A DNA stretch of 48,847 nucleotides from Bacillota bacterium (GTDB taxonomy: Bacteria > Bacillota > Sulfobacillia > JAIMAT01): the NCBI GenBank assembly GCA_029961055.1, contig JASBVM010000027.1, forward strand, positions 1 through 48,847, in the 5' to 3' direction. A program made the position numbers and the translations under genes. Shown here one piece after another: positions 1-48,847 of this stretch; the first letter of the stretch is position 1, and the number at the start of each line of letters is the position of its first letter. A model generated the notes under the pieces. The model had not been told where the DNA came from. It worked only from the letters and a program-made list of their open reading frames with translations, and ran no database searches.

Positions 1-90
1 GAACAGGGCATCGCGGGCTTCGTGAACCGAACCGGGCTGCCCGGGCTGCCCGCGCGGCCGCAGGGCAACGCCAACCAGTCGGGTTCTTGA
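1..90 (+). CDS. C-terminal end of an unidentified protein (partial)
   Basis: Frame 1 is open from the window edge and stops at TGA 88-90, giving 29 residues rich in Gly, Pro, Asn and Gln that end in NQSGS. The composition is compatible with the disordered tail of a transposase or secreted protein, but there is no motif to decide. It could be a chance open frame, since 90 bases is short in G+C-rich DNA. No function is assigned. Confidence 0.3.
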   Translation, partial: EQGIAGFVNRTGLPGLPARPQGNANQSGS

Positions 91-819
91 GCCAAGCGGT
101 CTCCATGGCTCCCGGCCGGTCACCCGTGCCGACCCGGATAGGGCGGGGTGCTTCCGCTCCGCCGGTCCGGCACGGTGATCGGGCGGGTCAAGGGCAGCGA
201 GAGCGTCCACGAGCGTTCCACGTGCGTGCGCGGGCGAGGCGGCAGCAGGAATGCCGGTGCACCGGGTGGGACCCGAAACTCGTGGAGGCCACCCCTTCTC
301 CCCGAGTCCGGAGCGCCGCGCGTGCTGCCGCGCGGTAATGATGGAACGAGGCCTCCGCGAGCGGGTCTGGCGCTGCAAGCGGTGGGGGTCCGGGCTGGAC
401 TGCGACGAGAACGCAGCGCGAAGTCTTGCGGCCTTTGTGGGCGCCGTCGCCGGGAGCGGACCGGAACCGGAAAACGCCTGTGGACGCGTCACGCGATAAG
501 ACCTACCGCCGGGGCAGCCAGTGGCGACGACCGGCCGCTCGGAGCGATCTGGCTGGTCCGAGCAGTCGTGTACGAACCGGGCGCCCAAGCACGCTCGCCG
601 CTTCCCGACGGCGCCGACTCTTCAAAGGGCCGAAACATCCGCTTGGACATAGCTACGCCGATCGACCAGCACGCTGGGTGCGACTGTGGACACCCACTCC
701 CCGGCTCGCTGGTGTGGCGTCCGTCCCAGCCACTCCCAGCGAATTGCCGCCCGTCGCACGGAGCTTTCGGTTCACCTACCTGCCTACCTCGGAAGCTTGT
801 CGCTCCTGTCGAACCCCGT
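91..819. other. Gene-free stretch
   Basis: Long open frames cross this stretch on both strands, but all have the low-complexity Arg/Pro/Ala composition of chance frames in G+C-rich DNA. None has a credible start with a ribosome site or a recognisable domain. G+C looks slightly lower than in the neighbouring genes. I see no RNA gene, clear terminator or repeat family in it. Confidence 0.5.
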
Positions 820-2001
820 CTAACCAACGTATTTCGTCGGGTCCTGCGGCACGCCGTCCACGCGCACCTCGAAATGGAGGTGCGGCCCGGTCGCCCAGCC
901 GGTCTCGCCGACGCGGCCGATCACCTGGCCCGCCTCGACCGCGTCGCCCTGGTGGACCAGGATGGCCGAGAGGTGGGCGTAGAGGGTGGAGAGACCGTTG
1001 CCGTGGACGAGGATGACGGTGTTGCCGTAGCCGTTCATCCAGCCGGTGAAGAAGACGACGCCCGCGCCCGCCGCGTGGACCGGCGTCCCCTCCGGCGCCG
1101 CCAGGTCGATGCCCGTGTGCATCTGCACCTGGTGCAGGATCGGGTCGTAGTTCCGGCCGAAGGGACGCGTGACGACGAAGGAAGTGAGCGGCCAAGTGAG
1201 CCCGGTGTGCGCGTTGACTCCCCGGGCCGCCTCGTACTGGCGCTCGAGCCGCGCCAGCTGCGCCTGGATCGCCTGGCTCTCCTTCTCCTGCTCGTCGTAG
1301 GCCGCCTGCAGGCGGGCGGCCGCCTGCTGGTAGCTGGCGTAGACCACGCGCTGCTGGGCCGTGCGGGTGGCCAGCACCTGCTCGGCCGCGGCCACCTGCT
1401 GCGTCAGGCTCGCCACCTGGGCCACCTGCCGCTGCTGCGCCTCGGTCTCGGCGGCGACCAGGCGGCGCTCGGCCTGCACCTGCCTGAGCAGGCGGACGTT
1501 CGCCTGGACGATCTGCATCAGCTCATGGAGGCGCGTGACGAAGTCGTAGAAGTCGCGGGCGCCCAGAAGGACGTCCAGCCAGGAGACCACCCCGTTCTCG
1601 TAGGTCATGCGCAGTCCCGCGCCCAGCGCCTGCTCCTGCCTGACGAGGCGGGCCTGGTTGGCGGCGAGCGCCTGCCGCAGCTGGCGGAGCCGGGCCTGGG
1701 CCCGGGCGAGCTGCTGGCGGCGCTGCGCCAGCTCCGCCTGCGCCGACCGGAGCTGCGCGGCCAGCTGGTTCAGCTTGGCCTGGGCGCTGGCCGCCTGCGA
1801 GCGGGTGGCGGCCAGCTGGTTCCTGGTCTGGGTGGCCTTGGCCTGGCTGGCGCGGAGCTGACCCTGTACCGCGTTCATCTGGCGCTGGATGGCGGCGGGG
1901 TCCGGAATGCCTGCGGCCCTCGCCGGAAGCGGGAGTCCGCTCAGCGCCAGCCAGGCGACGAGCACGGAGGCCGCCCAGCGGCGAATCTTCCTTCGTGCCA
2001 T
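820..2001 (-). CDS. Secreted coiled-coil M23 family metallopeptidase (EnvC/NlpD-like)
   Basis: A 393-residue protein with a classical signal peptide (basic start, hydrophobic core, cut near ARAA at about residue 30). A long Gln/Ala/Arg-rich coiled coil follows (about 35-270), then a C-terminal peptidase M23 domain (about 285-385). The zinc-site signatures HTGIDLAAPEG and HLHFEV are both present, so it is probably catalytically active. The family cleaves peptide cross-links in peptidoglycan outside the membrane, and the coiled-coil-plus-M23 layout is typical of division or cell-separation hydrolases. ATG 2001 was chosen because the signal peptide starts there; an in-frame GTG at 2034 would add 11 residues, and neither start has a strong ribosome site. 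It lies downstream of fliD on the same strand with a gap of about 210 bases, so it may be its own unit. Confidence 0.88.
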   Translation of the reverse strand: MARRKIRRWAASVLVAWLALSGLPLPARAAGIPDPAAIQRQMNAVQGQLRASQAKATQTRNQLAATRSQAASAQAKLNQLAAQLRSAQAELAQRRQQLARAQARLRQLRQALAANQARLVRQEQALGAGLRMTYENGVVSWLDVLLGARDFYDFVTRLHELMQIVQANVRLLRQVQAERRLVAAETEAQQRQVAQVASLTQQVAAAEQVLATRTAQQRVVYASYQQAAARLQAAYDEQEKESQAIQAQLARLERQYEAARGVNAHTGLTWPLTSFVVTRPFGRNYDPILHQVQMHTGIDLAAPEGTPVHAAGAGVVFFTGWMNGYGNTVILVHGNGLSTLYAHLSAILVHQGDAVEAGQVIGRVGETGWATGPHLHFEVRVDGVPQDPTKYVG

Positions 2002-2211
2002 GACAGGACGGGCTTTCCACCGCCTCCCTGTCACTTCCTGTCGACCTGTGTTACACGCCGATTACAAGCGCTCGCCCCGGCCGCCTCGGCGGGGGAGGGT
2101 CCGCCAGGGAGCGCCACTTCCCCCGGTGGCCTTTGAGTCGCCTCTGCGTCTGCAGCAGGAACGAGGCTGCCGGCCAATCCGACGACTTCCCCGCCGGTCC
2201 GTGCACCCCCA

Positions 2212-3672
2212 TCAGCCTGAGATGCCGAATCCTGCGATGGAACCCGACGAGGAACTCCCACCCGTGTTGTTGTTGTTCAACCACCCGCTGATCGACTGGT
2301 ACTGGCTGATCGCCGCCTCCATGGCGACGAACTGCTGGGTGAGCGTCTGCCGCTCGAGGTCGAGCCGGTTCTGGAAGGCGGTGATCTGGTCGGAGATCTG
2401 CTGGATCTGGTCGCTGAGCGACTGCTCGATGGAAGGGATGACTCCGCTCACCCCGTTGACGACGTTCCCGGCCATGCTGTCGACGTAGCGGCTCAGCTGG
2501 TCGACGACGCCCGTCCCGCCCGTGTTCGTGAAGAGCGCCAGCACCGCCTGGGGATTCGCCTGGAGCGCGGCGCTCAGCTTGGACGGATCGGTCACCGCCA
2601 GCTGGTTGTCCGTGCCGGTCGTTCCGATGCCCACGTCCGCCAGGCTCTGGTACGGCGTCGCGCCCGCGACGGTCGAGGTGACGATCTGGCGCAGCCGGAA
2701 GGCCATGTTCTGCGCCGCCAGGTCGTCGGCCAGCGGCCCGTCGTCCGTCGTGGTGCTCGGGTCCCCGAGCGTGGTGTCCTTCTGGAGCAGCCCGACCAGC
2801 TTGTTGTACTCGCTGACGAAGGCGTTGACGGCGTCGGTGAAGGGCTGCTGGTTGGGCGAAACCGTGATGGTGGCCGTGCCCACGCCGGTGAGCGTCATGG
2901 TCAGGCCGCTGAGCGCCCCGCTCAGGGCGACCGTGTTGGTGGGACTCGTCTGGGGGAAACCCATATTTTGCCCCTGAACCACATACTGGGCGTCGGCACC
3001 CTGTGCGCTTGGCGTCTGGAACCCGAGCGCCTGCATGAAACCACCGCTAGTCGCGGTGTCCTCCAAGCGAAGGCTTGACCCACTGCCCGTAACGGAGCTG
3101 GCGAGCTCGAACCCGCCGTTGGCGTTGAGGAAAAGCTGGACCGTCCCGTTCGTTTGCGACGAGATCTCAGCAGCGATGTCGCTGAGCAGCGTGCTGGCTG
3201 TATACTTAATTGGAATCGTCGTGGGCGTTGCGCCATTGGCCGGCGTATACGTGACCGACAATGTACCCGAAGCCGTAACCCCAAAGCTGGAGAGAGGGTC
3301 TGTCGGCTGAGCACCTGGCGGGGGAGTGCCACCGGCAATCGTAGGGGCTGCCGCAAGCTGCTGCACCTCGACGGCATAGCTCCCCGGCGTCGCGCCGTTC
3401 GTCCCGGAGACGGTCAGGACCGAGGTGTCGCTCGAGCCGGCCGTCACGGCGTTGTAGAGCGTGCTCTGGGTGAGCGCCTGGGCGGTCGACGCGAAGCTCT
3501 GGAGCTCGCTCTGCAGCGCCGACCAGGCGGTGCTGGCGGCCTGGAGGGCGCTCTGTTCCTGCTGCATCTGGGTGATCGGCTGGCTGTCGAGCTGGATCAG
3601 TTGGTTGATGATCGACTGCCAGTCGATGCCCGAACTGAGGCCTGTGAACTGAATCGGCGGCGTCGTGCTCAC
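2212..3672 (-). CDS. fliD: Flagellar hook-associated protein 2 / filament cap FliD
   Basis: A 486-residue FliD. The N-terminal block (FTGLSSGIDWQSIINQLIQLD) is the conserved FliD_N start, and the C-terminal block (about 255-470) holds the FliD_C helices. The Ser/Thr/Gly-rich middle is the exposed part of the cap. FliD forms the cap at the filament tip under which flagellin subunits fold. GTG 3672 was chosen because it begins at STTPPIQF and has AAGGGGG eight bases upstream; the ATC/GTG codons before it have no such site. Bases about 2950-3350, coding the middle domain, are visibly richer in A+T than the two ends, as in antigenically variable or recombined flagellar segments. No other flagellar gene lies in the window; fliS, the usual downstream partner, is absent. 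Confidence 0.9.
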   Translation of the reverse strand: MSTTPPIQFTGLSSGIDWQSIINQLIQLDSQPITQMQQEQSALQAASTAWSALQSELQSFASTAQALTQSTLYNAVTAGSSDTSVLTVSGTNGATPGSYAVEVQQLAAAPTIAGGTPPPGAQPTDPLSSFGVTASGTLSVTYTPANGATPTTIPIKYTASTLLSDIAAEISSQTNGTVQLFLNANGGFELASSVTGSGSSLRLEDTATSGGFMQALGFQTPSAQGADAQYVVQGQNMGFPQTSPTNTVALSGALSGLTMTLTGVGTATITVSPNQQPFTDAVNAFVSEYNKLVGLLQKDTTLGDPSTTTDDGPLADDLAAQNMAFRLRQIVTSTVAGATPYQSLADVGIGTTGTDNQLAVTDPSKLSAALQANPQAVLALFTNTGGTGVVDQLSRYVDSMAGNVVNGVSGVIPSIEQSLSDQIQQISDQITAFQNRLDLERQTLTQQFVAMEAAISQYQSISGWLNNNNTGGSSSSGSIAGFGISG

Positions 3673-4140
3673 GATGCCGGCCCCCTTCCCGTTCTTCGCG
3701 CTTCCTTGCTTTGAGCGACCCCCAATCATCCCGCCGGTGAAAGGGCATCCGCAGCACTTGCGCTCTCGACGCCCCCGGTGCCCGGTCGTCCCCAGGCCTC
3801 GCGCAGCGGCGCGATCACCTCGACCAGCCCGTCGTCGTCAGGTCGTGCTGGCCGCGCCCGCGCCCTTCCTGCCCGGTGCCGCCGGCGTCGCTGGAGGCTT
3901 CGACCGCCTCGTCGGGGCGGACGGCGCCCGCCGGTGGCTCGTTCCTCTCTCCTGCTGGGGTATCGGGCGCGGGCGACTAGCGTTAAGCTTTTGCCCGCTG
4001 CCTACGGGCGCGGTCGCCCGGATGGCGCCTCGATCGCCAGTCTGCTCATGGTCAAGCCTGCCCGGGCGGACCCTCAGTTCTGCACGTTATGATGCTAAGC
4101 CCTTCCCGGCCGGAGTTGCCCTGGCTTCGTGCATCACCGC
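3673..4140. other. Intergenic region upstream of fliD, possibly decayed coding DNA
   Basis: No intact gene was found. On the minus strand an ATG near 4050 opens a frame with an in-frame TAG after 15 codons, then runs on with poor composition to about 3722, where a more protein-like tail (DGLVEVIAPLREAWGRPG) appears. This could be a decayed small flagellar-locus gene or chance. The fliD promoter should lie here but no good -35/-10 pair stands out. Confidence 0.3.
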
Positions 4141-4671
4141 TTGGAACGGCGCAAGGTGGCAGCCGTCGTCCCCGGCTACCGGGAGTCGGTGGAGAGCTGG
4201 TCGCAGGGGCTGCGGGACCTGCGGGATCGGGGGAGGAACGCGCCGCGGCTGGTGATCGGGGACGGGCATCTGGGGATCTGGGGCGCGCTGGGCCACGTCT
4301 GACCGGAAGCCGACAAGAAGCGCAAGGCGTTCGAGGTCTGGTGCCAGCGACACGGGTACGCGAAGGCGGCGGAGCGTTTGGCCCGGGACTGGGAGCGGAT
4401 GGTGACCTTCTACCGCTATCCCAAGGAGCACTGGGTGCACCTGCGGACGACGAACGTGGTGGAGTCGCCGTTCGCGGCGCTGCGGCTGCGGACGGACGCC
4501 GCCAAGCGGTTCAAACGGGTGGAGCGGGCGACGGCGGTCGTCTGGAAGATGCGGATGGTGGCCCAGAAGCGCTTCCGCCGGCTGAACGCGCCGGAGCTCC
4601 TGGCCAAGGTCTACGCCGGAGTGCGGTACGAGGACGGCATCGAGGTCACCCGGGAGGAGGCCGCCGCCTGA
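4141..4671 (+). pseudogene. IS256-family (mutator-type) transposase remnant
   Basis: Frame 1 encodes pieces of an IS256-type DDE transposase: a middle part (VIGDGHLGIWGAL, around the second catalytic Asp) and the conserved C-terminal part (FYRYPKEHWVHLRTTNVVES, then FAALRLRTDAAKRFKRVE). There is an in-frame TGA at 4300-4302. By comparison with the family, the stretch between PEA and KAFEVWC lacks roughly 40-50 residues that normally include the CWNHR block. The N-terminal half of the protein is gone. It cannot encode an active enzyme. The last 98 residues could still be made from ATG 4378, but that is probably meaningless. It marks an old insertion between fliD and the TPR gene. Confidence 0.85.
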
Positions 4672-4705
4672 GAGCTTTTCCACACCAATTGACGGAACCT
4701 CCTCT
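4672..4705. repeat. Probable right terminal inverted repeat of the decayed IS256-type element
   Basis: Directly after the transposase stop lies GAGAGCTTTTCCACACCAAT followed by TGACGGAACC. It resembles the TTTTCCACAC-type ends of IS256-family elements in position and wording. No matching left end was found upstream of 4141, in line with loss of the left half of the element. Confidence 0.45.
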
Positions 4706-4902
4706 CGGACCAGGCATCCCCGCTTCGCCCGCTTCGGTGGTCAGGCGGCGAACCCGCGGGGTGCAAACGGAGAGGCCGCATTACGTTTGATGGGTGAAGA
4801 CGAGAGCCCTCTGCGTGGCGCTCGAGCGCTGCCCGCACCCTGCCGGTCCGGCCTTGAGTACACGTTCCTCACTACTTTCGCCCGCCTTTCCGTGGTCACC
4901 GC

Positions 4903-5628
4903 TCATGCGCCCCTTGCGCCGCGGCGTGACTGACCGCTCGGCTTTCCGCTTCGCTCGAGGAGCGCCAGAGTCCGCCTCGCGTCCAGGACGTGCCCCGCTT
5001 CCGCGAGGTAGACCGCCAAGTCTCTCAGGATCTCCGGTAGGAGATCCTGCTCGTCCGACCAGTGCGCGACGCGAAGCGCCCGGCGCCCTGCCTCCACGGC
5101 TTCCCCGCACCGGCCCTGCCGACGGAGCGCGGCGGCGAGCCCGGACCACGCCGCCGCCCTCTCACGGCCCGTCGACGCGCACCCGACGGCCGTGCGAAAG
5201 GCCGCCTCCGCCTGCGACGCCATGCCCACGTCCGCAAAGGCGCGGCCGATGTCGAGCCACAGCTCCGCGCCGCCCTCTTCCGCGTTCCGGGCCCGCTCGA
5301 GCGCCACCGCAAAGAGCGAGCGCGCCTTCCCGAGATCGGAACGCCGCCAAGCGAGCTCCGCCATCAGCAGCTCCGCGCGCACGGAGAGTTTCCGGAGCCC
5401 GTGCCGCCGCGCGAGCCTCACCTGCTCCCGCGCGAGCCGTTCCGCTTCCTCTAGATCGCCCCAGCGCGCCTCGGCCTCCGCCCAGCGGAGCCCCACTTCG
5501 ACGGCTCCGGCTACACCCTGCCGGAACCAGGCCAAATCGCGCGCTTCCTGCCACATCGGGCGCGCGGCCTCGATGCGGCCAGCCACCGCCAGCCGGAAGG
5601 CAGCGTCCATGAGATCCGCGATCTGCAC
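4903..5628 (-). CDS. TPR-repeat protein of unknown function
   Basis: A 241-residue, helix-rich protein of tandem 34-40-residue helical pairs with Ala-rich TPR spacing (for example WGDLEEAERLAREQVRLARR, AFADVGMASQAEAAFRTAV and LRRQGRCGEAVEAGRRALRV). No signal peptide or membrane segment. TPR arrays mediate protein contacts; a regulatory role for the adjacent surface-protein locus is only a guess. GTG 5628 was chosen because GGAGGGAAAGG sits immediately upstream and a weak -35/-10 pair at 5657-5685 would leave a leader of about 20 bases. ATG 5646, six codons earlier, has no ribosome site. The transposase remnant lies downstream of it. Confidence 0.65.
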   Translation of the reverse strand: MQIADLMDAAFRLAVAGRIEAARPMWQEARDLAWFRQGVAGAVEVGLRWAEAEARWGDLEEAERLAREQVRLARRHGLRKLSVRAELLMAELAWRRSDLGKARSLFAVALERARNAEEGGAELWLDIGRAFADVGMASQAEAAFRTAVGCASTGRERAAAWSGLAAALRRQGRCGEAVEAGRRALRVAHWSDEQDLLPEILRDLAVYLAEAGHVLDARRTLALLERSGKPSGQSRRGARGA

Positions 5629-5656
5629 CCTTTCCCTCCGCTGCATGTCTACGCCG

Positions 5657-5685
5657 CTTACATGCCAGTCCCTCTCATGCAACAA
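5657..5685 (-). promoter_or_regulatory. Possible promoter of the TPR gene
   Basis: On the minus strand, TTGTTG (5685-5680) and TGTAAG (5662-5657) are separated by 17 bases. The match to the sigma-A consensus is weak (3/6 and 4/6), but the position just before the preferred GTG start with its ribosome site fits. Confidence 0.3.
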
Positions 5686-5755
5686 GATTACTGAACATGG
5701 AGCTGCACGTCGCGCCGCGCCGCTGGCCATACAAGACGCCTCTGCTCTCTCATAG

Positions 5756-5792
5756 CAAGAGGGTGGGAGCGCTGCACGCTCCCACCCTCTTG
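5756..5792. terminator. Strong 16-bp hairpin between the surface-protein gene and the TPR gene
   Basis: A perfect inverted repeat: CAAGAGGGTGGGAGCG, loop CTGCA, then its exact complement. It starts 36 bases past the stop of the minus-strand surface-protein gene, the expected place for its terminator. No run of T follows on the minus strand, so termination may need a factor, or the hairpin may protect the mRNA end. On the plus strand it is followed by TTGTATTT. Confidence 0.7.
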
Positions 5793-5827
5793 TATTTCGC
5801 TACGGCGTTACGCCATCTGGCTCCGGT

Positions 5828-8800
5828 CTACGGCACAATGATAGCAGCCGTACCGTTCTGCCCGCCGTAGGTCACGGTAATTGTCGCGTTACCGGTAGCC
5901 TTGGCGGTCACAAGCCCACTGGGCGTGACCGTGGCCACGCTGCTGTCGCTGCTGGCGTAGGCCGCAACACCAGTCACGTCCTTCGTCACATTGTCGGCGA
6001 ACTTTGCCGTGACCTTCAGCTGCAGCTGCGCACCAGCACTGAGCGTCGCAGAGCTAGGCTGCACCGTGATGCTCTGGAGTTTGTCCAGATCCACCTGCAC
6101 CTGCAGCGTCTGCTGCTTCCCACCGTAGCTCACGGTGATGGTCGCCACGCCAGGACCCGTAGCAGTCACCAGACCCGTGTTGGAGACCGTCGCCACGCTG
6201 GTGTCGTTCGAGGAGTAGCTGGCGCTATCCGTGACGTCTGGCGTGGTGCTGTCCGACAAGTTAGCGGTCACTTTCAACTGTAGCGTCGCACCAGTGGTTA
6301 GACTCACCGGGCTGCTCGGCGTTACGCTGATAGAATTCAGCGTAACGGGTGCGCTTACGCTCACGGTGAACGCTGCTTGCTGCCCGTTGTACCTCACCGT
6401 GATCTGCGCGGTGCCTGCACCAACAGCGGTGACAAGGCCCGCCTGGTTCACGGTCGCAACGCTTTCGTCACTCGAGCTGTAGGAGGCGTATGGAGTCAAG
6501 TCCGCGTAGCCCGGCACGGCCAGGACGCTCAGCTGCGCAGTATCACCTGTTGTCATCTGGTACGGGTGCGTTGCATCGTGTGTATTCCCGTCCGGCCCCT
6601 CCACCGCCAGTCCGGTCACACCTGGCACAGTAACGTCGACCATTGCCACGCTACCACGGTAGCTCACAGTGATCCTCGCGACTCCCGGCTGCTGGGCAGT
6701 CACAAGGCCGGTGGGAGAAACCGTCGCCACAACCGGATTGCTGGAGTTATACCCGGAGATGTCCGTCACGTCCTGGGTCGTGCCGCCCACGGTGGCCGTC
6801 ACCTGGAGCTGGTAAGTGCTACCCTGGTTCAGAGTCAGGCTCGATCCGCTGTTCAGCGTGAGCGAGCTGACCTGCACCGTGCTCAGGATGATCAGCCCGA
6901 CCTGGCCCTTCGAGTTCAGGTAGAGCTCCGCCTTCTGCCCCTTCACTACGCTGGCCAGCGGCAGCTGGTTTGCGAAGCTTGTGTCCGCAGCGTCGAAGAT
7001 CAGCGGCGTGCCCGAGATCACGTACGGGCTCAGGCCCTGCAGCTGCACGTAGCTCGACGTGACCTGCGACACCGTGCCGCTAACGGGCACAAACGCGTTA
7101 TTGTAGCTGGCCACCGAGCTGACGTAGCCGTCACTGCCGACCGTGACATACACAGGCTCACCCACAAGGCCCTGGTCCACCGATACACCGCTACGAAGCG
7201 TGTACGTCGCCGCGGAACCATCGCCCATGGTCACGGTGATCGTCGTCGTGGTACCGCCCGAGCTGCTTGAGGTGGTGTTGATCTTGCTCAGGATGGCGTA
7301 GAAGTCGGTCTGCTGTGCCGAGGTTTGAAGCACCGCCACCGCGTTACCGGAGGCGTCCAGCAGCACCGTCACGTTTGCGCCTACACGGAAGTCGCTAGAA
7401 CCCAGATTGCTGTTAGCGATGTAGATCGCGTTGTCCTGACCGCTGAGCTGCACGTAGGTACCGCTGCTGTCGGACCCGAACGCGGTAACCTGCCCGCTGA
7501 CCGTCTTCGTGGAGACCTTGACCGCCACGGCCGTACCCCTCGTGGAAGGTCCAGCCACGTCGAAGGCGTGCGTCGACGTATTGTAAGGCGTCTCGATCTT
7601 CACTGAGATCGGCTGACCGCTGTGGGCGCTCGAGAAGTCGCTCAACGCCTTCTGGATGTCCGCGACGGCTGCACTCTGCCCGTCCAGCAGGAGCGTCGCG
7701 CCCGTCACGTCGTAGGTGCCCGTCCCGGGTGTCGCCGAGTCGAAGGTCGCAACCCGAATCTCGTCCAGCGTATCCGGCGAGGACGCAGCGGGTGTCGCCT
7801 GCGTCAGGAAGCCACTAAGGTTGTAGCGCGTGACCGCAACATTCGCGGCATTCCCGTTCGAGTCAAGCGTCACCGTCGCGCTGTACGCGCCGCTTGTAAA
7901 GCCCTTCGGCAGACGCTGCAGCTCATCCTGCGTCACCGGCGTGCCGTTGACGGAGTAGGTCGTGTCGCTGGTAACCGGATAGAGCTTGCCGCCTAGGGAG
8001 ATGTAACCATTCCTGGTCGTAGTTGACGCGCTGAAGCCGCTGACGGTCCCGCTCACCACCGACGTTTGCCCGCTAGGCACTATGGTCGTGTACGCACTCG
8101 CGCCGAACGGCCGAAACACGTACACGTCCTGGTTCTGTACCGCGCTAACGTCGGTCGCTGTGGCGAGGTAGACCGTGCCGGCTACGTTCAGGTTCTTGGA
8201 CGGCCAGCTGGGATCCTCGGCCATCACGCCCAGCCATTCGCCGTAAGTCGTGAGTTGCGACTTGTCGCGCTGCTTAGGCTCACCCGTTGTCGGGTTCGTG
8301 TAGTAGATCGAGAGGCCCGCATAGTCCTTGTCGAACGAGCTCGTTGCTGCGTCCCATTTCAAGTTGGTCACGAGGGCGTTGTATGCCATGAAAGCCACGT
8401 CTGCCCGCGTGGCCGGGACGTTTGCCGCCGCGTTCGTAATGCCGTTCAGGAGGCCCAGCTGCTGCGCGACTGCCATGTAGTTCGCCGGCCAGAGCCCCGT
8501 CTGTGCAGCCCCATCGTTCCCGAGGACGCGGATGATCATGGTCGCGGCCTCGGCCTCGGTCACATTATTGGTAGCGCGGAAGGTCCCATCAGGATAGCCC
8601 TTGATGATCCCCAGCGCCGCCGCCGCGTTGACAGCGCCCCAGGCCCAATTCGGAATCGAGTTCGCGTCCTTGAAAGCTGGCGTCTGATTCTGGAGCGAGT
8701 CGGCCACGGCGGCCTTGCCCGCCAAGCGCACCGCCACGGCCGCGAACTCCGCACGCGTGATCTGCTGCGTCGGGTTGGCGTTGCCGTTCTGGTCGCCCTG

Positions 8801-8992
8801 GTAGACGCCCACCGCCGCCAGTGCGTTGAACGCGTTCGCGTACGGATCCGTCGGCTTGACGTCTGAGAACGCGCTTTGCTTGACGGTCGATGCCGCGAAG
8901 GTGGGCATCGGCACGGCCACGAGGCTCAGCGCGAGCGCCAGTACGGTCACGACCGACAGGATCGCGGCGTACCGCTTGTTTCGTGCCTTCAT
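5828..8992 (-). CDS. S-layer-type surface protein with three SLH domains and four Big2 domains
   Basis: A 1054-residue exported protein. It has a signal peptide (about 1-34, ending PTFAA) and three SLH domains (about 42-91, 105-160 and 165-215; the first two carry the DVKPTDPYANAF and DANSIPNWAWGAV starts). SLH domains bind pyruvylated secondary cell-wall polymers. A long beta-rich middle of no recognised family follows (about 220-705), then four C-terminal Big2 immunoglobulin-like repeats (about 709-790, 791-882, 883-968 and 969-1054), each with a SS-D/N-x-VATV-x-x-GLVTA core. The composition (Ser, Thr, Val, Gly, Asn; almost no Cys) and size fit a structural S-layer or cell-wall protein. ATG 8992 is preferred over GTG 9010 because GAGGAGG lies six bases before it. 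Its DNA is less G+C-rich than its neighbours, as is common for abundant surface proteins. Confidence 0.9.
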   Translation of the reverse strand: MKARNKRYAAILSVVTVLALALSLVAVPMPTFAASTVKQSAFSDVKPTDPYANAFNALAAVGVYQGDQNGNANPTQQITRAEFAAVAVRLAGKAAVADSLQNQTPAFKDANSIPNWAWGAVNAAAALGIIKGYPDGTFRATNNVTEAEAATMIIRVLGNDGAAQTGLWPANYMAVAQQLGLLNGITNAAANVPATRADVAFMAYNALVTNLKWDAATSSFDKDYAGLSIYYTNPTTGEPKQRDKSQLTTYGEWLGVMAEDPSWPSKNLNVAGTVYLATATDVSAVQNQDVYVFRPFGASAYTTIVPSGQTSVVSGTVSGFSASTTTRNGYISLGGKLYPVTSDTTYSVNGTPVTQDELQRLPKGFTSGAYSATVTLDSNGNAANVAVTRYNLSGFLTQATPAASSPDTLDEIRVATFDSATPGTGTYDVTGATLLLDGQSAAVADIQKALSDFSSAHSGQPISVKIETPYNTSTHAFDVAGPSTRGTAVAVKVSTKTVSGQVTAFGSDSSGTYVQLSGQDNAIYIANSNLGSSDFRVGANVTVLLDASGNAVAVLQTSAQQTDFYAILSKINTTSSSSGGTTTTITVTMGDGSAATYTLRSGVSVDQGLVGEPVYVTVGSDGYVSSVASYNNAFVPVSGTVSQVTSSYVQLQGLSPYVISGTPLIFDAADTSFANQLPLASVVKGQKAELYLNSKGQVGLIILSTVQVSSLTLNSGSSLTLNQGSTYQLQVTATVGGTTQDVTDISGYNSSNPVVATVSPTGLVTAQQPGVARITVSYRGSVAMVDVTVPGVTGLAVEGPDGNTHDATHPYQMTTGDTAQLSVLAVPGYADLTPYASYSSSDESVATVNQAGLVTAVGAGTAQITVRYNGQQAAFTVSVSAPVTLNSISVTPSSPVSLTTGATLQLKVTANLSDSTTPDVTDSASYSSNDTSVATVSNTGLVTATGPGVATITVSYGGKQQTLQVQVDLDKLQSITVQPSSATLSAGAQLQLKVTAKFADNVTKDVTGVAAYASSDSSVATVTPSGLVTAKATGNATITVTYGGQNGTAAIIVP

Positions 8993-9024
8993 ACGTTTCC
9001 TCCTCGTCACACGCTATGAGGGGC

Positions 9025-9052
9025 TTCTGTCAGTCTGGCCAGACTTACAGAA
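9025..9052. promoter_or_regulatory. 28-nt inverted repeat in the leader of the surface-protein gene
   Basis: Two 14-base arms (TTCTGTCAGTCTGG and CCAGACTTACAGAA) pair with a single mismatch and no spacer; the inner 14 bases are a perfect palindrome. It ends 33 bases before the start codon. With no loop, it reads more like a dimeric-regulator operator than an RNA hairpin, though a cruciform or mRNA-stabilising role is possible. Confidence 0.5.
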
Positions 9053-9311
9053 CAGAATCGGAAGCAACAACGAGGGTCGACGGGACTCATTGCTCATACC
9101 GCACTGCCGTTCTCTGGCCCCTTCCCGCCGATCACCCCCTTCGCCGGGGAGTCCCTTCGGCCGGCGGACGGCCCACGCGCCGGTCCCGCCCGGGACCAGG
9201 CGCCTGACAGAGCCCGCTTGCCAAAGAGCAGCGGCGCAGGCCGATGCCCCTGGGCATCCCTGCCACCGGGACCCATTCTAGCCTAAAACCGTTCACATTC
9301 CAGGTAAGAGG
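9053..9311. other. Long intergenic region between divergent genes
   Basis: No gene is supported here. It should hold the minus-strand promoter and a leader of up to 280 bases for the surface-protein gene. TAGAAT at about 9273-9278 on the minus strand is a possible -10 box but has no good -35. G+C-rich inverted repeats (around 9150-9200) suggest a structured leader. I could not match it to a known riboswitch class. Confidence 0.35.
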
Positions 9312-9332
9312 TACAACTGTAATGCAGTTGTA
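9312..9332. promoter_or_regulatory. Palindromic operator-like site (TACAACTG / CAGTTGTA)
   Basis: A perfect 8-bp inverted repeat, TACAACTG and CAGTTGTA, around a TAATG spacer. The left half reads TACAACTGTA, matching the TACAnnTGTA core of BlaI/MecI/CopY-type winged-helix repressors, and the right half is one base off it. AAGGAGGG follows at 9333-9340, but no reading frame starts behind it. It is A+T-rich in a G+C-rich background. The regulator and target are not identified; the nearest plus-strand gene starts at 9463. Confidence 0.5.
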
Positions 9333-9357
9333 AAGGAGGGGGACGTCGTCTGAGAGG

Positions 9358-9378
9358 GGGCGCTGCCGGGCAGCGCCC
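9358..9378. terminator. Small G+C hairpin upstream of the repeat-protein gene
   Basis: GGGCGCTG, loop CCGGG, CAGCGCCC. It lies between the operator-like palindrome and the start of the repeat protein, where it could act as an attenuator or be the remnant of a terminator. No T-run follows. Confidence 0.35.
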
Positions 9379-9462
9379 ATCCGGCGGGTTCCCCGGGGCC
9401 AAGAGGGGCGGGCATGCTGGCCGTCCAAACTCCTGAGGGGCTGGGTGGCAAGGGGGGTCGCC

Positions 9463-11457
9463 ATGCCGTCGCCGAAAGCTGGGGCACGGGAACGCTGGTC
9501 GCCTGAGCGAATCGTCGAGCGGATCCGGGCCCGGCACGCCGCCGGCCTTGGGCTTGGTGCCGGAGCCGTCGTCCGGGACGACCTCCGGCTGTATCATGCC
9601 GCTTGCAGGCACTTCGGCGGCTGGCACGAGGCGCTGGAAGCCGCTGGGGTGGACCCGGCGGCCGCGCCTCGCCGCCCTCGGGTCACACGCGAGGGCGTGG
9701 CGGCCGAGCTCCGCCGGTGGGCCGAGCGCGCGCCCGTCAAGACCGCCTCCGAGCTCCAGAAGTCCTCCCCTCGCCTCTACATGCGCGCCTACCGTCTCTT
9801 CGGAAGCTGGCGCGCCATTTGTGAGGCGGCCGGTTTTCCTGCCTCCGACCGTACCCGGGGCGGCGAGGGCCCATACGTGACCATGCCGCCGGCCGAGCTC
9901 TATGAGCTTTGGCATACCCTGAGGCCCCGGCCCCTGACGCTCCGTGCCGCCATCGTACGCCGTTTCGGCTCGGTCCAAGGCCTGCGCGACCACCTTGGCA
10001 TCGCAGTCCACTGGACTCCCGAGAAGGTGGCGGCTGCACTCCGCGAGTTCGCCGCCTCCGGGGGACAGGTCACAGTGGACGGGCTCCGCCGCGCAGGTCG
10101 CTCCGGTCTGGCCGCCGCGGCCATGAGGCTCTTCCCCAGCTTCGAGGCCGCGCGCTTGGCCGCAGGAATCGGCCCCGAGGCACCAGGTCCGCTTGACATG
10201 TCCGCCGGCGGCGGCTCGCATGCCTCTTGTCAGCGGCCTCGCGGCAGGTGGACACCTGAGACGGTCGTGGCGGAGCTGCGCGAGTTCGCTCTGTCCGGTC
10301 GTCCTGTAACCAGGACAGAGCTGCGCCGGACCGGGCACGGCGCGCTGGCGTCGGCAGCCTCCAGGCTCTTCGGCAGCTTTGAGCGAGCCAGAGAGGCCGC
10401 CGGGCTCACCGAAGCCCAGGACCCGGCCTCCCGTTGGACCGAGCTCCCCCCTGAAGAGCTTTATGCCCTCTGGCGATCCGCTCGTCCAAGGCCCCGAGGG
10501 TTGCGCCTGGCCATGCGCCGGCGCTTCGGCTCGGTGGCGAACCTCCGGAAGGAGCTCGGCCTGGGCTCGAGGTGGAGTGCGGAGAAGGTGACCGTGGCCC
10601 TCCGCGAATTCGCCCGATTTGGGAGGGCCGTCACGGCCAGTGAGCTCGTCAAGGCCCACCAGTGGGCGCTGCTGGCCGCCGTGTACCGCTACCATGGAAG
10701 CCTGGAAGCCGCCCGTAGAGCCGCAGGGCTTCCCCCTGGTACGCGCCGCGGTCGGGGTTTCAGGCAGGATGCGCAGTCTCTCACCCGCTCGGAGCGGGCA
10801 AAGTTGCAGACGGCCTACGCCCGGTGGGCAGGCCAGGGCCGTTCAAGTCGTCTGGGGCGCCAGATCGAACGGCGCTTCGGTTCCATCCAGCGGTTCGTCG
10901 GGTTCCTCAGCCACGATCGGGTCTGGACGAAGAAGGCCGTGGTCCAGGCCCTGCGGGAACTTGAGCGGAAAGGTCTGCGGGCGGACGCTCGAACGTTGCG
11001 GCGTACGGATAGCGGTCTCTTCTACGCCGTCTACCACCTCTTCGGCTCGCTGGCGGCGGCCCGCCGCGCCGCTGGGGTGGCTGATCCGGTCGACCGACGG
11101 CTGAGAGGACTCCCCTCCGATCTCACCGCCTTGACCCCCCTCCAGCTCTACCGGATACGCTGGGAGCACCCGCGCTCCCGGCGGGTGAAGGCGGAGGTGC
11201 GGAGAAGGTACGGTTCCCTGCGCGCCCTCGAAGCGGCTCAGGGCTTCACCAGCCGCTTGACCGGGGAGCAGGTACTGGCCGGGCTCCGCGAGTGTCTCGG
11301 TCACGGATGCGAGAATGTCGAGACGCTTTGGCGGGATCAACCAAGCCTCGCCGCCTCCGCCGTACGGCTTTTCGGATCCCTTGCGAACGCCTGGAAGCAT
11401 GCGACCCAGGCAGAGGCGGAGTCTCCGGGCGAAGAAACGCTGGATGGACGCCAGTGA
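9463..11457 (+). CDS. Protein made of homing-endonuclease-associated (HTH-like) repeats in two alternating types
   Basis: A 664-residue, Arg- and Ala-rich, probably cytosolic protein with no nuclease or other catalytic domain visible. Repeat type A (about 50 residues, W[TS]xExV..LREFA..G..V....L.....L..A..RLFGS[FW]..AR.AAG) begins near residues 12, 73, 183, 262, 370, 487 and 598. Shorter type B (about 42 residues, LPPEELY.LW....PRPRGL...[MI]RRRFGSV..LR..LG) begins near 140, 327, 440 and 557. The order is A-A-B-A-A-B-A-B-A-B-A. Type A matches the homing-endonuclease-associated/HNH repeat pattern, thought to be a small helical DNA-binding unit. The highly basic character agrees with nucleic-acid binding, which is inference. 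ATG 9463 is preferred to GTG 9445 because AAGGGGGG precedes it. The neighbourhood gives no pathway clue. Confidence 0.75.
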   Translation: MPSPKAGARERWSPERIVERIRARHAAGLGLGAGAVVRDDLRLYHAACRHFGGWHEALEAAGVDPAAAPRRPRVTREGVAAELRRWAERAPVKTASELQKSSPRLYMRAYRLFGSWRAICEAAGFPASDRTRGGEGPYVTMPPAELYELWHTLRPRPLTLRAAIVRRFGSVQGLRDHLGIAVHWTPEKVAAALREFAASGGQVTVDGLRRAGRSGLAAAAMRLFPSFEAARLAAGIGPEAPGPLDMSAGGGSHASCQRPRGRWTPETVVAELREFALSGRPVTRTELRRTGHGALASAASRLFGSFERAREAAGLTEAQDPASRWTELPPEELYALWRSARPRPRGLRLAMRRRFGSVANLRKELGLGSRWSAEKVTVALREFARFGRAVTASELVKAHQWALLAAVYRYHGSLEAARRAAGLPPGTRRGRGFRQDAQSLTRSERAKLQTAYARWAGQGRSSRLGRQIERRFGSIQRFVGFLSHDRVWTKKAVVQALRELERKGLRADARTLRRTDSGLFYAVYHLFGSLAAARRAAGVADPVDRRLRGLPSDLTALTPLQLYRIRWEHPRSRRVKAEVRRRYGSLRALEAAQGFTSRLTGEQVLAGLRECLGHGCENVETLWRDQPSLAASAVRLFGSLANAWKHATQAEAESPGEETLDGRQ

Positions 11458-11724
11458 CCATAGGGTAGGATGCTGCTCCCGCGCTCGATCCGCCTCACCC
11501 GAGCCGTGGATCGTCGTCGTCCGCGCGGCTCCGGGCGGACGGCGGATCCGCGAGGAGGACGGCAAGGGCCGAACGCTCCACGCCTACAACTGACCGTGCG
11601 GCTCTGGTACTGGCCTATGGACAGCGGAGGGCAGCCTAGGCCACCTTCGGCGGCCCGGCCAGCGCGGGCACCCTGTTCAGCCCCGCCCTCCCTCCTCGCT
11701 GCCGGGCGGGCGAGCGGCGGGCCG
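11458..11724. other. Intergenic stretch without a supported gene
   Basis: A short plus-strand frame ending at TGA 11593 (PEPWIVVVRAAPGGRRIREE and a few more residues) looks slightly protein-like and may be the tail of a lost gene. It has no start or domain. I see no RNA or repeat here. Confidence 0.35.
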
Positions 11725-12006
11725 TCAAGCGCTCGCCAAGTATCGGCGGAACCACGCCTCGAACCTCCGCCACGCTTCCCGTCTCTCCTCCTCGGTCATG
11801 CGGAGCTCGATCTCGGCCATCGCGCGGAGGGCTGCCTCGGCCGCCCGTCCCGCCTGCATCTTGTCTCTGATGTCCTGAGCCGCCGTGAAGGCCTGCCGGG
11901 CCCGGACCCACCGATCGATGAGCGTCTCGTCCACCGCTTCTCTCACCATCGCCCTTGTACTGTGCCATGCGCGCGCTTTCAGGACCGTGGCGCAGGTTCC
12001 TGCCAT
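11725..12006 (-). CDS. Small hypothetical protein
   Basis: 93 residues from ATG 12006; an internal ATG at 11949 would give 74. The C-terminal 70 residues are strongly helical and amphipathic, with alternating acidic and basic positions (RWVRARQAFTAAQDIRDKM and LRMTEEERREAWRRFEAWF) unlike the Arg/Pro-rich chance frames nearby. No ribosome site is clear at either start. It may be a genuine small cytosolic protein or the remaining end of a larger one, and the debris-rich surroundings favour caution. No family recognised. Confidence 0.35.
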   Translation of the reverse strand: MAGTCATVLKARAWHSTRAMVREAVDETLIDRWVRARQAFTAAQDIRDKMQAGRAAEAALRAMAEIELRMTEEERREAWRRFEAWFRRYLASA

Positions 12007-12124
12007 GACCGGCGGGGTCGTAGGCGAACCCGCTGGCGCGCACCTGCCGCCTGCGAAGCCACCCGATCCGGTACAGCTACCGGAAGCAGATATGTGGAGG
12101 GGCTCGCCCCGCCTTCGGGTTCAT

Positions 12125-12226
12125 GTTGGGGACGGGATAGGGGGCCAGCCAAGCCGTCGAATTGACAAAGTCTCCCAGAAGTGTTGGGGACGGATTGGGG
12201 ACCGAAGGCTCCGATTGTCCCCAATT
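12125..12226. repeat. Cluster of TTGGGGAC repeats with an inverted copy
   Basis: GTTGGGGACGG occurs at 12125-12135 and again at 12183-12193, followed at once by ATTGGGGAC (12194-12202). The inverted copy GTCCCCAAT lies at 12217-12225, so the last two form a 9-bp stem with a 14-base loop. The wording resembles the ends of REP-like elements moved by Y1 (IS200-like) transposases in other Bacillota; that link is from memory and no transposase gene is present. A further copy lies at the right edge of the window (48731-48752). Confidence 0.5.
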
Positions 12227-12639
12227 CTGGGCACCACTCTACGCGCTGGTCAACGCCGCAAAGCCGCTCAGGACAACGGTTTTCGCCCCTGGCAACGTCA
12301 CCCATTCCGCCCTCGCGAGAAGGGACAGTTCATCGCATCTCTCCCCTGAAATCCTGGTCGGAGGCGGGCTTCCGGCTTCTCAGCCCCCCTGCCGGGGACC
12401 AGCTCGGGGACGGAAGCCATGCCGGCGCCGCTCGCCCGCCCCCGGCCTTTCGCCCAACATTCCACCACCGGTCGGCGGCCTTGGCCACGCGTCCCGCTCC
12501 GGCCGGGGCTGCCGGGCCCGCGGGTGCGGCCCCGCTCCACGGCCCCCCGGCGTTCAGGGGTCGCGCTCGAGGCCGGCACCGGGGCCACGGGCTGTCCGCG
12601 GGCGCGGAAGTGGTGCGGGTGACAGCGAGGACGCGCCGT

Positions 12640-12932
12640 TCCTCCTCGGGGGTGCAGGACGTGTGGCGGGGACGGTCGATGAGAACCTCCTCGCTCCTCA
12701 GCCCGGCCTGGACCCCGGCGTGGCAGAATGGGAGGTCGTTCGGCCGTCCCGCCGGGTACTTCGAGATCAGAAGGTCGTGGGGCTCCGGGCAGTACCCGGT
12801 GATCCCCGTGGTGTTCGGGTTTCGGACCGGGATCAGGCGCTCGCGCCACCCGTCACGAAGGCGGGGGGTCTTTTCCCCGACCCCTTCGCCGCAGACCCGA
12901 AGGCTTCATGGAAGAGCGAGCCCTCTGGCTCC
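12640..12932 (-). pseudogene. Frameshifted remnant of a DUF6036-like (nucleotidyltransferase-fold) protein
   Basis: Two minus-strand frames encode successive parts of one protein. The N-terminal side part reads SLFHEAFGSAAKG. After a shift around 12850-12890 comes DGWRERLIPVRNPNT, then GYCPEPHDLLISKYPAGRPN and a tail with LRSEEVLIDR and TPEEERRVLAV. This order (FHxxFG, GWRERLxPV, G[WY]C.[DE]PHDL..SK..AGR) is the pattern I know from DUF6036-type proteins, often antitoxin-like nucleotidyltransferase relatives. The start is missing and the frame is broken, so it is dead. Family assignment is from motif memory only. Confidence 0.6.
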
Positions 12933-12978
12933 GACGGCGCTGATGATCGGCATGGGCTCCGGCGCCTGAACCCCTGGT

Positions 12979-13009
12979 GCGGATCCCGCAGGAAAAAGCG
13001 GGGATCCGC
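12979..13009. terminator. Hairpin downstream of nuoN
   Basis: GCGGATCCCGC and GCGGGGATCCGC pair as an 11-bp stem with one bulged G around the loop AGGAAAAA. It begins about 58 bases past the nuoN stop on the minus strand, the expected end of the nuo transcript. There is no T-run on the 3' side, so it is a terminator-like hairpin rather than a textbook intrinsic terminator. Confidence 0.6.
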
Positions 13010-13066
13010 CGCCCCCCGGCCGATCCCCGCCGGCTCACACGCCTGCCCGCTGCGACGCCGCCCGGC

Positions 13067-14506
13067 TCACTGGAACCAGGCGGCGCGCGCCACCCAGCCG
13101 AGGAAGCCGCCGGGCGCGAGGCCGACCAGGATGACCGCCAGCGCGGTCACCGCCACGCCCAGCCCCACGCCCCACGAGGGGTGGAACGGCTGGGCGTGCC
13201 CGTCGGCGGGCGCCCGCACGAACATGGCGTGGATGACGCCGTAGTAGTAGTAGACGCTGATCGCCGAGTTGATCCCGATGGCGATGGCCAGCCAGGCCAT
13301 GCCGGCCTGGATCGTGGCCTGGAAGAGGTAGAGCTTCCCCCAGAAGCCCGGGAAGAAGGGGATGCCGATCAGCGAGAGCATGAAGAGCGCCATGGCCACG
13401 GCCAGCCACGGATTCCGCTGCCGGAGGCCGCGGATCCCCTCGAGGCTCTCTTCCTCGCCGGCGTCGCCCAGCGCCACCACCACCGCGAAGGCGCCCAGGT
13501 TCATCACCGCGTAGACCAGCACGTAGAACATGACCGCCTGGAAGCCGAGCGAGGTGCCCGCCGCCAGGCCGGCCATGATGTAGCCGGCGTGGGCGATGGA
13601 GGAGTAGGCCAGCAGCCGCTTCAGGTTCCGCTGGTGCAGCGCCGAGACGTTGCCCACCACCATGCCCAGGACCGAGAGGACGGCGAAGACCGCCCGCCAG
13701 TCGGCCTGGAGCGGCACCAGCGCCGTGAAGAGCAACCGCAGGATGGCGGCGAAGGCGGCACCCTTGGAGACCACCGACAGGAAGGCGGTCACCGGCGTCG
13801 GAGCGCCCTCGTAGACGTCGGGCGCCCAGAGGTGGAAGGGGACCGCGGCGATCTTGAAGCCGAGGCCGACCAGCACCAGGAACATGCCCGAGAGCGCCAG
13901 CGGGTCCGCCCCCGCCTCGGCCAGCCGGCGCGCCAGGAGCGTCATCTCCGTCGTGCCGGTGGCGCCGTAGAGGAGCGAGAAGCCGAAGAGGAGGACCGCC
14001 GAGGCGACGGCGCCGTTCAGGAAGTACTTGAGCGACGCCTCGTTGGAGCGGGCGTCCCGCGTCATCATCCCCGCCAGCAGGTAGGAGGGGATCGTCAGCG
14101 TCTCCAGGCCCACGTAGAAGCTGACCACGTCGGCGGCGTTGAGGAAGAAGAGCGCACCGGCGCTGGAGAAGAGCAGGAGCGCGTAGAACGCTCCCGGGGA
14201 GATCCCCTTCCTGTCCACGTAGGGGGTGCTCATCAGGACGACGATGATCAGCGCGCCGATCAGCACCATGCGGAAGAAGAGCGTGAAGAGGTCGCTGTAG
14301 ACCATCCCGCCCAGCACCGGCTGCGCCTCGACGGGCGTCCAGAGCAGGCTGACGAAGGCGACCAGGAGGCCGATCACCGTCAGGTAGGGGCTGGCCGCCC
14401 GCTCGCTCGCCTCGCTGCTGAAGGCGGCCAGCACCAGGAGCAGCAGGCCCAGGCCGGTCAGGATCAGCTCGGGCAGGATGCTGGCGAGGTTGAAGGCCGA
14501 CGGCAT
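13067..14506 (-). CDS. nuoN: NADH-quinone oxidoreductase subunit N
   Basis: A 479-residue membrane protein with about 14 hydrophobic helices, one of the three antiporter-like proton-pumping subunits of complex I. The proton_antipo_M core is visible, with LKYFLNGAVASAVLLFG, a Lys-containing helix region around RNLKRLLAYSSIAHAGYIM, and the end of the membrane arm. ATG 14506 follows the nuoM stop by one base and has GAGGTGG eight bases upstream; a GTG/ATG at 14518 would overlap nuoM. It is the last gene of the operon and is followed by a hairpin. Confidence 0.93.
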   Translation of the reverse strand: MPSAFNLASILPELILTGLGLLLLVLAAFSSEASERAASPYLTVIGLLVAFVSLLWTPVEAQPVLGGMVYSDLFTLFFRMVLIGALIIVVLMSTPYVDRKGISPGAFYALLLFSSAGALFFLNAADVVSFYVGLETLTIPSYLLAGMMTRDARSNEASLKYFLNGAVASAVLLFGFSLLYGATGTTEMTLLARRLAEAGADPLALSGMFLVLVGLGFKIAAVPFHLWAPDVYEGAPTPVTAFLSVVSKGAAFAAILRLLFTALVPLQADWRAVFAVLSVLGMVVGNVSALHQRNLKRLLAYSSIAHAGYIMAGLAAGTSLGFQAVMFYVLVYAVMNLGAFAVVVALGDAGEEESLEGIRGLRQRNPWLAVAMALFMLSLIGIPFFPGFWGKLYLFQATIQAGMAWLAIAIGINSAISVYYYYGVIHAMFVRAPADGHAQPFHPSWGVGLGVAVTALAVILVGLAPGGFLGWVARAAWFQ

Positions 14507-14507
14507 C

Positions 14508-15995
14508 CTAGAGACCACCTCCCAGGCTGGCGAGCAGGCGGACGAACTGGAGGGCGCTCGGGTTGGTCAGGTGGACCAGCGTGGCCGGCAGCACGCCGAG
14601 CAGCAGGGTGAAGGCCATCAGCGGCAGCATGCTCACCGCTTCCCGCCTGCTGATGTCCGGCAGCCCCCGGTGCTCTTCGTGCGGCTTACCCATCAGCACG
14701 CGATGCATCAGCATCAGGTTGAAGGCGGCCACCATCACCAGGCCCAGCGCCGCCAGGAAGACCTGGGTCGGATAGACCCCGATGGTCCCCGCCAGGGTGA
14801 AGAACTCGCCCACGAAGCCGGAGAGGAAGGGCAGCCCCAGGTTGGCGAAGGCGGCGAAGGCCATGAAGGTGGCCGCGACGGGCGTCGCCTCGTACATGCC
14901 GTTGACGCGGTCCATGTCGCGGCTGTGCGTCCGGTCGTAGAAGACGCCGACCATGAGGAAGAGCATGGCCGCCACCAGCCCGTGGGAGACCATGACGAAG
15001 ACGGCCCCGTTGACCGAGAGCGGCGTCCCCGCCGCGATCCCGAGGACGGCGAAGCCCATGTGGCTGATGCTGGAGTAGGCGACCACGCGCTTCATGTCCT
15101 TCTGGGCCAGCGCCGCGAAGGCGGCGTAGAGGATGTTGATCACGCCCAGGATGCCGAAGAGCAGGGCGAAGTGGCGCGCCGCCTCGGGCAGCGTCGGATC
15201 GCTGATGCGCAGGAAGCCGTAGAGCCCCAGCTTCAGCAGGATGGCCGCCAGCACCACCGAGATGGGCGTCGGCGCCTCCACGTGCGCGTCAGGAAGCCAG
15301 GTGTGGAACGGCCAGATGGGCACCTTGACCGCGAAACCGGCGAAGAGGAGGAGCCAGATCCAGTCCTTCCACTGCGCCGGCACCATGGCCGGCGCCAGGC
15401 GGGCGATCTCCGGGATGGAGAAGGTGCGGAAGCCGGTGAAGGCGTAGAGGGCCACGATCCCCACCAGCATCAGGAGCGAGCCGACCATGGTGTAGAGGAG
15501 GAACTTCATCGCCGCGTACTCCCGGCGCGGCCCGCCCCAGATGGCGATGAGGAAGTACATCGGCACCAGGACCAGTTCCCAGGCCACGTAGAAGAGGACG
15601 TAGTCCAGCGACTCGAAGACGCCCATCACCGCCGCCTCCAGGAGGAGGAGAAGGACGAAGTACTCCTTCACCCGCTCCTCGATCCCGTAGGAGGCGATCA
15701 CCGCCACCAGCCAGATCAGCGCGGTCAGGCCGACCATGGCCAGGCTGATCCCGTCGACGCCCAGGTAGTACTGGATCCCCAGCGACGGCACCCACGGCAC
15801 CCGTTCCACCCACTGGAAGCCCGGGCGGGCCGGGTCGAAGCCCGCCAGCGCCACCGCGAAGGCGACCAGCTCCAGCCCGGTCACGGCCGTCGCCCAGCCG
15901 CGGAGCGCCGCCTTCCGGTCGCCCGGCAGGAGCAGGGTGATGAGAGCGCCGGCCAGCGGCAACAAGAGGAGGATCGAGAGAATCGGAGCGTGCAA
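14508..15995 (-). CDS. nuoM: NADH-quinone oxidoreductase subunit M
   Basis: A 495-residue polytopic antiporter-like subunit of complex I. Family marks include MKFLLYTMVGSLLMLVGI, FHTWLPDAHVEAPTPISVVL (the conserved HTWLPxAHxEAP block) and KRVVAYSSISHMGF. It carries one proton channel in the membrane arm. The usual length is about 490-510 residues, so it is complete. It starts 4 bases after the nuoL stop and runs into nuoN. Confidence 0.95.
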   Translation of the reverse strand: MHAPILSILLLLPLAGALITLLLPGDRKAALRGWATAVTGLELVAFAVALAGFDPARPGFQWVERVPWVPSLGIQYYLGVDGISLAMVGLTALIWLVAVIASYGIEERVKEYFVLLLLLEAAVMGVFESLDYVLFYVAWELVLVPMYFLIAIWGGPRREYAAMKFLLYTMVGSLLMLVGIVALYAFTGFRTFSIPEIARLAPAMVPAQWKDWIWLLLFAGFAVKVPIWPFHTWLPDAHVEAPTPISVVLAAILLKLGLYGFLRISDPTLPEAARHFALLFGILGVINILYAAFAALAQKDMKRVVAYSSISHMGFAVLGIAAGTPLSVNGAVFVMVSHGLVAAMLFLMVGVFYDRTHSRDMDRVNGMYEATPVAATFMAFAAFANLGLPFLSGFVGEFFTLAGTIGVYPTQVFLAALGLVMVAAFNLMLMHRVLMGKPHEEHRGLPDISRREAVSMLPLMAFTLLLGVLPATLVHLTNPSALQFVRLLASLGGGL

Positions 15996-15998
15996 GGC

Positions 15999-17837
<1,839 letters not shown>

Positions 17838-17857
17838 CCGCTCCTCACCTCTCGCTC

Positions 17858-18166
17858 TCAGTCGTGCAGCGTCCGCACCTCGTTGACGTCCACGGTGCGC
17901 CGCCGCCGGGCGATGACCAGGATGATGGCCAGGCCCACGGCCGCCTCCGCGGCGGCGACGGTGATGACGAAGATCGCGAAGATCTGGCCGCTGACGCCCA
18001 CCCCGGGCAGGTAGCGGGAGAAGGCGACCAGGTTGACGTTGACCGCGTTGAGCATCAGCTCGATGGACATCAGGATGGTGATGGCGTTCTCCCGTCGCAT
18101 CGCCCCGAAGAGCCCGATGGAGAAGAGGAGCGCGGCGAAGACCAGGTAGTAGCCCAGCGGGATCAC
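17858..18166 (-). CDS. nuoK: NADH-quinone oxidoreductase subunit K
   Basis: 102 residues with three transmembrane helices. The conserved glutamates of NuoK are present in LMSIELMLNAVNVN (second helix) and in AAAEAAVGLAI (third helix); they are part of the proton path beside the quinone module. GTG 18166 overlaps the nuoJ stop by four bases (GTGA), indicating translational coupling. Confidence 0.93.
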   Translation of the reverse strand: MIPLGYYLVFAALLFSIGLFGAMRRENAITILMSIELMLNAVNVNLVAFSRYLPGVGVSGQIFAIFVITVAAAEAAVGLAIILVIARRRRTVDVNEVRTLHD

Positions 18167-18696
18167 GGGCGGTCCTCCTTCCTGACGGTGAGGACGATGG
18201 CGCCGATCATGGAGGCCAGGAGGAGGACGGAGGCCACCTCGAACGGGACGACGTAGACCGAGAAGAGGCCGTCGCCCAGCGCAGCCACGCCCGGAGCGGC
18301 CCCCGCCGGCCGGTCGACGCCCAGGGCGGCCCAGCTGCGGCCATAGGCCCAGACCAGGACCGCCGCGAAGAGCCCGGCGACCAGGAGAGGCAGGACGCCC
18401 CAGGCCCGCGAGGTGAGGCGCGCGAAGAGGTTGGCCCGGTCGCGGCCGCTGATGGCCGGCATCTCCGAGAGCATGATGGCGAAGATGGTGACCGTCAGGA
18501 TGGCCCCGGCGTAGATGATGATCTGCACCGCCGCCAGGAAGTTGGCCTCCAGCAGCAGGTAGATCCCGCTCACGCCGACGAAGGCCAGGGCGAGAAAGAG
18601 CGCCGCGTGGGTGACGTTGGGCGTGGTGGCCACCTTCCAGGCTGCGAAGAGCGTCACCGCCGCCAGGACGACGAAAGCGACCAGCGACCCGTTCAT
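18163..18696 (-). CDS. nuoJ: NADH-quinone oxidoreductase subunit J
   Basis: 177 residues with five hydrophobic helices. The signature VTHAALFLALAFVGVSGIYL is followed by EANFLAAVQIIIYAGAILT, the conserved third helix with the pi-bulge that couples quinone chemistry to proton movement. ATG 18696 overlaps the nuoI stop by four bases (ATGA). Confidence 0.93.
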   Translation of the reverse strand: MNGSLVAFVVLAAVTLFAAWKVATTPNVTHAALFLALAFVGVSGIYLLLEANFLAAVQIIIYAGAILTVTIFAIMLSEMPAISGRDRANLFARLTSRAWGVLPLLVAGLFAAVLVWAYGRSWAALGVDRPAGAAPGVAALGDGLFSVYVVPFEVASVLLLASMIGAIVLTVRKEDRP

Positions 18697-19172
18697 AGCT
18701 TCTCGCCCAGCGCCACGCGCCTGGCATGGGAGTCCACCCAGATGTTGGCCAGCTGCTCCTTGTTGAAGACCAGGTCGTCCTGGGTGTACTGCGCGAGATC
18801 GACCATGTCCGCCATCTCCAGGGCGTCGAAGGGACAGGCCTCGACGCAGAGGTTGCAGACCATGCAGCGCGAGAAGTCGAGGAAGAAGACCTCGGGCTTC
18901 TGCAGGTGCCGCCCGTCGGGTCCCACCGGCTGGCGCACCTCGATCACCGAGATCGGGCAGGCGCGGGCGCAGAGCCCGCAGCCCGTGCAGTTCAGGTCGC
19001 CCTTCTCGTAGTTCCACTTGAGCGCGGGGATGCCGCGCGTCCCGCTGACGTACTCCGGCTTCTCCTCCGGATAGCGGACGGTGATCTCGGGCTTGAAGTA
19101 CTCGTGCCACGTGGTGGCGTGGCCCAGCACCAGCGCCTTGGACGCCTCCCAGACGCGCGCGAAGATGTTCAC
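18693..19172 (-). CDS. nuoI: NADH-quinone oxidoreductase subunit I (two [4Fe-4S] clusters)
   Basis: A 159-residue peripheral-arm ferredoxin-like subunit that passes electrons to NuoB. Both cluster motifs are complete: CTGCGLCARACP and CMVCNLCVEACP. The N-terminal amphipathic part (VWEASKALVLGHATTWHEYF) lies on the membrane. GTG 19172 was chosen because AAGGAGG lies ten bases upstream and homology begins there; the open frame extends farther upstream without support. Confidence 0.94.
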   Translation of the reverse strand: MNIFARVWEASKALVLGHATTWHEYFKPEITVRYPEEKPEYVSGTRGIPALKWNYEKGDLNCTGCGLCARACPISVIEVRQPVGPDGRHLQKPEVFFLDFSRCMVCNLCVEACPFDALEMADMVDLAQYTQDDLVFNKEQLANIWVDSHARRVALGEKL

Positions 19173-19201
19173 GTTTCGCCCTCCTTCCGCACCGGTCCCG
19201 C

Positions 19202-20167
19202 TCACAGCACCGCCAGCCAGATCCCGGTCAGCGCCACGTTGATCAGGGCCAGCGGCGTCAGGAACTTCCACCCCAGGTCCATCAGCTGGTCGATGCGCAC
19301 CCTGGGCAGCGTCCAACGGATCCACATCGCCACCCAGACCAGCGTGTACGTCTTGATCAGGAACCAGAGCCAGCCGGGCAGAAGCGGCCCGTGCCAGCCG
19401 CCGAAGAAGAGCGTGACCGCCAGGGCGGAGCTGGCGAAGAGGTTGGTGTACTCGCCGAACAGGAACAGGGTCCAGCGGATGCCCGAGTACTCGGTCAGGT
19501 AGCCGGCGACCAGCTCCGACTCGCCGGAGACCAGGTCGAAGGGGACCCGGTTCAGCTCGGCCAGCGAGGCGATGTAGAAGACGATGAAACCCAGGATCTG
19601 CGGGATCACCAGCCAGAGCCGGTCCTGCTGCTCGGCGATCCGGCTGAGGTCCAGCGTGCCGGTGATCATCACCACGCCCAGGAAGGAGAGGATGAGCGGG
19701 ATCTCGTAGCTGACCAGCTGCGCCACCCCGCGCATCGCTCCCAGGAGGGAGTACTTGTTGTTCGACCCCCAGCCGGCCATGAAGTAGGAGATGGCGGTGA
19801 AGGCGCTGGCAGCCATGGCCAGCACCAGGCTCCAGTCCATGCGGACCAGGGTGAGGTGCGGGTCGTACGGGATCACCAGCAGGACCAGGACACCCGGCAC
19901 CATGGCCAGGACCGGCGCCCAGAACCAGACCGGCCCGTCGGCCATGGCCGGGCGGATATCCTCCTTGGCCAGCAGCTTGACGCCGTCCGCCAGGCTCTGC
20001 AGGATGCCGGCCGGGCCGCCCACCACCTCGGGACCCACCCGGCGCTGGAAGCGGGCGGCCACCTTCCGCTCGCCCCAGATCACGACGTAGGCGTTCAGGC
20101 CCACGAACGCCAGGGTCAGCACCACCTTCAGCAGCGCCCAGAGCGCGTCGCTCAGCCAGACGGGCAC
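19202..20167 (-). CDS. nuoH: NADH-quinone oxidoreductase subunit H
   Basis: A 321-residue membrane subunit with eight or more helices that forms the quinone chamber with NuoB and NuoD. Diagnostic blocks: WGERKVAARFQRRVGPEVVG, LQSLADGVKLLAKEDI, and LAELNRVPFDLVSGESELVA followed by GYLTEYSG. GTG 20167 overlaps the last base of the nuoD stop (TAGTG). Length is normal for the family. Confidence 0.95.
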   Translation of the reverse strand: MPVWLSDALWALLKVVLTLAFVGLNAYVVIWGERKVAARFQRRVGPEVVGGPAGILQSLADGVKLLAKEDIRPAMADGPVWFWAPVLAMVPGVLVLLVIPYDPHLTLVRMDWSLVLAMAASAFTAISYFMAGWGSNNKYSLLGAMRGVAQLVSYEIPLILSFLGVVMITGTLDLSRIAEQQDRLWLVIPQILGFIVFYIASLAELNRVPFDLVSGESELVAGYLTEYSGIRWTLFLFGEYTNLFASSALAVTLFFGGWHGPLLPGWLWFLIKTYTLVWVAMWIRWTLPRVRIDQLMDLGWKFLTPLALINVALTGIWLAVL

Positions 20168-21327
20168 TAGCGGTCCACCTCCCCCATCACCGGGTCGAGG
20201 CTGGCCAGGATGGCGATCAGGTCCGCCACCTTCAGCCCCTTGGCCAAATAGGGCAGAAGCTGCAGCATCGTGAAGGTCGGCGAGAACCAGTGGATCCGGT
20301 ACGGGTGGACGCCGCCGTCGCTGGCGATGTAGACGCCGTGCTCGCCCCGCGGGCCTTCGGCCACCGTGAAGACCTCCGCCCCCTTGGCGGCCTTCATCGG
20401 CCCGCGCGGAAGCTGCCCGAGGATCGGGCCGTCCGGCATATCGCGGACGGCCTGGCGGATGATCTTGATGCTCTCCAGGATCTCGTACATGCGCATCCAG
20501 CTGCGCTCGTACGTGTCGCCCTTCTCGCCCGTCACCATCTCGAAGTCGAAGCGGTCGTAGACGAGATAGGGCCGGTCCTTGCGCAGGTCGCGGCGGACGC
20601 CCGAGGCGCGGGCCACCGGCCCCGTGGCCCCGTAGGCGATGGCCACCTCCCCGGGGAGGACGCCGACGCCCTCCGAGCGCGCCTTGAAGATCGGGTTCTC
20701 CATCCAGAGCGTCTTGTACTCCGGCCAGGCCTCGCGCTCGATGAAGTCCAGGAACTCGAGGAGCTCGCCGGTCCAGCCCTCGGGGACGTCGTTGTGGACG
20801 CCGCCGATGCGGATGTAGTTGGGGAACATGCGCTGGCCGGTGGCCTTCTCGATCAGGTCGTAGCCCAGCTCGCGCTCGCGCCAGGAGAGCAGGAAGGGCT
20901 GGTAGCCCGCCAGGTCGAGCGCGATGCTTCCGATGTACAGGAAGTGGCTGAGGATCCGGTTCAGCTCGGCGAAGATCACCCTCAGGTACTGCGCCCGCTC
21001 GGGCACCTCGATCCCCAGCAGCTCCTCCACCGCCATGGAGTAGACCAGCTCGTTGTTGAGCGGGCTGAGGTAATCCGTCCGGTCGGTCATGGGGACGATC
21101 TGCGGGTAGGTCATCAGCTGGTAGATGTAGTCGTGGTTGCGGTGCAGGTAGCCCAGCACGGGGTCCACGTCGACCACGGTCTCCCCGTCCAGGGTGAGCA
21201 CCGCCCGGAAGACCCCGTGGGTGCTGGGGTGCTGCGGCCCGAAGTTGAGCTGCATCGTCCGGCGCTCGCCGCCGGTCTCGATGGGCTCGACCATTCCCAG
21301 CTCCTCGGGGCTCATCCCTTCGGCCAT
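20167..21327 (-). CDS. nuoD: NADH-quinone oxidoreductase subunit D (49-kDa type)
   Basis: 386 residues, homologous to the large subunit of NiFe hydrogenases and forming the quinone site. LNFGPQHPSTHGVFRAVLTL is the signature near the N-terminus, followed by LGYLHRNHDYIYQLMTYPQI and later RIGGVHNDVPEGW. The metal-binding cysteines of hydrogenases are absent, as expected for complex I. ATG 21327 has GAAGGG immediately upstream, and ATG 21315 is a near alternative. It is separate from nuoC, not fused as in some bacteria. Confidence 0.94.
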   Translation of the reverse strand: MAEGMSPEELGMVEPIETGGERRTMQLNFGPQHPSTHGVFRAVLTLDGETVVDVDPVLGYLHRNHDYIYQLMTYPQIVPMTDRTDYLSPLNNELVYSMAVEELLGIEVPERAQYLRVIFAELNRILSHFLYIGSIALDLAGYQPFLLSWRERELGYDLIEKATGQRMFPNYIRIGGVHNDVPEGWTGELLEFLDFIEREAWPEYKTLWMENPIFKARSEGVGVLPGEVAIAYGATGPVARASGVRRDLRKDRPYLVYDRFDFEMVTGEKGDTYERSWMRMYEILESIKIIRQAVRDMPDGPILGQLPRGPMKAAKGAEVFTVAEGPRGEHGVYIASDGGVHPYRIHWFSPTFTMLQLLPYLAKGLKVADLIAILASLDPVMGEVDR

Positions 21328-21361
21328 CCCTTCACCCCTTCCCCGGCGCCGTCGCCCGTTC

Positions 21362-21838
21362 TCAGCGGATCCGCACCCGGCGCGGCCGCTTCGGGCGGCG
21401 GTCGACGAAATCACGGCGGAGCGGGTGGCCCTCGTACCCCTCCCAGGTCAGGATGCGACGAAGGTCCGGGTGGTTGCGGAAGCGAACCCCCAGAAGGTCC
21501 CATGCCTCCCGCTCATGCCAGTTGGCACCCGGCCAGAGACCGGTGACGCTCTCGATCTCGGGCTGGTCGTGGGGCAGATCCACCTTCAGCTGGAGGCGGA
21601 TCTCCGGGTGCGCGGTGCTCTGCAGCCAGTAGACCACCGCGAAGTGGTCCTCCCAGTCCACGGCGGTCATGCCGTGGAAAAGGTCGCAGCGGATGGCCGG
21701 CTCGTCGCGCAGCCAGCGCCCGACCTCCAGCAGCCGCTCCGCGGACAGCCGGAGGCCCAGCCCGCCGCGGAAGCCCTCGTCCACCTCCAGGTCGGGAAAG
21801 CGCTCCAGGATCGCCTGCTTGGCTTCCTCCAGGGTCAT
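21362..21838 (-). CDS. nuoC: NADH-quinone oxidoreductase subunit C (30-kDa type)
   Basis: A 158-residue peripheral subunit. The hallmark block WHEREAWDLLGVRFRNHPDL is followed by RILTWEGYEGHPLRRDF. It packs against NuoD and NuoB in the Q-module. ATG 21838 has GGGAGGCGGCGAG before it and follows the nuoB stop by 12 bases. Complete by length. Confidence 0.94.
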   Translation of the reverse strand: MTLEEAKQAILERFPDLEVDEGFRGGLGLRLSAERLLEVGRWLRDEPAIRCDLFHGMTAVDWEDHFAVVYWLQSTAHPEIRLQLKVDLPHDQPEIESVTGLWPGANWHEREAWDLLGVRFRNHPDLRRILTWEGYEGHPLRRDFVDRRPKRPRRVRIR

Positions 21839-21850
21839 CTCGCCGCCTCC

Positions 21851-22678
21851 CTAGCCCCGGCTCGGGGTGAGGATGCGCGCCGGCTCCGGCTCCCGGCCCT
21901 CCCGGATGCGCGCCCGGTCCAGGCCCGCCCGCGCGATCTTCTGGCGGAGCCGGTAGATGGCGTGGAGGAGCGCCTCGGGCCGCGGCGGGCAGCCGGGGAC
22001 GTAGACGTCCACCGGGATCAGCTTGTCGACGCCGTCGACCACGTTGTAGCCCTGCCAGAAGGGGCCTCCGTTGGTGGCGCAGACGCCCATGGAGATGACG
22101 TAGCGGGGCTCGGCCATCTGCTCGTAGAGGCGGACGGTGGGCTCGGCCATCTTCTCCGTGATGGTGCCCGCGATGATCATCACATCCGCATGGCGCGGCG
22201 AGCCCCAGGGGACCATGCCGTGCCGGTCGGCGTCGAAGCGGGAGGCGCCGAAGGCCATCAGCTCGATGCCGCAGCAGGCGGTGGCGAAGAGCATGTACCA
22301 CATGGAGTTCTGGCGTCCCCAGTTGACCAGCGTCTGCAGGTTGGTGGTCAGGATCCCGGGCGCGTGCCGCCAGACGCCGGGCAGGATCTCGGCGTCCTGG
22401 AAGCCCACCTGCTCGGGGCCGAAGCGGCCCAGCTCGTCCAGCAGCTGCACCCGGGCCGGCGGCTTCCTCTCGCCGGTGGGGACCACCGGCCTCTCGTTCC
22501 GCGGCCGGAGCGGTCCGCTGGGCCGCTGGCGGGGCGCCGGCCGGGGAGGCTCGGCCGCGGGGGTCGCCGGAGAAGGCTGGGAGCCGTCCGCCGGAGCCGC
22601 CCCCTGCCGGGGCTGCCCCTGCTCCGGTACCTGCCCCGGCTGAGCCTTGCCCGGTTGCTCCTGATCGTTCACTCCCAT
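21851..22678 (-). CDS. nuoB: NADH-quinone oxidoreductase subunit B with long Pro/Gln-rich N-terminal extension
   Basis: 275 residues, against about 160-190 for typical NuoB. The conserved core (about 95-255) carries the N2 [4Fe-4S] cluster residues: the Cys pair in [12 protein letters not shown], then [10 protein letters not shown] and [14 protein letters not shown]. The first 80-odd residues are Pro, Gln, Arg and Glu-rich, with no predicted fold. A short disordered tail also follows the core ([12 protein letters not shown]). ATG 22678 overlaps nuoA by ten bases and has GAAAGGTG upstream. An internal start nearer the core is not excluded, but none has a better ribosome site that I can see. 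Confidence 0.93.
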
Positions 22679-23031
22679 GTCAACACCTTCTTTCGCCAGG
22701 CGTAGATCAAGCCGACCACCAGCATGGCGATGAAGACGAGGCCCTCGACCAGAGCGAAGGCCGGGCCGACGCGATGGAAGGCGACGCCCCAGGGGTAGAG
22801 GAAGACGGTCTCCACGTCGAAGACGACGAACATGAGCGCGATCACGTAATAGGCGACGTTGAATTGAACCCGGGCGTCTCCCCGCGGTATGATCCCCGAT
22901 TCGTAGGGCATCCGCTTGCGGGTCTCGGGGTGATCCCGCCGCAGCAGGACCGAGGCGTAGATCATCAGCAGCGCAAAGGCGATGCCGCCGAGGAAGAAGA
23001 ACAAGATGTCCACGTTTGCAGGTTCCGGCAT
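22669..23031 (-). CDS. nuoA: NADH-quinone oxidoreductase subunit A
   Basis: 120 residues with three transmembrane helices. The loop signature [20 protein letters not shown] is followed by [17 protein letters not shown], both typical of NuoA. It is the first gene of the operon. ATG 23031 has AGAGGGG about ten bases upstream and lies about 48 bases after a TATAAT box. Confidence 0.94.
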
Positions 23032-23078
23032 GAAGGTCGCCCCTCTCTACGCCGCCACCCTTTGTTCACACGATCACT

Positions 23079-23084
23079 ATTATA
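23079..23084 (-). promoter_or_regulatory. nuoA: TATAAT box, likely promoter of the nuo operon
   Basis: A perfect TATAAT on the minus strand (23084-23079), overlapping the stop codon of the preceding queG fusion gene and 48 bases before nuoA. No good -35 is present: TGGACA lies 14 bases upstream, and only a poor hexamer sits at 17. A perfect -10 in 70% G+C DNA directly before the operon is unlikely to be chance, and it would place the nuo promoter inside the end of queG. Confidence 0.55.
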
Positions 23085-24771
23085 AAGCCGACCCGGGGTG
23101 TCCACCATCGCCGCCTCCGGCCGCCCGGTCCACCCGGCGGGCGAGGGCGGCCGCCAGGGTGTCCCGCCAGAGGTGGCGCCGGTCGACCAGGCCGCGGGTG
23201 AACCAGCCGACGGCGCCCTCGTGGCTGTTGATCTCCGCGTCCCCGCTCTCCCGCGCCATCAGTTCGCCCAGGGTCCGCCCGGCGCGCAGCGGCTCCAGGA
23301 AGCGCTCGGGCAGCGGCATGGTCAGTCCCCGGGCGCGGGAGACGGAGCCGTCCCGCCCCGCCACCACGCACCAGTTGATCAGCCAGGCGCCGTCGCCGGC
23401 GAGGTCGACGCCCCCCTCCATGCCCACGCCCAGGTCGGCCCAGGGCGCCGCCTCCAGCGCCGCCCGCGCCCGGCCCATGGCACCGCGGAGCGTCTCCTCC
23501 TCCCCGAGGGGCTGCGGGCGGACGCCGCTGGGGACCGCGATCCCCTCCACCCGCGCGCCCGGGCAGAGCCGCTCGAAGACCTCCCGGGCCGCCTCCACCT
23601 TGCTCGGGTTGAGCGAGCCGACGACCACCCCCAGCGGGGAGGAGCGCCGCTCCTGCGCCCAGGCGGCCGCCTCGCGCAGCAGGGGGTCGGGGGAGGCGAG
23701 GCCCCGGCGGAGGGCCGCTTCCTCCCGCGCGCCCCAGGCGGAGCGGGGCAGGTTGCCCAGCGCCAGGAGCGCGTTCCGCCGCAGCGGGCGCGGCCCGCGC
23801 CAGGCGGCGGGCGTCCGTCCGAAGAGGCGCCGGAAGGCTCCGTGGCCCATGGCGGCCACCTCGGCCAGCGGGAGCCGCTCGGGCCGCGCCGGCCAGGGCT
23901 CGCCTCGCGGATGGCCGGCCTTCCGCAGGCGGAGGTTGTAGGGGCAGACTTCCTGGCAGGTGTCGCAGCCCCAGAGCCGGTCGCCCAGGGGGGCACGGAG
24001 CTCCGGCGGCAGGGGCGCCGCCCGCTGGGTCCAGGTGGAGAGACAGCGGTCGGGCCGGAGGAGGCCGTCGCCGAGGAGGGCGCGCGTGGGGCAGGCTTCC
24101 AGGCAGCGCCGGCAGCGCCCGCAACCGCCGGTCGCGGGCGGGTCGGGCGGCAGCTCCACGTCCGTCACCAGGACGCCCAGGACGAGCCAGGAACCGAACT
24201 CGGGCGTGATCAGGCAGCCGTTCCGCCCGACCCAGCCGAGCCCCGCCGCCACCGCCGCCGCCCGCTCGCTGAGCAGGCCGCCGTCGACGCTCGCCCGCCA
24301 GCGGGCGCCGGGCACCTCCGCCTCCAGCCACCGGCCCAGCGCCTCCAGGCGCCGGCGGAGGAGCGGGTGGTAATCCTCGGCGGCGGCGTAGCGGGCGATC
24401 CGGCCGGTGGCGCACTGCGCCGAGGGGGTGGCGGGCTCTCCGGCCGCAGGCCCGGCCGGGGAAGGGCCGGCGGCGGGCCCGTACGGCAGCGCCGCCACCA
24501 GGAGCGAGCGGGCACCGGGCAGGAGCGCGGCGGGGTCGCTCCGCTCCTCCGGCTCGCCGCGGGTGAAGGGGACGTCGATGCCGCGCCGGCGGAGCAGCCG
24601 GAGACGGCGCTGCGCCTCGGGCCAGGCGGCCGCCTCCGCCACGCCCAGGCGGGGCAGGCCGAGGCGGCGCGCCTCGCGGCGGAGGCGCCTCTTCCGCAGC
24701 TCGCCCGCGTTGAGCCGCGGCGAGCCGGGCGGGATAATGTCACCGGGGACTGGACGGATCAAGGCCCTCAT
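23080..24771 (-). CDS. queG: Epoxyqueuosine reductase QueG fused to a DUF84 (YjjX-type inosine/xanthosine triphosphatase) domain
   Basis: 563 residues. About 1-375 is QueG, the cobalamin- and iron-sulfur-dependent enzyme that reduces epoxyqueuosine to queuosine in tRNA. Visible marks are SVDGGLLSERAAAVAAGLGW, VGRNGCLI, the cluster motif CGRCRRCLEACPTRALL, the second motif CDTCQEVCPYN, and a HEAT-like tail (RRNALLALGNL). Residues about 378-563 form a complete DUF84 domain: VVVGSLNPSKVEAAREVF, GVRPQPLGEEETLRGAMGRA, GVGMEGGVDL and INSHEGAVGWFTRG. That family hydrolyses ITP/XTP. The two parts join in frame with no stop or internal ribosome site that I can see. ATG 24771 is tentative, as the conserved region starts about 16 codons later. 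It is head-to-head with the CAP-domain gene and the 5' ends overlap by a few dozen bases if both starts are right. Confidence 0.85.
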   Translation of the reverse strand: MRALIRPVPGDIIPPGSPRLNAGELRKRRLRREARRLGLPRLGVAEAAAWPEAQRRLRLLRRRGIDVPFTRGEPEERSDPAALLPGARSLLVAALPYGPAAGPSPAGPAAGEPATPSAQCATGRIARYAAAEDYHPLLRRRLEALGRWLEAEVPGARWRASVDGGLLSERAAAVAAGLGWVGRNGCLITPEFGSWLVLGVLVTDVELPPDPPATGGCGRCRRCLEACPTRALLGDGLLRPDRCLSTWTQRAAPLPPELRAPLGDRLWGCDTCQEVCPYNLRLRKAGHPRGEPWPARPERLPLAEVAAMGHGAFRRLFGRTPAAWRGPRPLRRNALLALGNLPRSAWGAREEAALRRGLASPDPLLREAAAWAQERRSSPLGVVVGSLNPSKVEAAREVFERLCPGARVEGIAVPSGVRPQPLGEEETLRGAMGRARAALEAAPWADLGVGMEGGVDLAGDGAWLINWCVVAGRDGSVSRARGLTMPLPERFLEPLRAGRTLGELMARESGDAEINSHEGAVGWFTRGLVDRRHLWRDTLAAALARRVDRAAGGGDGGHPGSAL

Positions 24772-26548
24772 CTCCTGCGGACAGGAGGCGCACCGTTCCA
24801 CCTTGCAGCTTCCAGGCGCCTCGCGCCGCACCTCCCCCCATCGTCGCCGGCTTTGGTGGCTCCTGCCCACCGCCCTCGCGGTGGTCGTCCTGCTCGCCCT
24901 CCCCGCCGCCTCGCCGCTCCACCGCCTGCCGGGCGGGGACGCGCCGGCCTCGGGCAGGGCGGGACCGTCGCCCGTCTCCGGCACGGGACCGGTCGAGCCG
25001 GGCCCGCCGCCCCACCAGCGGGAGAGCCCGCAGCCGCCCGCCGGGCCGGCCGAGGGCGGCTTCCGCTATTACCTTCCCCTTCCCAGCGGGACCATCGCCG
25101 TCTCCCGCCCGGAGATCGGCCTCCGGCTGGTGCCGCAGCCCGGCTTCCGCCCCGACCAGGTGCTGGCCGCGCTGGAGCTGGACGGCCGGCCCCTGCCCGC
25201 GGCGGTCCAGCCGGACGGGTGGGTGGGCCACCGGCCACCGGCGCCGCTGCCGCCGGGGTTGCATCACGCCTCCATCTACGTGGCCTACCGGGGTTACTAC
25301 GCCGAGGAGTCCTGGACCTTCCGGGTCCTGACCGGCGCACCGCCGGAACCGCCCGCCCCGGAGGGTGCGGCGCTGGAGCAGGTGGCGCGGCTCAACCGGA
25401 TCCGCGCCGCCCTGGACCTGCCGCCCGTGGCGCCCGACGCCGCCCTGACCGCCGCCGCCCGTTCCCATCTCCTCTACCTCGAGCTGAACCGGCCCGACGG
25501 CCAGCTGGACGCGACCGCCCACGAAGAGGAGCCGGAGGCCCCCGGCTTCACCGGGGCGGGGCCGCTCGACCGCGCCCGCACCTACGGTGCCGTCTGGCCC
25601 GCCGCCCGGGAGGTGATCGAGGCGGGCGCCAGCTCGCCGGCCGGCTCCCTGGCAGCCTGGATGGATTCCATCTACCACCGGATCGCGCTGCTCGACCCCG
25701 GCGCGCGGGCGGCCGGCTACGACCGCGGGCCGCTCCCGGCCGACTCGGACCGGCGCGCCTCGGTGATGGTGCTGGGGGCGGTTCCCGAAGCCGGCCTGGG
25801 CGGGCCGGTGGTCTACCCCGCCGACGGCCAGTTCGGCGTCCCCACCGCCTTCTACCCGGGCGAGGTGCCGGACCCGCTCCGCCTGGTCCCCGGGGCCCGC
25901 TACCCGACCGGCTACCCGATCACCGTCGGCTTCTACGGCAGCACCGTCGAGTCTGTCGTCGTCCGGGCGGCCAGCCTGGCCGACGAGGACGGCAGGCCCG
26001 TCCCCTTCTGGCTGATCACGCCGGGCGACACCTCCGAGGCGCGGACGGAGCTGGAGCAGACGCTGGTCCTGCTGCCCAGGAAGCCGCTGGAGGCGGACCG
26101 GAGTTACGTCTACCAGGTGGACGGGGTCGCCCTCACCGGTACGGGCGCCCGGCCCTTCGCCGTCCGCGCCCGCTTCTCCACGGCAGGCGCGCCGGCCCCC
26201 GAGCCGGGCGGTCCGCCGGTCAGCCTCCAGGGCCGGCCCCTCCCCATCCCGCGCTGGTCGGCGGGCGGGCGCCTGATGGTCCCCTTCCGGGATTTCTTCC
26301 AGGCCCTGGGATGGAAGGTGGTCTGGAACCCCGCCCGGCCCGCGGTGGCGCGCGCCGAGCAGGACGGCCGCTGGATCGAGGTGCGCGGGGAGAGCCTCCG
26401 GTTGGCCTCCTCCGGGGGCTCGCGCTGGATGGCGGTGCCCGCGCGGAGGCTGGGGGACGTCCTCTACGTCCCGCTGCGCGAGGCGGCCGAGGCCGCCGGC
26501 CTCCGGGTGAGCTGGGACCCGGCGGGCCGGGTCCGGCTCTCGCGCTAG
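24737..26548 (+). CDS. Exported CAP-domain protein with C-terminal stalk (copper-amine-oxidase N-like) domain
   Basis: About 603 residues. A hydrophobic segment (about 39-59, LWWLLPTALAVVVLLALP) acts as signal anchor or signal peptide and is followed by a Pro/Gly-rich linker. A beta-rich region (about 110-205) comes next, then a CAP/SCP-like domain (about 211-345; LNRIRAALDLPPVAPDAALT, RSHLLYLELN, WMDSIYHRIALLDPGARAAG). An Ig-like region (about 355-485) and a stalk domain (about 495-603; LMVPFRDFFQALGWKVVWNP, PARRLGDVLYVPLREAAEAA) complete it. CAP and stalk domains are common in surface proteins of Bacillota. The start is uncertain: ATG 24737 has a poor ribosome site, and a TTG near 24815 follows AGGAGG with long spacing. 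Confidence 0.7.
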   Translation: MSPGTGRIKALISCGQEAHRSTLQLPGASRRTSPHRRRLWWLLPTALAVVVLLALPAASPLHRLPGGDAPASGRAGPSPVSGTGPVEPGPPPHQRESPQPPAGPAEGGFRYYLPLPSGTIAVSRPEIGLRLVPQPGFRPDQVLAALELDGRPLPAAVQPDGWVGHRPPAPLPPGLHHASIYVAYRGYYAEESWTFRVLTGAPPEPPAPEGAALEQVARLNRIRAALDLPPVAPDAALTAAARSHLLYLELNRPDGQLDATAHEEEPEAPGFTGAGPLDRARTYGAVWPAAREVIEAGASSPAGSLAAWMDSIYHRIALLDPGARAAGYDRGPLPADSDRRASVMVLGAVPEAGLGGPVVYPADGQFGVPTAFYPGEVPDPLRLVPGARYPTGYPITVGFYGSTVESVVVRAASLADEDGRPVPFWLITPGDTSEARTELEQTLVLLPRKPLEADRSYVYQVDGVALTGTGARPFAVRARFSTAGAPAPEPGGPPVSLQGRPLPIPRWSAGGRLMVPFRDFFQALGWKVVWNPARPAVARAEQDGRWIEVRGESLRLASSGGSRWMAVPARRLGDVLYVPLREAAEAAGLRVSWDPAGRVRLSR

Positions 26549-26551
26549 GTC

Positions 26552-27946
26552 CTAGGCGTTCCGCGCCAGCCAGGCGACCGCCTCGACGTGGGCGGTCTGC
26601 GGGAAGAGATCGACCGGGGCCACCCGCTCCACCCGGTAGGAGGCGCCCTCCCCCGCCCCGGCGAGCAGCGCCAGGTCCCGGGCCAGCGTGGCCGGGTTGC
26701 AGGAGACGTAGACGACCCGGCGGGGGGCGGCGCGCCGGATCGCCGCCAGCACCTCGGGCGCCGCGCCCTTCCTGGGCGGGTCGAGAAGGAGGACGTCGAC
26801 CGGCTCTCCGCCCGCCACCAGGCGGGGCAGGAGCCGCTCCGCCTTCCCCCGCAGGAAGCGGACGTGGCCGAGCCCGTTCCGCTCCGCGTTCTGGCGGGCG
26901 TCCTCCACCGCCGCCGCCACTTCCTCGATCCCCGTCACCCGGCGCGCCCGGAGCGCCGCGAAGAGCGCCAGCGTGCCGACGCCCGTGTACAGGTCGACCA
27001 CGCGGTCGCCGGGCCCGAGGCCGGCCCCGTCCAGCGCCAGCGCGTAGAGCCGCTCGGCCTGCGCCTCGTTCACCTGGAAGAACGAGCGGGCGGCGACGCG
27101 GAAGCGGAGCCGGCCCCAGCCGGGGACCTCCATCGGCTCCTCCAGCTCGGGCCGGCCGGCCAGCGTCCACTCCCGCTCGCCCCAGACGGCGTTCCCCGGG
27201 CGCGGGTGGGCGGAGGCCACCACGCCCTCCAGCTCCGGCACCCGCCGCATCAGCTCCCCCGCCACCGCCGCCCCCTCCGGCCACGCGGCCGCCGCCACCA
27301 CCACCGCCGCCAGCGCACGGCCCGCCCGCGGCGCCACCCGGACCACCAGGTGGCGGAGGAGCCCGCGCCCGCTGCGCTCGTCGTACCCCTCGAGCCCGCG
27401 CTCGCGCGCGACCTCCAGGAAGCTTGCCACCACCCGGTCGATGAGCGGGTGCTCGGCGACGCAGTCGACGAAGGGAACGATGCGATGCGTCTCCCTCTGG
27501 TAGAAGCCGGCCTGGAGCTCCCCCTCCGGCCCCCTGCCCAGCGGCACCGCCGCCTTGTTCCGGTAGCGCCAGGGAGACGGCGAAGGAAGCGTCGCCTCCA
27601 CCTCCACCCCGCCCAGGTGTCCGATCCGCTCCAGCGCGTCCCGGACCAGGCGCCGCTTGGCCGCCAGCTGCGCCTCGTAGGCGACGTGCTGCCAGGTGCA
27701 GCCTCCGCAGCGGCCGAAGACCGGGCAGGGCGGCGCCACCCGCTGCGGCGAGGGGTCGGCCATCTCCAGAATCCGCGCCCTCGCCCAGCGGGCGTGGCGC
27801 TCCTCGATGCCCACGCGCAGCCGGTCGCCCGGCGCGCCGTAGGGGATGAAGAGGGTGAGGCCGCCGGCGTCGTGGGCGACCGCGTCGCCCTCGGCGGCCA
27901 GCGACTCGACCTCGACGGTCCGCTCCTCCATGATGGTCCTGGTCAT
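26552..27946 (-). CDS. rlmD: 23S rRNA (uracil-5-)-methyltransferase, RlmCD/RumA type
   Basis: 464 residues. An N-terminal TRAM domain (about 1-60) is followed by the iron-sulfur cysteines in PPCPVFGRCGGCTWQHVAY, a central domain, and a SAM-dependent methyltransferase domain (about 275-464). The latter shows VVDLYTGVGTLALFAA (SAM loop), LLLDPPRKGA and YVSCNPATLARDLALL, whose Cys is the catalytic nucleophile of the TrmA/RumA family. In Bacillota such enzymes methylate 23S rRNA at U747 and/or U1939; which position is modified here cannot be told. ATG 27946 is preceded by AGGAA; ATG 27931 is an alternative. It is divergent from the acylphosphatase gene with 45 bases between starts. Confidence 0.88.
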   Translation of the reverse strand: MTRTIMEERTVEVESLAAEGDAVAHDAGGLTLFIPYGAPGDRLRVGIEERHARWARARILEMADPSPQRVAPPCPVFGRCGGCTWQHVAYEAQLAAKRRLVRDALERIGHLGGVEVEATLPSPSPWRYRNKAAVPLGRGPEGELQAGFYQRETHRIVPFVDCVAEHPLIDRVVASFLEVARERGLEGYDERSGRGLLRHLVVRVAPRAGRALAAVVVAAAAWPEGAAVAGELMRRVPELEGVVASAHPRPGNAVWGEREWTLAGRPELEEPMEVPGWGRLRFRVAARSFFQVNEAQAERLYALALDGAGLGPGDRVVDLYTGVGTLALFAALRARRVTGIEEVAAAVEDARQNAERNGLGHVRFLRGKAERLLPRLVAGGEPVDVLLLDPPRKGAAPEVLAAIRRAAPRRVVYVSCNPATLARDLALLAGAGEGASYRVERVAPVDLFPQTAHVEAVAWLARNA

Positions 27947-27991
27947 GGCGTTCCTAGTGTAGACTGCGCAGGGCGAAGGAGGGGGAACCGC

Positions 27992-28291
27992 ATGGAGACC
28001 GCGCGAGACGGCAGCCGGCAGCTGCGCGTCCACCTGCACATCCGCGGCCGCGTCCAGGGCGTCGGCTTCCGTGCCGGCGCCCAGGCCGAGGCGGAGCGGC
28101 TGGGGGTCACGGGTTGGGTCCGGAACGTGGAGGACGGCAGCGTCGAGCTGGAGGCGCAGGCCGATCCCGAGACCCTGGAGCGGTTCCTGCGCTGGTGCCA
28201 GCGCGGCCCCGCCGGCGCCCGGGTGGACGCGGTGGACACTTCCTCACGGCCGCCCGTCGGAGGCGAGGCCGGTTTCGCCATCCGCTTCTGA
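27992..28291 (+). CDS. acyP: Acylphosphatase
   Basis: 99 residues, the normal size. GRVQGVGFRAGAQAEAERLG carries the phosphate-binding loop with the catalytic Arg; the usual catalytic Asn lies in GWVRNVEDGSVELEAQ. It hydrolyses acyl phosphates in the cytosol. ATG 27992 has AAGGAGGGGG seven bases upstream. The spot CDTSS-type C-terminus ends in IRF, close to the usual R-Y/F ending. Confidence 0.9.
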   Translation: METARDGSRQLRVHLHIRGRVQGVGFRAGAQAEAERLGVTGWVRNVEDGSVELEAQADPETLERFLRWCQRGPAGARVDAVDTSSRPPVGGEAGFAIRF

Positions 28292-28364
28292 GCCCGGGAC
28301 CGCCCGCGGGCAGGGTACCGCGGCGGCCCCGCCTCTCCCGCTGCCGCCCTCCCGTCTCCGGCAG

Positions 28365-29894
28365 CTACTCCTCCCGCTCGCGCAGGCGCTCCAGACGGCG
28401 GCGGAGCACCTCGTTCACCTTGGCCGCGTTGGCCTTGCCCCGCGTCTCGCGCATCACCTGGCCGACCAGCACGGCCACGGCCTTCTCCTTGCCGCCCAGG
28501 ATGTCGGCCACCACCTTGGGGTTGGCCTCGATCACCTTGTCGGCCACCGCCTCCAGCGCCGACTCGTCGCGGATCTGGACCAGACCCTCGCGCTCCACGA
28601 TCTGGCGCGGGTCGTCGCCGGTCTCCAGCATCCGCGCGAAGACCTGCTTGGCCAGCGTGGCGGTGACCGTCCCCTCCTCCACCAGGCCGATCAGCTCGGC
28701 CAGCCCCTGGGGCGTCAGGCGCAGCGAGGCGAGCGGCTCGCCCGTCTCGTTCAGGCGGGCGCTCACCTCGCCCAGGAGCCAGTTGGCCGCTTGGCGGAAC
28801 GGCGCCCCGGCCGCCACCGCCGCGTCCAGGAAGTCGCCCAGCTCCCGCTGGGTGACCAGGGTCCAGGCTTCCTTGTAGGCCAGGCCGGCCTCCTGGTAGC
28901 GGGCGAGGCGCTGCTCGGGCAGCTCCGGCAGCGAGCGTTCGATCTCCGCCACCCAGGCGGGGTCGATCATCAGCGGCACCAGGTCGGGTTCGGGGAAGTA
29001 GCGGTAGTCGTTCACTTCCTCCTTGGAGCGGCCGGGCAGGGTGACGCCGCGGTTCTCGTCCCAGTGGCGCGTCTCGCGCTCGATCCGCTCGCCCCGCGCC
29101 AGCGCCTCCGCCTGCCGCTCGGCCTCGTAGGCCAGGGCGCGCTGGACGGCGCGGAAGGAGTTCATGTTCTTGACCTCCACCAGCACCCCCAGCTCCTTCG
29201 AACCGCGGGGGCGGATGGAGATGTTGGCGTCGCAGCGGAGCGAGCCTTCCTCCATCTTGACGTCGGAGACGCCGGTGTAGAGGACGGTCGCCCGCAGCAT
29301 CTCGAGATAGGCGCGGGCCTCCTCGGGCGAGCGGATGTCGGGCTCGGAGACGATCTCCACCAGCGGCACGCCGGCGCGGTTGAAGTCGAGGAGCGTCGTC
29401 TCCCCCTTCGTCTCCCCCGCGCCCCCGGCGCCGTTCTCGCCGCCGTGGAGCGACTTGCCCGCGTCTTCCTCCATGTGCAGGCGGCGGATGCGGATCCGCC
29501 GCGGACCCTCGCCCACGTCGACGGTCAGCCAGCCGTTCCGCGCCAGCGGCTGGTCGTACTGGGAGATCTGGTAGCCCTTGGGGAGGTCCGGGTAGTGGTA
29601 GTTCTTCCGGTCGAACTTGGTCTCGCGGGCGATCTCGCAGTGGAGCGCCCGCGCCGCCCGGATGGCGAACTCGACGGCGCGCCGGTTGGGGACCGGGAGC
29701 GCGCCCGGCAGCGCCATGCAGACCGGGCAGACGTGGGTGTTGGGCTCGTCGCCGAAGTCGGCGGGGCAGGAGCAGAACATCTTGGTCCGCGTGGAGAGCT
29801 CGACGTGGACCTCCAGCCCGATCACCATCTCGTAGGCGTCCGTCGCCCCGGGCGCTCCCCGCCCGGCCTCGGGCCGCTCCAGCAGGCGGCTCAC
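28365..29894 (-). CDS. gatB: Asp-tRNA(Asn)/Glu-tRNA(Gln) amidotransferase subunit B
   Basis: 509 residues. The N-terminal kinase-like cradle domain starts at [20 protein letters not shown] and includes the zinc-site cysteines in FCSCPADFG and [31 protein letters not shown] and [20 protein letters not shown] follow. The helical and C-terminal YqeY-like domains (about 300-509) bind the tRNA tail. GatB phosphorylates and positions mischarged tRNA for amidation by GatA. GTG 29894 overlaps the gatA stop (GTGA). Last gene of gatCAB. Confidence 0.95.
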
Positions 29895-31348
29895 GGCGCC
29901 ACCTCCTCCAGCTCGGCCGCCGGCGGCCAGGGCTCCAGCCCCAGCGCCGCCTCCAGCGCCCGGGCCGCGCGGAGCAGGAGCGCCTCCTCGAAGGGAGCCG
30001 CCATCAGCTGGACGCCCACGGGCAGCCCCTCCGCGCTCCCGCAGGGGAGCGAGATCGCCGGCAGCCCCGCCAGGTTGGCCGGGATGGTGCAGATGTCGTT
30101 CATGTACATCGTGAGCGGGTCGGAGACCTCCCCCAGCCGGAAGGCGACGGTGGGCGCCGTCGGCGTCAGGAGCAGGTCGTAGCGCTGGAAGGCCTCCCGG
30201 AACTCCTGCCGGATCCGCGTCCGCACCTTCTGCGCCTTCAGGTAGTACTGGTCGTAGTAGCCGGCGCTGAGCGCGTAGGTGCCCAGCATGATCCGCCGCC
30301 GCACCTCCGCCCCGAAACCCTTCTGCCGCGTCCGGTCGTACAGCTCGCCGTAGCTCTTGGCCCCCGCCGCGCGGTAGCCGTAGCGGACGCCGTCGTAGCG
30401 CGCCAGGTTGGCCGAGGCCTCCGCCGGCGCGATCACGTAGTAGGTGGCCAGCGCGTACCGGGTGGAAGGAAGCTCCATCTCCTCCACCCGCGCCCCCTCC
30501 CGCTCCAGCTTCCTCGCCGCTCCCAGCACCGCCTCGCGCACCGCGGGCGCGATCCCCTCGCCGAAGTACTCCCGCGGCAGGCCGACGCGGAGCCCCCGGG
30601 CGCCCTCCTCCAGCCCCTCCAGGTAGTCGGGCACCGGCCGGTCGGCCGAGGTGGCGTCGCGCGGGTCGTGACCGGCGATCAGCCCGAGCAGCACGGCGGC
30701 GTCGCGGACGTCGCGCGTGATCGGCCCGATCTGGTCCAGCGAGCTGGCAAAGGCGACCAGCCCGTAGCGCGAGACCCGCCCGTAGCTGGGCTTCAGGCCG
30801 ACCAGGCCGCAGTAGGCGGCCGGTTGGCGGATCGACCCGCCGGTGTCCGAGCCCAGCGCCCAGGGTGCCATGCCCGCCGCCACCGCCGCCGCCGAGCCTC
30901 CGCTGGAGCCGCCGGGGACCCGCTCCAGGTCCAGCGGGTTGCGCGTCGGCTCGAAGGCCGAGTGTTCGGTGGAGGAGCCCATGGCGAACTCGTCCATGTT
31001 GGTCTTGCCCAGCCAGCCGAGTCCCGCCGCCTCCAGCCGCTCCACCGCGGTCGCCGTGTAGGGCGGCACCCAGTCCGCCAGCATGCGCGAGGCGCAGGTG
31101 GTGCGGAGCCCGGCGGTGACCAGGTTGTCCTTCAGCGCGATGGGCAGGCCGGCCCAGGGGCCGGGCCCGCGCCCCCCCTCCCGGTCGGCCCGGATCGCCG
31201 CCTCCAGCGCCCGCTCCGGCGTCTGCGCCAGGAAGGCGTGGACCCGCCCGTCCAGCCTCGCCATCCGCTCCACGTAGAACTCCGCGATCTCCCGGCGGCT
31301 CGCGCCCGAGGCGAGCCACTGGTGGACCGGCCGCAGCGCCGGGATCAC
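29891..31348 (-). CDS. gatA: Asp-tRNA(Asn)/Glu-tRNA(Gln) amidotransferase subunit A
   Basis: 485 residues of the amidase signature family. The catalytic Lys is in [14 protein letters not shown] and the Ser pair in [18 protein letters not shown] and [20 protein letters not shown]. GatA releases ammonia from glutamine for GatB. GTG 31348 overlaps the gatC stop (GTGA), so translation is probably coupled. Complete by length. Confidence 0.95.
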
Positions 31349-31668
31349 GGTTCCGCCTCCCCGCCGGAGTTCTCGCCTTCCTCGCCGATCACCCGGGGCA
31401 CCCGCCAGAAGGGGCCCTCCCGGTCCGGTGCCTGCTCCAGCAGCTGCTCGCGCCCGAGGCCCGGGCGCGGCTCGTCCTCCCGCAGCGCGTTGACCTGGTC
31501 GAGCACGTGGGCGGTGGGCGCCAGGTCGGAGGTGTCCACTTCCTGAAGCTGGGCGACGTAGGAGAGGATCGCGCCCAGCTCCCCCGCCAGCGCCCGGACC
31601 TCCTCCTCGTCCAGGGCCATCCGCGCCAGGCGCGCCACGTGGCGCACCTCCTCGGGGGTGATGGCCAT
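31345..31668 (-). CDS. gatC: Asp-tRNA(Asn)/Glu-tRNA(Gln) amidotransferase subunit C
   Basis: 107 residues. [21 protein letters not shown] opens the typical GatC helix pair, and the C-terminal belt has [13 protein letters not shown]. It stabilises the GatA-GatB interface. ATG 31668 has GGAGGGGAGG about ten bases upstream. First gene of the gatCAB operon; the 145 bases behind it hold no gene and no obvious terminator of the opp operon. Confidence 0.93.
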
Positions 31669-31813
31669 CTCGCCGGAAACCTCCCCTCCGGCGGAAGGGT
31701 GCCGGGAAGCCCTCTTCCGCCCGTCAAAGCTCGTTCTACCACGACGGCCGGGGCGGAGGCGAGTCGCCCCCTCCCCGGCCGGAGAAGCCGGAGACCGGTC
31801 GCCGGCGATCCCG

Positions 31814-32914
31814 TCAGGCGGCCGGCCCGCCCTGCCCCGGCGCCGGCGACGGCACCGCCGTCTCCGGCTGGCCCGCGGCCCTGCCGGGGTGAAGGTGGCA
31901 GGCCACGCGGTGGCCGGCGGCCACCTCGACCATGGGCGGCTCCACCTCGCGGCAGACGTCCATGGCGAAGGGGCAGCGCGTGTGGAAGCGGCAGCCCGAG
32001 GGCGGGTGGGCGGGCGAGGGGACGTCGCCCTGGAGGACGATCCGCTGCCGGTACTTCTGCACCTTGGGGTTGGGCAGCGGGACCGCCGAGAGGAGCGCCT
32101 GGGTGTACGGGTGGAGCGGGTTGGCGTAGAGCTCGTCCGTCTCCGCCGACTCCACCACCTGGCCCAGGTACATCACCGTCACCCGTTCGGAGATGTGCCG
32201 GACCACGGCCAGGTCATGGGCGATGAACAGGTAGGTGAGGTGGAACTCTTCCTGGAGCCGCTCCAGCAGGTTGATCACCTGCGACTGGACGGAGACGTCC
32301 AGCGCCGAGACCGGCTCGTCGAGCACCAGCAGCTTCGGGTTGAGCGCCAGCGCTCGCGCGACGCCGATCCGCTGCCGCTGACCGCCGGAGAACTCGTGCG
32401 GGTAGCGCCGGACGTGGGCGGCGCTGAGGCCCACCACCTCCAGCAGCTCCCGCACCCGCTCCTCCTTGGCGCGACCCCTGGCGAGGCCGTGGATCTCCAG
32501 CGGCTCCCCCACGATGTCGCCCACCGTCATGCGCGGGTTGAGCGAGCCGTAGGGATCCTGGAAGACGATCTGCATCTCGCGCCGGAGCTTCCGCATCTCC
32601 TCCCGGCCGAGCCTGTAGATGTCGCGCCCCTCGAAGAGGACCTGGCCGGAGGTGGGCTCGATCAGGCGCAGGACCAGGCGGCCGGTGGTCGACTTGCCGC
32701 AGCCCGACTCGCCCACCAGCCCCATGGTCTCGCCGCGGCGGATGTGGAAGCTGACGCCGTCCACCGCCCGCACCCAGCCGGTCACCCGGCCCAGGAGCCC
32801 GCCGGTGATGGGGAAGTGCTTCTTCAGGTCGCGGACGTCCAGGAGGACCTCCTCGGGGCGGGCGGCCGGCGCCCCGCCGGCCGCCCGCTCGCTCCTCGGC
32901 TGAGCCAGCGCCAC
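31814..32914 (-). CDS. Oligopeptide/dipeptide ABC transporter ATPase, OppF type (second set)
   Basis: 366 residues. Walker [11 protein letters not shown]-loop [13 protein letters not shown], signature [16 protein letters not shown], Walker [13 protein letters not shown] and H-loop FIAHDLAVV are all intact. The C-terminal oligopeptide-transporter extension with the Cys-containing [19 protein letters not shown] is present. The SVQSQV stretch and the HYLF-type order place it in the OppF/DppF group. GTG 32914 follows the preceding ATPase stop directly. Last gene of the transporter operon. Confidence 0.88.
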
Positions 32915-33907
<993 letters not shown>

Positions 33908-33967
33908 CGGTCTCCCTCCCTTCCCGGAGAGCCCTCCCCGGTTCTCCGGCCGACCCGGCCGGGATGT

Positions 33968-34987
33968 CTAGCTCAGCGGAAAGTGGCAGGCCACCTGATG
34001 GCCGGCCGCCACCTCGCGCAGCTGCGGCGCCTGCTCGGCGCAGACGGGCTGTGCGAAAGGACAACGCGGATGGAACCGGCAACCCGAGGGTGGATGGGCC
34101 GGCGACGGCACCTCGCCCTGCAGGATCATCCGCTGCCGCCTGCGGTGGGGATTGGGCAGGGGTACGGCCGACAGGAGCGCGGCGGTGTACGGGTGGGCCG
34201 GGTGATCGAAGAGTTCCCCGGTCTCCGCCACCTCCACCAGCTGGCCCAGGTACATGACGCCCACATGGTCGGAGATGTGCCGGACCACGTTGAGGCCGTG
34301 GGCGATGAAGAGATAGGTGAGGCCCAGCTGGTCCTGCAGGTCGCTGAGCAGGTTGAGGATCTGCGACTGGACGGAGACGTCCAGCGCCGAGACGGCCTCG
34401 TCGGCGACGATGAACTTGGGGTTGAGCGCGATCGCCCGGGCGATGCCCACCCGCTGCCGCTGGCCGCCCGAGAACTCGTGCGGGAAGCGGTTCCGCCAGG
34501 CCGGGTCGAGGCCGACCATGCGCATCAGCTCGCGTACGCGCTCGTCGATCTGCTGGGGCGAGCCGTAACGGTGGACGCGCAGGGGCTCGGCGATGATGTC
34601 GCCGACGGTGAAGCGCGGGTTGAGCGAGCCGTAGGGGTCCTGGAAGATGACCTGCATCTCCTTGCGCATCGGCCGGAGCCGCGAGGCGGGGAGATGGAGG
34701 ATCTCCTGGCCCTCGAAGAAGACGGAGCCGGACGTGGCCGGCTGGAGCCGGAGGATGACGCGGCCCAGCGTGGTCTTGCCGCAGCCGGACTCGCCCACCA
34801 GGCCGAAGGTCTCCCCCGCCTGGATCTCCAGGCTCACGTCGTCGACCGCGCGCACCTGGCCCACCACGTGGCCCAGGAGGCCGCGGCGGATGGGGAAGTA
34901 CTTCTTCAGGTGGACGACGCGAACGAGCGGCTCGGCGGCCTCCGCCTGCAGCGAGCCTTCGAGCGCCTTGGCGGTCCCCGCGCTCAT
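33968..34987 (-). CDS. Oligopeptide/dipeptide ABC transporter ATPase, OppF type (first set)
   Basis: 339 residues. Walker [11 protein letters not shown]-loop [13 protein letters not shown], signature [16 protein letters not shown], Walker [13 protein letters not shown] (Ala-Val replaces the usual Pro-Val/Pro-Thr after Asp-Glu), and H-loop FIAHGLNVV, with Gly where most family members have Asp after the catalytic His. The C-terminal [15 protein letters not shown] extension is present. ATG 34987 overlaps the preceding stop by four bases. Confidence 0.88.
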
Positions 34988-36090
34988 GCCCGGCTCACCC
35001 CTTCCCGCGTCGAGCTGCCCAGCCCGGCGCCGCCCGCCGTCACGCCGCCGTCCGGCGACCCGGCCTCGCCGGCCGCGGGAGCGACGGCGGTCGCGCCGGC
35101 GCCCTGGCCGGCGGCGGCCACCTCTTCGGCGCGCCAGCAGGCCACCTGGTGTCCGTTGATGCGGCGGAGGGGCGGCTCCTCCCGCCGGCAGCGCTCCTCC
35201 GCCCACGGGCAGCGGGGGTTGAACCTGCAGCCCGACGGCAGGTTGGCCAGGTTGGGAATGCTTCCTTTGATGGTGTGGAGCCGGCCGCCCCGCTCCCCCT
35301 CCATCCCCGGGATGGAGGCCAGCAGCCCCTGGGTGTACGGGTGGCTCGGCGCGTCGAAGAGCTCGAAGACCGTCCCCGTCTCCATCACCCGGCCGGCGTA
35401 CATGACCGCCACCCGGTCGGCCATCTCCGCCGCGATGCCCATGTCGTGGGTGATGAGGAGGATCGACATCCCGAACTCGGACTTCAGCTGGCGGAGCAGG
35501 TCGAGGATCTGCGCCTGGATGGTGACGTCCAGCGCCGTGGTCGGCTCGTCGGCGATCAGGAGCCGCGGGTTGCAGGCCAGCGCCATGGCGATCATGGCCC
35601 GCTGCCGCATGCCGCCGGAGAACTCGTGCGGGTACTGCTGGACCCGGACCTCGGGCTCGGGGATGCCCACCAGGCGGAGCATCTCCACCGCCCGCGCCCA
35701 CGCCTGCTCCTTCGACTTCCCCTGGTGGAGCATGACCGCCTCGGCGATCTGGTCGCCGACGGTGAAGACGGGGTTGAGGGCGGTCATCGGCTCCTGGAAG
35801 ATCATCGCGATCTCACTGCCGCGGATGCGGCGCATCTGGTCCTGGCTCTTGGTCGCCAGGTCCTCGCCGCCGAAGAGGATCCGCCCGCCCAGGATGGCTC
35901 CGTTGTCGTGCTCGATCAGCCGCATCACGCTCAGGGCGGTGACGCTCTTGCCGCTGCCGGACTCGCCCACCACGCAGAGCGTCTCGCCCTCGTTCACCTC
36001 CAGCGAGATGCCGTCGAGCACTTTCAGGTAGCCGCGGTCGGTGAAGAAGCCGACCGTCAGGCCTTCGATTTGGAGTAGCGGGCGCGCCAT
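34984..36090 (-). CDS. Oligopeptide/dipeptide ABC transporter ATPase, OppD type (first set)
   Basis: 368 residues. Walker [11 protein letters not shown]-loop [13 protein letters not shown], signature [17 protein letters not shown], Walker [17 protein letters not shown] and H-loop [13 protein letters not shown] are intact. The family extension [15 protein letters not shown] is followed by a Gly/Ala-rich tail of about 40 residues not seen in the second OppD. ATG 36090 was chosen for GGGAGG eight bases upstream and because homology begins there; it overlaps the permease gene by 34 bases. Confidence 0.88.
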
Positions 36091-37040
36091 GCTTCGATCC
36101 TCCCTTTCGGCACGCGAGCCTTCTGGCGGGGGTCCATGGCGTCCCGGATCCCGTCGCCCACGAAGTTGACCGCCAGCACCGTCAGAAAGATGGCGAGACC
36201 GGGGAAGACCGCCATCCACGGCTCGGTCAGCATGAAGTTCTGCGCGTCGTTCAGCATCTGGCCCCAGCTGGTCTGCGGCGGCTGCACGCCCAGCCCGAGG
36301 AAGGAGAGGCCCGACTCCGACAGGATGGCGCCGCCCACCATCAGCGTCGCGTTGACGATGATGGGCGCCACGGCGTTCCGGATCAGGTGGCTGAACATGA
36401 TCTTCCAGCTGGAGACCCCGATGGCCCGCGCGGCCTCGACGTACTGCATCTCCCGCAACTGGAGGAACTCGCCGCGCACCAGCCGCGCGACGCCCATCCA
36501 GCTGGTGAAGACCAGGACCAGGATCAGGTACTGGAACTTGGTCCCGAAGATCGCCAGCACCAGGATGTTCAGGAAGAGCGCGGGGAAGGAGAGCATCACG
36601 TCGACGAAGCGCATCAGCACCGTGTCGATCCAGCCGCCGAAGTACCCCGCGATCCCCCCGAGCAGCGAGCCGATGAAGACCGAGCCGGCCGCCACGGTGA
36701 AGCCGATCAGGAGCGAGACCCGGCCGGCGTTGAGCACCCGGGAGAAGATGTCCCGTCCCAGGTCGTCGGTGCCGAACCAGTGCTGGAGGCTCGGCGGCTG
36801 CATGATGGCGGTCAAGTCCGGCTTCGCCGGATCGTACGGGCTGATCCAGGGCGCCAGGATGGCCACGACCACTTCCAGCAGGACGAAGGCGAGCGCCGCC
36901 ATCGCCAGGGGGTTCTGCCGGAAGCGCCGGACAGCCGAACGCCAGGGAGACTCCGGCTTCTCCGAGAGCTGGATGGTCTCGAAGCCCGGCTCGGCGACGG
37001 GAGGCAGCTCCTGGGGCGGCGTGGGCAGCACCTGGCTCAT
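36057..37040 (-). CDS. Oligopeptide/dipeptide ABC transporter permease, OppC/DppC type
   Basis: 327 residues. A cytosolic N-terminus of about 35 residues, then six hydrophobic segments. The OppC_N region includes NPLAMAALAFVLLEVVVAIL, and HWFGTDDLGRDIFSRVLNAG is the classic OppC/DppC block. The EAA loop for ATPase contact is EAARAIGVSSWKIMFSHLIR. Its start overlaps the OppB-type gene stop by four bases. Confidence 0.93.
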   Translation of the reverse strand: MSQVLPTPPQELPPVAEPGFETIQLSEKPESPWRSAVRRFRQNPLAMAALAFVLLEVVVAILAPWISPYDPAKPDLTAIMQPPSLQHWFGTDDLGRDIFSRVLNAGRVSLLIGFTVAAGSVFIGSLLGGIAGYFGGWIDTVLMRFVDVMLSFPALFLNILVLAIFGTKFQYLILVLVFTSWMGVARLVRGEFLQLREMQYVEAARAIGVSSWKIMFSHLIRNAVAPIIVNATLMVGGAILSESGLSFLGLGVQPPQTSWGQMLNDAQNFMLTEPWMAVFPGLAIFLTVLAVNFVGDGIRDAMDPRQKARVPKGRIEAWRARYSKSKA

Positions 37041-38011
37041 CGCGCCTCAGCCCCCCCGGCGCCCAGCTGCACCCGCGGGTCGATGATGGCGTAGAGGATG
37101 TCCGCCAGCAGGTTCCCCAGCACCACCATGGCCGCGATGATCATGGTGATGGCCATGAGCACCGAGTATTCGCGGGCGAAGGCCATCTGGACGAAGAGCT
37201 GGCCCATGCCCGGCCAGTTGAAGACCGCCTCGGTCAGGGCCGCGCCGGCCACCACGATGGGCAGGTCGAGGCCCAGGACGGTGACCACGGGGATGAGCGC
37301 GTTGCGCAGCGCGTGCCGGAAGACCACCCGCCGCTCGGGGACACCCTTGGCCCGCGCCGTGCGGACGTAGTCCTGGTTGAGCACCTCCAGCATGCTGGCC
37401 CGCGAGTACTTGAGGTAACCCGCCAGGTTGATCAGGACCAGCACCGTCACCGGCAGCACCATGTGCCAGACGAGATCGCCCAGGTCGCTCCGGCCCATGC
37501 TGTGCATGTCCGAAAGCGGAAACCAGCCCAGCTTGAGGGCGAAGAACATCTGGAGCAGGATGCCGAACCAGAAGGCGGGCATGGAGAAGCCGATGTATCC
37601 CACCACCGAGCCGGCGTTGTCGGCCAGGCCGTACTGCCGCGTGCTGCTGTAGATCCCCCAGGGGATGGCGATGAGGAGCGCCAGCACCCAGGACGTGGTC
37701 ATCAGGATCAGGGTGTTGCCGAGGGTCGGCCAGACGATCTGGGCCACCGGCAGGTGGTTCTTGAACGTGTAGCCGAAGTTGCCCCGCAGCATCAGACCGA
37801 GCCAGTTCAGGTACTGGATGGGTACGGGCCGATCCAGGCCGAGGTTGTGCGCCTGGATCCGCTGCACCTCCGGCGAGACGCCCGGCCGCAGGAAGATGGC
37901 CGTCGGCCCGCCGGGTGCGGCGTGGATGAGAGCGAAGCTGACCACCGACACCAGGAAGAGGACCAAGAGGCTCTGTAAGATGCGGCGAACCAGGTACTCT
38001 CCCACACCCAT
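37037..38011 (-). CDS. Oligopeptide/dipeptide ABC transporter permease, OppB/DppB type
   Basis: 324 residues with six transmembrane segments. The opening VRRILQSLLVLFLVSVVSF and a PGGPTAIFLRPGVSPE loop are typical. The EAA loop is RTARAKGVPERRVVFRHALR. ATG 38011 lies three bases after AAAGGAGGGG, and GTG 38005 has more usual spacing, so either may be used. It follows the binding-protein gene after 149 bases that hold a perfect palindrome. Confidence 0.93.
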   Translation of the reverse strand: MGVGEYLVRRILQSLLVLFLVSVVSFALIHAAPGGPTAIFLRPGVSPEVQRIQAHNLGLDRPVPIQYLNWLGLMLRGNFGYTFKNHLPVAQIVWPTLGNTLILMTTSWVLALLIAIPWGIYSSTRQYGLADNAGSVVGYIGFSMPAFWFGILLQMFFALKLGWFPLSDMHSMGRSDLGDLVWHMVLPVTVLVLINLAGYLKYSRASMLEVLNQDYVRTARAKGVPERRVVFRHALRNALIPVVTVLGLDLPIVVAGAALTEAVFNWPGMGQLFVQMAFAREYSVLMAITMIIAAMVVLGNLLADILYAIIDPRVQLGAGGAEAR

Positions 38012-38099
38012 CCCCTCCTTTCCGCACGAGTGGACGCCTCTGGAACCGGTTAAGCCGAGTTTACTCGCTCCTGCCCCGGCTCCAAGATTGGAAACACCA

Positions 38100-38127
38100 G
38101 GGAAGGGGCCCGGCCGGGCCCCTTCCC
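38100..38127. terminator. Perfect 28-nt palindrome between the binding-protein and permease genes
   Basis: GGGAAGGGGCCCGG directly followed by its exact complement, giving 14-base arms. It starts 33 bases past the stop of the binding-protein gene. No T-run follows. In such operons a hairpin here commonly stabilises the upstream message or partly ends transcription, so more binding protein than permease is made; that role is inferred. Confidence 0.5.
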
Positions 38128-38160
38128 GTCACCGCGTCGACCCTCGGTCTGCCGGCCCGC

Positions 38161-39879
38161 TCACGACTGCGGCGACACCCACCAGTTCTGGATGTGCCAG
38201 AAGTAGGCGTACGGCAGAGCCTGGAACGGCGCATCCTCCGGCTGCCAGTGCACGCGCTTGTTGTATCCGCCGATGATGTTCAACTGCCACAGGAAGATGT
38301 ACGGCAGATCCGTCGAGATCTTCTGGGCGATCTGGGCGTAGATCTCCTTGCGCTGCGTGATGTCCGTGGTGGAGTTGCCCTGCTCCCAGAGCGCGTCGAT
38401 CTCCTTGTCCGTGTACCAGCCCCAGTTCTGCCCGTTGGGCGGGAAGTACTTGGAGCTGAAGATCTGCTCGTTGTCCGGGTCGAGCCCGCCGTACCAGCCG
38501 AGCAGGATCGCCTGGCCCTTGCCCGGGTTGATCCACTGGTCGATCCAGGTGGAGAAGTCCAACGCCTGGATGTTGACCTTGATCCCGACGTCCTTCAGCT
38601 CCTGCTGGATGATCGCGGACACCTGCTGGCGACGCAGGTTGCCGGTGTTGTACTGGAGCGTGAACTCGAAGCGGTGCCCGTTCTTGTAGAGGTAGCCGTC
38701 CGGGCCCATCTTCCAGCCGTCCTCGGCCAGGAGCTGCTTCGCCTTCTCGGGATCATAGCTGTAGGTCACGGCCGCGCCCGCCTTGTACGCCCAGTTGGTG
38801 GGCAGGAAAGGCGAGTCGATGGGCTGGGCGTATCCCTTGATGACCTGCTTGATGATCTCGTCGCGGTTGATGGCGTAGGCGATCGCCTGCCGCGTCTTGA
38901 TCCCCGCGAACGGGCTCTGGTTCCCGAACTGGGGGAAGTTGGAGCCCTTGAAGTTCAAGCCCAAGTAATCCCACGACGGGCCGGGCTGGTTGACCAGGGT
39001 GATGTTCTTGTTGCTCTCGACTGCGGGCAGGCTCGGCACCGGTATGCCGTTGAACATGTCCACGTCGCCCTTGAGGAGCGCCTGGACCGCCGTGTTCTGG
39101 TCGGCATAGATCTTGTAGACGATCTTCTGGATGTTCGGCTGCGGACCCCAGTAGTTGGGGTTGACTTCGAACTCCAGGTACTGCTTCTGGACCCACTTGG
39201 TCCAGACCCACGGACCGCTGGAGAGCGTCTTGGCGGGATCCGTCCCGTACGGGTTCTTCTGCAGGTCCTTGACCGGAACGTTCTCCAGCAGGTGCTTGGG
39301 CATCACCCAGGCGCCCATCAGCACGTTGGCCACGAAGGGCGCGTAGACCTTCTTCAGGTCGAACTCCACCGTGGTGGGATCCAGCGCCTTCGCCTGCTTG
39401 ACCTGGTCGAAGTACGAGACCAGCGGCGAGCCGAGGTCCTTGTTGGCGATGACGTTGGCGCTCCAGGCCACGTCGTCGGCCGTCAGCGGCTGGCCGTCCG
39501 ACCACTTCAGGTTCGGCTTGAGCTTGACGATGTAGGTGGTGCCGCCGTTCTGCACCTGGAAGGGCTCGGCTGCCAGCGACCACTGGCTGACGATCGGCTG
39601 GCCCTTGTTGTCCATGTCATAGAGAGGCGCGTTGATGAAAAAGGCGGCGTCAGCCGACGGGACGTCGTTGATGAACGCGGGGTTGAGGGTGATGATGTCC
39701 GACGTTTCCGCAAAGGTGAACGTCCCGCCCTTGACCGGCTTGTTCTCGGCGGTGGGCGCCGTGGTCTTCGGCTGCTCCGTCGTCTTCGCACCGCCGCCGC
39801 CGCAGGCGGACAGAACCAGTGCGAAGACGGCGATGACGGCGAAGAACCCCGCCCAGGGTTTTGCACGCCAGTGCGACAA
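38161..39879 (-). CDS. Peptide ABC transporter substrate-binding lipoprotein (family 5)
   Basis: 572 residues. A lipoprotein signal (FFAVIAVFALVLSACGGGG) has the lipobox LSAC at about residue 27. An SBP_bac_5 domain follows (about 65-530), with LKPNLKWSDGQPLTADDVAW, the usual WSDGxPxTAxDV block, and RQAIAYAINRDEII. It would be anchored outside the membrane and deliver peptides or similar ligands to the permease; the ligand cannot be predicted. The start is TTG 39879, six bases after GAGGAGGG; the frame extends upstream without a signal peptide or ribosome site. First gene of the operon. Confidence 0.92.
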   Translation of the reverse strand: MSHWRAKPWAGFFAVIAVFALVLSACGGGGAKTTEQPKTTAPTAENKPVKGGTFTFAETSDIITLNPAFINDVPSADAAFFINAPLYDMDNKGQPIVSQWSLAAEPFQVQNGGTTYIVKLKPNLKWSDGQPLTADDVAWSANVIANKDLGSPLVSYFDQVKQAKALDPTTVEFDLKKVYAPFVANVLMGAWVMPKHLLENVPVKDLQKNPYGTDPAKTLSSGPWVWTKWVQKQYLEFEVNPNYWGPQPNIQKIVYKIYADQNTAVQALLKGDVDMFNGIPVPSLPAVESNKNITLVNQPGPSWDYLGLNFKGSNFPQFGNQSPFAGIKTRQAIAYAINRDEIIKQVIKGYAQPIDSPFLPTNWAYKAGAAVTYSYDPEKAKQLLAEDGWKMGPDGYLYKNGHRFEFTLQYNTGNLRRQQVSAIIQQELKDVGIKVNIQALDFSTWIDQWINPGKGQAILLGWYGGLDPDNEQIFSSKYFPPNGQNWGWYTDKEIDALWEQGNSTTDITQRKEIYAQIAQKISTDLPYIFLWQLNIIGGYNKRVHWQPEDAPFQALPYAYFWHIQNWWVSPQS

Positions 39880-40018
39880 GAAACTCCCTCCTCTGCGCTT
39901 CGGACTCCTGAGGCGCGCTCGCGCGCCGCTACCCGTGGAGTGCTCTGACCGTCCCCGGACCCTTGGGCTTCCGGGCGCGTGCAACACCTCCCCCAGGCTG
40001 GTCGGCCTCGTCCCAATG

Positions 40019-42082
<2,064 letters not shown>

Positions 42083-42102
42083 CCGGACGGCCGATCACGG
42101 GC

Positions 42103-44436
42103 GTGCGCGTGCGGGAGACGGTGCCCGACCAGATCCTGGACGAGGCGGCGCAGGTGGAGCTGGTCGACCTGCCGCCCGAAGACCTCCTGCGGCGGCTGCG
42201 CGAAGGGAAGGTCTACGTCCCGGAGCAGGCCGAGCAGGCGATCCGCCACTTCTTCCGGCCCGGCAACCTGAACGCCCTGCGCGAGCTGGCGCTGCGCCGC
42301 GCCGCCGACCGGGTCGACCGCGAGCTGCGGGAGTACATGCGCCGCCATATGATCAGCGGCCCCTGGCCGGCCCGCGAGCGGATCGTGGTCGGCGTCAGCT
42401 CCAGCCCCTCCTCGCCCTACCTGGTGCGCACGGGGCGCCAGCTGGCCAGCGCCCTGCGGGCGGACTGGATCGTGGCGACGGTGGACGTCCCGGGCTCCGA
42501 GCAGAGCCCCGAGGAGCGGGAGGCGCTGCGCCGGACGCTGAAGCTGGCGGCGGACCTGGGCGCCGAGGTGGTGCGACTGGAGGGGGAGGACCCCGCCCAG
42601 GAGCTGGTCGCCTTCGCCCGCGGCCGGAACGCCACCACCCTGGTCCTGGGGAGGAGCCTGCGGCCGCTGCTTGTCCGCCTCTTCCGTCCCACGATCACGG
42701 ACCGGGTGCTGGTGGGCTGCGAAGGGATGGGCGTCTATGTGGTCCGGCCGCCCGCCCCGACCGCCACCGTCCAACGCCGCTCCTTCCGCCTCCGCCTGGG
42801 GTCGCCGGGCGAGCGGGCGGCCGGTTACGCGGCGGCGCTCCTCGGCGCCGCGGTCGTCACCGGCGCGGTCGAGGCGGCGCGCGCCTGGGTCGACCCGGTC
42901 AACGCCGCCCTGCTCTACCTGCTGCCCGTCCTGCTGATCGCCTCGCGCTGGGGCCTGGCGCCTGCCATCGCCGGCGCGCTCCTCGGCGTCGTCGCCTACG
43001 ACCTCTTCTTCGTGGCGCCGGTGGGCCGGCTGACCGTGGCCGACTCGCGCTATGTCTTCACGCTGGTGGTCTTCCTGGCCGTGGCCGCCGTCACCTCGAG
43101 CATGGCCTCGCGCCTCCGCTGGCGAGCCCGGGCGGCCCGCCAGCGCGAGGAGCGGAACCGGATGCTCTACAGCCTGGGCCGCGAGATCAGCTCCGCCTTC
43201 GGCCTGGAGCAGGTGACGGCGGTGGTCGCGCGCAGGGTGGGCGAGACCTTCGACAGCTGGGTGGCCATCCTCACACCGGGCGACGACGGGCACCTCCGCC
43301 TCACCGCCAGCCATCCCAGCGGCTTCCAGCCAGAGGGGCGCGAGCTGGCGGTCGCCAGCTGGTCTCTCGAGCACAGGCAGATGGCCGGGCTGGGCACGGA
43401 GACGCTCTCCGGCGCCAGCGCCCTCTACGTCCCGCTCCTGACCCGCCACGGGGCCGTCGGCGTCATGGCCCTGACGCCCCGCCCGGCGCCCGAGTCGGCG
43501 GCGAGCCCCGACCCCGGCTCCGCCGCTGCCTGGTTCCGGCGACAGGGAGCCCCCGCCTCGCCGGGCCCGGCCGCCATGCCCGAGTCGCGCCGGCTGCTGG
43601 AGGCCTTCGCCGGGCTGGCGGCGGTGGCCATCGAGCGCGAGAAGCTGGCGGAGGAAGCCCAGGCCGCCCGCGCGCTGGAGGCCTCGGCCCGGCTCCACAC
43701 CGCGCTCTTCGACGCCATCGCGCACGAGCTGCGCACCCCGCTCAGCTCGGTGCTCAGCGCCTCCGACGAGCTCCTCAGCGACGAGGGCCGCTACGGCGAC
43801 GAGGCGCGGCGGCAGCTCCTGGCCGGCATCAAGCGGAGCGCGGAGCGGATGAACCGGGTGATCGGCAACCTGCTGAGCATGGCGCGCCTGGAGGGCGGCG
43901 CCCTCCACCTCCGCCTGGACTGGACGGACGTGGGCGAGCTGGTGGGCTCCGCCCTCGCGCACATGTCGGAGGCGCTGGCCGGCCGGCCCGTGCGCGTCCG
44001 GGTGGCGGAGGGGCTGCCGCTCCTGCGCCTCGACTTCGCCCTGATGCAGCAGGTGCTGGTCAACGTGCTGGACAACGCGGCCAAGTACTCGCCGGCGGAC
44101 GGCGAGATCGAGATCGACGCCCGCCAGGTGGACGACCAGGTGGAGATCCGCGTCACCGACCGAGGCCCGGGCATCCCCGCCGAGCTGACCGAGCGCATCT
44201 TCGAGCGCTTCTACCGCCTTCAGGAGCCGCACCACGAGCGGGGCATCGGCCTGGGGCTCTCGGTGGCGCGCCAGCTGGTGGAGGCGCACGGGGGGAAGAT
44301 CGAGGCGGGCAACCGCCCGGGTGGCGGCGGGCTGATCCGGATCACCCTCCCCGTGGAGAAGGGGCCAGCCGATCTGCCGCCGCGGGAGCCCGCGGGCGAG
44401 GGGGGAGCGACGGCCCGTGAACCCGACCGCGGCTGA
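42103..44436 (+). CDS. kdpD: KdpD-type osmosensitive K+ channel sensor histidine kinase, lacking its N-terminal domain
   Basis: 777 residues from GTG 42103; family members have about 890-920. Homology starts abruptly inside the KdpD sensor domain (ITGVRVRETVPDQILDEA), so the first 140-150 residues, including the Walker-type ATP site, are missing. Present in order are the end of the sensor domain (EGKVYVPEQAEQAIRHFF), a Usp domain (about 88-220), a four-helix DUF4118 membrane domain (about 235-335) and a GAF-like domain (about 350-510). HisKA follows with His541 in AHELRTPLSSVLS, then HATPase_c with NVLDNAAKYSP, DRGPGIP and GIGLGLSVAR. No ribosome site precedes the GTG. It overlaps kdpE by 20 bases. 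It may be made weakly or be nonfunctional as sensor. Confidence 0.85.
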   Translation: MRVRETVPDQILDEAAQVELVDLPPEDLLRRLREGKVYVPEQAEQAIRHFFRPGNLNALRELALRRAADRVDRELREYMRRHMISGPWPARERIVVGVSSSPSSPYLVRTGRQLASALRADWIVATVDVPGSEQSPEEREALRRTLKLAADLGAEVVRLEGEDPAQELVAFARGRNATTLVLGRSLRPLLVRLFRPTITDRVLVGCEGMGVYVVRPPAPTATVQRRSFRLRLGSPGERAAGYAAALLGAAVVTGAVEAARAWVDPVNAALLYLLPVLLIASRWGLAPAIAGALLGVVAYDLFFVAPVGRLTVADSRYVFTLVVFLAVAAVTSSMASRLRWRARAARQREERNRMLYSLGREISSAFGLEQVTAVVARRVGETFDSWVAILTPGDDGHLRLTASHPSGFQPEGRELAVASWSLEHRQMAGLGTETLSGASALYVPLLTRHGAVGVMALTPRPAPESAASPDPGSAAAWFRRQGAPASPGPAAMPESRRLLEAFAGLAAVAIEREKLAEEAQAARALEASARLHTALFDAIAHELRTPLSSVLSASDELLSDEGRYGDEARRQLLAGIKRSAERMNRVIGNLLSMARLEGGALHLRLDWTDVGELVGSALAHMSEALAGRPVRVRVAEGLPLLRLDFALMQQVLVNVLDNAAKYSPADGEIEIDARQVDDQVEIRVTDRGPGIPAELTERIFERFYRLQEPHHERGIGLGLSVARQLVEAHGGKIEAGNRPGGGGLIRITLPVEKGPADLPPREPAGEGGATAREPDRG

Positions 44437-45130
44437 GCAGCCCTGCTCGGGGCCGCTGATCCTGGTGGTGGACGACGAGGAAGCGATCCGCGACCTGCTC
44501 CGCCTCACCCTGGAGGCGCACGGCTACCGGGCGGCCACCGCCTCCACCGGAGGCCAGGCGCTGACGCTCCTGTCGGCGCTCCACCCGGATCTGGTCCTTC
44601 TGGACCTGGCGCTGCCGGACATGGACGGCGTGGAGGTGCTCCGGCGCCTGCGCACCTGGTGCCCCGCGCCGGTGCTGATCCTCTCCGTCCGCACCCAGGA
44701 AGCGGAGAAGATCGAGGCGCTGGACGCCGGCGCCGACGACTACCTGACCAAGCCCTTCGCCAGCGGCGAGCTGCTGGCGCGCATCCGGGCGGCGCTGCGC
44801 CGCCTCTCCCCCGCCGCGCGCCAGGGACGCCTGGAGGTGGGCGACCTGGTCGTCGACCTGCAGGCCCGGGCGGTGGAGGTGGCCGGCCGGCCGGTCCACC
44901 TGACGCCCATCGAGTACGAGCTCCTCAAGCTGCTCGCGCTCCACGCCGGCCAGGTGGTCACCCACCGCCAGCTGCTCCGGGCCGTCTGGGGACCCGGCTA
45001 CGAGCGCGAAACCCACTACCTCCGCGTCTACGTCGCCCAGCTCCGCCGGAAGCTGGAGCCGTACCCGGAGCGGCCGCGGCGCATCCTGAACGAGCCGGGC
45101 GTGGGCTACCGGCTGGTCGATGGGGGCTGA
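44417..45130 (+). CDS. kdpE: Response regulator of the OmpR family, KdpE type
   Basis: 237 residues. The receiver domain has the acidic pair VVDDEE at 19-21, phosphoacceptor Asp63 in LVLLDLALPDMDG, and TKPFASGELLARI with the conserved Lys. A C-terminal winged-helix DNA-binding domain follows (about 142-235; LTPIEYELLKLLALHAGQVV, THRQLLRAVWG, LRVYVAQLRRKLE). It would activate kdpFABC on K+ limitation, but those genes are not in the window. GTG 44417 lies within the end of kdpD. Confidence 0.92.
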   Translation: MNPTAAEQPCSGPLILVVDDEEAIRDLLRLTLEAHGYRAATASTGGQALTLLSALHPDLVLLDLALPDMDGVEVLRRLRTWCPAPVLILSVRTQEAEKIEALDAGADDYLTKPFASGELLARIRAALRRLSPAARQGRLEVGDLVVDLQARAVEVAGRPVHLTPIEYELLKLLALHAGQVVTHRQLLRAVWGPGYERETHYLRVYVAQLRRKLEPYPERPRRILNEPGVGYRLVDGG

Positions 45131-45193
45131 CCTCCCCGCCGTCGCCCGCCACGGCCAGGGGGAGGGGGGACCGCGCGGGCCCCGGGCCTCCGC

Positions 45194-46909
45194 CTACATC
45201 CGCTCCGGCGCGCTCACCCCCAGGAGCCCCAGCGCCCTGGCCAGCACGATCCGGGTCGCCTCGGTCAGCCCGAGGCGCGCCCGCGTCAGCTCCGGCTCCG
45301 CCGGATCGAGGACGCGGCAGCGCGTGTAGAACGAGTGGAAGAGCGTCGCCAGCTCGCGGACGTAGACCGTGATGCGGTGCGGCGCCCGCTCCTCCGCCGC
45401 CAGCCGGATCTCACCCGGGAGCTCGCCCAGCTTCCTCATCAGCTCCAGCTCGGCCGGATCGGTCAGGCGTGCCGCCGGCACCTCCCCCGGCCCGGGCGGC
45501 GTCAGGCCCTCGGCCCGTCCCTGCCGCAGGATGCTGGCGATGCGCGCGTGGGCGTACTGGACGTAGTAGACGGGGTTGGCCTCGCCCTCCAGCTTGGCCA
45601 GGTCGAGGTCGAAGTCCATGTGGCTCGAGACCGTCCGCATCAGGAAGAAGAACCGGGCCGCGTCGGTCCCCACCTCGTCCAGCAGCTCCTCCATGGTGAC
45701 GTACTCGCCGCGGCGCTTGGACATGCGGACGACCTCGCCGCCGCGGATCAGCCGGACGATCTGGTTGAGCAGCACCTCGAAGCGGTCCGCCTCGTAGCCC
45801 AGCGCCACCAGCGCGGCGCGCATCCGCGCCACGTAGCCGTGGTGGTCCTGCCCCCAGATGTCGATGACCCGGTCGAAGCCGCGGCGGAACTTGTCCACGT
45901 GGTAGGCGATGTCGGGCACGAAGTACGTCAGCTCGCCGTTGGAGCGCCGGAGCACCCGCGGCTTCTCGTCGCCGTAGCGCTCGGAGTGGAACCAGAGCGC
46001 GCCGTCCTGCTCCTCCACCGCGCCCCGGCGCTGGAGCTCCTGCACCACCCACTCCGGCCCTCCCTCCAGCCCGCGGGCGCGGATCTCCGACTCCCGCGAC
46101 CAGCGGTCGAAGCGGACGCCGTACCGCTCCAGCACGCTCTTCTGCCCCGCCACGATCCGCTCCACGGCGAAGCGGCCCATGGCGTCGCGGAGCTCCGGGT
46201 CCTCCCGGCGGAGGAGTTCCAGCCGCCGCGCCGGGTCGGCGGGCGCGTCCCACCGCTCCAGCCAGAGGCGGGCCAGGTCGCGGACGTACTCGCCCGGATA
46301 GGCTCCCTCGGGCAGCTCCACCTCCTCGCCCAGCTCCTGGCGGGCACGGAACTCCATGGCCAGGCCCAGCTTCTCGAACTGGCCGCCGGCGTCGTTGACG
46401 TAGAACTCGCGGTAGGCGTCGTACCCGGCGGCCTGCATCACCGCGGCCAGCGAGTCGCCGAAGGCGGCGGCGCGCGCGTTGACGACGTTGAGCGGGCCGG
46501 TGGGGTTGGCCGAGACGAACTCGATGTTGACCCGGATCGCCCTGGCGGGCGCCTGCCCGAAGCGGTCGCCGGCGGCCAGCACCTCCTCCACCACGGGCTG
46601 GATCCAGCCCGGCTCGAGGTAGAAGTTGAGGAAGCCCGGCCCCGCCACCTCCACGCGGCGCACCGGCGTCGGACCCGCGGGGAAGCGGCGGAGCAGCGCC
46701 TCGCCGATGGCGCGGGGGGGCTTCCTGGCGGTCCGGGCGAGCACCATGGCCAGGTTGGAGGTGTACTCCCCGTGGCCGGCCTCGCTGGGCCGCTCCACCA
46801 CGAACTCCGGCAGCTCCCCCTCCGGCAGTTCGCCCGCCTCCACGGCCTCCCGCCAGGCGCGGGCGAGCCGTGCGCGCAGGTCCTCCACCGTCCGCTCGAT
46901 CACACCCAT
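45194..46909 (-). CDS. argS: Arginyl-tRNA synthetase with a non-canonical HIGH motif
   Basis: 571 residues with the usual order: N-terminal Add1 domain (about 1-85), catalytic Rossmann domain, and DALR anticodon-binding domain (about 440-571). Family marks are VNIEFVSANPTGPL, YREFYVNDAGGQFEKLGLA, DIWGQDHHGYVARMRAAL, and MSKRRGEYVTMEELLDEVG for the KMSKS loop. At 141-144 the HIGH signature, normally HVGH after ANPTGPL, reads NVVN (bases 46478-46489), so both histidines are missing. The frame is intact and the flanks are well conserved, which argues against decay. ATG 46909 lies nine bases after GGAAGG, and GTG 46918 is less likely. It charges tRNA(Arg) in the cytosol, if active. Confidence 0.9.
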   Translation of the reverse strand: MGVIERTVEDLRARLARAWREAVEAGELPEGELPEFVVERPSEAGHGEYTSNLAMVLARTARKPPRAIGEALLRRFPAGPTPVRRVEVAGPGFLNFYLEPGWIQPVVEEVLAAGDRFGQAPARAIRVNIEFVSANPTGPLNVVNARAAAFGDSLAAVMQAAGYDAYREFYVNDAGGQFEKLGLAMEFRARQELGEEVELPEGAYPGEYVRDLARLWLERWDAPADPARRLELLRREDPELRDAMGRFAVERIVAGQKSVLERYGVRFDRWSRESEIRARGLEGGPEWVVQELQRRGAVEEQDGALWFHSERYGDEKPRVLRRSNGELTYFVPDIAYHVDKFRRGFDRVIDIWGQDHHGYVARMRAALVALGYEADRFEVLLNQIVRLIRGGEVVRMSKRRGEYVTMEELLDEVGTDAARFFFLMRTVSSHMDFDLDLAKLEGEANPVYYVQYAHARIASILRQGRAEGLTPPGPGEVPAARLTDPAELELMRKLGELPGEIRLAAEERAPHRITVYVRELATLFHSFYTRCRVLDPAEPELTRARLGLTEATRIVLARALGLLGVSAPERM

Positions 46910-46952
46910 CGTTCGCACCCTTCCTTCCGTGCTTCCGCCGGCTCCGGTTCGG

Positions 46953-47813
46953 CTAACCCCAGAGCAGCGCCGCCTCGCGGATCAGCTTGGCTCCCAGGAT
47001 CGAGGTCCGCTCCGAGAGGTCGCGGGGAGGCGAGATCTCCATCACGTCGAAGGCCACCACCTGCAGCGGCGCGAGGGCGTAGAGCGCCTGGAGGAGCTCC
47101 CGCGAGCCGATCCCGCCCGGCTCCGGCGCCCCCGTCCCGGGCGCGTAGGCCGGGTCGACGACGTCGATGTCCACGGTGAGGAAGACCGGCGCGCCGGCCA
47201 GCCGCCCCGAGCCGACCAGCCGCCGCACCGGCTCCAGCACCTCCACCGGCACCAGCTCCGTCCGCTCCCGGGCGAACTCCATCTCCTCGGGCACGGCCGA
47301 GCGGATGCCGAACTGGTGGACGCGGCCCGGCGGGAGCGCCTCGGCGATCCGCCGGAGCACCGTGGCGTGGGAGAGCGCCTCCCCCTCGTAGCGGTCGCGC
47401 AGGTCGGCGTGGGCGTCCAGGTGGATCACGTGGAGCTCGGGGTACCGGCGTGCCAGCGCCCGGAAGGTCCCCAGGCTGGCCAGGTGCTCGCCTCCCACAC
47501 CCAGGGGGAGCTTCCCCGCTTCCAGCAGCCCGTCCACCGCCTCCTCGATCCGCTCCAGCGAGAGCGCCACGTTGCCGGGGACCAGCTCGACGTCGCCGGC
47601 GTCGGCCAGCGGGTGCCGGTCAAGCCCCCGGTCCAGCTCCAGGCTATACGCTTCCAGTACGTCGGAGACCTCGCGCACGCGCGCCGGTGCCTCTCGCGTC
47701 CCGCCGCGGAAGCTGGTGGTGGCGTCGAGCGGCATCCCCACCAGCACCGCGCGCGCCTCCTCCAGGGGGACCGCACCCAGGAAGCGGCCCCCGCGCCGGA
47801 ACCTCCCCTTCAC
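46953..47813 (-). CDS. speB: Agmatinase / ureohydrolase
   Basis: 286 residues of the arginase/agmatinase family. The manganese ligands are in GGEHLAS, IHLDAHADLRD and LTVDIDVVDPAYAPGTGAPE, all complete. It lies next to spermidine synthase, overlapping it by four bases, so conversion of agmatine to putrescine plus urea is the likely reaction, as in the speE-speB pairs of Bacillota. ATG 47813. Length fits SpeB. Confidence 0.92.
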   Translation of the reverse strand: MKGRFRRGGRFLGAVPLEEARAVLVGMPLDATTSFRGGTREAPARVREVSDVLEAYSLELDRGLDRHPLADAGDVELVPGNVALSLERIEEAVDGLLEAGKLPLGVGGEHLASLGTFRALARRYPELHVIHLDAHADLRDRYEGEALSHATVLRRIAEALPPGRVHQFGIRSAVPEEMEFARERTELVPVEVLEPVRRLVGSGRLAGAPVFLTVDIDVVDPAYAPGTGAPEPGGIGSRELLQALYALAPLQVVAFDVMEISPPRDLSERTSILGAKLIREAALLWG

Positions 47814-48673
47814 CGTGCCGCCTTCCCCTCCCCCGGCAGCAGCTCCCGCACAAAGGGAGGAAGGGCGAAGGCCGCCCGGTGCACCTCGGGCGAGTAGAAG
47901 CGGAGCGGCATCCCCTCCACCCGCTCGAAGTGGACCTCCGGCCCCAGCGGGTCCGGCCCCTTCGATCCCAGGGAGAAGGTCCAGAGCCCGCCCGGGTAGG
48001 TGGGCACCGCGCTGAGATAGAGCCAGCTCCGCCCGAAGGCCTCGCGCAGGTCGCGCTGGATCCCGCGCAGGAGCTCGCGGTTGTAATAGGGCGACTCCGT
48101 CTGCGCCGCGAAGAGCCCCTGCTCGCCCAGCGCGGCCGCGGCGTCGCGGTAGAAGTCGGCGCTGAAGAGGCCCACCGCCGGCCCGACCGGGTCGGTGGAG
48201 TCGCAGAGGATCACGTCGTAGCGGTCTCCCCTCTCCGCCGCCGAGCGGACGTACTCGATGCCGTCGTCGATGTGGACCTTCAGCCGGGGGTCGTCGAAGG
48301 CCGCCGCAATCGCAGGAAGGAACCGCCGGGAGACCTCGATCACCCGCTCGTCGATCTCCACCATGTGGATCTCTTCCACCTCGCGGTGGCGGGCCACCTC
48401 GCGCAGGGTGCCGCCGTCGCCGCCGCCGACGATCAGGACCCTCCGCGGCGCCGGGTGGGTACAGAGGGCGACGTGGCTGATCATCTCGTGGTAGCCGAAC
48501 TCGTCGTTCTCGCTCGTCATGATCACGTCATCGAGGACCAGGAGCTTCCCCACCTCCGCGGTCTCGTAGACGGCGATCTCCTGGTAGCCGCTCCGCTCGC
48601 GGTGCAGCAGGGAGCGGACGCGCAGCGAGAGGCGCATGTCGCGTGTCTGCTCCTCGGTGAACCAGGTGTTCAC
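47810..48673 (-). CDS. speE: Polyamine aminopropyltransferase (spermidine synthase)
   Basis: 287 residues. WFTEEQTRDMRLSLRV opens the N-terminal beta domain, and the Rossmann core shows VLIVGGGDGGTLREVARH (cofactor loop) and VEIDERVIEVSRRFLP. VILCDSTDPVGPAVGLFS carries the DSTDPVGP gate-loop motif with the catalytic Asp. It transfers an aminopropyl group from decarboxylated SAM to putrescine. GTG 48673 has GGAGGTGGG about five bases upstream; the longer frame to 48823 lacks homology. First gene of speE-speB. Confidence 0.94.
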   Translation of the reverse strand: MNTWFTEEQTRDMRLSLRVRSLLHRERSGYQEIAVYETAEVGKLLVLDDVIMTSENDEFGYHEMISHVALCTHPAPRRVLIVGGGDGGTLREVARHREVEEIHMVEIDERVIEVSRRFLPAIAAAFDDPRLKVHIDDGIEYVRSAAERGDRYDVILCDSTDPVGPAVGLFSADFYRDAAAALGEQGLFAAQTESPYYNRELLRGIQRDLREAFGRSWLYLSAVPTYPGGLWTFSLGSKGPDPLGPEVHFERVEGMPLRFYSPEVHRAAFALPPFVRELLPGEGKAAR

Positions 48674-48730
48674 AGTACCCACCTCCAGAAGCCCTTGCCC
48701 TGAGCCACGTTGCGGTCGCTTCCCCCGGCG

Positions 48731-48752
48731 ATTGGGGACCCAATCGGGGACC
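48731..48752. repeat. TTGGGGAC-type repeat at the right edge
   Basis: ATTGGG, GA, CCCAAT form a short inverted repeat (48731-48744), followed by a second partial copy, AATCGGGGACC. The same wording occurs at 12125-12226. It lies about 60 bases upstream of speE. The rest of 48674-48847 shows no supported gene. Confidence 0.45.
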
Positions 48753-48847
48753 GCTGCACGAACGCGGTGCCGTTGCCGCCGCAGAGCCTGGAGCGCCGGG
48801 TCGCCCAGGGGAATCCTCCGCATCGCGGCCGATCACACGGGCGCACC

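Follow-up and report, generated by a model that had tools for sequence, protein, structure and literature searches.

A nuclease-free array of eleven HNH_repeat units, a candidate modular DNA-binding protein, in a Sulfobacillia genome

The window analysed here (the whole stretch of 48,847 nucleotides, contig JASBVM010000027.1) carries a gene whose product is made up of repeat units of a family named after homing endonucleases, and no nuclease is seen with them. This raises the question of what such an array does. The original prediction, made from the sequence alone, was that two alternating types of unit occur in the protein and that it could read a long DNA site in modular fashion, if each unit contacts DNA. 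The results presented below make it fairly probable, in our opinion, that this protein is an HNH_repeat array without a nuclease whose several domains bind DNA in a sequence-specific way.

The array gene and its units

The gene was defined by its open reading frame, by the match of its product to Pfam PF18780 (HNH_repeat, homing endonuclease associated repeat) and by an orthologue in a second genome of the same genus (G001). The frame occupies 670 codons of the plus strand (9445-11457) and has an alternative start at GTG 9445. The likely start is ATG 9463, as had been predicted, since conservation with the orthologue sets in at MPSP.AGARERW and does not extend to the first six residues of the frame. 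Comparison of the gene with this orthologue gave identities of 0.78/0.77/0.53 at the three codon positions, with no interruption of the frame in either genome. Judged from the two sequences, this is the pattern of a conserved protein and the gene is real. An antisense open reading frame that overlaps it (9283-10695) had no Pfam match. The gene and its units are as follows, the three letters given for each A unit being its helix-3 residues.

9463-11457, plus strand: array protein gene, 664 aa from ATG 9463
9493-9657, plus strand: unit A1 (Y, H, C)
9679-9840, plus strand: unit A2 (Y, M, Y)
9883-10008, plus strand: unit B1, three helices, without helix 2
10009-10173, plus strand: unit A3 (A, A, M), abuts B1
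10246-10410, plus strand: unit A4 (A, S, S; V, R, Y in the orthologue)
10444-10569, plus strand: unit B2
10570-10734, plus strand: unit A5 (L, A, Y), abuts B2
10780-10917, plus strand: unit B3
10921-11082, plus strand: unit A6 (F, Y, Y), one residue after B3
11131-11253, plus strand: unit B4
11254-11412, plus strand: unit A7 (A, A, V), abuts B4

Seven A units (about 54 residues) and four B units (41 to 46 residues) follow one another in the order A-A-B-A-A-B-A-B-A-B-A, with the types, number and order that the original prediction had given. When each unit was scored with a profile built from the remaining units of the same type, its orthologue being left out, it reached from 20 to 71 bits, and 999 shuffles per unit reached at most 8 to 15 bits. 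B1, B2 and B4 abut the next A unit without a linker and B3 is one residue from A6; since the B units are joined to the A units that follow them, an alternative division of the array is A, A, BA, A, BA, BA, BA.

The whole protein matched HNH_repeat with 59.3 bits (E=4.6e-16, cut-off 26), in agreement with the earlier identification of the A type as the homing-endonuclease-associated repeat, and the A units are members of PF18780. Scored singly, A1 (26.0 bits) and A2 (26.4 bits) reach the curated cut-off, as does A4 in the genome scan (26.6 bits). A3, A5 to A7 and all of the B units were each below the cut-off when scored, so that most units are visible only by internal repetition. These sub-threshold units, the interleaving of B units and the lack of a nuclease distinguish the window protein from PF18780 as it is catalogued; no match to a nuclease family (HNH, GIY-YIG, LAGLIDADG) was found in it with Pfam up to E=1.

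Predicted structure of the units

The whole array was modelled with AlphaFold2 from an alignment of 18 arrays (mean pLDDT 81, pTM 0.33). The units are well defined in this model, with a pLDDT of about 80 to 90 for the A units, while the mutual orientation of the units is not predicted at this pTM. A model of the fragment A4-B2-A5 reached a mean pLDDT of 89. All seven A units were predicted with four helices (H1 of about 13 residues, H2 of 6 to 7, H3 of 10 to 11 and H4 of 7 to 13), among which H2, a turn and H3 are helix-turn-helix-like. All four B units were predicted with H1, H3 and H4 and without H2.

Comparison of the B and A profiles with hhalign gave an E of 1.2e-4 over 24 columns (probability 55%), and the A profile matched the B positions of the orthologue, weakly. 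These two results agree, and according to the model B is a shortened A unit that has no helix 2, and not the second, separate repeat type that had been proposed. The helix-turn-helix expected in the units would correspond, in A, to the predicted H2-turn-H3; the B units, without helix 2, probably do not have a complete one.

The A units aligned end to end with the N-terminal domains of TetR-family proteins in VIA, with Z scores of a range (3 to 5) that is below the usual significance and common for small helical domains: 5.1 for NalC (rmsd 3.9 over 63), 4.6 for TetR (rmsd 2.5 over 56) and 4.2 for NemR. The ribosomal protein uS15, an RNA binder, matched the A units as well as TetR did (Z 3.9). 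Foldseek searches with the whole-array and fragment models gave no match at E<=0.001. We take the recurrent but weak alignments to TetR and uS15 as a hint. The A units resemble the TetR-family N-terminal DNA-binding domain structurally, and weakly, over about 50-60 residues; unlike TetR proteins, the window protein has no Pfam TetR sequence match and no ligand-binding domain, and it is a tandem array and not a dimer.

HNH_repeat proteins of the same class

HNH_repeat matches were found in 38 of the 154 genomes of the class, mostly in arrays of three to four units. Among 29 of the HNH_repeat proteins of these genomes, no match to a nuclease family was obtained at E<=1e-3; domains that do occur in several of them are HTH_31, HTH_3, Sigma70_r4, HTH_23 and PAS. 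The description of the repeats as modules that are normally accessory to HNH nucleases does not fit these proteins. The absence of a nuclease from the window protein stood, as no Pfam nuclease match was obtained, while its status as an oddity did not, nuclease-free arrays being common in the relatives. The haloarchaeal protein WP_143414397.1 (L117:3016-4233) is annotated 'HNH endonuclease' and matched only HNH_repeat in Pfam. Names of this kind seem to have been carried over from the repeat; the name is probably misleading, and many haloarchaeal proteins share it.

The class arrays L019, L020, L023, L058 and L061 and the Brevibacillus protein WP_173600033.1 share the units of the window protein and have a similar start (A-A). 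They have three to four A-type units, fewer than its eleven, and the fourth unit of some class arrays resembles B (14.7 bits to the B profile in L061). Some have a C-terminal Xre HTH with PAS, and the C-terminus is often of the HTH_3 type, which is absent from the window protein. No regular interleaving with short B units was observed in the other arrays that were examined. Direct searches with the array protein gave no match in PDB sequences, phages or NCBIfam, peptide scans of genome contigs and viral contigs found no relative of it, and a search of PHROGs gave one family, of unknown function.

Two other loci of the class were observed. The contig of L105 (G047:C92, 4444 bases), from a MAG of the class, has one open frame of 1388 aa whose HNH_repeats resemble haloarchaeal ones in sequence, and this contig is possibly a contamination. 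At L051 (G137:C180:10054-10149), HNH_repeats and a transposase zinc ribbon (Zn_ribbon_IS1595) are present in one protein.

Variable positions of the Bacillus plasmid arrays

Nuclease-free arrays with many units were found on Bacillus plasmids.

22924-25884 of NZ_CP089149.1 (L103): array of 17 HNH_repeats, WP_104843671.1 (Bacillus subtilis plasmid, 986 aa)
Syntenic loci L110 and L111: arrays of 15 and 14 HNH_repeats, WP_242304685.1 and WP_259608181.1

The other matches in the 17-unit protein only overlap inside its repeats. The 15- and 14-unit arrays are encoded by syntenic genes on sister plasmids, which likewise adjoin an integrase and an HTH gene, and whole units have been lost or recombined between the arrays. 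Column entropy computed over 42 distinct plasmid units showed that these units are near-identical except in a few columns, the most variable inner ones being 24, 30, 31 and 34 (the F of FGS is column 37). By the FGS anchor, columns 30, 31 and 34 fall on the outer face of helix 3 at its start (i, i+1, i+4) and column 24 on one position of helix 2. The pN/pS ratio was 0.85 for columns 24, 30, 31, 32 and 34 and 0.24 elsewhere. Such variability is the pattern that would be expected of one scaffold reading different partners.

Both the plasmid proteins and the window protein are long nuclease-free HNH_repeat arrays, and the helix-3 positions of the former are hypervariable. Unlike the window protein, the plasmid arrays have A-type units only, which are near-identical, lysine-rich and vary in number between plasmids. 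One Bacillus plasmid had 24 HNH_repeat matches across several genes, and 69 plasmid records, many of them haloarchaeal, were similar to one Bacillus array.

Conservation of the array within the genus

The orthologue in G001 is 65% identical to the window protein over its full length, and all 11 units correspond one to one. Identity was 70% in the units, while it was 39% in the linkers. The other genome of the genus that was available, G002, had no array match, an absence that is uncertain because its S-layer contig stops at the S-layer start codon. A fixed number of repeats in homologues, which the original prediction had set against modular recognition, is what was seen in the only orthologue found, with no gain or loss of units between these two genomes. 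The other part of that argument went the opposite way: core positions are conserved and others vary between units, as had been described, and the variation is position-specific.

In the window protein, the FGS anchor places plasmid columns 30, 31 and 34 at A columns 35, 36 and 39. Residues at these three columns differ between units, yet 17 of the 21 are identical between the orthologues, and the three were kept more than the remaining variable columns (p=0.02, a test over 28 columns with seven units and a single pair of orthologues). Part of columns 35 and 39 may be buried. Only in A4 do all three helix-3 residues change together, from A, S, S to V, R, Y in the orthologue. G001 also has further HNH_repeat genes, at L039 (G001:C12:12094-12645) and on G001:C43, one of them of 274 aa, for which there were no corresponding matches in the genome of the window.

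A model of the array and its alternatives

We infer DNA as the ligand of the window protein, helix 3 as the reading helix, a role for the B units and a regulatory function; the fusion of its relatives to HTH_3/HTH_31, Sigma70_r4 or PAS domains was counted in favour of DNA binding. Helix 2, the turn and helix 3 of each A unit would form a helix-turn-helix-like element with helix 3 in the major groove, and the outward helix-3 positions, which precede the F of FGS by seven, six and three residues, would set the base preference of the unit. The very basic B unit, fused to the next A, could be a spacer or a clamp on the DNA backbone. A long composite site would be read by several units in succession, with the protein serving as a transcriptional regulator or a local DNA organiser. 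The modular reading proposed at the outset draws mainly on the plasmid relatives, in which the number of units changes (17, 15 and 14); in the window protein, the helix-3 columns point weakly the same way, at p=0.02, while the unit number is the same in its two orthologues.

The charge of the protein could also be that of an architectural, largely non-specific nucleic-acid binder, in which basic helical beads would coat DNA (or RNA) through the backbone and the differences between units would be drift. The pI is 11.4 for both orthologues, nearly every unit is net positive and the B units carry from +3 to +7; the uS15-like structural matches and the B units without helix 2 would fit as well. 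However, the outward helix-3 residues are kept between the orthologues more than the other variable columns are, and the hypervariability of the plasmid relatives is focused and not spread across the surface, so that we consider such a coat unlikely.

We regard as quite improbable a protein-interaction or RNA-binding scaffold, with helical repeats used like those of TPR or PUF arrays. Relatives are frequently fused to DNA-binding domains, and the strongly basic charge and the helix-turn-helix-like H2-H3 with its TetR-like matches argue against it, although helical repeats are common protein-binding scaffolds, many scaffold proteins are among the weak Foldseek matches to the whole model and the PAS fusions of the relatives suggest signalling. 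A decayed homing-endonuclease remnant, in which DNA-anchoring repeats would have outlived the catalytic domain, is called to mind by the name of PF18780 and is very improbable given the purifying selection, the one-to-one conservation of 11 units, the rule of nuclease-free arrays in the class and the lack of a nuclease match in the open reading frame.

HNH_repeat arrays at large might be previously unrecognised, programmable-like DNA readers of bacteria, archaea and plasmids, a wider and less probable reading that we advance tentatively. They would use a TetR-like helix-turn-helix and not the TALE or zinc-finger fold, would contact a few bases per unit through three helix-3 positions (and one of helix 2) and would evolve by gain, loss and exchange of units. 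The window protein would then be a chromosomal member of the family with shortened units as built-in spacers.

Comparison with known repeat proteins

TALE units have about 34 residues and two helices, while HNH_repeat units of the A type have about 50 residues and four predicted helices. TALE and TALE-like proteins (BurrH, MOrTL, STAR; PMC4066763, PMC11417379) consist of tandem units with a near-constant scaffold and few hypervariable positions, as is seen most clearly in the plasmid HNH_repeat arrays, which are further likened to TALE-like proteins by the change in unit number. The folds differ, and the likeness of the HNH_repeat arrays is put forward without a claim of homology or of a demonstrated base code.

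In the open literature searched, PF18780 was found only in a structure-modelling table, without a structure match (PMC8078820), and no experimental or functional study of any HNH_repeat array was found. HNH_repeat is absent from the main text of a 2024 survey on tandem repeat proteins that bind DNA (PMC11417379). What is new in the window protein is the interleaving of shortened units, the repeat family itself being catalogued but uncharacterised, and a possible new principle would lie in the HNH_repeat family and not in the window protein alone. Should the arrays indeed read DNA one unit at a time, the hypothetical proteins of this widespread family would turn into regulators with readable targets, and protein engineering would gain a new compact scaffold for DNA binding. 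Such unit-by-unit reading is directly testable at the hypervariable columns described above.

The neighbourhood of the array gene

The array gene is alone on the plus strand, convergent with the nuo operon and divergent from a gene for a surface protein.

5828-8992, minus strand: S-layer-homology/Big_2 surface protein (Pfam SLH and Big_2; ATG 8992, ribosome-binding site GAGGAGGA)

The S-layer neighbour is common to G001 while the nuo neighbour is not. We considered and rejected a mobile element, as no adjacent integrase or transposase was seen and the array gene sits between the S-layer gene and the nuo operon.

Comparison of the intergenic region with that of G001 showed that block 8998-9265 is about 97% identical, while the flanking coding DNA is 70-80% identical. 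The block is present in a single copy, contains a 28-bp near-perfect palindrome at 9025-9052 and had no Rfam match. It extends from the S-layer ribosome-binding site to near ATTCTA (TAGAAT on the minus strand) and looks, as far as its sequence tells, like the whole 5' leader of the S-layer mRNA in an extremely conserved form. No promoter was found in the intergenic region with a consensus scan. In a third genome (L102, labelled Chloroflexi), 8998-9075 is conserved (93%), as is a short stretch near 9251-9268, but not the middle; this genome has the same S-layer gene behind the conserved part and no detectable array gene. The block was rejected as the array's own operator because its S-layer-proximal part is kept in this genome without the array gene; at least that part belongs to the S-layer gene, probably as its mRNA leader. 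The rest of the block (9074-9265) is conserved only in the two array-bearing genomes, aside from the short stretch of L102 near 9251-9268, and could have a link to the array gene.

A dispersed element of about 120 bp, without an Rfam match, is located at 12165-12305 of the window. Copies with 77-89% identity are found elsewhere in G000, G001 and G002; the element has GGGGAC/GTCCCC inverted motifs, and one of its copies lies downstream of the array gene in G001 as well.
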